IMG/VR virus record: IMGVR_UViG_3300050023_000090
Span: 1 to 51,637 of that record
Direction: 5' to 3' (one strand)
Source: a virus
DNA: 51,637 nucleotides
A program made the position numbers and the translations under genes. Below, piece after piece: positions 1-51,637 of the stretch; the stretch's first letter is position 1; the number at the start of each line of letters is the position of its first letter. The notes beneath the pieces are model-generated. The model did no database searches and had not been told where the DNA came from. It was given only the letters and a program-made list of their open reading frames with translations.

Positions 1-126
1 TCTGAAGAACGCAATCAGGCGCGCAGACCGAGACAGCGATCCACACCTCGCGTCAATCCTTCGAGACTTGGCATCCGGTGCGATCGAAGTAGTCGAACGC
101 ACGCCCCCCGAAGCGCACGCCGAGGC
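1..126 (+). repeat. 126-bp direct repeat of 50860-50985
   Basis: Bases 1-126 match 50860-50985 exactly and then diverge. The last 24 bases (103-126) are also shared with 51595-51618, which continues identical to this end as far as 145. The contig ends therefore meet at a 24-bp repeat and not at a simple long terminal redundancy. Confidence 0.9.
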
Positions 127-550
127 GGGGGATGCGAAAGCCCTGGTATGGATTCGCAAGAAGCTCGGCTTGCCAGAAGATGCCCAGATGTTCAGAGGGT
201 CGGACACGATTGCGGGAAAACTGCACAACCTGTGCTTTGACGCCCACGGCTATCAGACCTACATCGTCGCGTACAAATGCGATGACAAACAAGGTGAGAT
301 TGCAAGGCTTACCGTAAGAGCCGAACGCGCCGAGGACAGAATCAAGGAATTGGAAGCTCGCGTCCCCGCCGCGATCCCCGAGGGACTGTTGGAGCTTCTC
401 AAGGATGCGATGCAACTACTTCACGGGGTAGGAATGTGGAAGCACCAGGACATCGAAGACCAGTGGAGAATGAGCTACAAGGAAGTAGCTGAACGATACG
501 CCGCCCTGCGCGCCTCCCCCTCAGCGCCAAGTGAGGGAGTGAGAGAATGA
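2..550 (+). CDS. C-terminal part of hypothetical coiled-coil protein (5' end cut by contig end)
   Basis: The frame is open from base 2 to the TGA at 548-550. On a circular map the true N-terminus is the frame beginning at 51425, giving a protein of about 205 residues joined at 145/146. The stretch before base 103 instead duplicates the gene at 50837, so the first 34 codons here may be a misassembly or a recombinant. After the PPEAHAEAG linker the protein has a mixed domain and a helical, charged segment (AERAEDRIKELEARV) likely to form a coiled coil. I recognise no family. Its stop overlaps the next start as ATGA. Confidence 0.6.
   Translation: MKNAIRRADRDSDPHLASILRDLASGAIEVVERTPPEAHAEAGDAKALVWIRKKLGLPEDAQMFRGSDTIAGKLHNLCFDAHGYQTYIVAYKCDDKQGEIARLTVRAERAEDRIKELEARVPAAIPEGLLELLKDAMQLLHGVGMWKHQDIEDQWRMSYKEVAERYAALRASPSAPSEGVRE
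103..145 (+). repeat. 43-bp identity with the right end of the contig (51595-51637)
   Basis: The final 43 bases of the window are identical to 103-145, in the same reading frame of the same apparent protein. This is what a circular or circularly permuted molecule gives, and it implies a closed length near 51,492 bp. Confidence 0.85.
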
Positions 551-1155
551 AGGTTATACCCTGCACGATCTCGCGCGCAAAGGAAATCGTGCGCCTTTAT
601 CATCGACACAATCGGCCTCCCGTCTCTGGCCTATTTGCTATGGCCGCCGAGCTTGACGGCGAGACAATTGGGGTTGCTATCGTCGGCCGTCCCGTCGCAC
701 GGGCTTTACAGGACGGCTTCACTGCAGAGGTTACGAGGACTTGCACCCTCCCCGGGGCACCGAAAGGTGCCGTCTCTTTTCTCTACTCCGCCTGCCGCCG
801 GGCCGCGTTCGCCCTCGGCTATCGAAAGCTCATCACATACACACTGGCGTCTGAGAGTGGGGCAAGCCTCCGGGGAGCTGGATGGCAGATGGAAATGGAA
901 TTGAAGCCACGGCCGGGGTGGGACGCGCCATCACGGAAAAGAGGAGAGGGAACGGTGGATAACGTTGCAAAGCGCAGATGGGCCGCCACAGAGAGATGGC
1001 TTGCCAATCTCCAACCCCCAGAGCTGATAAGGGATTCGTGGGCAAGTGATCCCGACGACGACTTCAAGGGAATGTACGGAACTTCGAAGCCTGCCTCAGA
1101 AGAATCGACCAATGCCAAGACCCCCGAACCGCCGCAAGGGGAGGCCGGGGCGTGA
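547..1155 (+). CDS. GNAT-fold protein of the XF1762 type, Mom-like acyltransferase fold
   Basis: A 202-residue protein. The pattern HRHNRPP near residue 20, AIVGRPVAR in the middle and RRAAFALGYRKLITYTL followed by SLRGAGW is that of phage proteins usually called XF1762 family, which have a GNAT acetyltransferase fold related to the Mu Mom DNA-modification protein. Substrate is unknown; DNA modification is an inference from fold and from the neighbouring methyltransferase-like gene. ATG is fixed by an ATGA overlap with the preceding stop. The last ten residues PEPPQGEAGA come from a 36-bp repeat that also ends the next gene. Confidence 0.75.
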   Translation: MKVIPCTISRAKEIVRLYHRHNRPPVSGLFAMAAELDGETIGVAIVGRPVARALQDGFTAEVTRTCTLPGAPKGAVSFLYSACRRAAFALGYRKLITYTLASESGASLRGAGWQMEMELKPRPGWDAPSRKRGEGTVDNVAKRRWAATERWLANLQPPELIRDSWASDPDDDFKGMYGTSKPASEESTNAKTPEPPQGEAGA

Positions 1156-1156
1156 G
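1121..1156 (+). repeat. 36-bp stop/RBS/start repeat, copy 1
   Basis: Identical to 1777-1812. In frame it encodes the C-terminal tail PEPPQGEAGA and TGA stop of the upstream gene. It also contains a purine-rich ribosome site (AAGGGGAGG) and the GTG start of the downstream gene in a GTGA overlap. Both copies serve the same role at consecutive gene junctions. Confidence 0.95.
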
Positions 1157-1811
1157 GATTCTCGTGGCGTGCGAGTTCAGTGGTATCGTCCGAGAAGCCT
1201 TCCGCGCTCGGGGACACGATGCGTGGTCGTGCGACCTTCTGCCTACCGAGAAGCCGGGACCGCACATCATGGGCGATGTTCTGGACGTGCTCGGCGACGG
1301 ATGGGATTTGATGATAGCGCATCCGCCGTGCACGCATCTTTGCGTCAGCGGGGCGCGCTGGTGGAAAGAAAAGATTTCAGACGGACGACAGGCCAGGGGC
1401 GCGGAGTTTTTCATGCGATTTGTCAACGCACCTATTCCAAGAATTGCCGTTGAGAATCCAATAGGTGCCATGTCACGTCTGTACCGGAAGCCAGATCAGA
1501 TCATTCAACCGTTTTGGTTCGGCAATAGCGTGCAGAAGGCAACGTGCCTATGGTTGAAGGGTCTTCCTCAGCTCGAAAAAACAAACGTTGTGGATCGAGG
1601 AATGATCTACGTAGACCCTCGCGGTCACAAGCACGGTGGGGAGTTTACCATTCGAGGGAAGCGCGCCTATTCACCGTTGATGCTCCTTCCAAGGAGTGAA
1701 GGCCGCTGGGCGATACGGAGCCGGACGTTCCAAGGCATCGCCGATGCGATGGCTGAACAGTGGGGTTCCCTCCACTCCCCCGAACCGCCGCAAGGGGAGG
1801 CCGGGGCGTGA
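1152..1811 (+). CDS. C5-cytosine-methyltransferase-like protein (copy 1)
   Basis: A 219-residue protein of a family common in phages. The N-terminus RILVACEFSG is a SAM-binding-like start. HPPCT (about residues 57-61) corresponds to the catalytic PCQ loop of C5-cytosine methyltransferases and VENP to their motif VI. QGIADAMAEQW near the end resembles motif X. It is much shorter than ordinary C5 enzymes, leaving no obvious target-recognition domain, so activity and specificity are uncertain. The start is GTG at 1152, overlapping the previous stop within the 36-bp repeat. A paralog is at 43028. It ends with the same PEPPQGEAGA tail as its neighbour. Confidence 0.7.
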   Translation: MRILVACEFSGIVREAFRARGHDAWSCDLLPTEKPGPHIMGDVLDVLGDGWDLMIAHPPCTHLCVSGARWWKEKISDGRQARGAEFFMRFVNAPIPRIAVENPIGAMSRLYRKPDQIIQPFWFGNSVQKATCLWLKGLPQLEKTNVVDRGMIYVDPRGHKHGGEFTIRGKRAYSPLMLLPRSEGRWAIRSRTFQGIADAMAEQWGSLHSPEPPQGEAGA

Positions 1812-1812
1812 G
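1777..1812 (+). repeat. 36-bp stop/RBS/start repeat, copy 2
   Basis: Perfect copy of 1121-1156. Here it supplies the tail and stop of the methyltransferase-like gene and the ribosome site and GTG start of the 58-residue gene that follows. The bases flanking the two copies differ, so the similarity is confined to this unit. Confidence 0.95.
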
Positions 1813-1984
1813 CGCGACAAAGAGCGAGTTGAACGTCCTGTATTGCGCCTACTATTGGGCTGACAACCCTACCGACAGGACGGCCAAGAAGGCGCTATGG
1901 GATGCGGTGCAAAAAGACAGACATGATACAGAGCGCCGTGTCGAGAGGCATTTTGCTAAGAAGCCGAAGGAGGCGCAAAGATGA
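1808..1984 (+). CDS. hypothetical protein, 58 aa
   Basis: Starts with GTG at 1808 in a GTGA overlap provided by the 36-bp repeat. The product is charged and mostly helical (RTAKKALWDAVQKDRHDTER) and has a basic C-terminus. No family recognised. Its stop overlaps the next ATG. Confidence 0.65.
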   Translation: MSATKSELNVLYCAYYWADNPTDRTAKKALWDAVQKDRHDTERRVERHFAKKPKEAQR

Positions 1985-2274
1985 TCGATGCTATCTTATC
2001 TTTTCTCAACTCCCCCGTTCCTCGCCTGGTCTACATCCCTCCCAACGACTTACAATACGCTTTCGTTACGCTGGGGGGGATGCTCATCCTAGTCCTCTTT
2101 CCATGGGTCGTCTTTTGCGTTGCTATACGGAATGGCATTGACGGCTGGAAAGCGGTCGCTCGCGCCTTCAAAAGGAAGCAACCTCTTCTCTTGAGGAAAA
2201 TCCTTATCGGCGCGTGGAAACCGCTTCCTTTCTATGATCCCATTAAACAAAAGGAGAATATCAAAGGCTTATGA
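1981..2274 (+). CDS. small membrane protein, 97 aa
   Basis: One clear hydrophobic segment (about residues 30-48, LGGMLILVLFPWVVFCVAI) separates a short N-terminal part from a basic C-terminal tail, so the tail probably faces the cytoplasm. The ATG is preceded by AAGGAGG and overlaps the previous stop as ATGA. No family recognised. Confidence 0.65.
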   Translation: MIDAILSFLNSPVPRLVYIPPNDLQYAFVTLGGMLILVLFPWVVFCVAIRNGIDGWKAVARAFKRKQPLLLRKILIGAWKPLPFYDPIKQKENIKGL

Positions 2275-2516
2275 AACATCTACATCTCATGATGGTCGAG
2301 GAGAAAACAAAACAGGATTTCATCGACACGGTGAACTTCGAGCTGTATGACAAGGACGTGTTCTCCGTCAAGTTCCAGCGCAACCTCTACTACACGGGGG
2401 TCGGCTCCTCTGACGGCTACAAGGGGAAAACCAAGGGCTTCAAGAAGGTAGCCTCCGGCGAGGTTAAGCTCGAAGAGAGCTTCATTGGATTCATTTGCTA
2501 TAAGGGAGGAAAATAG
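2271..2516 (+). CDS. hypothetical protein, 81 aa
   Basis: Begins with MKHLHLMMVEE and contains a basic, glycine-rich middle (YKGKTKGFKK). ATGA overlap with the preceding gene, and a one-base gap before the radical SAM gene. The aromatic and beta-prone C-terminus gives no recognisable motif. Confidence 0.6.
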   Translation: MKHLHLMMVEEKTKQDFIDTVNFELYDKDVFSVKFQRNLYYTGVGSSDGYKGKTKGFKKVASGEVKLEESFIGFICYKGGK

Positions 2517-2517
2517 C

Positions 2518-3540
2518 ATGATAAGGATTCCCAAGTTTCTCATTCTGGAAAGTACGAATTGCTGCCAGCTTTCTTGTAAGGGTTGTGGCGCTACCCAATC
2601 CGACTTCAAGAAGGGCTTCATGGACGTGGCCTTCTACAAGTCCATGGTCGATTCCGCGGCTCGCGACAACCTCCAAGACAAGACCATCATAATGTGCTGG
2701 GCAAATGGGGAGCCTCTTCTCCACCTTGACTTGTTGGAGATGCTCCGCTACACCACTGAGAAGGGCTTCAAGACCTACGTCACCACGAACGGGATGATCT
2801 GGAACGAATCCCTCTTTCAGTGGATGATGCACGAACCTCTTTACTATCAACATATTTTCTCTCTTGACGGCCTCTGGGACCGCGGGAACATCGAGAAGGC
2901 ACGGCCCGGCTCGAACGAGGCTTGTATCCGCAATACGATTGAGAGTTTCCTCCTCCTGAAGAAGAAAACCAAATCGAATCTCGACGTTCTCGTCAAGATC
3001 GTCGAGAGGGGGCAGGATTTCGCCGAGATCGAAGCCTATATCGACTACTGGATCCGGCAGGAAGGCTTGAATTGCGTCGTCGTGGGAAAGATGCTCTCCA
3101 CCTTCGACACCGAGAGGATGCGCCTTTTCCCTTGCCAGTATCCCGACGAGACCTTCATGCTCGTCAGGTGGGATCGAACTCCCACTCTCTGCATGTACAA
3201 TCCCCACATGATGAACGAACAGGCAAGGCCGATGCGCAAGATCGAGTTTGGCGAAAGCATCATCGAGTACTTCAACACCGGGATGTACAAGACCTTCCAT
3301 GACGAGCAGGCCGAGGGCATCTTCCGCCCGCCCTGCAATACCTGCGGCATTGCCTACACCGGCACCGGTTGGCGCGGCACGATGCGCTTCAGGGATCCCA
3401 AACTTCTCCAGCAAACCATCTACACCGGCACCGACTACTACAATTCCTTCTTCTCTCTCGAAGAAAAAGTTAGACCTCCTTCCTGGTACGGCCAGACCAA
3501 GTTCATTGAGGATCCCTCTGGACGGGACTGGCTCAAATGA
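2518..3540 (+). CDS. radical SAM/SPASM-type enzyme
   Basis: A 340-residue protein that should bind a 4Fe-4S cluster and S-adenosylmethionine and generate a 5'-deoxyadenosyl radical. The canonical CxxxCxxC is C16-x3-C20-x2-C23 (NCCQLSCKGCG), followed by the GEP-type SAM motif in WANGEPLL. Further cysteines near the C-terminus, including PPCNTCG, look like a SPASM auxiliary-cluster region. The ATG at 2518 has GGGAGG eight bases upstream; the in-frame ATG at 2485 lies inside the previous gene. It is followed by a glycosyltransferase-like and a methyltransferase gene with overlapping starts. Its substrate is unknown. Confidence 0.85.
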   Translation: MIRIPKFLILESTNCCQLSCKGCGATQSDFKKGFMDVAFYKSMVDSAARDNLQDKTIIMCWANGEPLLHLDLLEMLRYTTEKGFKTYVTTNGMIWNESLFQWMMHEPLYYQHIFSLDGLWDRGNIEKARPGSNEACIRNTIESFLLLKKKTKSNLDVLVKIVERGQDFAEIEAYIDYWIRQEGLNCVVVGKMLSTFDTERMRLFPCQYPDETFMLVRWDRTPTLCMYNPHMMNEQARPMRKIEFGESIIEYFNTGMYKTFHDEQAEGIFRPPCNTCGIAYTGTGWRGTMRFRDPKLLQQTIYTGTDYYNSFFSLEEKVRPPSWYGQTKFIEDPSGRDWLK

Positions 3541-3725
3541 ACATTCGAATGAAGATGAAAGATGGAACGATGTTGGAGTTTCTTCATCAAGGGAGACCGG
3601 GTGGATCTTATACGAAGAGTCTTCGCTATGAGCCTGGATTTGCTGTTATCACGGATGAGTGGTACAAAGAGACAGCTATTCCCTCAGACTTAATAGCCGT
3701 ACTGACAACATGGCCTAATAGATGA
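3537..3725 (+). CDS. hypothetical protein, 62 aa
   Basis: ATGA overlaps join it to the radical SAM gene before it and the glycosyltransferase-like gene after it, so the three are probably made together. It starts MNIRMKMKDGTMLEF and has a compact beta-like pattern. It could be a small partner protein, but nothing in the sequence shows that. Confidence 0.6.
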   Translation: MNIRMKMKDGTMLEFLHQGRPGGSYTKSLRYEPGFAVITDEWYKETAIPSDLIAVLTTWPNR

Positions 3726-4438
3726 AAAAGCTGATGCTCACCTGCGGCATCGAAGCGAACGAGACCGGCCCCCGCCGCGAACTCTTCGAGCTGGCTGAAT
3801 CCACCTTCAAGCCCTACGCCGCCAAGTGGGGTTACGATTACAAGGCCGCCTGGTACGACACTATCAACGCCTCAAAGTGGCCGGGTTTGATCGAAGGACG
3901 GACTCCTCTTTGGCGCGGTCACGAACCTCGCACAAGCCCGTGCTGGCTGAAGATTCCCGCCATCGCCGAGGCCCTTCACGAGTACGACTTCGTTCTCTAC
4001 CTCGACCACGATTGCGTCGTCCTGGACGACTCTGAAGATGTGTTCCCCATCCTTGAGAAGGGAAAGTGGCTCGCCATGCTGGACTCCTTTATCGGCGGTC
4101 CCTGTGTCGGCTTCGTCCTCACGAGGCGCAATGACTGGTCTCAAGCCTTCTGGTCAAATGCGTGGTTCATCAACGCCTGGGAGACCGCGACGTGGACTGA
4201 CAACGGCCAGATCCTTTCCCTTCTCGGCTACACCACGACCGCTCCCGCGATCTGGCTTCATCCGACGCCCTACTCGGAAGGTTTCCAGCGCCTGCCCGAG
4301 CCGTGGGGTGGAGTCGGAGCTCCCTATGGAGGGAAGCCTTATCCTTGCGCCAGGATCTATCATATCGCTTATAGAGGAGACCCGGCGTGGAAACTCTCCG
4401 TGATGAAAGGAGCCCTTGAAAAGTGGAGAACGAAATGA
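3722..4438 (+). CDS. glycosyltransferase-like protein with DxD motif (GT34-like)
   Basis: A 238-residue protein. The run FVLYLDHDCVVLDD (D95-H-D97) is a DxD metal-nucleotide-sugar site placed after a long alpha/beta region, as in the galactosyltransferase GMA12/MNN10 (GT34) class. The later GPCVGFVLTRR and WTDNGQILSLL fit acceptor-side segments of that fold. It would transfer a sugar to an unknown acceptor in the cytoplasm; no signal peptide or membrane anchor is present. ATGA overlap at both ends ties it to the radical SAM and methyltransferase genes. Confidence 0.7.
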   Translation: MKKLMLTCGIEANETGPRRELFELAESTFKPYAAKWGYDYKAAWYDTINASKWPGLIEGRTPLWRGHEPRTSPCWLKIPAIAEALHEYDFVLYLDHDCVVLDDSEDVFPILEKGKWLAMLDSFIGGPCVGFVLTRRNDWSQAFWSNAWFINAWETATWTDNGQILSLLGYTTTAPAIWLHPTPYSEGFQRLPEPWGGVGAPYGGKPYPCARIYHIAYRGDPAWKLSVMKGALEKWRTK

Positions 4439-5028
4439 TCCCCGGCCTGATCCACGTAATGCGTGATCCCTCCAGCGTGGACGGTACTGCTATTATTACG
4501 GGCCTCGAAAGGCTGTCGCAATACATTCTTGATGCCTCGGGCCGCGGCCTCGTGATGTACGAGATTGGATCCTTCGCGGGAGAGGGCGCTGAAATCTTTG
4601 CTCGCTACTTCTCCGAGGTTCACTGCGTCGATCTCTGGGACACGTATCCCCTCACCGGGGCTGTCTCCAAATACACCTGGCCCCAGATCGAAGCCTCCTT
4701 CGACGCGAGATGCGCCTCCGCAAAGAATATCTTCAAGCATAAGGGGGACGCCACTGAGGTTGCCAAAACCGTCCCCGATGAAAGTCTCGATTTCGTCTAC
4801 ATCGATGCGGATCACAAGTACGCCTCTGTCATGAAGGATCTCACTGCCTGGGTCTCCAAAGTAAGGCCCAATGGCTTCATTGGAGGCCACGACTATACCT
4901 TCTACACAATTGATGTTGTGCGGGCGGTGACTGACTTCTTCCGCTTCAAAGACGACGATGAGATCGTTCTCTTCCATGACGGTTCCTGGCTTCTTCAAAA
5001 GATTCCCAAATCGGAGGCAACAAAATGA
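4435..5028 (+). CDS. class I SAM-dependent methyltransferase (Methyltransf_24-like)
   Basis: A 197-residue Rossmann protein. EIGSFAGEGAEIFA (from residue 43) is the SAM-binding motif I, VHCVDLW the acidic strand 2 motif, and FVYIDADHKY the motif typical of the Methyltransf_24 group. GGHDY follows as expected. The acceptor is unknown. I chose ATG 4435 because it makes the ATGA overlap seen throughout; a GTG at 4423 with AAAGGAG upstream would add four residues. Probably works on the same target as the radical SAM and glycosyltransferase-like products. Confidence 0.8.
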   Translation: MIPGLIHVMRDPSSVDGTAIITGLERLSQYILDASGRGLVMYEIGSFAGEGAEIFARYFSEVHCVDLWDTYPLTGAVSKYTWPQIEASFDARCASAKNIFKHKGDATEVAKTVPDESLDFVYIDADHKYASVMKDLTAWVSKVRPNGFIGGHDYTFYTIDVVRAVTDFFRFKDDDEIVLFHDGSWLLQKIPKSEATK

Positions 5029-5426
5029 CCCCCCACGACGAGAACCTTTCCCACTTCCACGGGGATGCCTGGATTGCAAAAAAGTCTCCTCTCGACTGGG
5101 AGAACTTCTTCTCCGCCCTCCGCGAAACAGGAGGGGCCATCACCTCTGTCGAAGCGGCCCTCTATCACGACTACAAGAGAATGGTTCTTCTCGCCGAGAA
5201 ACTTCCCGATCAGGTCCGCCTCCGCGAGCAAGCCAAAGCCATCGGTCTCCTCCAGCACGAACGGGGTCTTCTTCGGCAAGCCTTGTCCGCCCTGAAGGTT
5301 GAGCTTCTCGCTCAGGTCCGCGGTATCGATGCCTTTATCGGGGCAACGCCCCCGGTCGCCAACGGCGAGGACGACCGTGCGGACAGTGATCCCCCGAAAA
5401 AAGGGAAAGGAGGCCTTGGGGACTGA
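5025..5426 (+). CDS. hypothetical protein, 133 aa
   Basis: Largely alpha-helical with a leucine- and arginine-rich segment (LLQHERGLLRQALSALKVEL) likely to form a coiled coil, and an acidic then basic disordered tail (DPPKKGKGGLGD). ATGA overlap with the methyltransferase gene. No family recognised. Confidence 0.6.
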   Translation: MTPHDENLSHFHGDAWIAKKSPLDWENFFSALRETGGAITSVEAALYHDYKRMVLLAEKLPDQVRLREQAKAIGLLQHERGLLRQALSALKVELLAQVRGIDAFIGATPPVANGEDDRADSDPPKKGKGGLGD

Positions 5427-5451
5427 ACACGCCCCGTCTTCTCGCATCTCC

Positions 5452-5500
5452 AGAGGCGTTGCCTCTGACGAATCAAGGGAAGTCTGGCCCCTTGCCAGAC
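5452..5500 (+). promoter_or_regulatory. two hairpins in the leader of the gene at 5515
   Basis: The 88-bp gap 5427-5514 holds two perfect inverted repeats: AGAGGC/GCCTCT (5452-5457/5461-5466, loop 3) and GTCTGGC/GCCAGAC (5482-5488/5494-5500, loop 5). The second ends one base before the AGGAG ribosome site, so it could limit or be bound to limit translation. No T-tract follows, so it is not a typical terminator. Confidence 0.5.
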
Positions 5501-5514
5501 ACAGGAGTTTTTCT

Positions 5515-5955
5515 ATGGCAAAGACAGTCGTGAAAGGCCTCTCAAAGAATCCCGGGATCGTGAACACTCCCTACGCCCCCGGCTTCTACAAGTTTGAAGT
5601 CACCGGGGGAGAAGAAACTACTTCCCGAGCAGGGAACACCATGTTCGTTCACACGATGAAAATCCTCGAAGGTCCTGATCAGGACAGGAAGATCGAAGGC
5701 GGCAAGTTCACCGTGCGCTTTCCCATCACCGAGGCGGAGTTCACCGTCGCCAAGCTCAAGGACTTCATCGTTGCCTGCGCCATGCGCGTCGCCTCCGATG
5801 ACGGCTACGACCCCGCGAAGGCAATCGGCAAGGAAGTCTGGGGCCAGATGACCCTCGGCACCGGCCAGCAAGGCACCCCCCAGGCCCAAGTGAACAAGTT
5901 CTACAGCGAGGAAGACTTCCAGGCTCTCGCCAAGCCCTCGGACACGGACGACTGA
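5515..5955 (+). CDS. hypothetical protein, 146 aa, possible ssDNA-binding replication accessory
   Basis: Begins MAKTVVKGLSKNPGIVNTP after AGGAG with a 9-base spacer; a frame open further upstream lacks a ribosome site. It has alternating beta-strand patterns (GFYKFEVTGGEE, GGKFTVRFPI) and an acidic C-terminus ending in DTDD. A beta-rich core with an acidic tail next to a DNA polymerase operon is compatible with a single-strand-binding or DUF669-like protein, but I cannot identify an OB fold with confidence. Confidence 0.6.
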   Translation: MAKTVVKGLSKNPGIVNTPYAPGFYKFEVTGGEETTSRAGNTMFVHTMKILEGPDQDRKIEGGKFTVRFPITEAEFTVAKLKDFIVACAMRVASDDGYDPAKAIGKEVWGQMTLGTGQQGTPQAQVNKFYSEEDFQALAKPSDTDD

Positions 5956-5957
5956 AG

Positions 5958-6494
5958 ATGCCCGCTTCCTTGTGGCTTACACTTCTCAAGGGGGGGCCGT
6001 TCGACGGCCTCCCCACTTTAGAGTTGCGGTTCGAGCAGGAAGACTACTCCGAGATCGATCTCGGTCCCTGTCTCGAAATCCTGAACAAGCTGAACCCTCC
6101 TCCGATGCATCTCCATCTCCTCTACGTGGACGGCGCAAACGAGCTGGATCCTCTCCAAAGGTTCCTCGCCCAAGCCGCCGCCTACGGGATGGCCATCTCG
6201 GTCGAGTCCTTCTCAGGCTTCATGCCGTGGATGTCTTCCAATCTGATCGGGTGGCGCACCCTCCACGTCGAGGACGACACTGCCATCTCTTCCCCGGTGG
6301 AGGAAATCATCTACCACTCGAAAGAGGTCCCCGCCTTCGAGTTCTATCCCTTTCACCACGTGCATCCCCCTCTCATCTGGTGGGATGCGGGAACCTATCC
6401 CAATGCTCTCCGGCATTGCCCTCAGGGGATGCGCCTCTGGACCGCGAGAAAAGTTCCTGAAATCCTGCTCTTTCCCAAGGAGGAAACCGAATGA
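5958..6494 (+). CDS. hypothetical protein, 178 aa
   Basis: No recognised family. The alternation of hydrophobic strands and helices (MHLHLLYVDG, YGMAISVES, FEFYPFHHVHPP) suggests an alpha/beta fold. It has a histidine-rich patch near residue 135 that could bind metal. It has few cysteines and no CxxxCxxC, so it is not a radical SAM enzyme. Two bases separate it from the preceding gene; its stop overlaps the next ATG. Confidence 0.55.
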   Translation: MPASLWLTLLKGGPFDGLPTLELRFEQEDYSEIDLGPCLEILNKLNPPPMHLHLLYVDGANELDPLQRFLAQAAAYGMAISVESFSGFMPWMSSNLIGWRTLHVEDDTAISSPVEEIIYHSKEVPAFEFYPFHHVHPPLIWWDAGTYPNALRHCPQGMRLWTARKVPEILLFPKEETE

Positions 6495-6694
6495 GCGACA
6501 CTGCCAAACCTGCCCTGCCCTGCAAGCACCTCAATTTCGAGCTGCGCCCCGAGGACGATATGGGTCTCTGCACATGTATCGACTGTGGGATGCATCTCCT
6601 TCTCACGAAAGCCTTCAACGGCCTCCAGAGGGAGATGTTCAATACGTACCGCGAGCTGGTTCGCCTTACGGCGCTGTTCGCAAAGGAGAATTGA
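6491..6694 (+). CDS. small zinc-ribbon-like protein, 67 aa
   Basis: CKH near residue 12 and CTCIDCG near residue 32 form a plausible Cys/His zinc site, followed by an amphipathic helix ending in RLTALFAKEN. ATGA overlap with the preceding gene. Function unknown; several other tiny cysteine-pair proteins occur in this genome. Confidence 0.6.
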   Translation: MSDTAKPALPCKHLNFELRPEDDMGLCTCIDCGMHLLLTKAFNGLQREMFNTYRELVRLTALFAKEN

Positions 6695-6697
6695 GGT

Positions 6698-6940
6698 ATG
6701 ACAGATGCTTGGAAATCCTTTTGGAGGGGACTCCTTTCAGGAGTGCTTGCGGTTCTTGGAACCATTGGGGCGTTCCTTCTCTGGCGAAGGCGCTCTCCCG
6801 AAGTTGGATCTCCTGAAGAGATTGCAACAGAGGCAGAGGCGAAAATTGAGGAAGTCCGTCAGGAGATCAAATCCGACTCGGATCAAGCTCTCGCGGATCG
6901 TTTCAATTCGCTCGCGAAGAAAGAGGAGAAGAAGGGATGA
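6698..6940 (+). CDS. membrane-anchored coiled-coil protein, 80 aa
   Basis: One membrane segment (LLSGVLAVLGTIGAFLLW, residues 11-28) is followed by basic residues and a long charged helix (EEIATEAEAKIEEVRQEI). This topology is that of inner-membrane spanins and some holins. Pairing with the overlapping next gene, which has an N-terminal signal-like segment, makes a lysis role possible, although a second candidate lysis set lies at 21022-22065. Confidence 0.55.
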   Translation: MTDAWKSFWRGLLSGVLAVLGTIGAFLLWRRRSPEVGSPEEIATEAEAKIEEVRQEIKSDSDQALADRFNSLAKKEEKKG

Positions 6941-7257
6941 AAAGGCTTCTCTGCATCCTATTTTTGGTCTTTATGGTCACTGGCCTTCAGGCGGAAGCGA
7001 CCGTTCTCCCAGAGGGCACAGTGATTTCGAAGCCGGGGACTCCTACCGTTGTCCTTAGCGATTCCCATTTTCTCCTCACTCGGGAGGACATGGAAGTGGC
7101 GGCCCTTGCAATGGAAACAGTCCTTATTCGCGACGACCAGATTTTGAAGTTGACCGCCTCTTGGAACGATCTTGCGGGAAAGGTCATCGTCACCGGAGTC
7201 GTTGCGGCTGCCGCAACCTTCTTAGCCGTTGAATTGTTCCACGCCTTACGGAGGTAA
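6937..7257 (+). CDS. small protein with signal sequence and C-terminal membrane segment, 106 aa
   Basis: MKRLLCILFLVFMVTGLQAEA is a classic signal peptide with likely cleavage after LQA. A second hydrophobic segment (VIVTGVVAAAATFLAVEL) near the C-terminus ends in HALRR, so the mature region between them should be outside the cytoplasmic membrane. ATGA overlap with the preceding membrane protein suggests a two-gene unit. Holin, antiholin or host-envelope protein are all possible. Confidence 0.55.
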   Translation: MKRLLCILFLVFMVTGLQAEATVLPEGTVISKPGTPTVVLSDSHFLLTREDMEVAALAMETVLIRDDQILKLTASWNDLAGKVIVTGVVAAAATFLAVELFHALRR

Positions 7258-7258
7258 G

Positions 7259-9841
7259 ATGAAACGCTTTTCCCGAAATGGAATCTCGCTATGCTCTAAA
7301 TGTGCATTACGCGACAGGCCCCGGGTGTGGGATGAGTATCCTGAAGACGGAACCTGCAACATCGCCTTGGTTGGGGAAAGCGCAGGACAAGTAGAAAGTG
7401 AGAGGAAGCGCCCCTTTGTGGGTCCCGCGGGAGGAACCTTGAACATGGGCCTCCACGAAGCGGACCTTCCTCGGCAGCGTCTCTACATTGCAAACCTTGT
7501 AAGTTGCCATCCCCCCGACGATGACCTCGACTCTTACGAAGGACAGGAAGCCTTGAAGTGCTGCGCTCCTGGATTCAAAGCGTCGATGGCAAACGCAAAA
7601 AAGAGGGGTGTCAAAGTCGTGATGCCCCTTGGAAATAATGCTCAGAATCACGGCTTTGGCATCACGACAAAGATCCACAAATCTCGCGGCTCCGTCTATG
7701 AGAAGGACGGGTTCCTTATCATTCCCACTTTCCATCCCTCCTTTATTTTAAGGGGTGCTCGTGAAGAGGAGGGAACATGGATAGGGGACTTTAAGAAAGC
7801 GAAGGAAATTGCCTCCACAGGATGGAAACCTCCAAAGGAAAACTTTGATCTCTTCCCTTCTCTGTCTTCGCTCCAACTCTTTGCAGAAGAAGCCCTGAAG
7901 TACAAAGGTCCAATGGGTGTGGATCTCGAAACAACAAGTCTCTCTCCCGCAACGGGACGCATTGTCGTCATAGGACTTTCCATTCCCAAGCGCACTATTG
8001 TCATTCCCTTTCTAAAGCAATACGGATATGCCTACTGGCCTATTTCTCAGTTGAATGCGGTAAACGCAATAAATGCACGTCTCATGAGGGAGAAGGAATG
8101 CATTTTCCAATTTGGAAACGGTGTGGACCTGCCCTTCCTCTTCTATAATCGCTTCCCTGTTTTGAAGACTCCCCACGATGTTTGTATTGCTCATCATGTT
8201 ATTCATCCGGAAATCCCACATAACCTTGGTTATATCGTATCCGTATACGGCTCGACGCCTTATTGGAAAGATGACATGCTTCTTCGTGAAGAAACAATTC
8301 TCCAAATGGAAGACATTAAACTCAGGACTTACAACGCGCGAGACGCTGCGGTCCTTCTTGAAGTCCTTCCAGGGCTTCTTTCTGATCTTGACGAGTTTCA
8401 TCTTCGCCCTATTTATGAGGAAATCTCCCGTGAGTTGATCCTTCCTTGTCAGGAAATGAACACCAACGGAATGCTTGTTGATCAACCTGCGTTGAAGAAG
8501 TGGAAACATTCTCTCGTTGCGAAGAAAGCCTACTACAAAGGAGAGATTCATCATCTTTGTGCCCTTCATGAAGGTTTTTCTCTCACCTCTGACGAAGATT
8601 TGCGCCTCCTTGTTTACGGAGCAATAGCTCCTAAGTTCCTTCGCGCCCAGCGCGAAATGGAAGAATATATGGACGAAACTCGCAAGCGTCCCCTGAGAAG
8701 GGACACCGCGCGATACAGAGAAATAGGCAGACTTGTCTCCATCGCGGAGTCAACGCATCCTCTCTATCAGACAAAGGGAAAGATTCGTACTACAGACAGC
8801 GGAAAATATTCCGTAAAGGAAGAAGTCCTCCTCTCTCGAAGAATTGCTTGCAACAACAGGCTTCTTGCCATAGATGGATTAAAGCAAAAAGATGCCTCTG
8901 CCGAACGCAGAGATATTGAGAAGACTTTGAAGTTCTTCGAGCTTCTCCTCAACTTCAACGAAGTGGACAAGCTCATTACAACCTATACGAAGTTCCCTAT
9001 CTGGCCGGATGGGAGAGTTCACCCCATCTATTCCCCTATGGGAACGAACACGGGACGCCTTGCTTCAGAAAGACCCAATGGGCAGAACATTCCTGAAGAG
9101 GCAAGGAAGATTTTCTACACAAAGGGCCTTTTCGTAGGTCCTGATTTCTCGAACCTCGAAGTGCGTATCATTGCTTATGCTTCAGGTGATAAGGCTTTCA
9201 TAAAACTTTTCAAGAAGAACGGAAACGTGCACGATCAGAATACAATCGATCTTTTCGGGATCGACAAATCTTCTCCCATGTGGGACTTGGCAAGAAAAGC
9301 AGCAAAGAAGTATATGTTCGGAGGCAAAAGTTATCTTGGAAGCCTCTACAACATTTATACGAAGATGTTAATCGAGTGTCCTGATCTGAAAATTACTTTC
9401 GCCGAGCTGAAAAAACTCGATGCACGATTTGATTCAAAGCACCCTGAGATGATCGCCTATCAGAAGAGAATGCAAGAAATAGGGAGGACTGAACGCCGCG
9501 TAGAAAACGGCTTCGGTCGTGTACGCATCCTTCTTGGAGACGACTCTGACATAGAAAGAGAAGCGGTGAATACTCCCATTCAAGGAACAGGGGCGGACAT
9601 CACAAACAAGGCGATGATCGCAATTTACAAGGAACGCAACAAACTTGGTCTCAAGGCGCGTTTCTGTCTCCAAGCGCACGACCAACTTATGATGGAATGC
9701 CCCAAGTCCGAACTCGTTCAAATCAAACGCATCATGAGGAAGCACATGGAAATGACCCATCATCTCTGGGGCCGCGATGTCTCCTTCCCGATTGAAATGA
9801 AGATCGGTACGAACTGGGGCGACCTCAAGGAGACGAAATGA
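7259..9841 (+). CDS. uracil-DNA glycosylase (family 4-like) fused to family A DNA polymerase
   Basis: An 860-residue replicative polymerase. Residues 1-190 look like a family 4 Fe-S uracil-DNA glycosylase: C12, C15, C83 and C101/C102 as cluster ligands, GESAG plus RPFVGPAGG, and FHPS near residue 160. Residues about 215-380 are a 3'-5' exonuclease: D221 and E223 in VDLETTS, GNGVDLPFL, and YNARD. The polymerase follows, with DFSNLEVR (D629), the O-helix RKAAKKYMFGG with F687 at the position of E. coli 762, and HDQ at 807-809. ATG 7259 has GGAGG five bases upstream. All catalytic residues seem present, so it should replicate, proofread and recognise uracil. Confidence 0.93.
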   Translation: MKRFSRNGISLCSKCALRDRPRVWDEYPEDGTCNIALVGESAGQVESERKRPFVGPAGGTLNMGLHEADLPRQRLYIANLVSCHPPDDDLDSYEGQEALKCCAPGFKASMANAKKRGVKVVMPLGNNAQNHGFGITTKIHKSRGSVYEKDGFLIIPTFHPSFILRGAREEEGTWIGDFKKAKEIASTGWKPPKENFDLFPSLSSLQLFAEEALKYKGPMGVDLETTSLSPATGRIVVIGLSIPKRTIVIPFLKQYGYAYWPISQLNAVNAINARLMREKECIFQFGNGVDLPFLFYNRFPVLKTPHDVCIAHHVIHPEIPHNLGYIVSVYGSTPYWKDDMLLREETILQMEDIKLRTYNARDAAVLLEVLPGLLSDLDEFHLRPIYEEISRELILPCQEMNTNGMLVDQPALKKWKHSLVAKKAYYKGEIHHLCALHEGFSLTSDEDLRLLVYGAIAPKFLRAQREMEEYMDETRKRPLRRDTARYREIGRLVSIAESTHPLYQTKGKIRTTDSGKYSVKEEVLLSRRIACNNRLLAIDGLKQKDASAERRDIEKTLKFFELLLNFNEVDKLITTYTKFPIWPDGRVHPIYSPMGTNTGRLASERPNGQNIPEEARKIFYTKGLFVGPDFSNLEVRIIAYASGDKAFIKLFKKNGNVHDQNTIDLFGIDKSSPMWDLARKAAKKYMFGGKSYLGSLYNIYTKMLIECPDLKITFAELKKLDARFDSKHPEMIAYQKRMQEIGRTERRVENGFGRVRILLGDDSDIEREAVNTPIQGTGADITNKAMIAIYKERNKLGLKARFCLQAHDQLMMECPKSELVQIKRIMRKHMEMTHHLWGRDVSFPIEMKIGTNWGDLKETK

Positions 9842-9888
9842 AACTTCAAAGTGTCTTTCTTGTGCTCCGAAAAGTATAAAGGAGCCTT

Positions 9889-11280
9889 GTGGAAGCCCCC
9901 CAGCCTCTCTGCTATCAAGGCAAACCCTTCTGGGCCTGCGATACCTTTGACAGGTTCCTCCCCAAGACGCGGGGCTTCCTTAACGACTTCGTTCTTTCTT
10001 TGCGGGGCCAGGAGGTTCCCGTAGCCTTCTCTCTCTGGTCTGCGTTGGTTACGCTCTCCACCGCCTTGAAAAGGGAGACGTGGCTCAAGTGGTCTGAAGA
10101 TCCTCTCTATTCCAACCTCTATCTCGTCCTGGTGGCCCCGGCAGGAATGGCAAAGAAAAGCGTCCCCATCAATCTTGGGTGTCTTTCCCTTTCCGAGATG
10201 CCTGACTATTTCACCGACCTCAACATCTCCGCCATGAAACAAATAAGTGTCTTCCGTGACAAGATAACAGGAGAGGCCATCTCGAAGTTTCTCTCCAAGA
10301 AGATGCGCCCTCTCCACGTCAACCTCGTCGATAAGCACGGGAAACCTCTCCGTCTCACCAAGGGAGGCCCCATCGAAACCTATCTAAAGAGCGCCGAGGT
10401 CCTTCTCGTTGCCCCCGAGCTGGGAACGATGCTCTCCCGGGCCAAGTACAATGAGGACCTTATTACGACGCTCACCAAGCTCTACGACACTGAGAGTCCC
10501 TTCGAGAACACCACCGCGGGCGGGGGCCAGAAACGTCTCCCCCGTCCCTTTGCCTGTCTCCTCGGAGGGACGACCCCCTCCGCTTTGCGAGACTCCATCC
10601 CGAAGTCCGCCGTCGATGAGGGCTTCCTCTCCCGCCTCATCGTCTGCTACCAGCCCAAGGCAGCGAGCCTCTTTCATCGTCCCCGCCCCATGGACATTCC
10701 CCGCAAGGAGATCGCCTCCCGCCTCGCTTGGATTGCTCAGTATACCGCGGGCCAGTGGGACCTCACTCCCGAAGCGGATGCCTTCTACGAGAAGTGGTAC
10801 ATCCGGATTCACACCCACTACGATACGCTCCGCTTCCATCCCGCCCAGAAGTCACGCTTTGCCATCCACGTCCTGAAGGTCGCGCTCCTTTTCAGCGCCC
10901 AGCGCTATGAGAACCACCTTGACAAGAAGAAGAGGGTAATTGACCTTCAAGCCGTGAAGGAATCCATCGCCCTCGTGGAGGAGACGATGCAGGTCGCCGT
11001 TCCCCTCATCGAGGAGACTGAAGCCAATCCCGCTCAGCGTCTCCAGATTAGGATCTTCAAATACATCTCCGAGAGAAGGAGCGCAACCCGCAAGCAACTC
11101 CTCCAGAACGCCCACCTTACCTCTGGGGAGGCCACTGCCATCGTCTCTGACTTGTACCAAGCGGGCCGCATCAGGTGCACCTCCGGAAACGCCCCAACCT
11201 TCGACCTGCGCGAATCCTATTGCTCGGTTAAAGACGCCAAGATCAAGGGGAAAGAAGAAAAAGATGAAGCCCTCTCCTGA
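9889..11280 (+). CDS. DUF3987-like P-loop ATPase, replication-associated
   Basis: A 463-residue protein. APAGMAKKS (residues 83-91) is a Walker A variant and VLLVAPELGTML a Walker B-like strand, as in the DUF3987 family of phage and mobile-element helicase/primase-associated ATPases. The C-terminus (RKQLLQNAHLTSGEATAIVS) looks like a winged-helix DNA-binding domain. GTG at 9889 follows AAAGGAG after four bases. Position directly after the polymerase supports a replication role, perhaps as the helicase or its loader. No other helicase is apparent in the window. Confidence 0.7.
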   Translation: MEAPQPLCYQGKPFWACDTFDRFLPKTRGFLNDFVLSLRGQEVPVAFSLWSALVTLSTALKRETWLKWSEDPLYSNLYLVLVAPAGMAKKSVPINLGCLSLSEMPDYFTDLNISAMKQISVFRDKITGEAISKFLSKKMRPLHVNLVDKHGKPLRLTKGGPIETYLKSAEVLLVAPELGTMLSRAKYNEDLITTLTKLYDTESPFENTTAGGGQKRLPRPFACLLGGTTPSALRDSIPKSAVDEGFLSRLIVCYQPKAASLFHRPRPMDIPRKEIASRLAWIAQYTAGQWDLTPEADAFYEKWYIRIHTHYDTLRFHPAQKSRFAIHVLKVALLFSAQRYENHLDKKKRVIDLQAVKESIALVEETMQVAVPLIEETEANPAQRLQIRIFKYISERRSATRKQLLQNAHLTSGEATAIVSDLYQAGRIRCTSGNAPTFDLRESYCSVKDAKIKGKEEKDEALS

Positions 11281-11704
11281 CATCAGGCGCGTCATTGCCG
11301 CCTACAAGATGAATGGCTCCCTCCGCAAGACTGCTTCTGTTTTGAAACTGTCATTCTGGAAGACAAGAAAACTCCTGAAGGATTCAGGTTTCGTAGTGAA
11401 GCCACGCGGCGGCTTCTCTCATAAGGGCAAGCTGAAAATGAAACCTCGCGGAGGCGCCTTCGCTCGATGGCTCCGGGCGAATCCTGGTGTCAAGCTACCT
11501 CTGAATCTTGAAGAGATTGCAACCCTGACTGGATGCTCGAAGAACGCGATCAAGTGCAGTCTGTATCGGTTGAGAAAGAAGGGGAAGAAGATTCCTCTTT
11601 TGAGGAAGAGACGCCATCCTATTCCGAACGAATCGGCGCCGACATTAACGCCAGGAACGACTTCCAAGCATCCCCCTGCGAAGCGTACTCCTGCATCTTC
11701 ATAA
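11264..11704 (+). CDS. basic helix-turn-helix protein, 146 aa
   Basis: Two helix-turn-helix-like segments are visible: GSLRKTASVLKLSFWKTRKLL (residues 18-38) and LEEIATLTGCSKNAIKCSL (about 81-99). The tail is strongly basic and then proline- and threonine-rich. It may regulate the switch to late transcription or bind the origin. It overlaps the upstream gene by 17 bp and the oppositely oriented giant virion gene by 86 bp, being the last gene of the plus-strand block. Confidence 0.65.
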   Translation: MKPSPDIRRVIAAYKMNGSLRKTASVLKLSFWKTRKLLKDSGFVVKPRGGFSHKGKLKMKPRGGAFARWLRANPGVKLPLNLEEIATLTGCSKNAIKCSLYRLRKKGKKIPLLRKRRHPIPNESAPTLTPGTTSKHPPAKRTPASS

Positions 11705-14700
11705 GGGTCCTGATCTGGTAGTAGCCGGGCATCCCCACCGGGGGCTGGAACTCAAGCCCTTCTCCCTTGATGAGCTTGTTCAAATCAATCGGAAGCATCC
11801 GATTTAATTCGCCCCGTGCCTGCCGAGCGTTATAGTCTTGCCCAATCGAATGGACCAGATCAATAGCAAGGTTGAAGAAGGGTCCTCCTGTAAACTGAGC
11901 CGGACTCCATGGCAACCAATCTCGCGCTCTCATCCCTAACGCATATACTCCCGCCGCCATCGCCGTACTGTTTCCAATCCACCTTGCCGCAAATGCCGCC
12001 TTCTGCGCAGGTGTTGCGTACTTCCAAGTTTGGGTTACGAACGATACGTATTGCGCCGCAAACGTTCCATACTGGCCGAACATCTTTCCAATAACGCCAT
12101 GAAAAAGGATTGGTGACTGTTCACGTCTGGGAAGAAAGAGCGCCCTTTCATTCACGGCGTTCGCATAGAGGTGCCGTGCCGAAGCAAGTTTGTTCGTATC
12201 CGCCGCACCTGCCATGGTCATCTCTAAAATACGGGAGCTCATTTCGGGACCATAGAGGTTCGTTCCCACATATTCCGCGAAACGTTTTGCGTTATTTATG
12301 TCTACTGTTCCGAATGCTTTAATACCGTCATTGAACTTGTCAAAGCCTGCTTTATATCCCACGAACCTCGTGATGTCGTCTGCGGTTGTAAACATCGCAA
12401 GGGAAGAACCTGATATCTTTCCAAGAATATGTTCCGCATTTGAGAGTTGATTTATTAAAGGGGGGGCATGTTTGATGACCCCGAGCCTTTGGAGACCCTG
12501 ATAAAAAGCAGGGCCTTCTTTGGAAGCCGCAAACTGAATTGACTTTTTTAGATAATCGTTCCCAACAAGAGGTCCTACCGTCTGGTACATCTGGATTAGA
12601 TTCCTGATTGCATTATATGGGCGCCATCCAAGATGGGCTGTGTACGAGAGGGTATACAATGTTCTCAAAACATCTTGATGCGCCGCCTCGGCCTGTTCTC
12701 CTTTGTTGCGTCCAATCGATTTCAAGAACGCCGAACTCCAAGCCTGCATCATTTTTTCGGTATCTGAAAAGCCTCCTCCCTGAAGCATGTCGAGGAAACG
12801 CATGGTTCTCCAGCGGAGGTCAGGATCCATCCCAGGCCTGTTGAGCTGGGTTACGAGAGTCCGCCATGATTCCCCAGTGTACAGTTTGAGATGGCCTCTT
12901 GTGATATATTTTCTCATGACCGAGAAGACATTCGTATCGAGGGCGAATGAGATCAGATCGCTTGAGCGCATGTTCTCAAACCAAGCGGTCAACTCTTTCG
13001 GGACGGTGGATTTTCCGAACGCCTTCTCTAAGACACGCTCCGTCACTTCAGGTTGATTCAAGTGAAGAATGGAGCCTTCGTCCACCGCCGCGCGGACGCG
13101 GGACATATAGTTGAACAGAAACATATTAGGGTCCATTCCGAACTTTGCAAACAGACCCGCTGTATCGTTGGGACCCTTGCCCAGCATGGCCCTCAACCTT
13201 TCGACGACGGCCATCTCCTTCTCGCCGAGGCGGAACTTCTCCACAATCGAGGCGCGATTCTCGGGGTTTGTCTCCCCCATATAGTAGAGGATTCCCGCGG
13301 CGCTCTCCATTTGCCTCTTTCGATTCCCCCCCAAAGACTTCTGCATGTCGTCGATGAGTTCGAGGTATTGACCATCGTCGCGAAAAGCAAGCCGCGCCCC
13401 CGCATCCACGTCGTTGACGCTCCTCAAAATCTCGATATTCCCTGTCTTCTGGGCATGGGTTGTGACCCATCCTCGATAAGGCTTGATCGTCATGGAGATG
13501 CGCGACAGGAAGTTTGGACTCTGTACCTCTGGGGGCTTGTCTGTATATCTCGGCCGGTACTCTGAAAAGTCCAGAAGAGGCGCCCCCTCCTTGTAGTAGA
13601 GATGCGCATCCTCTCCGACAAGCTCAGGCAGGCTCGACGGTTCGGGGATGTCCTTCAATACTTTTCCAAGCTCCTGGAGGTTTGCCGCCTCTCGCTTTCC
13701 TCCCGCCATGTAGACGACATACTTTCCGCCCTCGTGGCGAAGGACGCCGCCTGCGCTCTCAATCCGATCCGAGAGATTAGACCACGACTTCCACTCTCCC
13801 CCTATAAAGGAGCGTGCCTCCTCCAACGAAGAGACAAGATGATCGACCCCGTAGGCGGGCATCTGGACCCGGTAGACGCCCTGCGACATCCACGAGACGG
13901 ATCCTTCACTTCCTTGGACGAGTTTCTTCGCGGCATTTTCCTTGGAGATGTCCTCGAAGTTGTCCAGGAGTTTCCAGATCTCTTTCGGCCCGCCCTTCAC
14001 GCCGATGCCCCCCACCTCGAAAGTGACCGCATCCGGGGAGAGCGCGACCACCTTTGGTGCATACTTGGAAGGAATCTTTTCAAGCTGGATGCCTGAGTTT
14101 TCAAGCAGTTCCGCCCCGCTTCGCCCTGTCGCGATGATCTTTCCGCCCTTTATGGCTTTCAGGTTTCCCTCTCCCCCAACGATGCGGACTCCCCACTTCG
14201 CCATGGTGACCTTGAGGGTTTGAGTAGTCATGTCAGCGACGGCGAACTTCCTAATCGTCTCCAAGGGGTCAAGACCTTGCGCATTTCTTGCGGCCCAGTT
14301 CTTGATCGCGGGGACCTCTTCAATAAGACCGGCAAACCACGTCTTGAGGTTCTTTATGTTCTGGGCGTCTTCGGGAAGAGAGACTGTCGTCTCTACCGTT
14401 TTTATGGTCCGAGTCGCCTTTCCCTCACCCGCAACGTGGTCTGCCAGTTTCCTTACAATCTCATCTGCCTTCACTCCGGGAGGAACAAGAAGCCTTATCC
14501 CGTCCTTCGTCTTCCTTACGATGACTTCTTTCGCATCCTGGATAATCGTGACTGCAACCCGGGAGTCCTTCGCCCCGAGCCGTTTGAGGAGAAGACTTCC
14601 TGCGCGGGCAAGATTCCCCGTATTGGAGGTGTCTTTCAGCAACGCCCCAAGAAGGGAGTTGTTCCCCTGTACGACTGCATCGGGGACGCTCCCCTTGAGG

Positions 14701-16595
14701 CCTTGAAGCGTGACGGAAACGTTCTCCTGCCTGATTGAAGAAGGGGCCTTGAAGCCGCTCTTCCCAGTAGCAGGAGAGATTGTGTTGTCAAGAATCTTGA
14801 TCTGCCTGTCTGGATATAACGCAAGAAGGCTTCCATCCGGAAGGTTTGCCGCATCGTATCCCGCTCTGCGAAGCTCGGTCGCGGCGAGAATGGGCTCCGT
14901 TTCTTTCGAGCCTGCGTCTATCGCGCGTTGCGCCCATGCCTGTGCCGCCTTGAACTCCTCTACCGGGGCGACCTTCCCCGCCGAGGCGAACACGTTTGGC
15001 GGCCCGCCTTCTTTCGAGAGCGGGATTGCATCCGATCCAGAAGGGAGAAGGGAGTCTTCAGCTTTGCGCACATATGATTCTTGTCCCTCATTGACTGAGA
15101 TCTTCCTCGTCCTGAACTTCTCCATCGTCGCTTCAGAAAGAGGAAGGTGGTAAGTATCAGCAACCGCATTTTGTCCAGCTCCCGTGAAAGAGCCCGCCTT
15201 GATTCCTTCGGCCTCGACAGGAGAGATACCAGGTCTCTTGTCCAGGGAAACGAACGATGCTTTTGCATCTCCTGGCTTCGCCGCCTTCAATGCATCCGTG
15301 ATTCCATCCTGGGCGTCCATCATCCTGACAAGGTGGCCTCTCAGGGGATCCAGTCTCAGCTCGTCGATATTGAAGAGACCCTTCCTCTCCCGAAGGTATT
15401 GCGTAAGGGCCTCATCGAGCTGGCCGAGGGTCTTTACCTCAACAAAGACACCTGGATCGGAAGGGTGCCTGACGCGGAATCCATCCGCTGTTTCCACCAC
15501 GTCAAGGCCGATGGACTTCGCCGCCATCACGGTCTTTCCCATCGGATCCCGCGCAGCCAGCTCAGGATTTTCGGACCATCTCTGCCACTCATGCCACGCA
15601 TTGATGTGATCTTGGACCGCGGGAGAGGCCGTCTCCAAAAGGGTCGGCGGCAAGTCACCCCTGTTCATGGTGCCTTCGTAAGCGGCCATCAATTCGGGAC
15701 CCATAGGGCCTCTCTTGCCCGCCGCGTCCGTCACGTAGAGGCTTGAGGAAACTTTCTCGGCGCTCCGTCCGAACGACTTCAAAACTGTTCCCGCCAACTT
15801 CAGGAACGGACCCCCCCATGCGAGCGCGTTCCAGAAGAGGGTGTCACCCGCGGCATAGGTGCCGAAAGTTTTTGCAACGTCTGAGATGGAAGTGTTGATG
15901 TTTTGATTGTTCAAGAGGCGCTGGACGTTTTCACTTATGACTCCCGTAGCGCCCATTCCCGCCATCTTTGCAACGTGAGGCGCGAGATCGGCAAGGCCCC
16001 ACCGGGCGAGTTGCATCTTCGTTCCTGAGGCGCCCAGCTTTGCCATGTTCGCAACGGTCCGCTCCGCCACACCTTGAAGACTTCCCGAGATTGCCGTTGT
16101 GGGAACAAGATGAGTTGCAATCGCATAAGAAGCGAGATCCGCGACAAACCCAAAAGGAGTCCCCAGCTTGGAAAGAGCCTTCGCAATGGGAGATAGGGAG
16201 GTGGAAGACTCGACCACATTATCGAGATAGGCGGACCCTTTTGCGGCATCCGATCCATAGAGCAAATCCCGCATCACTCCATCTTGGGGAGATATTTTTC
16301 CTATCAATCCGGAAACAATTCCCGCGAGGCCCATTCTTTTCATTGCATCAGTGGAAAACTTATTCAAAGCGGGAAGTGTCGCCATCTGCATGAACTTCTT
16401 CCCTATCTCGGGATTCTCAAACACGGGCGGTCTCATCTGGACTTTCTGCATGATGAGAAGTTTATCCGTTTCGGGGAGGTTTAGAAAACGTTGGTCTTTC
16501 TCAAACTGATTCGCGGCATACTTGAGCCTTATCTGCTGCTGGTCTGAGTAGGGAAGTTTCGCGAACCTTGGGTCTTTCTCGAAGGGGTAGTCCAC
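11619..16595 (-). CDS. giant internal virion/DNA-ejection protein, 1658 aa
   Basis: Size, position downstream of two other internal proteins, and absence of a tape-measure gene match the gp16-like ejection protein of podoviruses. The N-terminus has two copies of a short motif, FEKDPRFAKLP and FEKDQRFLNLP. The middle repeats a beta-alpha module with the pattern G-Y/F-R-V then SLEEA or LGQLDEA. The C-terminus has long amphipathic helices and hydrophobic stretches that could insert in membrane. I see no clear lysozyme or transglycosylase catalytic motif. The start is GTG at 16595, touching the stop of the preceding gene. Its 3' end lies antisense to the plus-strand helix-turn-helix gene. Confidence 0.75.
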   Translation of the reverse strand: MDYPFEKDPRFAKLPYSDQQQIRLKYAANQFEKDQRFLNLPETDKLLIMQKVQMRPPVFENPEIGKKFMQMATLPALNKFSTDAMKRMGLAGIVSGLIGKISPQDGVMRDLLYGSDAAKGSAYLDNVVESSTSLSPIAKALSKLGTPFGFVADLASYAIATHLVPTTAISGSLQGVAERTVANMAKLGASGTKMQLARWGLADLAPHVAKMAGMGATGVISENVQRLLNNQNINTSISDVAKTFGTYAAGDTLFWNALAWGGPFLKLAGTVLKSFGRSAEKVSSSLYVTDAAGKRGPMGPELMAAYEGTMNRGDLPPTLLETASPAVQDHINAWHEWQRWSENPELAARDPMGKTVMAAKSIGLDVVETADGFRVRHPSDPGVFVEVKTLGQLDEALTQYLRERKGLFNIDELRLDPLRGHLVRMMDAQDGITDALKAAKPGDAKASFVSLDKRPGISPVEAEGIKAGSFTGAGQNAVADTYHLPLSEATMEKFRTRKISVNEGQESYVRKAEDSLLPSGSDAIPLSKEGGPPNVFASAGKVAPVEEFKAAQAWAQRAIDAGSKETEPILAATELRRAGYDAANLPDGSLLALYPDRQIKILDNTISPATGKSGFKAPSSIRQENVSVTLQGLKGSVPDAVVQGNNSLLGALLKDTSNTGNLARAGSLLLKRLGAKDSRVAVTIIQDAKEVIVRKTKDGIRLLVPPGVKADEIVRKLADHVAGEGKATRTIKTVETTVSLPEDAQNIKNLKTWFAGLIEEVPAIKNWAARNAQGLDPLETIRKFAVADMTTQTLKVTMAKWGVRIVGGEGNLKAIKGGKIIATGRSGAELLENSGIQLEKIPSKYAPKVVALSPDAVTFEVGGIGVKGGPKEIWKLLDNFEDISKENAAKKLVQGSEGSVSWMSQGVYRVQMPAYGVDHLVSSLEEARSFIGGEWKSWSNLSDRIESAGGVLRHEGGKYVVYMAGGKREAANLQELGKVLKDIPEPSSLPELVGEDAHLYYKEGAPLLDFSEYRPRYTDKPPEVQSPNFLSRISMTIKPYRGWVTTHAQKTGNIEILRSVNDVDAGARLAFRDDGQYLELIDDMQKSLGGNRKRQMESAAGILYYMGETNPENRASIVEKFRLGEKEMAVVERLRAMLGKGPNDTAGLFAKFGMDPNMFLFNYMSRVRAAVDEGSILHLNQPEVTERVLEKAFGKSTVPKELTAWFENMRSSDLISFALDTNVFSVMRKYITRGHLKLYTGESWRTLVTQLNRPGMDPDLRWRTMRFLDMLQGGGFSDTEKMMQAWSSAFLKSIGRNKGEQAEAAHQDVLRTLYTLSYTAHLGWRPYNAIRNLIQMYQTVGPLVGNDYLKKSIQFAASKEGPAFYQGLQRLGVIKHAPPLINQLSNAEHILGKISGSSLAMFTTADDITRFVGYKAGFDKFNDGIKAFGTVDINNAKRFAEYVGTNLYGPEMSSRILEMTMAGAADTNKLASARHLYANAVNERALFLPRREQSPILFHGVIGKMFGQYGTFAAQYVSFVTQTWKYATPAQKAAFAARWIGNSTAMAAGVYALGMRARDWLPWSPAQFTGGPFFNLAIDLVHSIGQDYNARQARGELNRMLPIDLNKLIKGEGLEFQPPVGMPGYYQIRTLMKMQEYASQGDAWKSFLALMSAPIRSE

Positions 16596-18371
16596 CTACT
16601 TGTTCACTTCCGCATCGAAGGCGGCACCGGCACTCGTCATTGTCGGTTTCGTGTCAGCCACCCCTGTCTGTGTCTCGACGATGTTCCCCGCTGCGAGCCC
16701 TCTCTTGATAAAGAGGAACCAGGACGGTTCCCACTTCGAGGAGGATTCGAGAAGTTTCTGCATGGCCTTCGCTTGCGGAGTGTTCATTGCGCCCACCGAA
16801 TTTGCCGCGGCAAGCATCATGGTCGCGTACTGCTTTTTTTTCTGGTCCTTTACCTTGAGAGCGGTGTCCATCTCTCCTGGTTTGTTTGCGGCTTTCGCTT
16901 TTTCCGCCTCATCTCCTGCCTTCATGTACTCGTCCTGTACCTTCATGACTTGGGAGGCCACCTCCGGCAAGACGACCGTTCCCGACTCCAGCATCTTCAT
17001 GAGGACCGTGGCCTGCATCAACTTGTACTGGTCGAGCTGACCTTCAATGCCCGCCTTCCTGAAGTTGAGTTCCGCCGTCTTCAAGGTGAGTTGCTTGATT
17101 CCAAGGTCGAGAAGTTTGTTTGCGATGTCCAACTTTGAACCCATCCCCGCCCCCGAAGAGCGAAGATTGCTCTCATAAACTGCGGGTGCATTCTGAATGA
17201 GAGCCATCGCCTGAATCGTACCAGGGTCATTCAGCATCGCTTCTGACCTGTCTACAAGCAACTTGATCCCCTCAGGATTTGACTGCATCTGGGCGGCAAG
17301 GTCGAGGGTCATCGCCTTCTCGAACTTTCTCTTCTTCAGCGCAACCTGTCCCGCGCCCTGGCTCTGCATGACGGATGAAAGGAGGTCGTCCATCGTCGAG
17401 GTGACTTCAGGGCTTGCAGGTTTCGCCGCAGGAGTTGGCTTCGTCGTATAGGGAGGCTTCGACGTGACAGGCCGTGTCAGGTAGTCGATTCCTGCCTGCT
17501 TTGCCTCGGGAGTAGGAGCCGCTTCAGGAGGGATTCCAGTTCCCTCGCTGGGGAGGTCTTTTGTCGCCGCAAACGAAGCCGGTCCCGCGTCTGCGATGAA
17601 CTGCTTCAACGGAGAGTTTCCCGAGAGGGCATCCTTTGCAAGAGCCTGTACCTCTGGATCGTTCTTGTATTTGGCACTTCCCGCAAGAGCAAGGGCCTGC
17701 GTAATGGGGAATGGATTATTTTTGGGGAACTCGCCATAGCGGACCTGGTATGCAGTATTCTCCCCCACGAGTCCGCGAACCTCATTCTTATACTGGCCCA
17801 AGAGATTCAGATTGGGGGTGCCCGTCTTGGGTGTCTCCACCTTCGTCACGACAGGAGTTGCAGGAGGAGAAGGAGTTGGAGGATTTTGCGCCGCCGCTTC
17901 AGTCGTTCCTGTCTCAGGAGGAGTCATCGCCGCGGTAGCCTTCTGGAAGTAAGAGGTCGCCTCTTCAGCGGCCTGTGTACCAGTCACCTCTCCCATCCCG
18001 AAACGGTTTATCATGGTGTGTGAAAAGTTGAAGTCCTCATCCGCGTTCAGAGGCGAATCTGCCCACGCCGTTATCATGGGCATCGCGGTCGATTCAGGGA
18101 TTCCCATTCCCTGCTCGAAAAGAAGGGACATGAGTTTGGGGAACTTCTTTGCAACCTCTTTGGGGCTTTTTGTATCGGTCGTCTTGGTGATCTCCTCGAT
18201 CATCTTCCACATATTATTCGATGTCTGAACCTTGTTCAGGCGTTCCTGATCGACCTCAAACTGTCTCTTCTGCTCCAGGAACTGCCCAAGCTGGGCAACT
18301 TGGGCGATCCCTGCCTTGAGACTTTCCATCCCCTGATTGGGGTTTCCCCCGATAACCGTGGGTCCTGCCAT
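16596..18371 (-). CDS. internal virion protein, 591 aa
   Basis: An alanine-, lysine- and glutamine-rich, mostly helical protein. Residues about 150-185 are a proline/threonine-rich linker (NPPTPSPPATPVV), and a second proline-rich linker follows near residue 300. Long low-complexity helices and its place between the 280- and 1658-residue genes suggest the gp15-like member of the ejection apparatus. There is no signal peptide. Assignment rests on position and composition. Confidence 0.65.
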   Translation of the reverse strand: MAGPTVIGGNPNQGMESLKAGIAQVAQLGQFLEQKRQFEVDQERLNKVQTSNNMWKMIEEITKTTDTKSPKEVAKKFPKLMSLLFEQGMGIPESTAMPMITAWADSPLNADEDFNFSHTMINRFGMGEVTGTQAAEEATSYFQKATAAMTPPETGTTEAAAQNPPTPSPPATPVVTKVETPKTGTPNLNLLGQYKNEVRGLVGENTAYQVRYGEFPKNNPFPITQALALAGSAKYKNDPEVQALAKDALSGNSPLKQFIADAGPASFAATKDLPSEGTGIPPEAAPTPEAKQAGIDYLTRPVTSKPPYTTKPTPAAKPASPEVTSTMDDLLSSVMQSQGAGQVALKKRKFEKAMTLDLAAQMQSNPEGIKLLVDRSEAMLNDPGTIQAMALIQNAPAVYESNLRSSGAGMGSKLDIANKLLDLGIKQLTLKTAELNFRKAGIEGQLDQYKLMQATVLMKMLESGTVVLPEVASQVMKVQDEYMKAGDEAEKAKAANKPGEMDTALKVKDQKKKQYATMMLAAANSVGAMNTPQAKAMQKLLESSSKWEPSWFLFIKRGLAAGNIVETQTGVADTKPTMTSAGAAFDAEVNK

Positions 18372-18374
18372 TTT

Positions 18375-19217
18375 CTAACTCCACCACTTCTTGAAGAGGT
18401 CGGTTGCATTCCCTCCCCCTCCAGAGCCTTTAATCGTTCCATAATCAGAGGGAAAAGAAGAAGTCGCCGTTTCTTTCTTCTTTCCGCTATCGGACATCCC
18501 CAGCGCGGCATATCCCTGCAACCCCAAACCGAGCCCACCCATGAGCGAATCGGCAAGCCCCGGTTGCTGCTGATACACGGGCGCGGAAAGGTCGCTTCCT
18601 ATTCCCAGCATTGTCATGAGCTGCTGGGAATAGGTATTCGCCCCCTGAAGGTACGTATTGACACTCGTCTGCGTCTTGAACTGTTCCCCGCTTGAGAAGC
18701 CTGACAAGGCTCCTCCGAAAAGCTGGCTTAGAAGCGACGCCTGAAGCTGGGCCAACTCGGTTGAGGACTTCCCTGCCTCTGCTCCGATCTTCTGTCCTGC
18801 GATGCTTCCCAATGCCCCCGAGTAGAGGGAACCCATCCCCGAGAGGTTTGAGGCTGTCTCGCTGGTAGCGACATCGGCGAAATCCTTGAGGTTTGCCATA
18901 CTGGCACTTTTGAAGCTGTCAGTCGGTCCCGAGATAAGGGCTTGCATCTCGGGCTGGGCTGCCATGAAGTCTTTCCAGAACGCATTGGGATCATACGCTT
19001 TCGCCGAGGAGACTGCGTTTGAGAGAAAGGATTCCATCCCTTTATTTTTCGCGGCGTACTCCCCGTTCGCCCCGAAAAGTTGCTGCCAGATCGGGTTGTT
19101 CGCGTAATCGGTGTTGATATTTTTTGTAGAAGGCCCAAGCCCGGGGATTTGATTGAGAAGCCACGAGAGGCCCCCAATCCCAGCCCCTCCTCCAAGCATC
19201 AATGCAAGATCAGCCAC
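18375..19217 (-). CDS. internal virion protein, 280 aa
   Basis: Starts GTG after GAGGAGG. The N-terminal MLGGGAGIGGLSWLL is hydrophobic and glycine-rich; the rest is Ser/Ala/Gln-rich helix with GSLYSGALGSIAG. Such small, hydrophobic-headed helical proteins lead the ejection-protein trio in podoviruses (gp14-like). The tail GGGGNATDLFKKWWS is probably exposed. Confidence 0.6.
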   Translation of the reverse strand: MADLALMLGGGAGIGGLSWLLNQIPGLGPSTKNINTDYANNPIWQQLFGANGEYAAKNKGMESFLSNAVSSAKAYDPNAFWKDFMAAQPEMQALISGPTDSFKSASMANLKDFADVATSETASNLSGMGSLYSGALGSIAGQKIGAEAGKSSTELAQLQASLLSQLFGGALSGFSSGEQFKTQTSVNTYLQGANTYSQQLMTMLGIGSDLSAPVYQQQPGLADSLMGGLGLGLQGYAALGMSDSGKKKETATSSFPSDYGTIKGSGGGGNATDLFKKWWS

Positions 19218-19227
19218 TTTGTCCTCC

Positions 19228-21021
19228 TCAGTCCGCGGTGGAGAAGCGCAACTCGCGTCCTCCTCCCCGCATCCTCAACACGACCTCCGCCACGGTGAAA
19301 GGCGCAATCCTTGTCGAGGTCGTCAACCTGAAGCGTATCATGGAGCCCATCAATTTGAAACCCACCTCGTCCTCATCTTCGTTCACTCCGATGGTCAGGG
19401 TACCGAGATTTTTCCACGTCAACCCTCTGTTCGTCGAGCCTTCCACGGTGAAATAGGTCGCCGTCTCCAGGAGCCTGTCCACCTTGAGCGACAACGAGAA
19501 AACCCTCTTGATGTCATTGGGTGCTTGCCAGGAAAAGTCACCTGTCTCCAAAACAGATGGAATCAAAGATCCATCGTAGTCGTCAGAGGCATCGGGATCC
19601 AGGATGACAAGAGCACCGGCGCGGCCAAAGGCGATCTGCTTCTTGTACGAGGTGGCCAAATCGTCAAAAGTTCCTGTCTGCGCGTCAATCGTACCGACCG
19701 CCCCATCAATTGTGGGGGCCTGTGTCTGCATCATGACCGAAAGGCTCGTACACGGGATCTCCTGCCTGCTCCATGCCTTGCTCTTGTAATTGTAGGCCCA
19801 CAACGTCTGGATCAGGAAGGAGTTGTTCGGAATGGCAAAAAGGACACAATCGTTCTGCCAGTCTATCGCGGCGATCACGCCCTGAAGAGTCTTCAACCCC
19901 CCTGTTGCCTCTTTCCAGATGTCCTCCCCGATGTTTTGAGGGACCCCACTGGCGGCGCTGAAGTAATAGATACCGTCATCCAGCATCACGAAATGCCCAT
20001 CGTAGAAGCGAGTAACCGCCTTCATCCCGACGAGGCCGGCGCCACCCGTATCTACCTGCTCGAAGTAGACGGGAAGGGTGTCTCCTGCTATGTTGGTCGG
20101 CCGTCCTATATCGATCCTGTCCTCGTAATAGCCGAGAAGAAGTTTGCCCATCGGCACGAGACGCAGGAGTGCGCCCGGCGAATAGGGCCTGTCAACCCAT
20201 TGCACATCGGGGCTTGCAATGAAATCCTTGTGATTCGTCGTCTTGGTCCACCTGATACGCGAGCGATACGTCAGCCCACTCTCGACCGTGTAGCCTGCAA
20301 AGAGCCTGTCCATCCAGAATGTTACGGCCCTCGGCACGAAGAGAAGAGTCGCGGTCAGGGCACCAAGAGTCGCCCCGTCCCACGCCCACAACGGCCTGAT
20401 TCCGTCTGCGAAAACGATCTTTGAATCACTCAGAGTGGAATCGACAAAAAGACTCTTGTTGTAGTCGAACCCCTTATATGCCTTGTACCCCGTTCCGTTG
20501 GGATACGTCAGCGTGGGGACCGTCGCCAGGATGAGATGACTCTTCGTGACGACTTGGGAGATGAGAAGTTCCGCGGCGCTTGCGGTCCCAAACTTCAGAT
20601 CGATTGCATCGTTCACGCGGAGCCCCGCCGCGGTGAACGCTGTTGCTCCATTTCCCCTGACGTGCGCCCCACTGGTACGGATCGTTCCCGCACTCGTATA
20701 GAAGCCTTGCCTTACGAGATTGGTTCCACTCTGAAGGTAGAGGAACTTCGTATCGATGACGCCGATCTTCTGCGTCCCATCCGACTTGAAAAGCTGCACT
20801 GTATCCCGCAGAGGCGCATACGAGACGGTAGCGCCCCCCGCGAACTTGATGCTTCCGCTTCTCCGAGTAGGGCCTTTTTCCGTCACGTTGTAGTTGGACG
20901 CCAAGAAGACAGTTCCCTCGGGCAAGACAGTCGATGCCTTATTGCGTACCATTCCCTTATTGAAGTTGGGAAGCGGAACGTTGATAGGACCCTTGGGAAT
21001 GAAGGTGTCGGAGAAGGCCAT
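19228..21021 (-). CDS. tail nozzle / DNA-stabilisation beta-propeller protein, 597 aa
   Basis: Repeating beta-blades with aromatic-glycine turns (GHFVMLDDGIYYFS, WAYNYKSKAWSRQEIP) predict a propeller, as in tail-tube B and P22 gp10-like stabilisation proteins that close the podovirus tail. The N-terminal LPNFNKGMVRN is the kind of extended arm that contacts the adaptor. Located between the ejection genes and the lysis set. Confidence 0.7.
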   Translation of the reverse strand: MAFSDTFIPKGPINVPLPNFNKGMVRNKASTVLPEGTVFLASNYNVTEKGPTRRSGSIKFAGGATVSYAPLRDTVQLFKSDGTQKIGVIDTKFLYLQSGTNLVRQGFYTSAGTIRTSGAHVRGNGATAFTAAGLRVNDAIDLKFGTASAAELLISQVVTKSHLILATVPTLTYPNGTGYKAYKGFDYNKSLFVDSTLSDSKIVFADGIRPLWAWDGATLGALTATLLFVPRAVTFWMDRLFAGYTVESGLTYRSRIRWTKTTNHKDFIASPDVQWVDRPYSPGALLRLVPMGKLLLGYYEDRIDIGRPTNIAGDTLPVYFEQVDTGGAGLVGMKAVTRFYDGHFVMLDDGIYYFSAASGVPQNIGEDIWKEATGGLKTLQGVIAAIDWQNDCVLFAIPNNSFLIQTLWAYNYKSKAWSRQEIPCTSLSVMMQTQAPTIDGAVGTIDAQTGTFDDLATSYKKQIAFGRAGALVILDPDASDDYDGSLIPSVLETGDFSWQAPNDIKRVFSLSLKVDRLLETATYFTVEGSTNRGLTWKNLGTLTIGVNEDEDEVGFKLMGSMIRFRLTTSTRIAPFTVAEVVLRMRGGGRELRFSTAD

Positions 21022-21228
21022 TTACGGTTTCGGTTCCTCGGGAGGCTTCCCAGCAAACTGCCCGCTTGAAATAACGTTAAAGAGGCCGTATTGCGTGGGC
21101 ACTCCCACAAACGCAATCAACCACTCATTGAAGTGACCCGCAAGGTTCCCAGTTGCGATCAAAAGAAGGAGGACTCCGATCAGGCCCACTTCAACACCCG
21201 CGGCAATCCAGAACTTTGTGTTTTTCAT
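21022..21228 (-). CDS. small two-segment membrane protein, holin candidate, 68 aa
   Basis: Two hydrophobic stretches (GVEVGLIGVLLLLIATG and WLIAFVGVPTQYGLF) connected by a short polar turn, then a proline-rich hydrophilic tail. ATG follows GAGGAGG. With three other small membrane or hydrolase-like genes just upstream it forms the likely lysis cassette. Confidence 0.6.
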   Translation of the reverse strand: MKNTKFWIAAGVEVGLIGVLLLLIATGNLAGHFNEWLIAFVGVPTQYGLFNVISSGQFAGKPPEEPKP

Positions 21229-21246
21229 CGAAGTCCTCCTCTTCCT

Positions 21247-21426
21247 TTAGACGTCCGGCTTGGCGACGACCACGATTCCGACTACTGACAAGACACCAAC
21301 CAGCGCGTCCAGTAGGACCGGAACCCACACCGGCGTCACTGAGAACGCCAACAGGATGAATCCCGCAATCGCGAAGACCCCTCCTGTCGCCAAGAATGCC
21401 ACGCCCTTTTTCTGCCTGTCCGTCAT
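21247..21426 (-). CDS. small two-segment membrane protein, 59 aa, holin candidate
   Basis: ATG at 21426 follows AGGAGG with a seven-base spacer, and that ribosome site is inside the end of the upstream gene. The protein starts MTDRQKKG and has two membrane spans (VFAIAGFILLAFSV and LLDALVGVLSVVGIVVV) with few loop residues. Short length, two spans and its position next to a peptidase-like gene suggest a class II holin. Confidence 0.65.
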   Translation of the reverse strand: MTDRQKKGVAFLATGGVFAIAGFILLAFSVTPVWVPVLLDALVGVLSVVGIVVVAKPDV

Positions 21427-21427
21427 A

Positions 21428-21832
21428 TCATGTCCTCCTGAAGATGCGTTTCGAAACTGGCTTGCCGTTTACTACGGTTGCCGACTTCCCAAATGGATCA
21501 TACAACACAAGACCCGCTCCGTCTGTCACCACGAAATGCCCATGAAGAAGAGAGGGTTCCTGCCACTCATACCGGGTGATCTCATACTCGGCAGGCTGGC
21601 ACAAATAGGCGAGGTCTTCTTTCGAGAAAGTCCACCACGTCTTTGTCAGGTTGCTCAAGATAACATCCGGCTTGAAGACAAAGCAATCCGCGCCTATTGT
21701 CTTCTCGACGAGGCCCTTCAAGAAGACTTCATACAGATCGATGTACGTCTTAGTGTAGTCTTCCGCGAGATGAACAATGCAGTCCAGATAACATCCAGAA
21801 AGGCCAATCTGGTAGAAGTCTGCCTGTCTCAT
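21428..21832 (-). CDS. papain/C39-like peptidase, endolysin candidate, 134 aa
   Basis: GCYLDC near residue 14 puts a cysteine at the start of a helix, and GHFVVTDGAGLVLYDPFG near residue 98 gives the His, the beta-turn and the D-P pair expected of C39-like papain-fold cysteine peptidases or amidases. Length suits a single catalytic domain. No lysozyme- or Amidase_2-like gene is visible elsewhere, so this is the best endolysin candidate. The pattern also recalls small phage DUF261-type proteins. Flanked by membrane-protein genes with overlapping or near-touching ends. Confidence 0.5.
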   Translation of the reverse strand: MRQADFYQIGLSGCYLDCIVHLAEDYTKTYIDLYEVFLKGLVEKTIGADCFVFKPDVILSNLTKTWWTFSKEDLAYLCQPAEYEITRYEWQEPSLLHGHFVVTDGAGLVLYDPFGKSATVVNGKPVSKRIFRRT

Positions 21833-22065
21833 TTGATCCCCATGTGCTTCGCAACCAAGTCATAAATGGCGTCGAGCCGCTTCTCGATATTGAGGTATGT
21901 CGCCTCCAGGATTGATATTCTTTTCGAGTCCTCCGTTTGACGATCCGCAATCGTCTTGATGGAATCCGCCCTTACAAGAGCAGATGTGCCAAAGGCAATG
22001 CTCGCAATAGAAACGACCGCCGCTACGACAAACCCCGCGATCCAATTATTTTTGTTGTCTGCCAT
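21829..22065 (-). CDS. membrane-anchored coiled-coil protein, 78 aa
   Basis: NWIAGFVVAAVVSIASIAFGT is a membrane anchor near the N-terminus, followed by a charged coiled coil (SKRISILEATYLNIEKRLDAI). This resembles hemolysin XhlA-type proteins and inner-membrane spanins. It overlaps the peptidase-like gene by four bases, supporting a lysis role. Confidence 0.6.
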   Translation of the reverse strand: MADNKNNWIAGFVVAAVVSIASIAFGTSALVRADSIKTIADRQTEDSKRISILEATYLNIEKRLDAIYDLVAKHMGIK

Positions 22066-22362
22066 TTATGCGCCTCCTGCCTTCAAAATCTCCACCTTCC
22101 TGTCCTGCCACTTCTTTGTCTGCTTCTGCGTCTCGATGTAGTCGGCCATGATCTCCGCGTTCAATTGCATCTCGGGGTCGACAGGCTTCGCCTCTGGAGG
22201 AACGTAGGGAGTCGCCACATTCCCCGCCGCAAGCCAGTGCTGTATGCTCTGCCACATAGGGTCATCGGGAAGAACGTTGTAGGGATATGGCGGGTGAGCG
22301 GTGGTGACAACATAGCTTCCATCGGGCATCGTTTCGACAGGCTGAGTGAAGTCTACGGTCAT
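22066..22362 (-). CDS. hypothetical protein, 98 aa, possible tail-fibre-associated
   Basis: Acidic to neutral, with a proline-rich middle (HPPYPYNVLPDDPMW, YVPPEAKPVDPE) and a helical C-terminus. Similar organisation is seen in fibre-assembly chaperones, but I see no diagnostic motif. Its ATG overlaps the stop of the beta-rich gene upstream. Confidence 0.5.
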   Translation of the reverse strand: MTVDFTQPVETMPDGSYVVTTAHPPYPYNVLPDDPMWQSIQHWLAAGNVATPYVPPEAKPVDPEMQLNAEIMADYIETQKQTKKWQDRKVEILKAGGA

Positions 22363-22844
22363 GCGATTCTCTCAACATTTGCGCGTGTATAAAGATTGAC
22401 ACCATAGGCGGGAAGTATTTGAAGACCGCCCGCAGTAATGTTAAATGGTGTAGGCCCCCCCAACAAAAAGGTATCAAACATGGCCGCCAAATTATTAAAT
22501 ACCCAACCCTCCCACTTCCACGTACCCGGCAATGCAGTACCACCAACCCCACCGGTATTCGTAAGATAAAGTGCCGTGTTTACAGCCGAAACAAGCGTCA
22601 ATATCTGCCCCACCCCCGCCGCCGGCTGGGGAAGGGGGGCATTCTCCGATGCGAACCCGGTCACATCTCCAATGACATTACCTGTCACACTTGCTGTCAA
22701 AGTCCAAGGGCTTCTCAGCGTCAAAACAGGCGCGGATCCTGAAGGAAGTGTGAACTCGAATGCCTCAAAGGGGAACTTCCCCGTGTCCTCCGAGCCGGTG
22801 TCCTTGGTCCCTTGCCGGGTTGTCGAGATGAGGGGCTCAGCCAA
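22359..22844 (-). CDS. beta-rich virion protein, 161 aa
   Basis: The start is taken as TTG at 22844, which overlaps the previous stop and has GAGG six bases upstream. Extending to 22910 would add a poor, arginine-rich segment. Sequence such as SPWTLTASVTGNVIGDVTGFA is repetitive Val/Thr/Gly beta structure typical of fibre or spike subunits, ending in a more globular region. Confidence 0.6.
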   Translation of the reverse strand: MAEPLISTTRQGTKDTGSEDTGKFPFEAFEFTLPSGSAPVLTLRSPWTLTASVTGNVIGDVTGFASENAPLPQPAAGVGQILTLVSAVNTALYLTNTGGVGGTALPGTWKWEGWVFNNLAAMFDTFLLGGPTPFNITAGGLQILPAYGVNLYTRANVERIA

Positions 22845-23583
22845 GGGCAACCTCAATCGAGAGAGAGATATCGCTTCCCGGTACCGTCGAGCCCACCTGG
22901 TCGATGTCAATCGTCAGGGTCTCGTCAGCGGCAAGAATCTTGTTCGTGGCGTGGAAAGAAGTCCTGTTGTCGGCGTTTGCAGAGGCGGCAATTGTGATCC
23001 GCGTAACGCCAGAGAAGATGGAATCCGCCCCGTTCTTGTTGATGTCAATCAAGATGGACGCGCCAGTCGGGGCGGTCTCGCAATACGCCGTGACCTTCAA
23101 GATGGTGCAGGCACGCGGGAGAACTATTCTGGGGACCACGTTTGTCCCCACCGCGAGGAGGCCCTGAATAGAGACGCGGAGAACCTCGCGCAGGAACCCT
23201 GTCCATGCACCCGTTCCGCTCCAAGAACCCGCTCCATCAAAATCTCCATCGGAGCCGCTCCATGTCCGCCCTGCCCATACATACGGAAGAAGATCGTCGT
23301 AGTCGAACCAGAACCGCCCAAGATCATCATCGTCAAGTGCGCTTGCGGAAGGATCTACTTTCGTCGTGGGGGCCGTTTTCTGGTAAAAAGCGACCGCACT
23401 TCCTTTTCGATGCCAACCATGCTTCGACTGGGTTCCTGTAAGAGCACCTCGATGCTCTCGCTCGAACCTCTCACGCTCGGCGCTCTTGTGCGTCTGGATT
23501 GCGGTATCGACCGTCGAGAGCAGGTCGGAACCCGCGGGAGCGGCCTCAAATGCCGTGTCCCAGGTAATACTTGGAGCACCCAT
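22837..23583 (-). CDS. virion structural protein, 248 aa
   Basis: N-terminal helical part (LLSTVDTAIQTHKSAERERFEREHR begins near residue 20) followed by a beta-rich C-terminus that resembles phage receptor-binding or baseplate-hub beta sandwiches (TILKVTAYCETAPTGASI, DETLTIDIDQVGS). It starts with ATG in a TAATG overlap with the adaptor gene stop. Confidence 0.6.
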   Translation of the reverse strand: MGAPSITWDTAFEAAPAGSDLLSTVDTAIQTHKSAERERFEREHRGALTGTQSKHGWHRKGSAVAFYQKTAPTTKVDPSASALDDDDLGRFWFDYDDLLPYVWAGRTWSGSDGDFDGAGSWSGTGAWTGFLREVLRVSIQGLLAVGTNVVPRIVLPRACTILKVTAYCETAPTGASILIDINKNGADSIFSGVTRITIAASANADNRTSFHATNKILAADETLTIDIDQVGSTVPGSDISLSIEVALG

Positions 23584-24476
23584 TACCAGTTCTCCAGAAC
23601 CATCATCGCGTCCTCCCTATCGAGAGACATCTCTCCCGGGCTCCTCGTCGTACTCATGAAGTCAATTATATCCCTTTTCGTGCTGTAGGCCATGTCCGTC
23701 TCCTGCATCCAGTGATACCCTCTCCACAAGGCCCACATCATGATCGCCTCGTGGAACGTCTCGGGCATCTCGGGTTCGTCCGTGTCCAGCGTCAGGTCAG
23801 GCGGGATCCTGACGTACTCCATGTGATACCACAATTCCTCGTCCATGGGGCAATCGAAAATAATCTGAGCCCCGCGCCTGAAATACGAGCTGGGCCTCCC
23901 GGGGCTCGTTAAGCCATTTGCAAATGTCTCGGTCCTTTCGGCGGGGACTATTTCAGTCTCGTCTTCGAGACAGATGATTTTCTGCACCTCTTTGATCGCG
24001 CTCACACTTGAGAGGATGATGTTCTCCCCAGCTCCGACATCGGAGGCCTTGGCGAGCTTCATGAAGCGTTTGTACAAGGAGTACGCCCCCGTAGGTGCGG
24101 CAGCGAGTGTTGTTGCAAGTGTAGCCGTCCTGGAGGAGCCATCGTATGCGACGATCAACGTCAAGAGGGAAGAAGCATCGAGGACCCACCCGTTGTATTG
24201 GCCGTCGTTGGCACCCGCACTCGCATCGAGGGTAACGGTTTTTGTCGTGCCGGAGGAGATCGTTCCTGTTACAATGTGACTCTTGAAAAAGACTTCTCCC
24301 TCGGTCGCGGGAAACTGCACCCTCGAACCGTCAGGAAACTTCCAGAAGAGGATCTTCTTGTATCCGCGGTTGATCCACCCATCGAGGCGGGCCAGTCCCG
24401 CAGGCGTAGCGGGGTCGCAATTCGGAGGTTCACCCAGTTCTTCCCACACGTCAGTACGGATCTCGCTGAGGGTCAT
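23583..24476 (-). CDS. head-tail adaptor / tail-tube A-like protein, 297 aa
   Basis: MTLSEIRTDVWEELGEP followed by LDGWINRGYKKILFWKF is the start expected of podovirus adaptor proteins (gp11 or tail-tube A-like), which form the ring under the portal. A beta insert occupies residues about 75-135, and the C-terminus (YHWMQETDMAYSTKRDIIDF) is helical. The start at 24476 overlaps a 31-residue membrane peptide gene; an upstream in-frame extension would run through that peptide and has odd, cysteine-rich composition. Confidence 0.7.
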   Translation of the reverse strand: MTLSEIRTDVWEELGEPPNCDPATPAGLARLDGWINRGYKKILFWKFPDGSRVQFPATEGEVFFKSHIVTGTISSGTTKTVTLDASAGANDGQYNGWVLDASSLLTLIVAYDGSSRTATLATTLAAAPTGAYSLYKRFMKLAKASDVGAGENIILSSVSAIKEVQKIICLEDETEIVPAERTETFANGLTSPGRPSSYFRRGAQIIFDCPMDEELWYHMEYVRIPPDLTLDTDEPEMPETFHEAIMMWALWRGYHWMQETDMAYSTKRDIIDFMSTTRSPGEMSLDREDAMMVLENW

Positions 24477-24568
24477 TTGGCTGCCATCTGTATTGCTTCG
24501 AGAACAATCGCGACCGTCATGGAACCCCCTACAACTGCCGCAACAAGTCCAGCAATAATTAGAATCAT
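24473..24568 (-). CDS. 31-aa hydrophobic micropeptide
   Basis: ATG at 24568 has AAGGAG with a six-base spacer. The product is a single membrane span (MILIIAGLVAAVVGGSM at the N-terminus) with a short polar end. It is joined by ATGA overlaps to genes on both sides, which argues that it is translated and not chance. Function unknown; it could be a membrane toxin, holin-like peptide or coupling device. Confidence 0.6.
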   Translation of the reverse strand: MILIIAGLVAAVVGGSMTVAIVLEAIQMAAK

Positions 24569-25596
24569 ACAATCTCCTTCATGTTCGAGGGGGCCTCCCA
24601 CCAATAATCTGTATCATGCGCAACAATGGTAGTTGCTTCCTCAATAGAACTTTCAGGTCGTAGTGCAGATACAAACATATTACTTGAAGGAGGATGCCCC
24701 GCAAGAGATAAGGCAGTTTTTTGCGTTACTCCATCCATCTCGCAGAAAGCAGTTGGAGTTGCTCCTCCCCCAAAAGTACAGAATCTTGCGTTCGCAACTC
24801 CCTGACTGTCATCCACGAAGACTTGAGACATTGAATTGTGCACCACGTCGAAAGAAGGTCCTCCCTGAATCTGTATCGTGTGCGCAGCACGATTGAAGAA
24901 GTAGAATCCCTTATAGCCAAGGATCCCTCTTTGTATAGACTCAGTTGTTACATAACTTTCCGCCGCGAATGAAGCACCTCCCGTTGTCATCATGCAGGTA
25001 TACCATTGAACTCCACCAGCAAAAATGAGCCAGTACACGTTGGAGGTGTTCACTCCAACTCCATAAATAACCCCCGCGTATACTGACTCATTTCGCAGAG
25101 AAGTCAAAATATCAGAGCCAAGATCATATTTCAAGATATGGTTAACGCTGACTGCCCCAGTCTCTAATGCAATATAGACTGTTTGAACTCCATCAAAAGC
25201 CATCGAGACAGAATATAAATATGTTGCGGAATAGATTGTATGCACATCAGAGACAGCCCCGGTTAAGACATTTACCTTGAAAAGAATCAAAGAACCACCG
25301 GCAGAATCTGTTTTACGAAGCCCGTATAGGAACCCTCCGTAAGCAAAGAGACTGCTTCCATGCCCACTTATTTGGTAGTCTACACTTGCCAGATTAGACA
25401 GGGCATAACGTTCTCGAATGTAAATTGGAAATGCAGAAAAAGACGTATCAACAATACCGCCGAATACACCGAACCACTTCCCGGTTATTGCTTCGTAGAC
25501 ATAGGGGCCAAGAGCAACGCTTCCGGCAGGAACCCATCCCGGGCTTGCCTTATAAACGAGTCTCGTCCGCCCCCACCATTTTCCAATTGTCGCCAC
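24565..25596 (-). CDS. beta-propeller-like virion protein, 343 aa
   Basis: Repeats of strand-turn units (SLILFKVNVLTGAVSDV, VYWLIFAGGVQWYTC, GFYFFNRAAHTIQIQGG) suggest a six- or seven-bladed propeller. Such proteins occur as tail-side or receptor-contacting components. The stop overlaps the micropeptide start as ATGA. Compared with its neighbours the gene seems more AT-rich, which may mean exchange of a host-range module. Confidence 0.55.
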   Translation of the reverse strand: MATIGKWWGRTRLVYKASPGWVPAGSVALGPYVYEAITGKWFGVFGGIVDTSFSAFPIYIRERYALSNLASVDYQISGHGSSLFAYGGFLYGLRKTDSAGGSLILFKVNVLTGAVSDVHTIYSATYLYSVSMAFDGVQTVYIALETGAVSVNHILKYDLGSDILTSLRNESVYAGVIYGVGVNTSNVYWLIFAGGVQWYTCMMTTGGASFAAESYVTTESIQRGILGYKGFYFFNRAAHTIQIQGGPSFDVVHNSMSQVFVDDSQGVANARFCTFGGGATPTAFCEMDGVTQKTALSLAGHPPSSNMFVSALRPESSIEEATTIVAHDTDYWWEAPSNMKEIV

Positions 25597-25598
25597 GA

Positions 25599-25748
25599 TT
25601 ACGCCTTCTTCTTTTTATTCTTTGCCTTTTTCACATGCTGGGGAAGATTTTTCGCATCTATTCCTGCGTACCGAGCATCCCATTCCTTTGCAATCTTGGG
25701 ATGTTTTGCGTGCATGAACCGCATCTGGGCCTTGCTCTTGTAGGGCAT
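25599..25748 (-). CDS. small conserved-type phage protein, 49 aa
   Basis: MPYKSKAQMRFMHAKHPKIA is the start of a small basic protein seen in many phage structural regions, usually of unknown function. It has a lysine-rich tail (KKAKNKKKKA), so it may bind DNA or acidic proteins. It follows the 67-residue basic protein gene directly. Confidence 0.7.
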   Translation of the reverse strand: MPYKSKAQMRFMHAKHPKIAKEWDARYAGIDAKNLPQHVKKAKNKKKKA

Positions 25749-25952
25749 CTATTTCTTCTTCTTCTTCCCGCTGAACTTCATCCCGATCTTAGCGAGGTTG
25801 GCCTGCTTCTTCGCTTTCCCTGATGCCTTGGGACTGGAGGCCACGTGCGCCGCATACGCCTCGGTAGACATCCCTGCCGCGTCCGCCTTCGCCTTGAACT
25901 GCCCGTGGCTATTTGCAAAGGCTTTCTTTATCCAGTTCTTTTTCTTTGCCAT
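25749..25952 (-). CDS. basic protein, 67 aa
   Basis: MAKKKNWIKKAFANSHGQFK then a small helical core and the tail SGKKKKK. WIKKAF...GQFK resembles the small phage proteins containing WIKGAIKHPGAL. High lysine content and lack of hydrophobic segments suggest a DNA- or capsid-associated role. Confidence 0.6.
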   Translation of the reverse strand: MAKKKNWIKKAFANSHGQFKAKADAAGMSTEAYAAHVASSPKASGKAKKQANLAKIGMKFSGKKKKK

Positions 25953-25956
25953 CTCT

Positions 25957-26247
25957 CTACCTCACCTGGAACGTCACGGTCACGTTCGCAAGACTCGCCG
26001 CTTTCAGGCCGAGAACCTCAAGAGGGGGATTGAAATGTTTTGAAATGAAAAGTGCCGCGCTTCTCCCTGCCGCCAAAGGGATCACATCCCCTGTTCCCGC
26101 CGTGTCCGTGATCCTGATGCGGGGCGCCCCCGTCAGGGAGTTTGCAACCGCAATCACTCCCGCCAGCCTGATCTTCGAGGTCGTTCTCGCCACGTCCCCC
26201 GTCGCGTTCATCGTAATCAGGTTCCCCGTCGAATTGGTCGTTGCCAC
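25957..26247 (-). CDS. hypothetical virion-region protein, 96 aa
   Basis: A Thr/Ala/Ile-rich beta protein (NLITMNATGDVARTTSKIRL, GAPRIRITDTAGTG) with no motif I recognise. Its place among fibre genes and its beta composition suggest a small structural subunit. Confidence 0.55.
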   Translation of the reverse strand: MATTNSTGNLITMNATGDVARTTSKIRLAGVIAVANSLTGAPRIRITDTAGTGDVIPLAAGRSAALFISKHFNPPLEVLGLKAASLANVTVTFQVR

Positions 26248-26256
26248 TCTTTCCTC

Positions 26257-26526
26257 CTATGCGAGGTACACGTAAAGTGTCCCCGAATCAAGTGTGTCAA
26301 TGGTAAGTCCGTTCATGAACTTGTACAAGGGGTGCACATCAATGAACTTGGCTCCGTCAGCTTCGCTCTCAAACGCCATGTCCCCCGAAGCCGTCTTCAC
26401 GATGCACTTGTGCCCCGCAGTCGTTGCCGATATCCACCGGAAATGCTTCACGAACTTGATCCCCGTAAGCGCGAGAGCCACGTCCGCGTTGGTGAACTTC
26501 AAAACGCCTATCGCCGTGCCGGTCAT
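26257..26526 (-). CDS. hypothetical virion-region protein, 89 aa
   Basis: Starts at ATG 26526, which makes an ATGA overlap with the upstream repeat protein; an in-frame ATG at 26574 lies inside that gene. Beta-rich sequence (VLKFTNADVALALTGIKFV) and the C-terminal TLDSGTLYVYLA suggest a small structural protein. Confidence 0.6.
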   Translation of the reverse strand: MTGTAIGVLKFTNADVALALTGIKFVKHFRWISATTAGHKCIVKTASGDMAFESEADGAKFIDVHPLYKFMNGLTIDTLDSGTLYVYLA

Positions 26527-27002
26527 ATGCCGCGCCCTCTCGAAGAGAGAAAAGTGCGTCTCCTTCTCGGCCACGACTTCAAAATCCCTCCAAGAATCGT
26601 TGCCAAGATAGAGTCTCCGCAGGCAAGGCTTTCCAAAATCAACCGAGAAAAAGAGACTGTCCTGGAAAGCGTATCTGAAACGCTTTCTGTCTCAACAAGG
26701 GTCCGATTAAATCCGGCTGTCCTTGTCAGAGAATCAGAAAGGGCTTCATTTTCAGCAAGACTTCTCGAAAAGTACGCGACCCTTGATAAGAGATCACTCA
26801 AGACCTCACTATCCATAATACTCCTTGATCGCGCGACAATCGTACTGATCGTGTCAGAAAAGACCTCTGTATCAAGAAGTGTTGCAGAAAGGCCGCCAGA
26901 AACAACATAGAGAAATGCATCGTATCCAAACGCATCAATTTGAAAAGGCTGCGCTGTCTGGTAGAAAGTGTCGTTTCCAAACTTGTCAACGATGTATTTC
27001 AT
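26523..27002 (-). CDS. 20-residue-repeat protein, 159 aa, fibre-associated
   Basis: Four tandem units of 20 residues with the consensus E-x-x-S-D-x-x-S-R-x-x-x-x-S/N-R-x-x-x-E/D-x are visible from about residue 46 (for example EALSDSLTRTAGFNRTLVET). The corresponding DNA has a 60-bp period. The regular Ser/Asp/Arg/Leu pattern would suit a coiled coil or solenoid rod. The start at 27002 shares one base with the preceding stop (TGATG). It sits directly after the glycine-rich tail-fibre gene. Confidence 0.6.
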   Translation of the reverse strand: MKYIVDKFGNDTFYQTAQPFQIDAFGYDAFLYVVSGGLSATLLDTEVFSDTISTIVARSRSIMDSEVLSDLLSRVAYFSRSLAENEALSDSLTRTAGFNRTLVETESVSDTLSRTVSFSRLILESLACGDSILATILGGILKSWPRRRRTFLSSRGRGI

Positions 27003-28195
27003 CAAGTGTACTCGTCAATAATCATTCCGCCGGCAGATCCCGCCCCGCCTAAGACGGCAACCGATATGGAACATCCGCCGCCTCCGCCGCCTCCCAATCC
27101 AGTTCCGGCCGCACCTACTCCACCAGTTGCTACGGATTTCCCAACACCACCAGACCCAAGCGGACCGGAGCCACCCGCTCCTGAGTTTCCAAGGATACCC
27201 GACAGACGAGTGCCATACTGTCCAGGATTGCCGGGAACGTTCAAGTCTCCGTTTGTAGGAATGACGCCCGCACCGCCAGCCACGGTAAGCAAAGTAAGGC
27301 CCGTAGCCATCCCTACTCCGCCAAGCCCGCCTTTGGCTGTCACGGTTACACCGCTTACAACGATGGTGCTATCACCACCGGTTCCTCCGGTTCCCCCTGT
27401 GTTTGCTCCAGCAGTACCCGCCGTTCCAAAGGTAGTGCTATATCCTGTTGACCCAGTAACGGTGAAGGTCTTTTCGGCATATCCACCAGCGGCCCCTCCG
27501 CCACCCATGGCATCGTTTGAAGAGGCCCAGGAGCAACCTCCACCACCACCACCGCCTCCGACGATTCTGACAAAAATTGTCTTGGTACCCGCCTGAGTGG
27601 TGAACGTAGCCCCTGCTGTCCATATCGTTGTTTTTATCCACCGCCCCGTTGGAACGGCGGAGATGACCCCTGCCGCCGCCGTGATCGATGTGCCATCAGG
27701 CTTGACCACGCCAAAGACGGACGAGGTTGACTGAGGCACCGTGATAGCCCCAGCCGCCACCGTGATGATCGTTCCGTCAGGCTTTACGACTCCAAGAACG
27801 GAGGCAGTAGCGACTGTAGAGAAACTTGTCTTCAACGCATTCGTAGAATCATAGACATGCCATTCGGTTCCGTTCCACTCTAACCTCTCACCAATTTGAA
27901 GGGTGATACTGATTATCGTCTTCAGAACCGTGCTGTCGCTGTAACTGATAGTGATGGCAATCGCGCCCGTGTCAACATTGTCCACGTTGAGATAACGGAC
28001 AAAGCGCCCGGTGCTTCCAGCAGGTGCAACAACAAGATCAACCTGTGTCACGCCGTTTGTAGTCCCAACACTGGCACCCTGCGTACTGGCCGACGTGGTG
28101 GAGTCAACCCAAGAGGCGACAAAAGGACAATCAACCGAAGTCTTTGCCCCCGCGAGAACCGCAACCAATTTTCTATTGACAGTGTCGAGAATCAC
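27002..28195 (-). CDS. tail fibre / adhesin with glycine-rich tip, 397 aa
   Basis: The middle has two copies of a fibre motif (LGVVKPDGTIITVAAGAI and FGVVKPDGTSITAAAGVI), common in phage fibre shafts. From about residue 210 the sequence becomes Gly-rich in bursts (VGGGGGGGGCS, GGTGGTGGDS, GLGGGGGGGCS), like the polyglycine-II sandwich tip of gp38-type adhesins and other Gly-rich fibre ends. This is the likely receptor-binding tip. The variable glycine loops would determine host range. Confidence 0.75.
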   Translation of the reverse strand: MILDTVNRKLVAVLAGAKTSVDCPFVASWVDSTTSASTQGASVGTTNGVTQVDLVVAPAGSTGRFVRYLNVDNVDTGAIAITISYSDSTVLKTIISITLQIGERLEWNGTEWHVYDSTNALKTSFSTVATASVLGVVKPDGTIITVAAGAITVPQSTSSVFGVVKPDGTSITAAAGVISAVPTGRWIKTTIWTAGATFTTQAGTKTIFVRIVGGGGGGGGCSWASSNDAMGGGGAAGGYAEKTFTVTGSTGYSTTFGTAGTAGANTGGTGGTGGDSTIVVSGVTVTAKGGLGGVGMATGLTLLTVAGGAGVIPTNGDLNVPGNPGQYGTRLSGILGNSGAGGSGPLGSGGVGKSVATGGVGAAGTGLGGGGGGGCSISVAVLGGAGSAGGMIIDEYT

Positions 28196-28196
28196 A

Positions 28197-28793
28197 TCAG
28201 GTTCCCAACAGCGTGATCTCCCAAAGGAGAGTCATCGAATCCGCCGCGGTAATGACGACCGAGGGATTGATATTTCCATACGCCTGAGCCTGTCCTCCCA
28301 CATCCGCATTTGCGTTGGAGAGGACCGCTTCATTCAGAGTGACACTTCCAAAGTCCGCCGCAACGAAGGCCGTCTGAAACTGGACAACGTTATCGTTTGC
28401 ATTTCCAAAGGTTCCCTTCAGCTTGGGATACGTTGCGGAGAGGGCCTTTGCCGGACCCGTCGCGGTATGAACCCACGTCTGGGCCTTGGCATTTGTCGCG
28501 CTCCACCCGGTTCCGCACTGAATGAAGCCATGGGTGTTGTCGAGCTTTTGAAGTGCGGGAGTCTGGCTCATGAGGTCCGCGATCATCGCGTCCCCGTCAT
28601 CGGTGACAATGTTGTGCGAAACAGATTCCTGCTTCAGATACGAGAACCGTGGATCCTGGAAGAGGCTTTCGATCCGCTTGGACGACAGGAGACCAAAGAA
28701 ACGCAAAATCTTGATTCGCCGCAATCCGCGTTTCGTATGCCCATAAACCCTGGCGGTGATCTTCCCTGTCACCTTCGCCCCATCTTGCATCAT
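28197..28793 (-). CDS. hypothetical virion protein, 198 aa
   Basis: A basic N-terminus (ITARVYGHTKRGLRRIKILRF) followed by a Ser/Ala/Val-rich beta region with FAVAADFGSVTLNEA-like strands. The gene starts with two consecutive ATG codons, the first overlapping the upstream stop. Placement before the fibre suggests a fibre-attachment or head-fibre protein, but no family is recognised. Confidence 0.55.
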   Translation of the reverse strand: MMQDGAKVTGKITARVYGHTKRGLRRIKILRFFGLLSSKRIESLFQDPRFSYLKQESVSHNIVTDDGDAMIADLMSQTPALQKLDNTHGFIQCGTGWSATNAKAQTWVHTATGPAKALSATYPKLKGTFGNANDNVVQFQTAFVAADFGSVTLNEAVLSNANADVGGQAQAYGNINPSVVITAADSMTLLWEITLLGT

Positions 28794-28948
28794 CGCTTTC
28801 CTTCTTCCATCTCCGTCTCTCGAAGCATCTCATTCAGCGATTCTCTGAATCGGTACCTTCTCTGGAGGAAACGATACCTCTTCAATAGAAGAACGATGAC
28901 GACCCCCTCCGCGAGAACAATCAAAAGCGCAACTCCAAGAAGGATCAC
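28790..28948 (-). CDS. small membrane-anchored protein, 52 aa
   Basis: GTG start at 28948 after AGGAGG and in a GTGA overlap with the preceding stop. An N-terminal membrane span (LLGVALLIVLAEGVVIVLLL) is followed by a strongly charged helix (KRYRFLQRRYRFRESLNEM). One-span topology with a long basic-acidic helix again resembles spanin or holin accessory proteins, but it lies among virion genes. Confidence 0.6.
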   Translation of the reverse strand: MILLGVALLIVLAEGVVIVLLLKRYRFLQRRYRFRESLNEMLRETEMEEGKR

Positions 28949-29193
28949 TGTTTCCTCCTGGCGAGCTGCGCGATGTCCTGGGAGTCGGTGCAGGGAACGC
29001 CATACGCCTTGCCTCGGAAGAAACGTATTTTGGATTTTGGAAAAGACATCCCACAAAGGACGCACCGGAACCAAGGCTCCCCATAGCGCCCGGGGCCTGT
29101 TCCGTCCAACGTCTGAAGGACAACAAGATCGGTACCGACCATGCTGGGGCCGGTACCGGTCAGTGTGATTTCTTGGTATGTCCTGCCGGGCAC
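28945..29193 (-). CDS. small cysteine-pair protein, 82 aa
   Basis: CVLCGMSFPKSKIRF gives a CxxC zinc-knuckle-like pair in the middle with another cysteine at GVPCTD. The C-terminus is basic (LARRKQ). GTG start is likely, with AAGGGCGGG upstream. The GTGA overlap with the 52-residue gene supports both being real. Function unknown. Confidence 0.55.
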   Translation of the reverse strand: MPGRTYQEITLTGTGPSMVGTDLVVLQTLDGTGPGRYGEPWFRCVLCGMSFPKSKIRFFRGKAYGVPCTDSQDIAQLARRKQ

Positions 29194-29209
29194 TTTCGCA
29201 CCCGCCCTT

Positions 29210-29599
29210 CTATGCGGGGGTGTGCGTCAGAACGTGGACAGCCGCGTTCGAGAAGCCCTTCACGTTTGCGACGATGACCTTCGCGGTACCGAGGGTGATC
29301 GCGGTCGTCATGGTCCCACAGGTCTTCACGATACACGGCAAGGTTGCCGCCTGTGTGAGCTTGACCGCGTAGGCGCTCTGCAAAAAGTCAGTCGCCGCAA
29401 TCCCGACGACTGCAACGGATCCCGCCGCGGTGGGGCACTTGAACACGTACTCTTTGACTTGGAGTCCACCCGCGGCTTTCACTGTCGTCCCGGCGATGAG
29501 CTGAGTTCCTGCTTGAACGTAGGTAGCCGCTTTGACATAGGTGCCCGCCTTTACGAAGAGGGCCGCTTCAAGACTTCCGTATGTGTAACTGGTTCCCAT
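29210..29599 (-). CDS. structural protein with hexapeptide repeats, 129 aa
   Basis: Residues 16-50 follow a six-residue period (VKAGTY, VKAATY, VQAGTQ, LIAGTT, VKAAGG), the pattern of a left-handed beta-helix. The remaining part is beta-rich (SVAVVGIAATDFLQ, TAKVIVANVKG). ATG follows AAAGGAG. Being directly downstream of the capsid gene, it may be a head decoration or head-fibre protein. Confidence 0.6.
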   Translation of the reverse strand: MGTSYTYGSLEAALFVKAGTYVKAATYVQAGTQLIAGTTVKAAGGLQVKEYVFKCPTAAGSVAVVGIAATDFLQSAYAVKLTQAATLPCIVKTCGTMTTAITLGTAKVIVANVKGFSNAAVHVLTHTPA

Positions 29600-29627
29600 T
29601 TCTGGTCTCCTTTCCCTTAAAAGGGAT

Positions 29628-29646
29628 GGGCCTCACGAGGAGGCCC
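29628..29646 (-). terminator. candidate hairpin after the capsid gene
   Basis: On the minus strand GGGCCTC/GAGGCCC form a seven-base-pair stem with a five-base loop, followed by CCCTTTTAAGGG, which can pair too. It lies between the capsid stop and the next ribosome site. The short T run makes it at best a partial terminator or an mRNA-stabilising hairpin. Confidence 0.45.
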
Positions 29647-29659
29647 TGCATCTTCTCGA

Positions 29660-30574
29660 TCACGCCCCGGCATTGGCGGCTGTTCCCCGGTAGTCGAAGA
29701 AGTCCGCTGTCACCCGTGCGGTGATCTTGAACATCTGGCTTCCCGTGTTCCAGTCGTCCTGGTTCCCATACGTTTTCTGCTTGCGCCTCCACACGAACTG
29801 GAGGTCATGGTCCGCCTTCGAGCCGAGCAGAAAATAGGCGGTCGTGCTCGTCAGGAAGTGATTCACCATGAAGCGGAACTTCCCCTTCAAGACGTTCACG
29901 TCGTTGTCCATCGAGTCGGGTCGCAGCTCGCTCATGGAGAGCCGTTCCGCGATCCACCTGAGCCCATAGGGGATGATGAGCACTTCGGGTCGTATCGGTG
30001 TGGGAATCCCGTTCTCCTGCACGCAGCTCTCGAAGAGGTCCATCAGCTCGATCAGGGTCGTCTCGGAGAGGGAACCTGCCGTGCCGAGGTTGTCGTAACC
30101 CGCGCCGCTGTCCACCAGGACGTGCGAATTGGAGAAGAGGGCCACCGAATCGAGACCCGCGCGAGTCGTGGTGACGAACCCCGAATTGAGCAAGTCTGCC
30201 GCCTTCATCTCCACGGTGTAGAGCATGGACTTGCCCAGCATCTCGGGGATCTTCTGGAGATATCCCGTTCGGTCGTCCTCGCCCGCGTTCTCGGTGATCT
30301 GTACCTGCACACCGATGTTGGTGTAGCGGATCGTCTTCTCATTTCCCTGCTTGAAACTCGTTGCGGGAATCGAGTCACCCTCGTCGATGTCGGGAATGGA
30401 GCCGAGGCCGCCCATCTGGCCCGCCCTGAAGTAGTTGGCCTTCCCGGTCTCGACGTTCACGAACTGCGTATACTCCGGCGGCGTCCGCAGATAGCTGTCG
30501 AAGTAAATCTTGTCGAAGTCCTTGTTCGTGAGCTGATTCGGGTTGACTGTTGAAAGTATTCCTGGTCCTGCCAT
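29660..30574 (-). CDS. major capsid protein, 304 aa
   Basis: Identified from gene order (portal, scaffold, capsid) and from its sequence: an N-terminal arm, a long central helix (KIPEMLGKSMLYTVEMKAADLL) ending near DSVALFSNSH, and a C-terminal strand region with GNQDDWNTGSQMFKIT, consistent with an HK97-fold or Mu gpT-like subunit. Strong GGAGG ribosome site. Expected to be the most abundant virion protein. Confidence 0.8.
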   Translation of the reverse strand: MAGPGILSTVNPNQLTNKDFDKIYFDSYLRTPPEYTQFVNVETGKANYFRAGQMGGLGSIPDIDEGDSIPATSFKQGNEKTIRYTNIGVQVQITENAGEDDRTGYLQKIPEMLGKSMLYTVEMKAADLLNSGFVTTTRAGLDSVALFSNSHVLVDSGAGYDNLGTAGSLSETTLIELMDLFESCVQENGIPTPIRPEVLIIPYGLRWIAERLSMSELRPDSMDNDVNVLKGKFRFMVNHFLTSTTAYFLLGSKADHDLQFVWRRKQKTYGNQDDWNTGSQMFKITARVTADFFDYRGTAANAGA

Positions 30575-30587
30575 TTCTTTTCTCCTC

Positions 30588-31088
30588 CTACCTTATCGAA
30601 CCGCTGTACGAAGACCGCACAACTTTCACCAGAAGCTGCGCGAGGGTGCCCCACTTGTTGCCCGGAACCCTTCGGAGGCCCACGATCTCCAGCACCGAGG
30701 TCGTCGCTGCCGCGTTGAGGCATATCTTCCCGTTGGAGACGTTCATGATGCCGCACCGCTTCCCGATGTAGCCCGCGGTGATATTGAGAGTGTTCGCCGC
30801 CGTCCCGTGCTGGGCGCTGAACGTGTACCCCTCAAGGGCAGGAATGTAGGCCGCTGATGCCCTGGTTCCCGTAACCCCCGTTAAGTTCTCCGCGGCAAAT
30901 CCGAAGAGGGCCACGCTCACGACGCCCGCGAGAGCGATCCTGCCCCCCTGGAGGGAACTCAATATGATGGGGTCTCCCGCCTTCAGTGTGGTATTGGAAA
31001 CGGTAAGGCCCCTCTTCAGCCGGACCGCTCCCGCGTACTCGTTTGCCTCCCACAGAAAGCTGTGTGGATTGCTTGTGTTCGTCGCCAT
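30588..31088 (-). CDS. possible head decoration protein, 166 aa
   Basis: Beta-rich protein with many Val/Ala/Thr/Gly strands (GRIALAGVVSVALFGFAAENL). Starts MATNTSNPHSFLWEANEYAG after AGGAGG. In related gene orders this slot, between scaffold-side genes and the capsid gene, holds a capsid-stabilising protein. Evidence is position and composition only. Confidence 0.55.
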   Translation of the reverse strand: MATNTSNPHSFLWEANEYAGAVRLKRGLTVSNTTLKAGDPIILSSLQGGRIALAGVVSVALFGFAAENLTGVTGTRASAAYIPALEGYTFSAQHGTAANTLNITAGYIGKRCGIMNVSNGKICLNAAATTSVLEIVGLRRVPGNKWGTLAQLLVKVVRSSYSGSIR

Positions 31089-31091
31089 CTC

Positions 31092-31883
31092 TTACCTCCT
31101 GGCTCTATCGATTGAAACAGGGACCTCTTCGGTCTCCGTGGTCTCGATCATATTGGGAATCTCAAACCCCTCAAGGTTCCTGTTCGCCTTCCCCACCATC
31201 GAATTGACCTCTTTCATGGTGGCCCCAGCATTTCTCCTTGACTGCAATGCATTCGCTTCAAGATGCTGATGAAACAGCTTTTCGGGAACCATCATCAGCA
31301 CGAGGTCGTCCGTTCCATCTTTGCGCTTAATGACGCGCGAAGAGGACACCCTCGATGCCCCCGGGGTCAGGACCTCATCCGGGACGTACTTGTACCCCAG
31401 ACTGAGGCACTCCTCCACCTCGTCAGGCCGTTTCCAGCAGGAGTGCCATCCCTTCGGAATACCCGAGGACCGTAGAATGTTTCTGGGCTTCCCCCGGAGA
31501 GGGTCCTCAATGGAGAGGCCCTCGAAGCCCTTGTGGGCTTTCTTGCTTTTCTCCAAGGCGTCATGCGCACCCTTGCAGATGAAATAGTCCCTCGTATTCG
31601 CGTTGGACAACTCCGAGATAACCTCCTCGGAAAGCTCCCGGAAGTCTTTTTCGCTGAAACGAAGCTGGTAGTCTTTCGCCTCCAGCGCGAGAATCTCCTC
31701 GTCTGTGTGCTTCGAGGACACATCAACGACTTGCTTTTTCGGTGGAAGGGTAGGTTTTTCCCTTGAAAAGGTGAGTTTCGACCTCTCTCGCGACACAGGA
31801 GGCGATTTCTGTACGTCCGCGGTTGCGTTCATTCCGCCTGACTTATCGTCCATCTCTCTGAGGACTTGAGCCTTTTTTGCCAC
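31092..31883 (-). CDS. hypothetical virion-assembly protein, 263 aa
   Basis: The first 90 residues are charged and disordered, then a compact domain contains WHSCWKRPDEVEECLSLGYK and VSSSRVIKRKDGTDDLVLMM. The C-terminal helix LFHQHLEANALQSRRNAGAT is followed by an acidic tail. GTG start after GAGGAGG. It probably belongs to the head assembly set. No named family recognised. Confidence 0.55.
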   Translation of the reverse strand: MAKKAQVLREMDDKSGGMNATADVQKSPPVSRERSKLTFSREKPTLPPKKQVVDVSSKHTDEEILALEAKDYQLRFSEKDFRELSEEVISELSNANTRDYFICKGAHDALEKSKKAHKGFEGLSIEDPLRGKPRNILRSSGIPKGWHSCWKRPDEVEECLSLGYKYVPDEVLTPGASRVSSSRVIKRKDGTDDLVLMMVPEKLFHQHLEANALQSRRNAGATMKEVNSMVGKANRNLEGFEIPNMIETTETEEVPVSIDRARR

Positions 31884-31884
31884 T

Positions 31885-32691
31885 TCACTTTCCTCCTCTT
31901 GCGGCGCGTCTCGCCACGATCACATCCACGTCCACCCCCGCGAGATCGGCCTTCCGGTGGTCTTCCGCGGTCCGCACCAGGATTTTTCTCCGAACAGCCC
32001 CGCCTCCTCCTCCGCTTCCTCCCCCCGCCTCAAGAGGAACGGGCTCGCGTCTTGCGGGGTCCTTTTTCCTCTCCTTCTCCAGGATCGCGTTCGCCCTCTC
32101 CTGGGCGATCTCATCGACATGGACAACGCGGACCTGGTTGAAGGCCAGCTCCAAGACGCGCGGATCCCTCTGCACCCCCGGGGGGAAGTTCGCCTTGATA
32201 TAGGCTTGAATCTCCGCCTTGTACTTCTTGAAGGACGGCCCCGTCTCGGGGTCGAGTTCCATAATCCTCTCGGCCTGTTTGAAGTTCAGTTCGTTCGCCT
32301 GGGCGAGACGAGGACCGATCCGCCTATCGATGAGCTCGTTGAAGGTGTCGATGCCCTTGTTCTCGTCGAAGGCGTCCGTCTTGAACCTCTCCCTGAAGGC
32401 GGCATCAGTCTCCCCAGGTTGCTGAATGAGAGGCGCTTCCTGGGGTCGTATCTTCCCCACCGCATCCTCGAACGCCTTCGAGATCCTTTCAGTGGGATCG
32501 GGCGCCTCGGCAACCTTCTTCTCCGCGGCTTGGACTCTCGCGTAGAGATCCTTCTTGGAAGACTTCTTTACCTCCTCGGGAAGTTCCTCTTCAGGTTCGG
32601 GCTCCGCTTCTGTTTCATCCACGAACTGGGTCTCCTCTTCCTTGTCATCCTCGAACTCGGGCAAGAGGTCTTCGTCTTTCTCTTTCGCCAT
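31885..32691 (-). CDS. scaffolding protein, 268 aa
   Basis: Very acidic N-terminus (EFEDDKEEETQFVDETEAEP), long charged helices through the middle (RVQAAEKKVAEAPDPTERIS) and a small basic C-terminal hook (RRAARGGK), the standard layout of phage scaffolds that bind the capsid shell through their C-terminus. Located between portal and capsid. A glycine run (GGGSGGGGGA) precedes the C-terminal segment. Confidence 0.75.
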   Translation of the reverse strand: MAKEKDEDLLPEFEDDKEEETQFVDETEAEPEPEEELPEEVKKSSKKDLYARVQAAEKKVAEAPDPTERISKAFEDAVGKIRPQEAPLIQQPGETDAAFRERFKTDAFDENKGIDTFNELIDRRIGPRLAQANELNFKQAERIMELDPETGPSFKKYKAEIQAYIKANFPPGVQRDPRVLELAFNQVRVVHVDEIAQERANAILEKERKKDPARREPVPLEAGGGSGGGGGAVRRKILVRTAEDHRKADLAGVDVDVIVARRAARGGK

Positions 32692-32975
32692 TAGTTACCT
32701 TCCTTCGCCATCTCGGCGATCATCTGCTTCAGGTCGTCCTCGGTCGCGTCCCGCAGTTGTTCCATGGAGGACCAGAGGCGTTCAAAACTGAGTAAAACCC
32801 CCTGTGCCTGGAAGAGGAGCTGGGGCTCCCTGGCTGTTTTGAGGACCTGTGTTTCCTGGTGCTGAATTGTTCTCACCAGTCCCTCCACCACCTTCCATCC
32901 CGGGCTGTCCAATAAGTCCTGGAGGCGCCCCTGGTCGTCCAGGAGCGATACCATTCTGGGATCCTGCTTGTCCAT
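32691..32975 (-). CDS. 94-aa protein encoded partly inside the portal gene
   Basis: ATG at 32975 has GAGGAGG with an eight-base spacer. The first 194 bases overlap the portal's 3' end in another frame. The product is a plausible soluble helical protein (LLDSPGWKVVEGLVRTI, QLRDATEDDLKQMIAEM), the type of small protein often found between portal and scaffold. It ends in a TAATG overlap with the scaffold gene. Real expression is supported by the strong ribosome site and this coupling. Confidence 0.7.
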   Translation of the reverse strand: MDKQDPRMVSLLDDQGRLQDLLDSPGWKVVEGLVRTIQHQETQVLKTAREPQLLFQAQGVLLSFERLWSSMEQLRDATEDDLKQMIAEMAKEGN

Positions 32976-34854
32976 TCTCCATCCTCCTCAACATCTGTTC
33001 CTGGGCCATGTCCATCATTCGAAACGCGAGTTCTTCCAACTTGACAGGCGGCACGAAGTCCCCCGTCTCGTCCTCCCCGAAGAACTCCAGCATTTTCTCC
33101 ATCAACTTACTTGTGCCAACTATGTAACGAAGCGCGGCCTCCTTGACAGGTTGGGGTAACTGAACTGGAGGTTGCCCCGGTCCGCCTGGCATTCCCCCAT
33201 ACACCTGCATCAGGAGGGGAAGCTGTTCCTTTTTGAACATCGTATATATGGACCACAAGGAGAGGACGTTCTGCCTTCTCGCCTCAAACGTTTGTTCTGC
33301 GTCTGAGGTCCTCACGGAGAAGCGCAACTTTATGGGGATCTCTTCTATCTTGATAGAGAGGGCCTTATCCAAGTCTTTCAGTTGTTGATCGGTAAGGCGG
33401 CCAATCCGCGTCTCGTTCTCCATAACCGTGTCCTTGTTCCACACGAGTTGAAAGACGGTCATCATTCCCAGAGAAGAGTAAGCGTCTTCCATCCCTTCCA
33501 GGATGGAGCCGACCATTCCCGAGGAGGCCCTGATCCTGTTGTTCTGCATCCCGATGGAGTCTCTGGACTTGAGGGTCTGGTCGGCGAAGCCAGCCATCGT
33601 ATCACTCATAAGGGTGGCCTTCTGCAAGTAACCCCATGCATTGCTCTCGGCCTGCAACGAAGAAGGGTAGACTTCTCCCACTTCGAGGGTTTTGAAGTCC
33701 GCGACGTTATCAACAAGAAAAATCCTCCCCGGGCTCATCGTTTCGCGTGCTTTGATGCCTGAGTTTTTTCTCGCAATAAACATCTTCAACGTCGTCATGT
33801 GGACGGCGTTGATACGATTGTTGTGGAGGGCCTCCAATTCGGATTGCATGTGCATCCCGGCATGGCCCACTCCCGCACCGTCAAGACGGAAAGACTTCTT
33901 GATGAAGTTGAACTGCCGCACCATCCTCAAGCCCATGGGATTCACAATGGCCATGACAAGGACGCCGCCCTTGCGTGAATAGATCAGAAGGAGGTCTTCC
34001 CAGAAGCCGTCCTTCGGCGAGAGGTCCCATCTCAGATATACTTCGTAGAAATCCCACACATCCCTCTGGAGAGGGATGCCTTTCGATATCGCATCCGCAT
34101 CAACCTCATGTTCAAGGGGTTCGGTGCGAACATCATCTTTCCAATTCTCATACTCGGTCCACTTCCCCGAAGCGAACCTCTCCTCCACGTCCTGCTCTTC
34201 CAGCTCGATATGCTGGGCGAACCACCTTGCCTTCTGGATGTCCTTGGTGCGCATCCTGTAGAGAGCGTCTTCCCTGGGGAAGACAATCCACTCAGGCCCG
34301 TCATGGAAGACCGCATCGACCTGGGTCCCGTCTTGAAGGGTTACTTTGTGCTTATCGGTTGTCCATGGGATTTTTACAAAGACCGTTCCCAGCGAATCGG
34401 CTTCCTCCTGGATTTCCCTGTCCTTGTCCCGCTTGTTCAGATCGAACTCGGAGTCCGCGAGAAGCTGAAGATAGTACTCAACCGTCTTGGCCACTTCAAT
34501 GTCGTCGTGGTTTTTTTCCTGCAATGCAGTCACGCTCCAAAACGGTTTCTTCGTACCGAAACTGTTTTTGGTCATCCCGAAGACGGTGTTCGTCGCAATC
34601 ATTTGCCCTGGAGGGCACACATTTGAAGAGTCCGGCCAGGGGACATTCTTCTTCTCGAACTCAGGTCGTGCCCACCTCTGCCTGCGGATTATTTTCCATT
34701 CCGCCTCTTCCCCTCCCCGCTCTGATTCGGCGAGGAAGAACTCCTTCTCCAGGAAGGCCACGATCTCGTCGTGCTCCTCCTTCGAGAGGAGGCCGACGAA
34801 CTTCTCTTGCGGTGGCTCTTCTGTCTCGTCTACGTATGTCGTTTCGTCACTCAT
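32782..34854 (-). CDS. portal protein, 690 aa
   Basis: Length and gene order (terminase, peptidase-like, portal, scaffold, capsid) fit a podovirus portal. Features include KPFWSVTALQEKNHDDIEVAK early and a helical stem region with GVGHAGMHMQSELEALHNNR. The last about 65 residues are Pro/Gly/Asn-rich (GLIGQPGMEGGGG), apparently disordered, and also encode the start of the 94-residue gene in another frame. The ATG overlaps the preceding stop as ATGA. Confidence 0.82.
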   Translation of the reverse strand: MSDETTYVDETEEPPQEKFVGLLSKEEHDEIVAFLEKEFFLAESERGGEEAEWKIIRRQRWARPEFEKKNVPWPDSSNVCPPGQMIATNTVFGMTKNSFGTKKPFWSVTALQEKNHDDIEVAKTVEYYLQLLADSEFDLNKRDKDREIQEEADSLGTVFVKIPWTTDKHKVTLQDGTQVDAVFHDGPEWIVFPREDALYRMRTKDIQKARWFAQHIELEEQDVEERFASGKWTEYENWKDDVRTEPLEHEVDADAISKGIPLQRDVWDFYEVYLRWDLSPKDGFWEDLLLIYSRKGGVLVMAIVNPMGLRMVRQFNFIKKSFRLDGAGVGHAGMHMQSELEALHNNRINAVHMTTLKMFIARKNSGIKARETMSPGRIFLVDNVADFKTLEVGEVYPSSLQAESNAWGYLQKATLMSDTMAGFADQTLKSRDSIGMQNNRIRASSGMVGSILEGMEDAYSSLGMMTVFQLVWNKDTVMENETRIGRLTDQQLKDLDKALSIKIEEIPIKLRFSVRTSDAEQTFEARRQNVLSLWSIYTMFKKEQLPLLMQVYGGMPGGPGQPPVQLPQPVKEAALRYIVGTSKLMEKMLEFFGEDETGDFVPPVKLEELAFRMMDMAQEQMLRRMENGQAGSQNGIAPGRPGAPPGLIGQPGMEGGGGTGENNSAPGNTGPQNSQGAPAPLPGTGGFTQF

Positions 34855-35303
34855 CGTTTTCGTCCTTTCAGATGGCCGTTCTTCTTTAGAATAGCATAGA
34901 CTCCATCGAAAACCCTTCCATGAAAATATGCAAGTCTTTCTTCATCGGAAATGTCATCATAGAGTTCGCCTCCATAACGCATATCGAAATGCACTACAAA
35001 TCTTTCATGGGCCATAGCGAGATGGAGACATTCGTGAGCAATAATTTCAAGACAGAGTTGTTCTTCATTAAGAAACATCGTTGCGAAATGCGAAGAGAAC
35101 CACTTTCGGTCATCCATCGCTGGGTACTCATGGATTTGTGTCCCTTGTACAAGCCCCGCAGTATGGGCGTCATGCTCGATTTTCATTCCGTGCTTATCTG
35201 AGTAGAGTTCGACGTATTTATTCATTCCCTTCTGAGTGGAAAGAATAATCAGATCAAAGTATTCAGAACGAGAAGGGTCGGTTTTTATTCTATATTTTTT
35301 CAC
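34851..35303 (-). CDS. HExxH metallopeptidase-like protein, 150 aa
   Basis: IIAHECLHLAMAHERF contains the zinc-binding HExxH. A second histidine seven residues further on and acidic residues in DISDEERLAYFHGRVFD may complete the site. The length suits a minimal zincin or SprT-like domain. Lying between terminase and portal it may process head proteins, but no cleavage site is visible. GTG start at 35303. Confidence 0.65.
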   Translation of the reverse strand: MKKYRIKTDPSRSEYFDLIILSTQKGMNKYVELYSDKHGMKIEHDAHTAGLVQGTQIHEYPAMDDRKWFSSHFATMFLNEEQLCLEIIAHECLHLAMAHERFVVHFDMRYGGELYDDISDEERLAYFHGRVFDGVYAILKKNGHLKGRKR

Positions 35304-35306
35304 TTT

Positions 35307-37058
35307 TTACATCCCCGTCACTTTACATCGTGTCGGATCGCTTCGATAGAGTTCTTCTTCGAACTCGTCCGCGTCCATCTCCTCTTGGGAAGACGGAACC
35401 GTCAGGTCGGTCAAGCCTTTTTCGAAAGCGTCCAAGGCGTCCATCTTGAACTCGTTATTCGGGAATAACATTCTCTCTTCCTCAAAATCTTTTTCCTCCC
35501 CCTCCACGACCCAGACGAGGCCACGCATCAGGGAACGACCTACATTTGTCCTGATGCGGGCTGTCTTGTCTCCCTTGGCAGGGATGGGAACCGGATTGAT
35601 GTAGTAGCCGCGAGTTCTGCGTTCCTTCTCAAGGAGCGGGGCAATGATCGTCTGCATCGCATTGCTTTCGACGCCGACCTTCGAGATAAGACCGTCGAAC
35701 TTCTTACAGCCCTCGAAGATGTAGTCGAAGACCGTCTCGATGGTGAAATACCCGACTCGCGCCCAAATGAGGACGGCCCTCTCCTGCGAGTCGAGCCCTA
35801 TAATTTCGATGGCGGTCTTTGATGCCTTCGCGGAGATGCCCCGATTCGTTCCCGCGGGATCCACGTACATCCCGATGGCGAGCGATCCGAGGCGCGTCAG
35901 CGTAATGGGGAGGTCGTCTTCCCAGTTGGAAAGTTCGTTGTCGGCAAGCTGACTCCACCGGATGAAGTACTCGCCCCGCTTGGGGGACCACATCAAGCCG
36001 CAGCGTTTCGTCTCCAGCTTGTAGAACTCGGAGACGGCGGGATCGTGGGCCTTGTTCGCATACTGGGTGATCGCGGTCCACGGGTCATCCTGGAGGAGCT
36101 TGGCATAGGTGGCCTTGTTCATGACCTCCGGGAAGACTTCGATTCCGTCTTCTTCCCATGAGCGATAATAAACGGTCCACACTCCCGTCTGGGAGACAGC
36201 GAACTCAGGCGTCAGGAAGCCCTCAATCTTCTTTGCATCGTTCATGATCGCCGAGTGAACATCGTCGGCGCCATAAAAAGTGCCGCGAAGATTTATTCTG
36301 GAGTTCAGATCAACGAGAAGAGTCGTGGCGTTCGTCGCGAACCACTTCTTCTTTTGCATCATCGAAGCGTTGCTTCTATGCTGGGCATCCACGTCTTCAA
36401 GGCCATGGATATCGTCGATGTCCAGGAGGTCAACGTGGACACCTTCAGAGGCGCCGGTGGCACCCCCCGCAGAGATCGTAGGCTCCGCGTAGTTGCGAGT
36501 CCTGTTAGGGAGGACGAACTCGGATTCGTTCCAGCGAGACGCTGACTTGCCGGGAACATACTCGGGAAAGAGAAGGGCGAACCACCCGTTCGAGTCGAAG
36601 GTTGCTTTGGCCAGGTTCTTGAAGGTGTGGGCTCGCTCAACTATTTCGGAGATAAGGCGGATCCTGATGTTCGGATTGCGGAGGGCCTCCCACGAATCTG
36701 CTCCGTGCCCGCAGACGGTTGACTTATAGGAGGAACGGAAGATGATTTCCGCTGCGCGAGCGCCATCCTTCATGGAGGCTTCGCTCTGCCTGAAGTTCGC
36801 CATGTCGAGATGGAGGGATTCGTTGAGCTTCTCGTAGGGACCCGAGAAGGCGGCAACCTGAGTGAGAAAGAAGAAAAGGGAGACGAGGGATGCCTGGCGG
36901 ATGAGGGCGGTCATCATGTCGGAGGCGGAAACCTTCCCGGATTCGAGGTCACTTCTTATTCTTTCGATGAGGAGCCGGGGATTGCGGACATACTTCTTTG
37001 CGAAGAGAGGGGCGTCTTCGTGAGGAAGGATCTCGAACTTCGACTTGGGACTTCTCAA
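35307..37058 (-). CDS. terL: terminase large subunit, 583 aa
   Basis: The DNA-packaging motor. ATPase half: Walker A-like RSSYKST (residues 108-114) followed by helix and strand, and Walker B VDLLDIDD (209-216). Nuclease half: VDPAGTN, VGVESNAMQ and KMDALDAFEKG supply the three acidic motifs of the RNase H-like domain. TTG start at 37058 has GGAG six to seven bases upstream. The Walker A is atypical but in the expected place. It follows the small-terminase candidate. Confidence 0.85.
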   Translation of the reverse strand: MRSPKSKFEILPHEDAPLFAKKYVRNPRLLIERIRSDLESGKVSASDMMTALIRQASLVSLFFFLTQVAAFSGPYEKLNESLHLDMANFRQSEASMKDGARAAEIIFRSSYKSTVCGHGADSWEALRNPNIRIRLISEIVERAHTFKNLAKATFDSNGWFALLFPEYVPGKSASRWNESEFVLPNRTRNYAEPTISAGGATGASEGVHVDLLDIDDIHGLEDVDAQHRSNASMMQKKKWFATNATTLLVDLNSRINLRGTFYGADDVHSAIMNDAKKIEGFLTPEFAVSQTGVWTVYYRSWEEDGIEVFPEVMNKATYAKLLQDDPWTAITQYANKAHDPAVSEFYKLETKRCGLMWSPKRGEYFIRWSQLADNELSNWEDDLPITLTRLGSLAIGMYVDPAGTNRGISAKASKTAIEIIGLDSQERAVLIWARVGYFTIETVFDYIFEGCKKFDGLISKVGVESNAMQTIIAPLLEKERRTRGYYINPVPIPAKGDKTARIRTNVGRSLMRGLVWVVEGEEKDFEEERMLFPNNEFKMDALDAFEKGLTDLTVPSSQEEMDADEFEEELYRSDPTRCKVTGM

Positions 37059-37133
37059 TATTTCTCCAGCCGCGGGCCGTGACCTGCTTGGTGGGATGCG
37101 GAAGACCCGGAAGGAAGAAGAGGTTTTTCACTT

Positions 37134-37571
37134 CTAATTTTCCAAGAGGGCTCTGTTGAAGTCATCCACGCTCGCTTCATCTGTTTCGTCGGTTTTCTTT
37201 GAGAGGCTGAGGGAGGGCCACTTAATAGGAGGAAAGCCGAGGATGCGAAACACGTAGGCGAAGGCTTGCCGGGCAAAGGCCTCGGGAATGGCGGAGGCCC
37301 TGCCGCCCGCGTTGGTGATGCCCTTTCGATTGAGGATGTCCTGGGCGGCGGAAAGCTCTTCCCGGGTGACCTCACCTCCCTGGGCGGCACGAGCAAGGGT
37401 GCGGGCCGCATCGGAGACGGCGGCGTCGAGAATGGTGTGCGGAGACTCGACGAGGACGAGAGAATCGTCCTCCATGGAGGTGTCCTGCTCCAAGGCGGGC
37501 TCGGAAAGGGGAGGGAGGGGTTTCTTCCTGGGCTTCCCAGCCCGGATGCGTTTGAGGGCCTTTTTCTTCAC
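37134..37571 (-). CDS. terminase small subunit candidate, 145 aa
   Basis: GTG at 37571 overlaps the stop of the 55-residue gene (GTGA) and is preferred to an in-frame GTG at 37631 lying within it. The basic N-terminus (KKKALKRIRAGKPRKKP) could bind DNA; the middle has the helix TILDAAVSDAARTLARAA and the C-terminus (DEASVDDFNRALLEN) is acidic, as expected of a segment contacting TerL. Assignment relies on position and size. Confidence 0.6.
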   Translation of the reverse strand: MKKKALKRIRAGKPRKKPLPPLSEPALEQDTSMEDDSLVLVESPHTILDAAVSDAARTLARAAQGGEVTREELSAAQDILNRKGITNAGGRASAIPEAFARQAFAYVFRILGFPPIKWPSLSLSKKTDETDEASVDDFNRALLEN

Positions 37572-37735
37572 GAGCGGGGTCCGCCCTTTGTGAACTCGAA
37601 CTGGACGATGTGGTAGGGTTTTCCCATCCACCCGGTCCAGATAGAAAAGATTTTTCTCTTCCCTTGCTTGTGCGTTGTCCAGTACGTGAGGGGGAGGAGC
37701 TGCTTGAGGTACCAGAGAAGTCTTGTTTTGGTCAT
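37568..37735 (-). CDS. small protein at head of late block, 55 aa
   Basis: Begins MTKTRLLWYLKQLLPLTYWT and contains FSIWTGWMGK, patterns I associate with small phage proteins of the LWYLKQLLPL type. First gene of the minus-strand late operon and translationally joined to the small-terminase candidate by GTGA. No strong ribosome site is seen upstream of its ATG. Confidence 0.6.
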   Translation of the reverse strand: MTKTRLLWYLKQLLPLTYWTTHKQGKRKIFSIWTGWMGKPYHIVQFEFTKGGPRS

Positions 37736-37876
37736 CACTTAGAGTATCGGTGCAGGAGAAGGCAATCTTAAAGGTGACACCAAATGGGTGGGAGGGTCGT
37801 CAGGGGATTTGGGGGATTCTCTCTTTTCGCGCGCCCTCGTGTCCAATGGGGGTGGGGCTCTTCGCCTTGCCACGCG

Positions 37877-37885
37877 TGCGATAAT
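37877..37885 (+). promoter_or_regulatory. candidate extended -10 element
   Basis: TGCGATAAT fits an extended -10 (TGn plus hexamer), 57 bases before the ATG at 37942. No good -35 is found 17 bases upstream. The 206-bp gap 37736-37941 separates the divergent late block and this short plus-strand operon and must contain promoters for both; on the minus strand TTGATA with TATTAT 19 bases away is a weak candidate. Confidence 0.35.
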
Positions 37886-37941
37886 AGGTCAAGAGCTGGT
37901 CTTGCTATCAAAGCAGAGTTAATAAGGCAAGGAGTAAAAGA

Positions 37942-38130
37942 ATGACAGAGTATCAGAAGCTATTGAAGGCTGGGGCGCACGTAAGACACGCGCCCCTATT
38001 GCCTCAAATCACGCGCGACTACCTGCGTGCAAGCGCAACCAGGGTCGGCCTTTTCTATGAACCGACTTCACAAGTGGAAAGGAACGTAAAAGAACTACGC
38101 TCTATCGTAGCGGGCAGCAAGAGGGAATGA
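37942..38130 (+). CDS. hypothetical protein, 62 aa
   Basis: ATG after AAGGAG with eight bases between. A small basic helical protein (DYLRASATRVGLFYEPTSQ) ending in KRE. First gene of a two-gene operon next to the putative origin; could be regulatory, but no DNA-binding motif is clear. Confidence 0.6.
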   Translation: MTEYQKLLKAGAHVRHAPLLPQITRDYLRASATRVGLFYEPTSQVERNVKELRSIVAGSKRE

Positions 38131-38285
38131 AAAACATGGATACAACATATAAGGTAATGGCAAACGGATACAAACTTGCCGAGTTCAAAACGCATCAAGA
38201 AGCAAAGCAATACATTCTTGACCATGACGGGAACGATCCGACAAACGTCGAGCAAATGTATATTGTAAAACAATCGCGCGCGTAA
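38127..38285 (+). CDS. hypothetical protein, 52 aa
   Basis: ATGA overlap with the preceding gene. The protein (MKNMDTTYKVMANGYKLAEF at its start) has a strand-helix-strand pattern (FKTHQEAKQYILDHDG, EQMYIVKQ) like small fragment-type phage proteins. Followed 19 bases later by a strong terminator. Confidence 0.6.
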   Translation: MKNMDTTYKVMANGYKLAEFKTHQEAKQYILDHDGNDPTNVEQMYIVKQSRA

Positions 38286-38303
38286 TCGTCGAACACGCGT
38301 TAG

Positions 38304-38329
38304 AAGGCTACAGAAATGTAGCCTTTTTC
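38304..38329 (+). terminator. Rho-independent terminator
   Basis: AAGGCTAC/GTAGCCTT form a perfect eight-base-pair stem with a six-base loop, followed by TTTTTC. It ends the two-gene operon 37942-38285 and shields the origin-like region from transcription. Confidence 0.85.
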
Positions 38330-38380
38330 ATTTCGTCTCGCAGTGGGAAAGAAGTGTGCCAAGTGTTTTTGTTTGCCAGT

Positions 38381-38647
<267 letters not shown>

Positions 38648-38750
38648 TATTTTGATATTTATACACTCCATGCATAACGACTCAAAAAACCATCCATAGA
38701 ATCATACGTCCTCCCCTCTCAAAGTCTCACCTTGCCTCACCTTGACGCAT

Positions 38751-38777
38751 AAAAAACGGCGCCCATTACGGCGCCGT
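38751..38777 (-). terminator. Rho-independent terminator of the minus-strand cluster
   Basis: On the minus strand ACGGCGCC/GGCGCCGT make an eight-base-pair stem with a six-base loop, then six T residues. It follows the stop of the gene at 38800 by 23 bases and ends the 38800-41362 cluster before the origin-like region. Confidence 0.88.
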
Positions 38778-38799
38778 CTCTCTTTCTCTCATTTCTGCC

Positions 38800-39216
38800 C
38801 TATTTGCAGAAGCATGCCTCACTCATCTTGCACGGCTGCATCATGCTCCCGATGTTTCCGTCAATCCAATTGCCGTGCCTCGCATCAATCCATCCGTCTC
38901 CACTGTCTCTCTTATAGAATGAAGAAAAGATACGCGCATCCGGCTCCACCTTGAATAGTTCCTCGAAAAAGTATCCGTGTACGTGCCAACACGCAGCTGC
39001 AATCTTTCTATCACTATGCCAGCTATGCCGTACTCCCGGCGCCGCTATCCGGTCTTTTCCTTTTCCGAGTGCCGTCTCTTTTACCGTCAAAGTAAAGAGG
39101 AATCCTTTCCCCTTTTTCTCGAATCGCTTGAATACGATGTTCCCCTCGAAACGATCTCGATTGATAACGGCAAGCGCCGTTTCCATAGCTGTCTCTGTTA
39201 TGTTCCTTGCAATCAT
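38800..39216 (-). CDS. hypothetical protein, 138 aa
   Basis: Starts MIARNITETAMETALAVINR. Contains basic beta segments (NIVFKRFEKKGKGFLFTL) and a C-terminal part with several His, Trp and Cys (GVRHSWHSDRKIAAACWHVHG, and CKMSEACFCK at the end) that may bind metal. ATGA overlap with the gene upstream. No family known to me. Confidence 0.6.
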   Translation of the reverse strand: MIARNITETAMETALAVINRDRFEGNIVFKRFEKKGKGFLFTLTVKETALGKGKDRIAAPGVRHSWHSDRKIAAACWHVHGYFFEELFKVEPDARIFSSFYKRDSGDGWIDARHGNWIDGNIGSMMQPCKMSEACFCK

Positions 39217-39728
39217 TCCGTTACCTCCGTTTCATCGCTTACCCTATACACCGGATACGGCGCTTTTTCCTCATCGAACCAATCATGCCCAAAACAATAC
39301 GCTTTGATTCCTTCCGGGTTCGGAGACATCAGATATCCGGCGCCCGGTGCGCATGGCGAGCAATACGCGCAAAGCGTATAGAATGGGCTTTTCATGATGA
39401 AAATGTCCGGATCATCAGAAGACTGAGAACAGAGATATTCTCCATCGTCCAAGGTAAACGCGATAGCTTCCGTCTCGTCATCTTGAATCTTACCTTCTCC
39501 GTCACAATCCGGGCACGAATCGTCAAGATCGTTTCCATCTTCATCTTGAGAGCACCCGGTCCCCAAACATGTTTCGCACTTCTCAGGCTCCGGGTACTCC
39601 CCTTCACTCGAATCCGCCCATGCTTGCAAAACTTCATTCTGGTTTATTACGCCATAATGAATCCTATTCGATAGGTCGATGTTTGTCGTTCCCATTCCGT
39701 AATCAATTCCGATATAGTCGTCTTTCAT
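39213..39728 (-). CDS. DnaJ-type zinc-finger protein, 171 aa
   Basis: CETCLGTGC and CPDCDGEGK, about 26 residues apart, are the paired CxxCxGxG elements of a DnaJ-like zinc finger. There is no J domain. A large acidic part surrounds it and the C-terminus contains YCSPCAPGAGYL. It may bind unfolded protein or nucleic acid. ATGA overlaps on both sides. Confidence 0.65.
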   Translation of the reverse strand: MKDDYIGIDYGMGTTNIDLSNRIHYGVINQNEVLQAWADSSEGEYPEPEKCETCLGTGCSQDEDGNDLDDSCPDCDGEGKIQDDETEAIAFTLDDGEYLCSQSSDDPDIFIMKSPFYTLCAYCSPCAPGAGYLMSPNPEGIKAYCFGHDWFDEEKAPYPVYRVSDETEVTE

Positions 39729-40009
39729 TCCTTTGTCTCCTTTTCTTTTCTTTCCTTTTCTTGTTCATCCACTTCTATAGCAGAAATGACATCTTCCATA
39801 ATTGCATTAAACTCAGTAGCGTCACAATCTATGTTTGATTTTCCGTCAATCGTAATATCAACAAGATTACCAGAGTAAAACTCGACGAAAACTCTATGAC
39901 CAGATAATTGTGAACATGGCCAATATGCTCCATCTTTATGTGCCCATTTGTAGGTATCATTTGCCGATAACCATACCTTAATAGACTTTCCGAAAGTTTG
40001 CGTTTTCAT
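39725..40009 (-). CDS. hypothetical protein, 94 aa
   Basis: Beta-rich N-terminal half (KSIKVWLSANDTYKWAHKDG, GHRVFVEFYSGNLVDITI) and a charged helical tail ending in KERKEKETKE. Its ATG overlaps the stop of a 13-codon leader, so its translation is probably coupled to it. Confidence 0.6.
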   Translation of the reverse strand: MKTQTFGKSIKVWLSANDTYKWAHKDGAYWPCSQLSGHRVFVEFYSGNLVDITIDGKSNIDCDATEFNAIMEDVISAIEVDEQEKERKEKETKE

Positions 40010-40047
40010 ACGCTTTTCCTTTCATTCCATGCTTCTTTTTTTGTCAT
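40006..40047 (-). CDS. 13-codon coupling peptide MTKKEAWNERKSV
   Basis: ATG at 40047 has GGAGGA immediately upstream at good spacing and overlaps the stop of the 191-residue gene as ATGA. Its own TGA overlaps the ATG of the 94-residue gene. Such a short frame with perfect four-base overlaps on both sides is unlikely by chance. It probably passes ribosomes to the next gene or acts as a leader. Confidence 0.55.
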   Translation of the reverse strand: MTKKEAWNERKSV

Positions 40048-40619
40048 ATCTCCTCCCTTTCCTTTCCCCATATCTCGAAATCGATATAGAATTGACTCAC
40101 GCTAAGATTCCCAAAAACCAGATCATAGGTCGGATACTTTTTCTTATACTCAGCAAGTATCTTGACCGGATCGTCATTCATATGTGCGTGGAAACCATTT
40201 TCAAACGTTCCATTAAGGTTAGTGAAACCTAAAGAAGACAAGTCAAGGAATGCTTTCACACACGTTTTAGGATTGTTAATGCATTCCTTTATATAATCGT
40301 CCGGGCTTTCCTTGACACAATCCCCGCACAGACAAGTACCAGACTTCCCGTCAATCCATGCATACATCGTCCACTGATAACAGTCTCCGGACGTTCTGAA
40401 GTACCTTCCGCATTCCTCGCAGCTTGTCCATTCATCGTTCCATTCCAGCTCGAAACGTTCTTCTAACGCGGAAAGCAATCCTTTTGGGACCGGGTTCCAA
40501 TCTCCGAAAAGAATACTTTCCTTTTCCGTGGAGTACCCCGGCTCGCAATACTCTCCCATATCCCCGTACCACGCATGGAGCTTTTCAAGCCTTGCAAATA
40601 CCCTTTCATATGTTTTCAT
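40044..40619 (-). CDS. cysteine-rich hypothetical protein, 191 aa
   Basis: CEECGRYF and, about 30 residues later, CLCGDCVKE are two knuckles that could form a zinc ribbon. The rest is aromatic-rich (YCEPGYSTEKESILFGDW). The architecture suggests a nucleic-acid- or protein-binding host-takeover factor. No named family recognised. Confidence 0.6.
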   Translation of the reverse strand: MKTYERVFARLEKLHAWYGDMGEYCEPGYSTEKESILFGDWNPVPKGLLSALEERFELEWNDEWTSCEECGRYFRTSGDCYQWTMYAWIDGKSGTCLCGDCVKESPDDYIKECINNPKTCVKAFLDLSSLGFTNLNGTFENGFHAHMNDDPVKILAEYKKKYPTYDLVFGNLSVSQFYIDFEIWGKEREEI

Positions 40620-40622
40620 TCC

Positions 40623-40811
40623 TTAGTCTCCTATCCCCGCAAAGCTCAATTCATGCCTTAATTCCGACAAATGAATAAGGCAATCCGCATTCCTCATTTG
40701 GCCATAATCCTCAATCTGGCCATTCCTTATCATGTACCACGCTCCGGTCTTCCGATCTATGACTACGCGCCCATTCTTTCCTGAGTATGCCTTGAATCGA
40801 TTTTTGCTCAC
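40623..40811 (-). CDS. hypothetical protein, 62 aa
   Basis: GTG start at 40811 in a GTGA overlap and after GGGAG. The sequence SGKNGRVVIDRKTGAWYMIR is a short beta protein with a helical C-terminus. Function unknown. Confidence 0.6.
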   Translation of the reverse strand: MSKNRFKAYSGKNGRVVIDRKTGAWYMIRNGQIEDYGQMRNADCLIHLSELRHELSFAGIGD

Positions 40812-41362
40812 TTCACTACTCCCGGCAAAAGGAATTGCGCATCCTTCTTGTCAAGGTATGCAAGCATGCTCTTTCCTTCCGTCTCGCAATAATCGTGTCC
40901 ATAAAATCCCCAACACGAGTCTATTGTCTCTCCGTCTTTATCTTTTATGACGTATCCCCAAACATCCCCGGTTAGATATTGGTCAAGCGCTTTGCATTCC
41001 CCTTGAATACATTCCATCGCGTTTACTTTCCAATATCGACCGCATTCCTTTTTTGCGGTTTCCTTCTCCACGTACATGAAACCGACCTGGCCGGAATCCC
41101 ATACGTCATTAAAAGGATACCGGTCCCCTCCAAGTGACACACTCTGCCCGGAGTGCTGATATAGATACAATCGAGCGATTATATCTCCCCGTCTCGAATG
41201 TTCCTCATACCATTCTTTTTCCCGGCCGATAATGGATTCCCCTATGAATCCCTGTCTATGCCAGTGCACAATCTTGACGATATGTTCCCAATCGTCCCAT
41301 GGCTCCGGATCGGTATCCTGCTCAATTGTGAGCGTGTACCTTTCCTCAATTTCTGTTTTCAT
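40808..41362 (-). CDS. hypothetical protein, 184 aa
   Basis: The C-terminal half (ECKALDQYLTGDVWGYVIKD, then SCWGFYGHDYCETEGKSML) matches a type of phage and plasmid protein of unknown function that I have seen with the words DQYLTGDV and SCWGFYG. Ends with a helical KDAQFLLPGVVK. GGAGG lies ten bases upstream of the ATG. Confidence 0.65.
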   Translation of the reverse strand: MKTEIEERYTLTIEQDTDPEPWDDWEHIVKIVHWHRQGFIGESIIGREKEWYEEHSRRGDIIARLYLYQHSGQSVSLGGDRYPFNDVWDSGQVGFMYVEKETAKKECGRYWKVNAMECIQGECKALDQYLTGDVWGYVIKDKDGETIDSCWGFYGHDYCETEGKSMLAYLDKKDAQFLLPGVVK

Positions 41363-41466
41363 TCTTTCGTACCTCCACCGTCAGGATACCACGCCCATGC
41401 AACACCAGGAGGCCACTCGCGCCGCGCTCCCTCCTCAACTCCCCGCTTTCGAGCTTCTACCCGCAT
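41359..41466 (-). CDS. possible 35-aa protein upstream of the cluster
   Basis: ATG 41466 has GGAG seven to eight bases upstream, and the TGA overlaps the ATG of the next gene as ATGA. The product ends REWPPGVAWAWYPDGGGTKE. The frame is open further upstream, but that part has unlikely composition and runs across the oppositely oriented P1 promoter. The overlap is the main support. Confidence 0.4.
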   Translation of the reverse strand: MRVEARKRGVEEGARREWPPGVAWAWYPDGGGTKE

Positions 41467-41507
41467 CGGGCTCGCTCCGCTCGGTCTTCCCTCTCGAAAT
41501 AAGCAGC

Positions 41508-41536
41508 TTGCACTCTCTCCCAAAATGTGATACAAT
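41508..41536 (+). promoter_or_regulatory. sigma70-type promoter P1
   Basis: TTGCAC (41508-41513), a 17-base spacer and TACAAT (41531-41536), with TGA before the -10 as an extended element. Predicted start is near 41543. A strong terminator follows about 65 bases downstream, so P1 seems to make a short RNA. Confidence 0.8.
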
Positions 41537-41542
41537 TCCTCT

Positions 41543-41650
41543 TTGAGCTTTGGCAGTCTGACCCTGAAAAGGAGGAAAGCCAAATGAAGCGGCCGTGAAA
41601 ACACGGGAGCCCCGGGGGAGAGACAGCCCTTGACCGGGGCTTTTTTTTTT
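41543..41650 (+). ncRNA. candidate small RNA of about 108 nt
   Basis: Defined by promoter P1 and terminator T1. Within it TTTGGC and GCCAAA can pair around a strong AAGGAGG, and CCGTG-AAAA-CACGG makes a small hairpin. A four-codon frame MKRP begins after the ribosome site, so the RNA might encode a leader peptide, sequester ribosomes, or regulate in trans. No known RNA family recognised. Confidence 0.5.
41608..41650 (+). terminator. Rho-independent terminator T1
   Basis: AGCCCCGG (41608-41615) pairs with CCGGGGCT (41634-41641) and is followed by ten T residues. Very strong by inspection, with promoter P2 beginning three bases after the T tract. Confidence 0.9.
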
Positions 41651-41652
41651 GC

Positions 41653-41681
41653 TTGCAATTTCCCCGAATCCATGCTACAAT
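41653..41681 (+). promoter_or_regulatory. sigma70-type promoter P2
   Basis: TTGCAA (41653-41658), 17 bases, TACAAT (41676-41681), with TGC before the -10. Same architecture as P1. It is the likely main promoter of the plus-strand operon starting at 41885. It lies directly after T1. Confidence 0.82.
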
Positions 41682-41691
41682 ACCTCCCTGT

Positions 41692-41725
41692 GTGAGAGCG
41701 TTGCATCTCACCCTTTCGTGAAAGG
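41692..41725 (+). promoter_or_regulatory. two hairpins at the 5' end of the P2 transcript
   Basis: GTGAGA/TCTCAC (41692-41697/41706-41711) and, immediately after, CCTTTC/GAAAGG (41712-41717/41720-41725). They should be the first structures in the transcript and may protect its 5' end. The rest of the 200-base leader up to 41884 shows no gene. Confidence 0.55.
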
Positions 41726-41884
41726 ACACGTCAAGCCAATCTGGAAAATCGACGAGGCGTCTTCCTTTCGCCCTCCAATTGGGGGGAACGCTATGACGGC
41801 CTTGATATGGAAGTGGGCTCCTTTCTTCCTGCGGGCCGTCTCCCTTTCCCCCCTCTTTCCTAAATCTTCCGCGTGGAGGCATAT

Positions 41885-42226
41885 ATGCCCGAGAAGCGCA
41901 CCCCCGAAACAAAATCTTATCTTGCCATGGAACGTATCGCATCCCTTGACGAAAAAGCCCGAACCGGTCGCCGCGGCAAACCCTACAACGGTCACCGCTC
42001 ATGGAATGCGTGGAACGTCTCCCTTTGGATCGGAAACGATGAGGGGCTCTACAACCTTGCTCTCGACTGCCTTACACGCTCGCGCGCGCCGCGCGCAAAC
42101 GGCTCATCGCATGGCCGCATGTACGCCGCACGTCTTTTCCTCCGCGAAGTAGGTACAGAAAAAACTCCTGACGGTGGTAAATACAACGTCACCTGCGTCT
42201 ACGAAGCCCTCGAAGGACTCTCTTGA
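41885..42226 (+). CDS. hypothetical protein, 113 aa
   Basis: ATG 41885 follows GGAGG. The sequence RSWNAWNVSLWIGNDEGLYN is of a sort seen in small phage proteins whose function is not known. A GTG at 41873 would overlap the ribosome site and is not favoured. The stop shares a base with the next ATG (TGATG). Confidence 0.65.
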   Translation: MPEKRTPETKSYLAMERIASLDEKARTGRRGKPYNGHRSWNAWNVSLWIGNDEGLYNLALDCLTRSRAPRANGSSHGRMYAARLFLREVGTEKTPDGGKYNVTCVYEALEGLS

Positions 42227-42390
42227 TGCGCTGTGAACTCTGCTGGAACACCATCCACGATTGGGAACCTTCCCATCATGGAGTACATTTGCTCTGCATT
42301 CTCCGCGCTCAGGAAGAGAACCCCCGCAACCGCGACGAAGGCCCCCATTCGACAGACGACCACGACTACCGGGAAGGATACGACAGATGA
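42226..42390 (+). CDS. small CxxC/His-rich protein, 54 aa
   Basis: MRCELCWNTIHDWEPSHHG begins with a CxxC pair and a later cluster of histidines, a likely zinc knuckle. The C-terminus is acidic (STDDHDYREGYDR). The start shares its A with the previous stop, and its own stop overlaps the lipoprotein ATG, so it is coupled on both sides. Confidence 0.6.
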   Translation: MRCELCWNTIHDWEPSHHGVHLLCILRAQEENPRNRDEGPHSTDDHDYREGYDR

Positions 42391-42629
42391 AACGAGTATT
42401 GCTTTTCTGCGCTTTTACCCTCCTCGTCTCTTGTTCAAGCCTCCCCATCGACGTATTTCAGATCCGCGACAACACTTCCCTCGAAGAGATGCGCTCCCTT
42501 GTCTCAAAACGGCCTGACAAGATAACCCACACTTTTCGAGCTGGCAAAGCCCTCGAAACGTGGCTCTGGCTGAAAGAAAATATCTCCATCACTTTTGAGA
42601 ACGGGCTCATCCTTGAGTGGCACAATTAG
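42387..42629 (+). CDS. lipoprotein, 80 aa
   Basis: MKRVLLFCAFTLLVSCSSL has a charged start, a hydrophobic core and the lipobox LVSC, so the mature protein would be lipid-anchored at the cysteine. The mature part is about 64 residues, with WLWLKENISITFENG. Phage lipoproteins of this size include superinfection-exclusion proteins and o-spanins. Early-type location, away from late lysis genes, favours exclusion. ATGA overlap with the previous gene. Confidence 0.7.
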   Translation: MKRVLLFCAFTLLVSCSSLPIDVFQIRDNTSLEEMRSLVSKRPDKITHTFRAGKALETWLWLKENISITFENGLILEWHN

Positions 42630-42642
42630 TCAGGAGGAAAAG

Positions 42643-42897
42643 ATGCGAATCGTAATTCATCTCGACGGCGGCCTTGTCCAATCTATTTTCAGTGAAATGT
42701 CGGAACCCATCGAGGCCCTCATTATCGACCACGATACCGACTCCGGAAACGAAGACGACCTGGCTCAAACCCTTGAGGGGAGTTTCTTCACGCGCATCGA
42801 AACCTCCGAAGTTGACGAAGGCATCGTCCATGACGAGTTTACTCTCTTCGACGCGGGCACAATCCTTTCCGCGATCCTTCCCGAGAAAAAGAAATGA
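42643..42897 (+). CDS. conserved-type phage protein, 84 aa
   Basis: MRIVIHLDGGLVQSIFSEM followed by ALIIDHDTDSGNEDD is a pattern of small phage proteins that are widespread but uncharacterised. AGGAGG lies nine bases before the ATG; an in-frame start at 42595 would begin inside the lipoprotein gene. Confidence 0.7.
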   Translation: MRIVIHLDGGLVQSIFSEMSEPIEALIIDHDTDSGNEDDLAQTLEGSFFTRIETSEVDEGIVHDEFTLFDAGTILSAILPEKKK

Positions 42898-43022
42898 AGT
42901 GCATCCGTCTTCTCTCCACCGGCAAGTTGATGCGCGTCCCCTCCTTCCAGGCCCTCTCGATGGTCGAAAGCAAGCTGGCCGTCTTCATCTCGAAAGAAGA
43001 GTACAAGGCGGCAAAGAAGTGA
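42894..43022 (+). CDS. hypothetical protein, 42 aa
   Basis: Starts MKCIRLLSTGKLMRVPSF in ATGA overlap with the preceding stop. A small basic protein ending EEYKAAKK. Too short to classify; the perfect overlap and clean spacing to the next gene support it. Confidence 0.55.
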   Translation: MKCIRLLSTGKLMRVPSFQALSMVESKLAVFISKEEYKAAKK

Positions 43023-43027
43023 AAAAG

Positions 43028-43651
43028 ATGCGCGTTCTCGTAGCCTGCGAGTTCAGCGGGATTGTCCGTAACGCCTTTGTCCGAGCTGGTCATGATGCCA
43101 TATCATGTGACCTGTTGCCAAGTGAAACCGAACGGCCTGACGGATGGGACGGGCATTATCAAGGAAATGTGTTAGAGCTGCTGTCAGACAAATCCTATTC
43201 GTTTGACATGATGATAGCCCATCCTCCATGTACCTACCTGTGCAATTCAGGAGTCCGCTGGCTTGCACCGGGAGGAGTACTTGAACCAAAGCGCCACAAG
43301 CTCATGAAAGAAGCCTGTGACTTCTTTGCCACTCTCTATTGGGCTGACATTCCTCATATCGCCATTGAAAATCCAATCATGCACAAGTACGCACGAGACT
43401 ACTTGATGTCAGTATGGAAAGTTCCCACCTTCACACAATCAATTCAACCTTGGCAATTTGGTCATGGTGAAGTAAAAAGAACGTGCCTTTGGCTCCGAAA
43501 CCTTCCCAATCTCAAACCTGAAAAAATTGTCAAAGGGCGCTCTCCACGCATTCATCACATGGCACCAAGTCTTGACCGTGCGAAAGAACGCAGCCGCACA
43601 TACCAAGGCATCGCCGATGCAATGGCTTCTCAATGGAGCAATTTGAAGTGA
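43028..43651 (+). CDS. C5-cytosine-methyltransferase-like protein (copy 2)
   Basis: A 207-residue paralog of the gene at 1152, sharing ACEFSGIVR, GHDA..SCDLLP, IAHPPCT, IENPI, CLWLRNLP and QGIADAMASQW. HPPCT holds the catalytic-cysteine equivalent. The middle differs strongly, so the two may recognise different substrates. The DNA also differs in codon use, suggesting separate acquisition and not recent duplication. Six bases separate it from the previous gene. Confidence 0.7.
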   Translation: MRVLVACEFSGIVRNAFVRAGHDAISCDLLPSETERPDGWDGHYQGNVLELLSDKSYSFDMMIAHPPCTYLCNSGVRWLAPGGVLEPKRHKLMKEACDFFATLYWADIPHIAIENPIMHKYARDYLMSVWKVPTFTQSIQPWQFGHGEVKRTCLWLRNLPNLKPEKIVKGRSPRIHHMAPSLDRAKERSRTYQGIADAMASQWSNLK

Positions 43652-43827
43652 TCGAAATCCACATCTCCCCTGACGGCCTTATCGAAGCCTTCGGCCTCAT
43701 CCCGGGCCAGATCGTCAAACTCGTCTTGCCCTCTGGAGTCTATCTCGTCCACCGTCACGGGGTCTTTTCCCACGTCCACGAAATCGAAAGAAAGGAAGAA
43801 AATGAAGCAAGACCGTCCGAAACCTAA
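43648..43827 (+). CDS. hypothetical protein, 59 aa
   Basis: GTG at 43648 overlaps the methyltransferase-like stop (GTGA); an ATG at 43633 in frame is the alternative. Beta-rich sequence (IEIHISPDGLIEAFGLIPGQ) with a histidine-rich loop (YLVHRHGVFSHVHEIE). Function unknown. Confidence 0.55.
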   Translation: MIEIHISPDGLIEAFGLIPGQIVKLVLPSGVYLVHRHGVFSHVHEIERKEENEARPSET

Positions 43828-44020
43828 AACTTCTCTCTTTGGGATGCTGGCAAGATTTCTCGCCCTTCAAGCCCTTGTCCAGAATAAGAATGAAACTGAC
43901 CTCGAAATCTTCTCGAAGATGCTCAACAGAAAGTGGGAAAACGGTGGTAGGATGGCCTTCAGTTCTGACTTTCGCAAAGTCCACCTGCACACCCTCAAGA
44001 TGCGAAAGGGTATCAGATGA
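43802..44020 (+). CDS. hypothetical helical protein, 72 aa
   Basis: ATG 43802 follows AAAGGAAG and overlaps the end of the preceding gene by 26 bp in a different frame. A basic helical protein (FGMLARFLALQALVQNKNET). Its stop overlaps the next ATG. Confidence 0.55.
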   Translation: MKQDRPKPKTSLFGMLARFLALQALVQNKNETDLEIFSKMLNRKWENGGRMAFSSDFRKVHLHTLKMRKGIR

Positions 44021-44211
44021 CTCAGCTCCACGGCATTGATTTCGACCTTCCCAAAATCGTCGTCAGGTGCGAACTATGCGGAAAGATCGTCCTTCTCCGG
44101 GGGCCGCTGGATCGCGTCCGCTTCCTCCTCTCCTCCCTGACGACCTGCGTATGCGGCGAAGTCCACGACTGCCTCCCGAATGCGTCTTCACACTCTACAA
44201 TTCTCAAGTAA
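44017..44211 (+). CDS. zinc-ribbon protein, 64 aa
   Basis: VRCELCGKIVLL and, after a helix, CVCGEVHDC form a four-cysteine zinc ribbon. Small zinc ribbons in phages often bind RNA polymerase or DNA. ATGA overlap with the previous gene. Confidence 0.65.
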   Translation: MTQLHGIDFDLPKIVVRCELCGKIVLLRGPLDRVRFLLSSLTTCVCGEVHDCLPNASSHSTILK

Positions 44212-44224
44212 AGGAGAAAAAGAA

Positions 44225-44896
44225 ATGGCAAAGACTATCGAAAAGATTCCCTCAAAACTCGATCCCGGGATCGTCAAGGAACTCGGCCTCATCAAGAAGA
44301 AAGCCTCCGAGCTGCCCCTCATCATCAAAACCGACGAGGAACAGGCACGCATCGGAGCCCTCCAGAACGCGGTTCACTCTCTCATCAAATCCATTGAAGC
44401 CTGGTACGACCGGCACACCAAGCCCATCAACGACGCCCTCAAAGCGTTACGGGCCGAGAAGAAAAATCTTCTCGCCGAGCCTGAGGACTGGAACGACAAG
44501 GCTTCTCATCTCCTGGCCGACTACTTCTATCGCAAGCAGGAGGCAACCGAGAAGGAGCGCCTTGCCCTTCAACGCAAACTTGACGCGGAAGCCGAAGCCG
44601 CCCGCAAGCGCGAAATTAAGGCCCTCAAGACGAGTGGGGATAAAGAGGGCGCTCTTGCCCTCGCTGCTGCTCCTGTCGTCGCCCCCATTGCCGAGGTCGA
44701 AAACACCGCCAGCTTGGACGGCAAATCCTTCCGCGACGACCTCGACGTAACGATCCTCGACCTCGCCGCGGTCCCTCTCGAATACATCAAGCTGGAACTG
44801 CGTCTCCAGGCCGTGAAAGACGCCTACAAGTCGGGGGTCCGCGACATCCCCGGCCTCATCCTGAAGCCTATCAAGACCCTCGTGAATCGGGGATGA
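44225..44896 (+). CDS. coiled-coil recombination-associated protein, 223 aa
   Basis: Residues 40-160 are a long charged coiled coil (NDALKALRAEKKNLLAEPED, ATEKERLALQRKLDAEAEAA). The C-terminal part (VTILDLAAVPLEYIKLELRL, IPGLILKPIKTL) has the form seen in phage proteins encoded near RecT- or Sak-type recombination genes. It may load or tether the nuclease and ATPase encoded at 48104 and 49669. ATG 44225 follows AAAGGAG. Confidence 0.65.
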   Translation: MAKTIEKIPSKLDPGIVKELGLIKKKASELPLIIKTDEEQARIGALQNAVHSLIKSIEAWYDRHTKPINDALKALRAEKKNLLAEPEDWNDKASHLLADYFYRKQEATEKERLALQRKLDAEAEAARKREIKALKTSGDKEGALALAAAPVVAPIAEVENTASLDGKSFRDDLDVTILDLAAVPLEYIKLELRLQAVKDAYKSGVRDIPGLILKPIKTLVNRG

Positions 44897-44897
44897 T

Positions 44898-45140
44898 ATG
44901 GAAGAAAAAGTCTGTCTTGAAGTAATCGAAACAGGGCAATGGATTGTCCTCAATGTCGTTTTCCTTGATACAGGAGAGATCCGCCAGCGCAAATTTACGC
45001 GAGAAGCCTTTTTCAAGCGTCTCTTTATCTACAATGACTGGGTGAAAGACCTGCGCCTTGAATACATTTCCTTTCCTCAATTAACCAAGGCGCAGGATGA
45101 GCTTTCACGTATCCGCTGGCCCGACACGACAGGACAATGA
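44898..45140 (+). CDS. hypothetical protein, 80 aa
   Basis: Alternating acidic and hydrophobic strands (VCLEVIETGQWIVLNVVFLD) then an amphipathic helix. No family recognised. One base after the coiled-coil gene. Confidence 0.55.
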   Translation: MEEKVCLEVIETGQWIVLNVVFLDTGEIRQRKFTREAFFKRLFIYNDWVKDLRLEYISFPQLTKAQDELSRIRWPDTTGQ

Positions 45141-45151
45141 GGAGGTAGGGG

Positions 45152-45241
45152 ATGAAATACTTCCTCTCGGCCTGCCTCTACTACGGCCTCTGCGTCTTGA
45201 TGGGACTCCTCCTCTTTGCCTGGGCCGTCTGGACAAATTAG
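45152..45241 (+). CDS. 29-aa membrane micropeptide
   Basis: ATG 45152 follows GGAGGTAGGGG. The product is a single membrane span (MKYFLSACLYYGLCVLMGLL at the N-terminus) ending WAVWTN. It is the last gene before promoter P3. Function unknown; single-span peptides of this size can be toxins or modulators. Confidence 0.5.
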   Translation: MKYFLSACLYYGLCVLMGLLLFAWAVWTN

Positions 45242-45260
45242 GAGAGAACCGATTTTTCTC

Positions 45261-45290
45261 TTGACACCGAGCCCTGTTCCGTGATAGAAT
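45261..45290 (+). promoter_or_regulatory. sigma70-type promoter P3
   Basis: TTGACA (45261-45266), 18 bases, TAGAAT (45285-45290), with TGA before the -10. Same extended -10 style as P1 and P2. Predicted start near 45297, with a terminator-like hairpin beginning only about 12 bases later. Confidence 0.8.
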
Positions 45291-45296
45291 CCTTCC

Positions 45297-45355
45297 TGTT
45301 CCTGGCGTGGAAAGGCCCCCGAGTCGTTGACTGCCTTGGGCCTTTCCTTTCTTTT
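45297..45355 (+). ncRNA. candidate short RNA or attenuator (about 58 nt)
   Basis: From the P3 start to the end of the hairpin GGAAAGGCCC/GGGCCTTTCC (45309-45318/45338-45347), whose loop contains an inner AGTC/GACT pair, followed by TTTCTTTT. Either an independent small RNA or a leader attenuating the DUF115-like gene at 45380. Confidence 0.5.
45309..45355 (+). terminator. Rho-independent terminator/attenuator T3
   Basis: Ten-base-pair perfect stem with a structured 19-base loop, then a T-rich tract. It lies between P3 and the next coding region, so it must be partly read through if P3 drives that region. Confidence 0.75.
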
Positions 45356-45379
45356 ACATAGAAACGAAGGGAGCCAATC

Positions 45380-46711
45380 TTGCCTGACGAAATCGACCCC
45401 CTTGATTACGACCATCAGACCGTTTCGCTCCGCGAAAGCGTCCTTCTTGCCATCGAGGCGGCCAAAGTGGGCCAAGTTATGGGCGCCCAGCAAGTCATTG
45501 GCAACTTCAGAAAGAAGTACGACTCCGATCTTGTTCCCCCCGAGCTGGACTTTCCCGAGCCCATCATTCCCAGCGACGCGATCCCCTTCCACCTTACCTA
45601 CGCTGACGGCGACAAAGAAGCAGGAATGCCCCTTCCGAATATGGATATCGACCCCCAAGACGGCATCATCCTTGAGAACTTCGGCACCCTTCGCCAATGG
45701 GGCCGCGAGTGGGTCGCCAACCTCGGCGGGAACGCCTCCCTCGTCCACGAGGACCACGCCAAGCGAGGCCCCCTTATCCAAGCCCATACCCTTGACCTCT
45801 CGCACGTCAAGGACCCCACCCAAGCCGTTGTCTGCGGCTCCGGGGCCTCCCTCGAAGACCTCAAATCGCTTCTACCCGCTTTCCCTGGCGTGGTCCTCTG
45901 CGGCGCCTCCAACGCCTCCACCGTCCTGGCCGCGGGAAGAAAACCTGACGCCATCCTCTCCCTCGATGCAGGCTCCGCCACGGTCGATCATCTCAAGGAG
46001 TGCCCCTACGACGAGATGGGCATCCCCCTCATTACCTCGACGATCATGCACCCCGATGTCCCACGTCTCTTCCCCACCACGAGGAAGTGGTTCACCTCCC
46101 TGATCCAGATGGGCGCTGGCGCCAATCATCCCTTCAACGTCTTTTCCCAGCTCATGTTTCCCTTCATCAATAGCTATATGTTCCAAGCGGGCTGTACCAT
46201 CAATGGTGAACTTCTCCTGCTCAATATGATGGAAGAGATGTCCTACGCAAAATTTGATGCGGTCTACCTCCTCGGGGTCGATTTCTGCTACAAGAAGGAC
46301 GCCCCCCGCTGCAAAGCGTACAAGTACGTCAACGATTCTGATGATTTTGACGATCCCTCTTTCGTGGAGCTTCCCCCGAATACCAAGAATGGCGTCCCCA
46401 CCACGATTCCCATTCGCCGCTCCTGGAACGGCCTCATCACCGATCAAGTCATGCTCGAATACAAGCGTTCCCTTCTCACGTTATGGGTCATCACAAAGCT
46501 CCCCTTCTACGATTGCTCATCTGGAATACTTACGGAGGTACCGCGTGCCAACTTTGAAGAGCTTGCCAAGACGGGTTTTGGAGCCAGGCCCCCTGCCTAC
46601 GACTACCAGTACATACTCAGTGCCTACAACGCATATCTCACCCGACTTGGTTACGTACCAGGAAAGGATGCGGGTTCTGAGGGAGAACCGCTCGACGATC
46701 TCCTATGGTAA
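45380..46711 (+). CDS. DUF115/MptE-like protein, glycosyltransferase-like
   Basis: A 443-residue protein. AVVCGSGASLEDLKSLL (near residue 150) followed by LCGASNAST and AILSLDAGS has the form of the DUF115 domain found in 6-hydroxymethylpterin diphosphokinase MptE-like and flagellin-modification (Maf) proteins. VYLLGVDFCYKKD further on fits the same fold. Its job in phages is unknown; it may act with the glycosyltransferase-like, methyltransferase and radical SAM gene products at 2518-5028. TTG start at 45380 after AAGGGAG. Confidence 0.7.
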   Translation: MPDEIDPLDYDHQTVSLRESVLLAIEAAKVGQVMGAQQVIGNFRKKYDSDLVPPELDFPEPIIPSDAIPFHLTYADGDKEAGMPLPNMDIDPQDGIILENFGTLRQWGREWVANLGGNASLVHEDHAKRGPLIQAHTLDLSHVKDPTQAVVCGSGASLEDLKSLLPAFPGVVLCGASNASTVLAAGRKPDAILSLDAGSATVDHLKECPYDEMGIPLITSTIMHPDVPRLFPTTRKWFTSLIQMGAGANHPFNVFSQLMFPFINSYMFQAGCTINGELLLLNMMEEMSYAKFDAVYLLGVDFCYKKDAPRCKAYKYVNDSDDFDDPSFVELPPNTKNGVPTTIPIRRSWNGLITDQVMLEYKRSLLTLWVITKLPFYDCSSGILTEVPRANFEELAKTGFGARPPAYDYQYILSAYNAYLTRLGYVPGKDAGSEGEPLDDLLW

Positions 46712-46913
46712 CGGCCTCGACGTCGAGTTCACGGATTGGCAGCTCGCGAAGATCGCCGAGATCAAAAATCGAAAGAATCTCAAACCTCTCAAGTGGGGCG
46801 ACATCCACTGTGCCTGGCCCGGGTGCCCTCGAAAAGCCCTCGAAGGCCGCGAAAATTGCTGGAAACATGGCAAGCTCGTGAAGGCCCTCGGCGCCTTTAT
46901 CCGCGATTATTAG
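46668..46913 (+). CDS. zinc-knuckle protein, 81 aa
   Basis: CAWPGCPRKALEGRENCWKH holds three cysteines and a histidine in spacing suited to zinc. ATG 46668 overlaps the previous gene by 44 bp; the ribosome site (AGGAA) is close. N-terminal start MRVLRENRSTISYGNG. Function unknown. Confidence 0.55.
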   Translation: MRVLRENRSTISYGNGLDVEFTDWQLAKIAEIKNRKNLKPLKWGDIHCAWPGCPRKALEGRENCWKHGKLVKALGAFIRDY

Positions 46914-46922
46914 GAGGAAACA

Positions 46923-47372
46923 ATGAACGTATATTGGGCGACTCTTAACGCACGTGTTGACTTGACATATCCAGAGTACAATGTTGCAGGCAAGGTAAAA
47001 GTCATGCTTGCCTCTGACGCCGAGTACGAGATCGAGAAGGCGCGGCGGGAGGGCAGGAAAGAAGCGAGGAATTACGAGGAGGCTATTTCTTACGTCGAGA
47101 AGATCCGCTCCGACGAGCGGGAGCGGATTCTCGCCAAGGCGAGGGAGTACAAAGACAATAGCTACACGGCAGACAGGATTGTGCGCTTCGTCGATTGGCT
47201 CGAACACGCCGAGCACGGCGGACCTACCCCGCAGGAGCCTAAGCTGCTGGAGCCCCTGATGAACATCACGGTGGCGGATCTGAATTGGGCAGACGTGGTG
47301 CTGGCGATCCAGAACACCATCGAGAGCCTCAACCAGACACGGGAAGCGGTGAACGATCTGCGAAATGTCTGA
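46923..47372 (+). CDS. hypothetical helical protein, 149 aa
   Basis: AGGAGG before the ATG. Central charged helices (YEIEKARREGRKEARNYEEA, SDERERILAKAREYKD) suggest a coiled coil; the C-terminal half is more globular with an amphipathic tail. No family recognised. Confidence 0.6.
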   Translation: MNVYWATLNARVDLTYPEYNVAGKVKVMLASDAEYEIEKARREGRKEARNYEEAISYVEKIRSDERERILAKAREYKDNSYTADRIVRFVDWLEHAEHGGPTPQEPKLLEPLMNITVADLNWADVVLAIQNTIESLNQTREAVNDLRNV

Positions 47373-47577
47373 ACCCCTTCTCTTGCGCCGCCTGGGAGAG
47401 CTGGTGAATCTCGATGACTGGAAGGATGCCTCCGTGGAGGAGTGCACTCTTATCCTTCGTCTTCACCATCACATTCATAGCGGCAAAAGCATCTCTTCCA
47501 ACGACTATTCCGCCTTCAACAAGCTCTATAAGAGGCTGAAAGGAGAATCCGGTGATAAGCCAGGAGACCAGAAATAA
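47365..47577 (+). CDS. hypothetical protein, 70 aa (paralog of the next gene)
   Basis: Overlaps the preceding gene by eight bases. LDDWKDASVEECTLILRLHH then SAFNKLYKRLKGE resembles SGWDECSDWECGFIEAM then KLADIYKRVQEKL of the next gene, so the two are tandem divergent copies of a small helical protein. Function unknown. Confidence 0.6.
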   Translation: MSEPLLLRRLGELVNLDDWKDASVEECTLILRLHHHIHSGKSISSNDYSAFNKLYKRLKGESGDKPGDQK

Positions 47578-47752
47578 GTGGACTCGCGAAGTCGAGTTCC
47601 TCGAAGAAAGCGGATGGGACGAATGCTCCGACTGGGAGTGCGGTTTCATCGAGGCGATGTCCATCCGTCTCGAACAGGGAGGGGACCTCACCTTCAAGCA
47701 GTCCTCAAAGCTGGCCGACATCTATAAGCGCGTTCAGGAAAAATTGGGATGA
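47552..47752 (+). CDS. hypothetical protein, 66 aa (paralog of the previous gene)
   Basis: GTG at 47552 follows AAGGAG and overlaps its paralog by 26 bp. It has a W-D/E-C-S-D-W-E-C pattern and helical C-terminus like the previous protein. The stop overlaps the next ATG. Confidence 0.6.
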   Translation: MISQETRNKWTREVEFLEESGWDECSDWECGFIEAMSIRLEQGGDLTFKQSSKLADIYKRVQEKLG

Positions 47753-47928
47753 AAATACGAGTGTTTTGTGCTCGCCATCCCATAAATCTGTTGAAGATTA
47801 TTGGGAACAGGGAAACTGCGACAAAAGGAAGGGACATCCTTGTTGTTCCATGCAAAGAATGTCTTTCTGAATCACGTCAAGTTGGGGAACGTTCCGAACA
47901 TGAATTTCCTCGTGGAGAAGGTGGATGA
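47749..47928 (+). CDS. cysteine-pair protein, 59 aa
   Basis: MKIRVFCARHPINLLK at the start and LVVPCKECLSES in the middle give C, H, C, C ligands for a zinc site. ATGA overlaps at both ends. Function unknown. Confidence 0.6.
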   Translation: MKIRVFCARHPINLLKIIGNRETATKGRDILVVPCKECLSESRQVGERSEHEFPRGEGG

Positions 47929-48107
47929 AAAAGAAAACAGATCCAGATACGAAGATCATCTTCAAGCGAGAAGTCATTTCGTGCCTCTCGACCGGGTGCC
48001 CTAACAAAACTACTCGAACCGTTCGCCAACCGGGAACGACTATCGTTCTTTGTGAGTTTCACTTGAGAAAGGTAATGGGCTATCTGCAATGGGCCAAAAC
48101 AGAATGA
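47925..48107 (+). CDS. zinc-finger-like protein, 60 aa
   Basis: ISCLSTGCPNKTTRTV and LCEFHLRKVMGYL give a C-x5-C and C-x2-H pattern resembling small phage zinc fingers. A basic N-terminus (MKKKTDPDTKIIFKREV). ATGA overlaps with both neighbours, including the nuclease gene. Confidence 0.6.
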   Translation: MKKKTDPDTKIIFKREVISCLSTGCPNKTTRTVRQPGTTIVLCEFHLRKVMGYLQWAKTE

Positions 48108-49027
48108 AAAAGTTTCCTCTTCCCCTTATCCCCACCGGCGCCTCCGAGAGCGGCTCTCACTACACCGGCCTCTTCGCCAATTGCAGCTGGAAGTTTTATA
48201 TGCGCTTCGTCCGCGGGTGGAAGCCCCTCAAGACCTCTTCTCCCCTTCTGAATGGATCCTGTTTCCACTTCGCGAAGGCTGTCTTCTACGCGACAGGCTC
48301 CCAGAGTGAAGCCCTCAAGGCAGTGGCCAGGTTTCTTGCAACGATGCGCAAAGAGTACGAAAGCGAAGACGAACTCAATCTTGCCCGCCTGCGTCTCCCT
48401 TCGATGGTCTCCTCATGGATTGCCAAATACGGCTTCCAGGACTTGAAGAGGTATACCTTCCTTGAAATCGAGAAGGAGCACTCCATCACGCTCCTTGGCG
48501 GCTTCCGCTTCACCTTCCGTCTCGATGCCCTCGTTCGCGACCGCGACAAGAACCTCATCATCCTGGAGACGAAGACCTCGGGATGGCGCCCCGAGCTGGC
48601 CGAGCTGGAGATTTTCAACGGCGACCAGGCAACCGCCTATGTAGCCTCTGTCTCCGAGCTGTACAAGACGCCTCCCAAACGTATTTATCTCCTGCCTGAC
48701 ATAACCTCGTGGCCGAAGAAATCCACGAAGGTCTCCCAGATCAACTGCTATCGAGGCGAACTTGTCCAGAGGACCGAGAAAGACATCGAAGAGTGGAAGC
48801 TGGGCAAGTCAAACGAGCTGGCTGAAATATCTCAGAAGGTCGAAGCCCTCAAGACTCACTCGGAGTATGCTCTCTTCAGACGGAATACTTCCTGGTGCAC
48901 CTCTTTTTCTCGTCCGTGCGAGTTCATCTCCGTATGCAGGCAACGCTTTCCCGCAGGGCATATCCCCTACGGCTTCCGGAAAGATTCCGACCTCCCCGAC
49001 TTGTTCCCCAAGAAAGGAAAGAAATGA
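48104..49027 (+). CDS. Cas4/AddB-like Fe-S PD-(D/E)XK exonuclease, 307 aa
   Basis: FRLDALVRD and LIILETKTSG give the D and ExK of the PD-(D/E)XK nuclease fold, with HFAK near residue 55 as the Cas4-type helix. C27 with C265-x6-C272-x5-C278 at the C-terminus are the four ligands of the AddB/Cas4 4Fe-4S cluster. Expected to resect DNA ends for recombination with the Sak4-like ATPase at 49669. ATGA overlap at its start. Confidence 0.82.
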   Translation: MKKFPLPLIPTGASESGSHYTGLFANCSWKFYMRFVRGWKPLKTSSPLLNGSCFHFAKAVFYATGSQSEALKAVARFLATMRKEYESEDELNLARLRLPSMVSSWIAKYGFQDLKRYTFLEIEKEHSITLLGGFRFTFRLDALVRDRDKNLIILETKTSGWRPELAELEIFNGDQATAYVASVSELYKTPPKRIYLLPDITSWPKKSTKVSQINCYRGELVQRTEKDIEEWKLGKSNELAEISQKVEALKTHSEYALFRRNTSWCTSFSRPCEFISVCRQRFPAGHIPYGFRKDSDLPDLFPKKGKK

Positions 49028-49176
49028 AAAAGAAGAAGATCACGATTGAGGACCTTATCCGAAAGGAAGGTCGAGAACCGGGAGGAATGGTTAATTTGGC
49101 TTCAATTTGGATAAGATACGCCACTCCTTCAGCCGCCTTCTTTGATTGGAAGGGTGTATATGGGAGCCAAAAGTGA
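49024..49176 (+). CDS. hypothetical protein, 50 aa
   Basis: ATGA overlap with the nuclease gene. Basic beginning MKKKKITIEDLIRKEG, then a hydrophobic stretch (VNLASIWIRYATPSAAFFDW). Followed by another GTGA-overlapping small gene. No family recognised. Confidence 0.5.
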   Translation: MKKKKITIEDLIRKEGREPGGMVNLASIWIRYATPSAAFFDWKGVYGSQK

Positions 49177-49316
49177 GGCGATTGAAGTTTTTTGTGTTGT
49201 GGATCCGCGCCGCATTTCGACTCACTCGAATCGTGTGGAGTGGAAAGGTTCCTGATAAATGGGACTTCTGGAAGGCAACCGGGCCGATGATGAACTTTTG
49301 CAGGAGACCCAGATGA
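49173..49316 (+). CDS. basic hydrophobic small protein, 47 aa
   Basis: GTG at 49173 overlaps the preceding stop (GTGA). The sequence RRLKFFVLWIRAAFRLTRIV is highly basic with aromatic and aliphatic residues, so it may be membrane-active or nucleic-acid-binding. Its TGA overlaps the next ATG. Confidence 0.45.
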   Translation: MRRLKFFVLWIRAAFRLTRIVWSGKVPDKWDFWKATGPMMNFCRRPR

Positions 49317-49669
49317 AAAGCGATAATGAAATGGCCGAGATCGCCCGTCTCTTCTACGATGCATACATGGAGGCCGCTGAAGAGGCCAAACCCGGCTCCG
49401 CCGACCGCCTGAAGGTTGCCTTCCACGGCATCACCGCGGTCGGTGCTGCCTTTCTCGGATCCCTCATCGGTTCCTTCTATAAAGAGCGCCCCTGGAAGAG
49501 GCATGTCTTCTTCACTGGGATTGCGATGAAATCCCTCAAGATCGGCGTGGTCGGTCTCTTCCCGGGTGTCTTTACCAGACAAGAAGCTGTCTCCGCGTGG
49601 AACATATGCGCCGAGTCCCTTGTCAGGAGTCCAGAGTTTTTCCTTCCCGAAGAAAGCGAGGCCAAGTAA
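49313..49669 (+). CDS. hypothetical protein, 118 aa
   Basis: ATG 49313 follows CAGGAG and overlaps the preceding stop. Mostly helical (NEMAEIARLFYDAYMEAAEE) with a hydrophobic middle (VAFHGITAVGAAFLGSLIGS) that may be buried or membrane-facing. Located directly before the Sak4-like gene, with a TAATG overlap, so it may function in recombination or replication. Confidence 0.55.
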   Translation: MKSDNEMAEIARLFYDAYMEAAEEAKPGSADRLKVAFHGITAVGAAFLGSLIGSFYKERPWKRHVFFTGIAMKSLKIGVVGLFPGVFTRQEAVSAWNICAESLVRSPEFFLPEESEAK

Positions 49670-50364
49670 TGCCCTTCACCTCAAGCGAAGCCAAGCGCGT
49701 TCCCTTCTTTCCCTCCATCCTGCTCTCGGGTCACTCAGGCTCAGGGAAAACGTACAGTGCCCTCCTCATGGCGAAAGGATTCGGCGGAAAAGTCGTCCTG
49801 ATCGATACTGAGAACAAACGCGCCCTTGTCTACGCGAACCTCTTCAAGTTTGAGCACATCGTCTTTGAGGCTCCCTTCACCCCTGAACGCTGTCGGGAAG
49901 CGATGAAGCTCGCCATCTCCAAATCGCCCAACGTCATCATCTTCGACTCTGCAACGCATGAGTGGTGGGGGAAGGGTGGCATCCTCCGCGAGAAAGACGA
50001 GATGCCCGGTACGAACGATTTCGTGAAGTGGGGCAAACTAACCCCCCGTCACGAGAGCTGGGCGGGAATGCTTACAATCAACCCCAAGTGTTTCCACATC
50101 GTAACGTGCAGGGCGAAAGAGAAGTCGAAAATGAAGAAGAATGCCGAAGGAAAGCTCGAAGTCGTTCCTCTTGGGATGAAGCCCATCCAGCGCGACGACT
50201 TCGCTTTCGACTTCTCCTTCGGCTACCTTATTCAGCATGACTCTCACAAGATCAAAATCTTGAAATCCATCGAGGAGGCCCCCGAGCCTGACGGACTCCT
50301 CACTCCCGACTTCGCATCGCGTCTTGCCGCTTGGACTCTGATGAAGAAAGGAAAGGCGAAATGA
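49669..50364 (+). CDS. Sak4-like RecA-fold ATPase, 231 aa
   Basis: LLSGHSGSGKT (around residues 18-28) is the Walker A; NVIIFDSATHEWWGKGG the Walker B followed by the HEW-type segment common in phage Sak4-like single-strand-annealing ATPases. The start at 49669 shares its A with the previous TAA. Expected to load or anneal single-stranded DNA with the Cas4-like nuclease. Confidence 0.85.
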   Translation: MPFTSSEAKRVPFFPSILLSGHSGSGKTYSALLMAKGFGGKVVLIDTENKRALVYANLFKFEHIVFEAPFTPERCREAMKLAISKSPNVIIFDSATHEWWGKGGILREKDEMPGTNDFVKWGKLTPRHESWAGMLTINPKCFHIVTCRAKEKSKMKKNAEGKLEVVPLGMKPIQRDDFAFDFSFGYLIQHDSHKIKILKSIEEAPEPDGLLTPDFASRLAAWTLMKKGKAK

Positions 50365-50840
50365 CCGCATACCCTGTAACCAATCTATCCAGCAAGGGGG
50401 GGGAGATGCCGGAGCGTTGTCTTTGCACCTCTGACGAGAACGGTCCGCACTTCAACGGCTGTACCATCCACGGAAGCTACCATACCCCACCCGCCACCGC
50501 TGGCACTTCGCGCCATCATTCAGGAATCGGTAGATTGGTCTACGCCAGCGATACCGACGATATCGGCCAGTGCTGGTGTGGTGATTGCAGGGAATGGATT
50601 CCTGCCGACAAGTGGAACCAACCATGTCTCTCAAAACGGGAGAGGAGAAAGAAGAACCGACGAGTCTCCGCTGGCACCGAGGGGCCGGGGCTGAGAGAAG
50701 CGCTTGATCTATTGCGGCGTGTTTGCGAATGGCACGCGCAGGAGACCATATACCCGACTCCCGAATGTATCGGAGAGGCGCGAAGGTTTGTTAGGCGAAC
50801 AAACCTCGCCCTCGCCCGCGTGGAAGGAGAGAAGAAATGA
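50361..50840 (+). CDS. cysteine-rich hypothetical protein, 159 aa
   Basis: CLCTSDENGPHFNGCTIHG and CWCGDCREW indicate two zinc sites. The C-terminal half is helical and basic (LREALDLLRRVCEWHAQE). An in-frame ATG at 50406 is a second possible start. ATGA overlap with the Sak4-like gene. Confidence 0.6.
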   Translation: MTAYPVTNLSSKGGEMPERCLCTSDENGPHFNGCTIHGSYHTPPATAGTSRHHSGIGRLVYASDTDDIGQCWCGDCREWIPADKWNQPCLSKRERRKKNRRVSAGTEGPGLREALDLLRRVCEWHAQETIYPTPECIGEARRFVRRTNLALARVEGEKK

Positions 50841-51166
50841 AAGCAGTTGACGTGAAGATTCTGAAGAACGCAATCAGGCGCGCAGACCGAGACAGCGATC
50901 CACACCTCGCGTCAATCCTTCGAGACTTGGCATCCGGTGCGATCGAAGTAGTCGAACGCACGCCCCCCGAAGCGCACGCCGAGGCAGCTATCGAGAAGTT
51001 GAAGATGGACGCCGAGCACTTGCAGTATGAACGTGATGAGGCGCGGGAAAAGCTCGCCGCCATGGAAGCTCCCGTGGATTCATTAGGTGACCTACCCTCA
51101 TCGTGGCCAACCAACGAGGCAGAGAGCGCCGCCCTTTCAGAGGCGCGGAAGGAGAACACCCCATGA
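50837..51166 (+). CDS. hypothetical coiled-coil protein, 109 aa
   Basis: MKAVDVKILKNAIRRADRD is helical; after the linker PPEAHAEA a coiled coil follows (AIEKLKMDAEHLQYERDEAR). Its bases 50860-50985 are identical to 1-126, where the same N-terminal domain is joined to a different C-terminal one. ATGA overlap at both ends. Confidence 0.6.
   Translation: MKAVDVKILKNAIRRADRDSDPHLASILRDLASGAIEVVERTPPEAHAEAAIEKLKMDAEHLQYERDEAREKLAAMEAPVDSLGDLPSSWPTNEAESAALSEARKENTP
50860..50985 (+). repeat. 126-bp direct repeat of 1-126
   Basis: Perfect match to the left end of the contig. Ends at the 24-bp core (50962-50985) that is also present at 51595. See the entry at 1. Confidence 0.9.
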
Positions 51167-51435
51167 TGAGAGAGAAACTTGAAGCGCTGGCGAAGCATTA
51201 CGAGGATCTTGGTGAGCAGGCTTATCGCGTTAATCACGTCATACCTGATATGTACTTCGGACCAGCGCAAGCAATCCGCGCGATCCTCGCCGCCGAACCC
51301 GATCCTTACCTGCGCGATGCCGTGGTGGACATCGTCTGGTGGGGCGAGAGAATGCAACTCGGAGTTGACCACACGGCTGACCGCATCTGCGCCCTGTTTG
51401 AGGGGGGGGGGGGGGGAGAAAAGAATGGCAACTAA
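51163..51435 (+). CDS. hypothetical protein, 90 aa, with poly-G tract
   Basis: Starts MMREKLEALAKHYEDLGE in ATGA overlap. Globular helical part (VNHVIPDMYFGPAQAIRAIL) and then EGGGGGEKNGN, where five glycines come from a run of 15 G. Any slip in that run changes the C-terminus. The next gene starts 10 bases before its stop. Confidence 0.6.
   Translation: MMREKLEALAKHYEDLGEQAYRVNHVIPDMYFGPAQAIRAILAAEPDPYLRDAVVDIVWWGERMQLGVDHTADRICALFEGGGGGEKNGN
51402..51416 (+). repeat. homopolymer of 15 G
   Basis: Uninterrupted G15 near the end of the 90-residue gene, eight bases before the next ATG. It may serve as an unusually long purine ribosome-binding region; it is also prone to sequencing error and replication slippage. 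Confidence 0.9.
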
Positions 51436-51637
51436 GGGATACCTGATGCTACTCGGAGGGATGCGGGAAATTGAACGCATCCTAAGAGAGCGCATGCATG
51501 AGGATGAGGCTACGATCAAGGAATGTGGAGTCCCGATGCTCGTTGAATCCATGGCAGAGCAGATCGAGGAATTGAAAGCGCAACTGGCGGCTAAGCCCCC
51601 CGAAGCGCACGCCGAGGCGGGGGATGCGAAAGCCCTG
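51425..51637 (+). CDS. N-terminal part of the junction-spanning coiled-coil protein
   Basis: ATG 51425 after the G tract. Frame open to the window end, with a helical charged N-terminus (REIERILRERMHEDEATIKE) and a coiled coil before the linker PPEAHAEAGDAKAL. Joined in frame to 146-550 on a circle it makes about 205 residues. Confidence 0.6.
   Translation, partial: MATKGYLMLLGGMREIERILRERMHEDEATIKECGVPMLVESMAEQIEELKAQLAAKPPEAHAEAGDAKAL
51595..51637 (+). repeat. 43-bp identity with 103-145
   Basis: The right-end partner of the circular join. Its first 24 bases also equal 50962-50985, encoding the PPEAHAEA linker in the same frame in all copies. Confidence 0.9.

Follow-up and report, generated by a model that had tools for sequence, protein, structure and literature searches.

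A 36-bp direct repeat at two consecutive gene junctions as the probable flank of a one-gene module in a phage accessory operon

The window analyzed here, an IMG/VR virus record taken at its full length of 51,637 bp, contains a 36-mer (CCCCCGAACCGCCGCAAGGGGAGGCCGGGGCGTGAG) in exactly two copies, located in direct orientation at 1121–1156 and 1777–1812, where each ends one gene and begins the next. Judging from its position and from relatives of the adjoining genes, the 36-mer is probably a short direct repeat that flanks a one-gene module within an accessory operon of the phage; this module of 656 bp, a methyltransferase-like gene together with one copy of the repeat, would have been made, and would be removable, by homology-directed recombination. 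The features at these junctions are:

547–1155, plus strand: Mom-like/GNAT gene (phrog_1384, E = 1.5e-29)
1121–1156, plus strand: 36-bp repeat copy 1, carrying the Mom/GNAT-like 3' tail PEPPQGEAGA-stop, the Shine–Dalgarno (SD) sequence AAGGGGAGG, the GTGA overlap and the start of the next gene
1152–1811, plus strand: phage DNA-methyltransferase-like gene, the sole gene between the 36-bp copies (phrog_757, E = 6.5e-65)
1777–1812, plus strand: 36-bp repeat copy 2, carrying the methyltransferase-like 3' tail, SD, the GTGA overlap and the start of the 58-aa gene
1808–1984, plus strand: 58-aa gene, begun by copy 2 (VSATKSELNVLYCAYYWADN...)

Read in frame, the 36-mer encodes (S/T)PEPPQGEAGA-stop followed by a GGGGAGG ribosome site and a GTGA stop/start overlap. 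The upstream genes thus terminate in ...TPEPPQGEAGA-stop (547–1155) and ...SPEPPQGEAGA-stop (1152–1811), whereas the downstream genes start at 1152 and 1808, with 7 nt separating the SD AAGGGGAGG (GGGGAGG) from a GTG that overlaps TGA. The two copies are spaced by 656 and lie in unrelated flanks, the identity breaking off abruptly at both edges of both copies. Exact search and translation hence confirmed what the preliminary description had reported, identical units with these coding and start signals at two consecutive junctions between unrelated flanks. Scanning the whole record with the 22-base core at up to 3 mismatches returned the two copies only (reversed control, 0), as did an ungapped scan with the first 31 bases at up to 10 mismatches; shuffled 31-mers reach 19–21 matches. 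Based on the codon usage of this genome, selection on the peptide alone would yield the same ten codons by chance with a probability of about 10^-5.5. Since the synonymous positions are identical as well and the identity ends abruptly, the 36-bp identity reflects a duplication at the DNA level, giving consecutive genes with DNA-identical 3' ends of the type described for Island3 and Brujita.

Comparison with relatives indicated that neither gene family possessed the shared end ancestrally. Most of the 81 methyltransferase-like relatives end at about residue 205–209, 10–14 residues short of the end of the window protein, and this usual end point coincides with the start of the 36-bp repeat in the window gene. 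For the Mom/GNAT-like protein, residues ~149–202 (about 54, tail included) are missing from nearly all relatives (n = 70), and no relatives of this extension were found in annotated phages. The P/E tail, by the pattern used, was present in 0/81 methyltransferase-like and 0/70 Mom/GNAT-like relatives. As judged from these comparisons, the PEPPQGEAGA tails are additions to both genes. A paralogue within the same phage (43028–43651, phrog_757) ends in ...QWSNLK-stop without the tail; it contains a 49-bp stretch 82% identical to the 3' part of the first methyltransferase-like gene. The neighbourhood is likewise not conserved, as a methyltransferase relative occurred in the fetched flanks of only 1 of the 70 GNAT loci, at a distance of 2 kb. 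With added tails and a non-conserved neighbourhood, the unit between the 36-bp copies amounts to one gene plus one repeat, 656 bp in length. Furthermore, the fit of both genes to early-gene codon usage is poorer than that of most core early genes, which agrees with a recent arrival, and the block containing them looks recently assembled by these sequence measures.

A Mom-like gene in another locus (L003, 80% identical) ends in APEGEKHD-stop; a resemblance of this end to the 36-mer was rejected, because 988 of 3520 background gene ends score as well. The DNA upstream of it, at 4900–5002, seems to preserve part of a methyltransferase C-terminus (FMGSGTTGVACARLGRKFIGIG) and would be a further mosaic join.

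We infer that recombination made the 36-bp pair, in a step in which a gene would have been inserted at or near a gene junction, the sequence of which, from 3' tail through ribosome site to start codon, would thereby have come to lie on both sides of the new gene. Recombination between the two copies could then lead to gain or loss of the module with every gene left intact and presumably translationally coupled, because within each copy the stop is properly followed by a ribosome site and a start. The module-free form would have the Mom-like gene joined by one 36-mer to the 58-aa gene (VSATKSELNVLY...; computed join 1120/36-mer/1813). No relative with a single 36-mer and without the methyltransferase gene was found in IMG/VR, the 50 GNAT-bearing virus records or the fetched loci; an analogous alternative join, based on the assembly, is present at a second, 24-bp repeat in the same contig. 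The agent may be the phage's own exonuclease/AAA_24 (Sak4-like) system or host RecA, the phage candidates being:

48104–49027, plus strand: exonuclease, candidate recombination component (phrog_1218, E = 2.7e-18)
49669–50364, plus strand: AAA_24 ATPase, candidate recombinase (PF13479, E = 1.5e-8; phrog_1366; weak match to a Sak4-like annealing protein)

The ATPase gene lies just upstream of the repeat-bearing block. The phage also encodes a DUF669 protein, which could form one recombination set with the exonuclease and the ATPase. Elsewhere in the window, an 860-aa ORF (7259–9841) combines a uracil-DNA-glycosylase-superfamily domain with a family A DNA polymerase; peptide-pattern searches of IMG/VR through the DNA polymerase yielded no close relatives.

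The translation signals of the 36-mer suggest a different reading, in which selection keeps it identical as a translation-control motif similar to the start-associated sequences of Cluster K mycobacteriophages; its ribosome site would sit in a hairpin that ribosomes translating the upstream gene open. GGGGAGG is placed 7 nt before GTG, and the predicted fold pairs CCCCG with CGGGG, shutting the ribosome site in a stem. This fold is however no better than that of shuffled sequences (z = -0.3), so that its strength is what composition predicts and a special RNA hairpin was rejected. The 36-mer moreover does not recur upstream of many genes in the manner of start-associated sequences: only two copies exist, other overlapping junctions of the same operon lack it, and the identity reaches upstream of any translation signal. 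We thus regard this reading as unlikely, though it is the strongest of the alternatives.

The second repeat, a 24-mer (GCCCCCCGAAGCGCACGCCGAGGC) found at 50962–50985, 51595–51618 and 103–126, sits within genes as the linker PPEAHAEA and not at gene junctions. The features around the contig ends are:

50962–50985, plus strand: 24-bp repeat, left copy, in gene A (50837–51166), encoding PPEAHAEA
50986–51618, plus strand: 633-bp polymorphic segment, comprising the 3' part of A, all of B (51163–51435), the 5' part of C and one repeat copy
51595–51618, plus strand: 24-bp repeat, right copy, in gene C (51425 through the contig end to 550), encoding PPEAHAEA
103–126, plus strand: 24-bp repeat at the contig-start junction, encoding PPEAHAEA; same circular-genome position as 51595–51618
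1–550, plus strand: alternative in-frame A–C fusion spanning the contig start (190 aa once 50837–50859 is added)

Bases 1–126 are identical to 50860–50985 and bases 103–145 to 51595–51637, so two joins can be read from the contig. In the long form the circle closes at 51594/103 with 51,492 bp and genes A, B and C, whereas in the short form, given by the contig-start join 50961/103, the same upstream DNA runs straight past the 24-bp repeat with 633 bp less, the segment 50986–51618 being missing. Both forms are in frame; in the short one, A contributes its first 42 codons, which the common PPEAHAEA linker connects with the remainder of C. Although classed as linear, the record closes to a circle at 51594/103, its first 102 bases representing the alternative join. 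Because the 126-bp shared stretch far exceeds the 24-bp repeat, the two joins in this assembly apparently represent real strain-level variation in the sample, that is, a module with and without its gene. Nothing else in the window points as strongly as these assembly-based contig-end joins to recombination between short repeats of this block, and the polymorphic segment looks like the same kind of module as the gene flanked by the 36-mer. No relatives of genes A and C were found in annotated phages. A run of ~16 G (51402–51417) lies just before the start of gene C; it may promote slippage, act as a strong ribosome site or be an artefact of sequencing.

Both the duplication and the contig-end joins might instead have been produced by the assembler or by amplification chimeras, as this is a metagenomic contig and the overlap between its right end and its start measures just 43 bp. 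Since the flanks of each 36-mer copy are unique and the genes there complete and intact, and since the 126-bp overlap at the contig start extends well past the 24-bp repeat, making a join through the repeat alone unlikely, we consider such an artefact improbable for either or both. Equally doubtful, in our estimate, is that the 36-mer and the 24-mer form one evolved set of in-frame coding joints of this phage lineage, used to shuffle both whole genes and halves of proteins in the accessory operon; no exchange through such joints would disturb the reading frame or the stop, ribosome site and start.

That two proteins with no other relationship agree in their last ten residues could also mean that PEPPQGEAGA is itself functional, serving to localise or stabilise the proteins or to bind a partner, and that this function led to its being copied or selected, a reading made very improbable by the relatives of both proteins that lack the peptide, by the codon-for-codon identity described above and by IMG/VR peptide-pattern matches that do not lie at gene ends. 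In these searches, any-codon patterns for PEPPQGEA and PPEAHAEA had 4 and 8 matches, respectively, none repeated within its own locus and none at a gene end, and were read as chance.

The preliminary description had further proposed a family of small elements, on the grounds that CCCCGAA, GAGGC and GGGG occur in both repeats in the same order and frame. The shared words are indeed there, but the likeness is weak: when the 36-mer was dinucleotide-shuffled 1000 times, 19 of the shuffles aligned with the 24-mer equally well. The 36-mer was searched for as DNA in exact and degenerate forms in IMG/VR, as its core in 50 GNAT-bearing virus records and as the exact core in the bacterial and archaeal genomes searched, and no further copy emerged; nor was it found as a sequence shared by module borders of several phages. 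The record showed neither a detectable integrase nor a resolvase, and the combination of a nearby recombinase with many cassettes at the same site, as in site-specific recombination systems, was not found. A dedicated, site-specific, cassette-like mobile element family with both repeats as members would account for two P/E-rich linkers with common words in one accessory block and for the apparent alternative joins at the 24-mer; given the missing copies at the stringency used, the marginal mutual similarity and the undetected integrase or resolvase, we hold it to be highly improbable, and as far as the searches reach, such a family is not supported. Of the modular gene-joining cassette suggested earlier, the modular joint thus stands, in line with the tail-free relatives, gene families that are almost never neighbours elsewhere and the apparent polymorphism at the 24-bp repeat, whereas the element family does not.

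Junction repeats unrelated in sequence to the 36-mer were observed in other phage loci. In L008, a GNAT gene (2292–2744) lies between 29-bp direct repeats (at 2258 and 2742) that consist of the opening codons of the gene downstream; the insertion would thus have rebuilt the start of that gene. The stretch 2258–2770 of L008 has similar counterparts in L006 and L011, with a GNAT/Mom-like gene and 25–29-bp direct repeats of the first codons of the next gene. From their sequence, repeats of the L008 type are apparently an independent insertion scar of the same gene family as the Mom-like/GNAT gene. L085 and L090 carry gene-end/start repeats between successive small genes, and in the row of small genes at 1300–2920 of L085, one junction after another has the same gene-end and start sequences (AAAGAAAGCGAGTGA...AAATGA).

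Across 135 non-redundant loci, 24 inter-gene repeat pairs were counted, and 6 of them had each copy at the 3' end of a gene, where random placement would give 0.35. After sequence had been added and the complexity filter tightened, the count was 5 of 25 where 0.29 was expected, from 3 of 175 stretches. Genes were called simply as the longest ORFs, the pairs are partly dependent on one another, with three belonging to L085, and diverged paralogues may be among them. Gene-end junction repeats are hence recurrent but rare in the loci examined, and what recurs across phages is, on these sequence comparisons, the arrangement and not the element. An automated search for empty sites in the fetched loci gave no clear module-free site, its output being mostly self-matches from tandem or longer imperfect repeats together with matches to near-identical loci.

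The 36-bp pair was most likely left behind when recombination placed one gene at this site, a process known to make phage genomes mosaic, and as a junction repeat it is a fresh example of an already known arrangement. Stop, ribosome site and start travelling together would explain how insertion and loss events are tolerated. Entry and exit of single genes without damage to their neighbours is usually deduced from the comparison of diverged genomes; here, one contig combines a fresh, undiverged gene-flanking repeat with what looks like a live polymorphism at another repeat, ~1 kb distant along the circle, making the short-homology recombination route directly testable from reads of the source sample.

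Several known systems resemble this arrangement in part. The PeSL mobile regulatory cassettes of T4-type phages consist of a promoter and a terminator stem-loop. They share with the 36-mer that small regulatory units lie at module borders, where repeats permit module exchange; the 36-mer differs in carrying translation signals, with no evidence for a terminator or promoter. The SAS/ESAS of Cluster K mycobacteriophages, which occur in many copies across the cluster genomes and have a proposed role in translation initiation (PMC3203893), are also short repeats bearing translation starts, this location being the sole likeness, whereas the 36-mer has two copies and reaches into coding sequence. 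Traces of homologous recombination at mosaic borders have been reported for temperate and defective E. coli phages with Rad52-like recombinases (PMC3945230), which similarly involve short homologous stretches and relaxed phage recombination; that homology is diverged, in contrast to the identical copies within one genome seen here, where the candidate recombinase is AAA_24/Sak4-like. Short conserved boundary sequences have been proposed to drive mosaicism in lambdoid phages, as cited in PMC3029335, and like the 36-mer they would guide module exchange by short homology at gene borders, although they are common to different phages and the 36-mer was found in this record only. The closest described case, by analogy, is that of genes 67 and 68 of mycobacteriophage Island3 (Cluster I1), which have a common 60-bp 3' end present as a single copy in Brujita, and for which deletion or acquisition by general recombination was proposed (PMC3029335). 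There, a single-copy relative is known and the shared piece is about 60 bp, whereas the 36 bp described here include the ribosome site and start; in both cases, the 3' ends of consecutive genes are identical or nearly so and enclose a single-gene unit, and recombination would act at the shared end.
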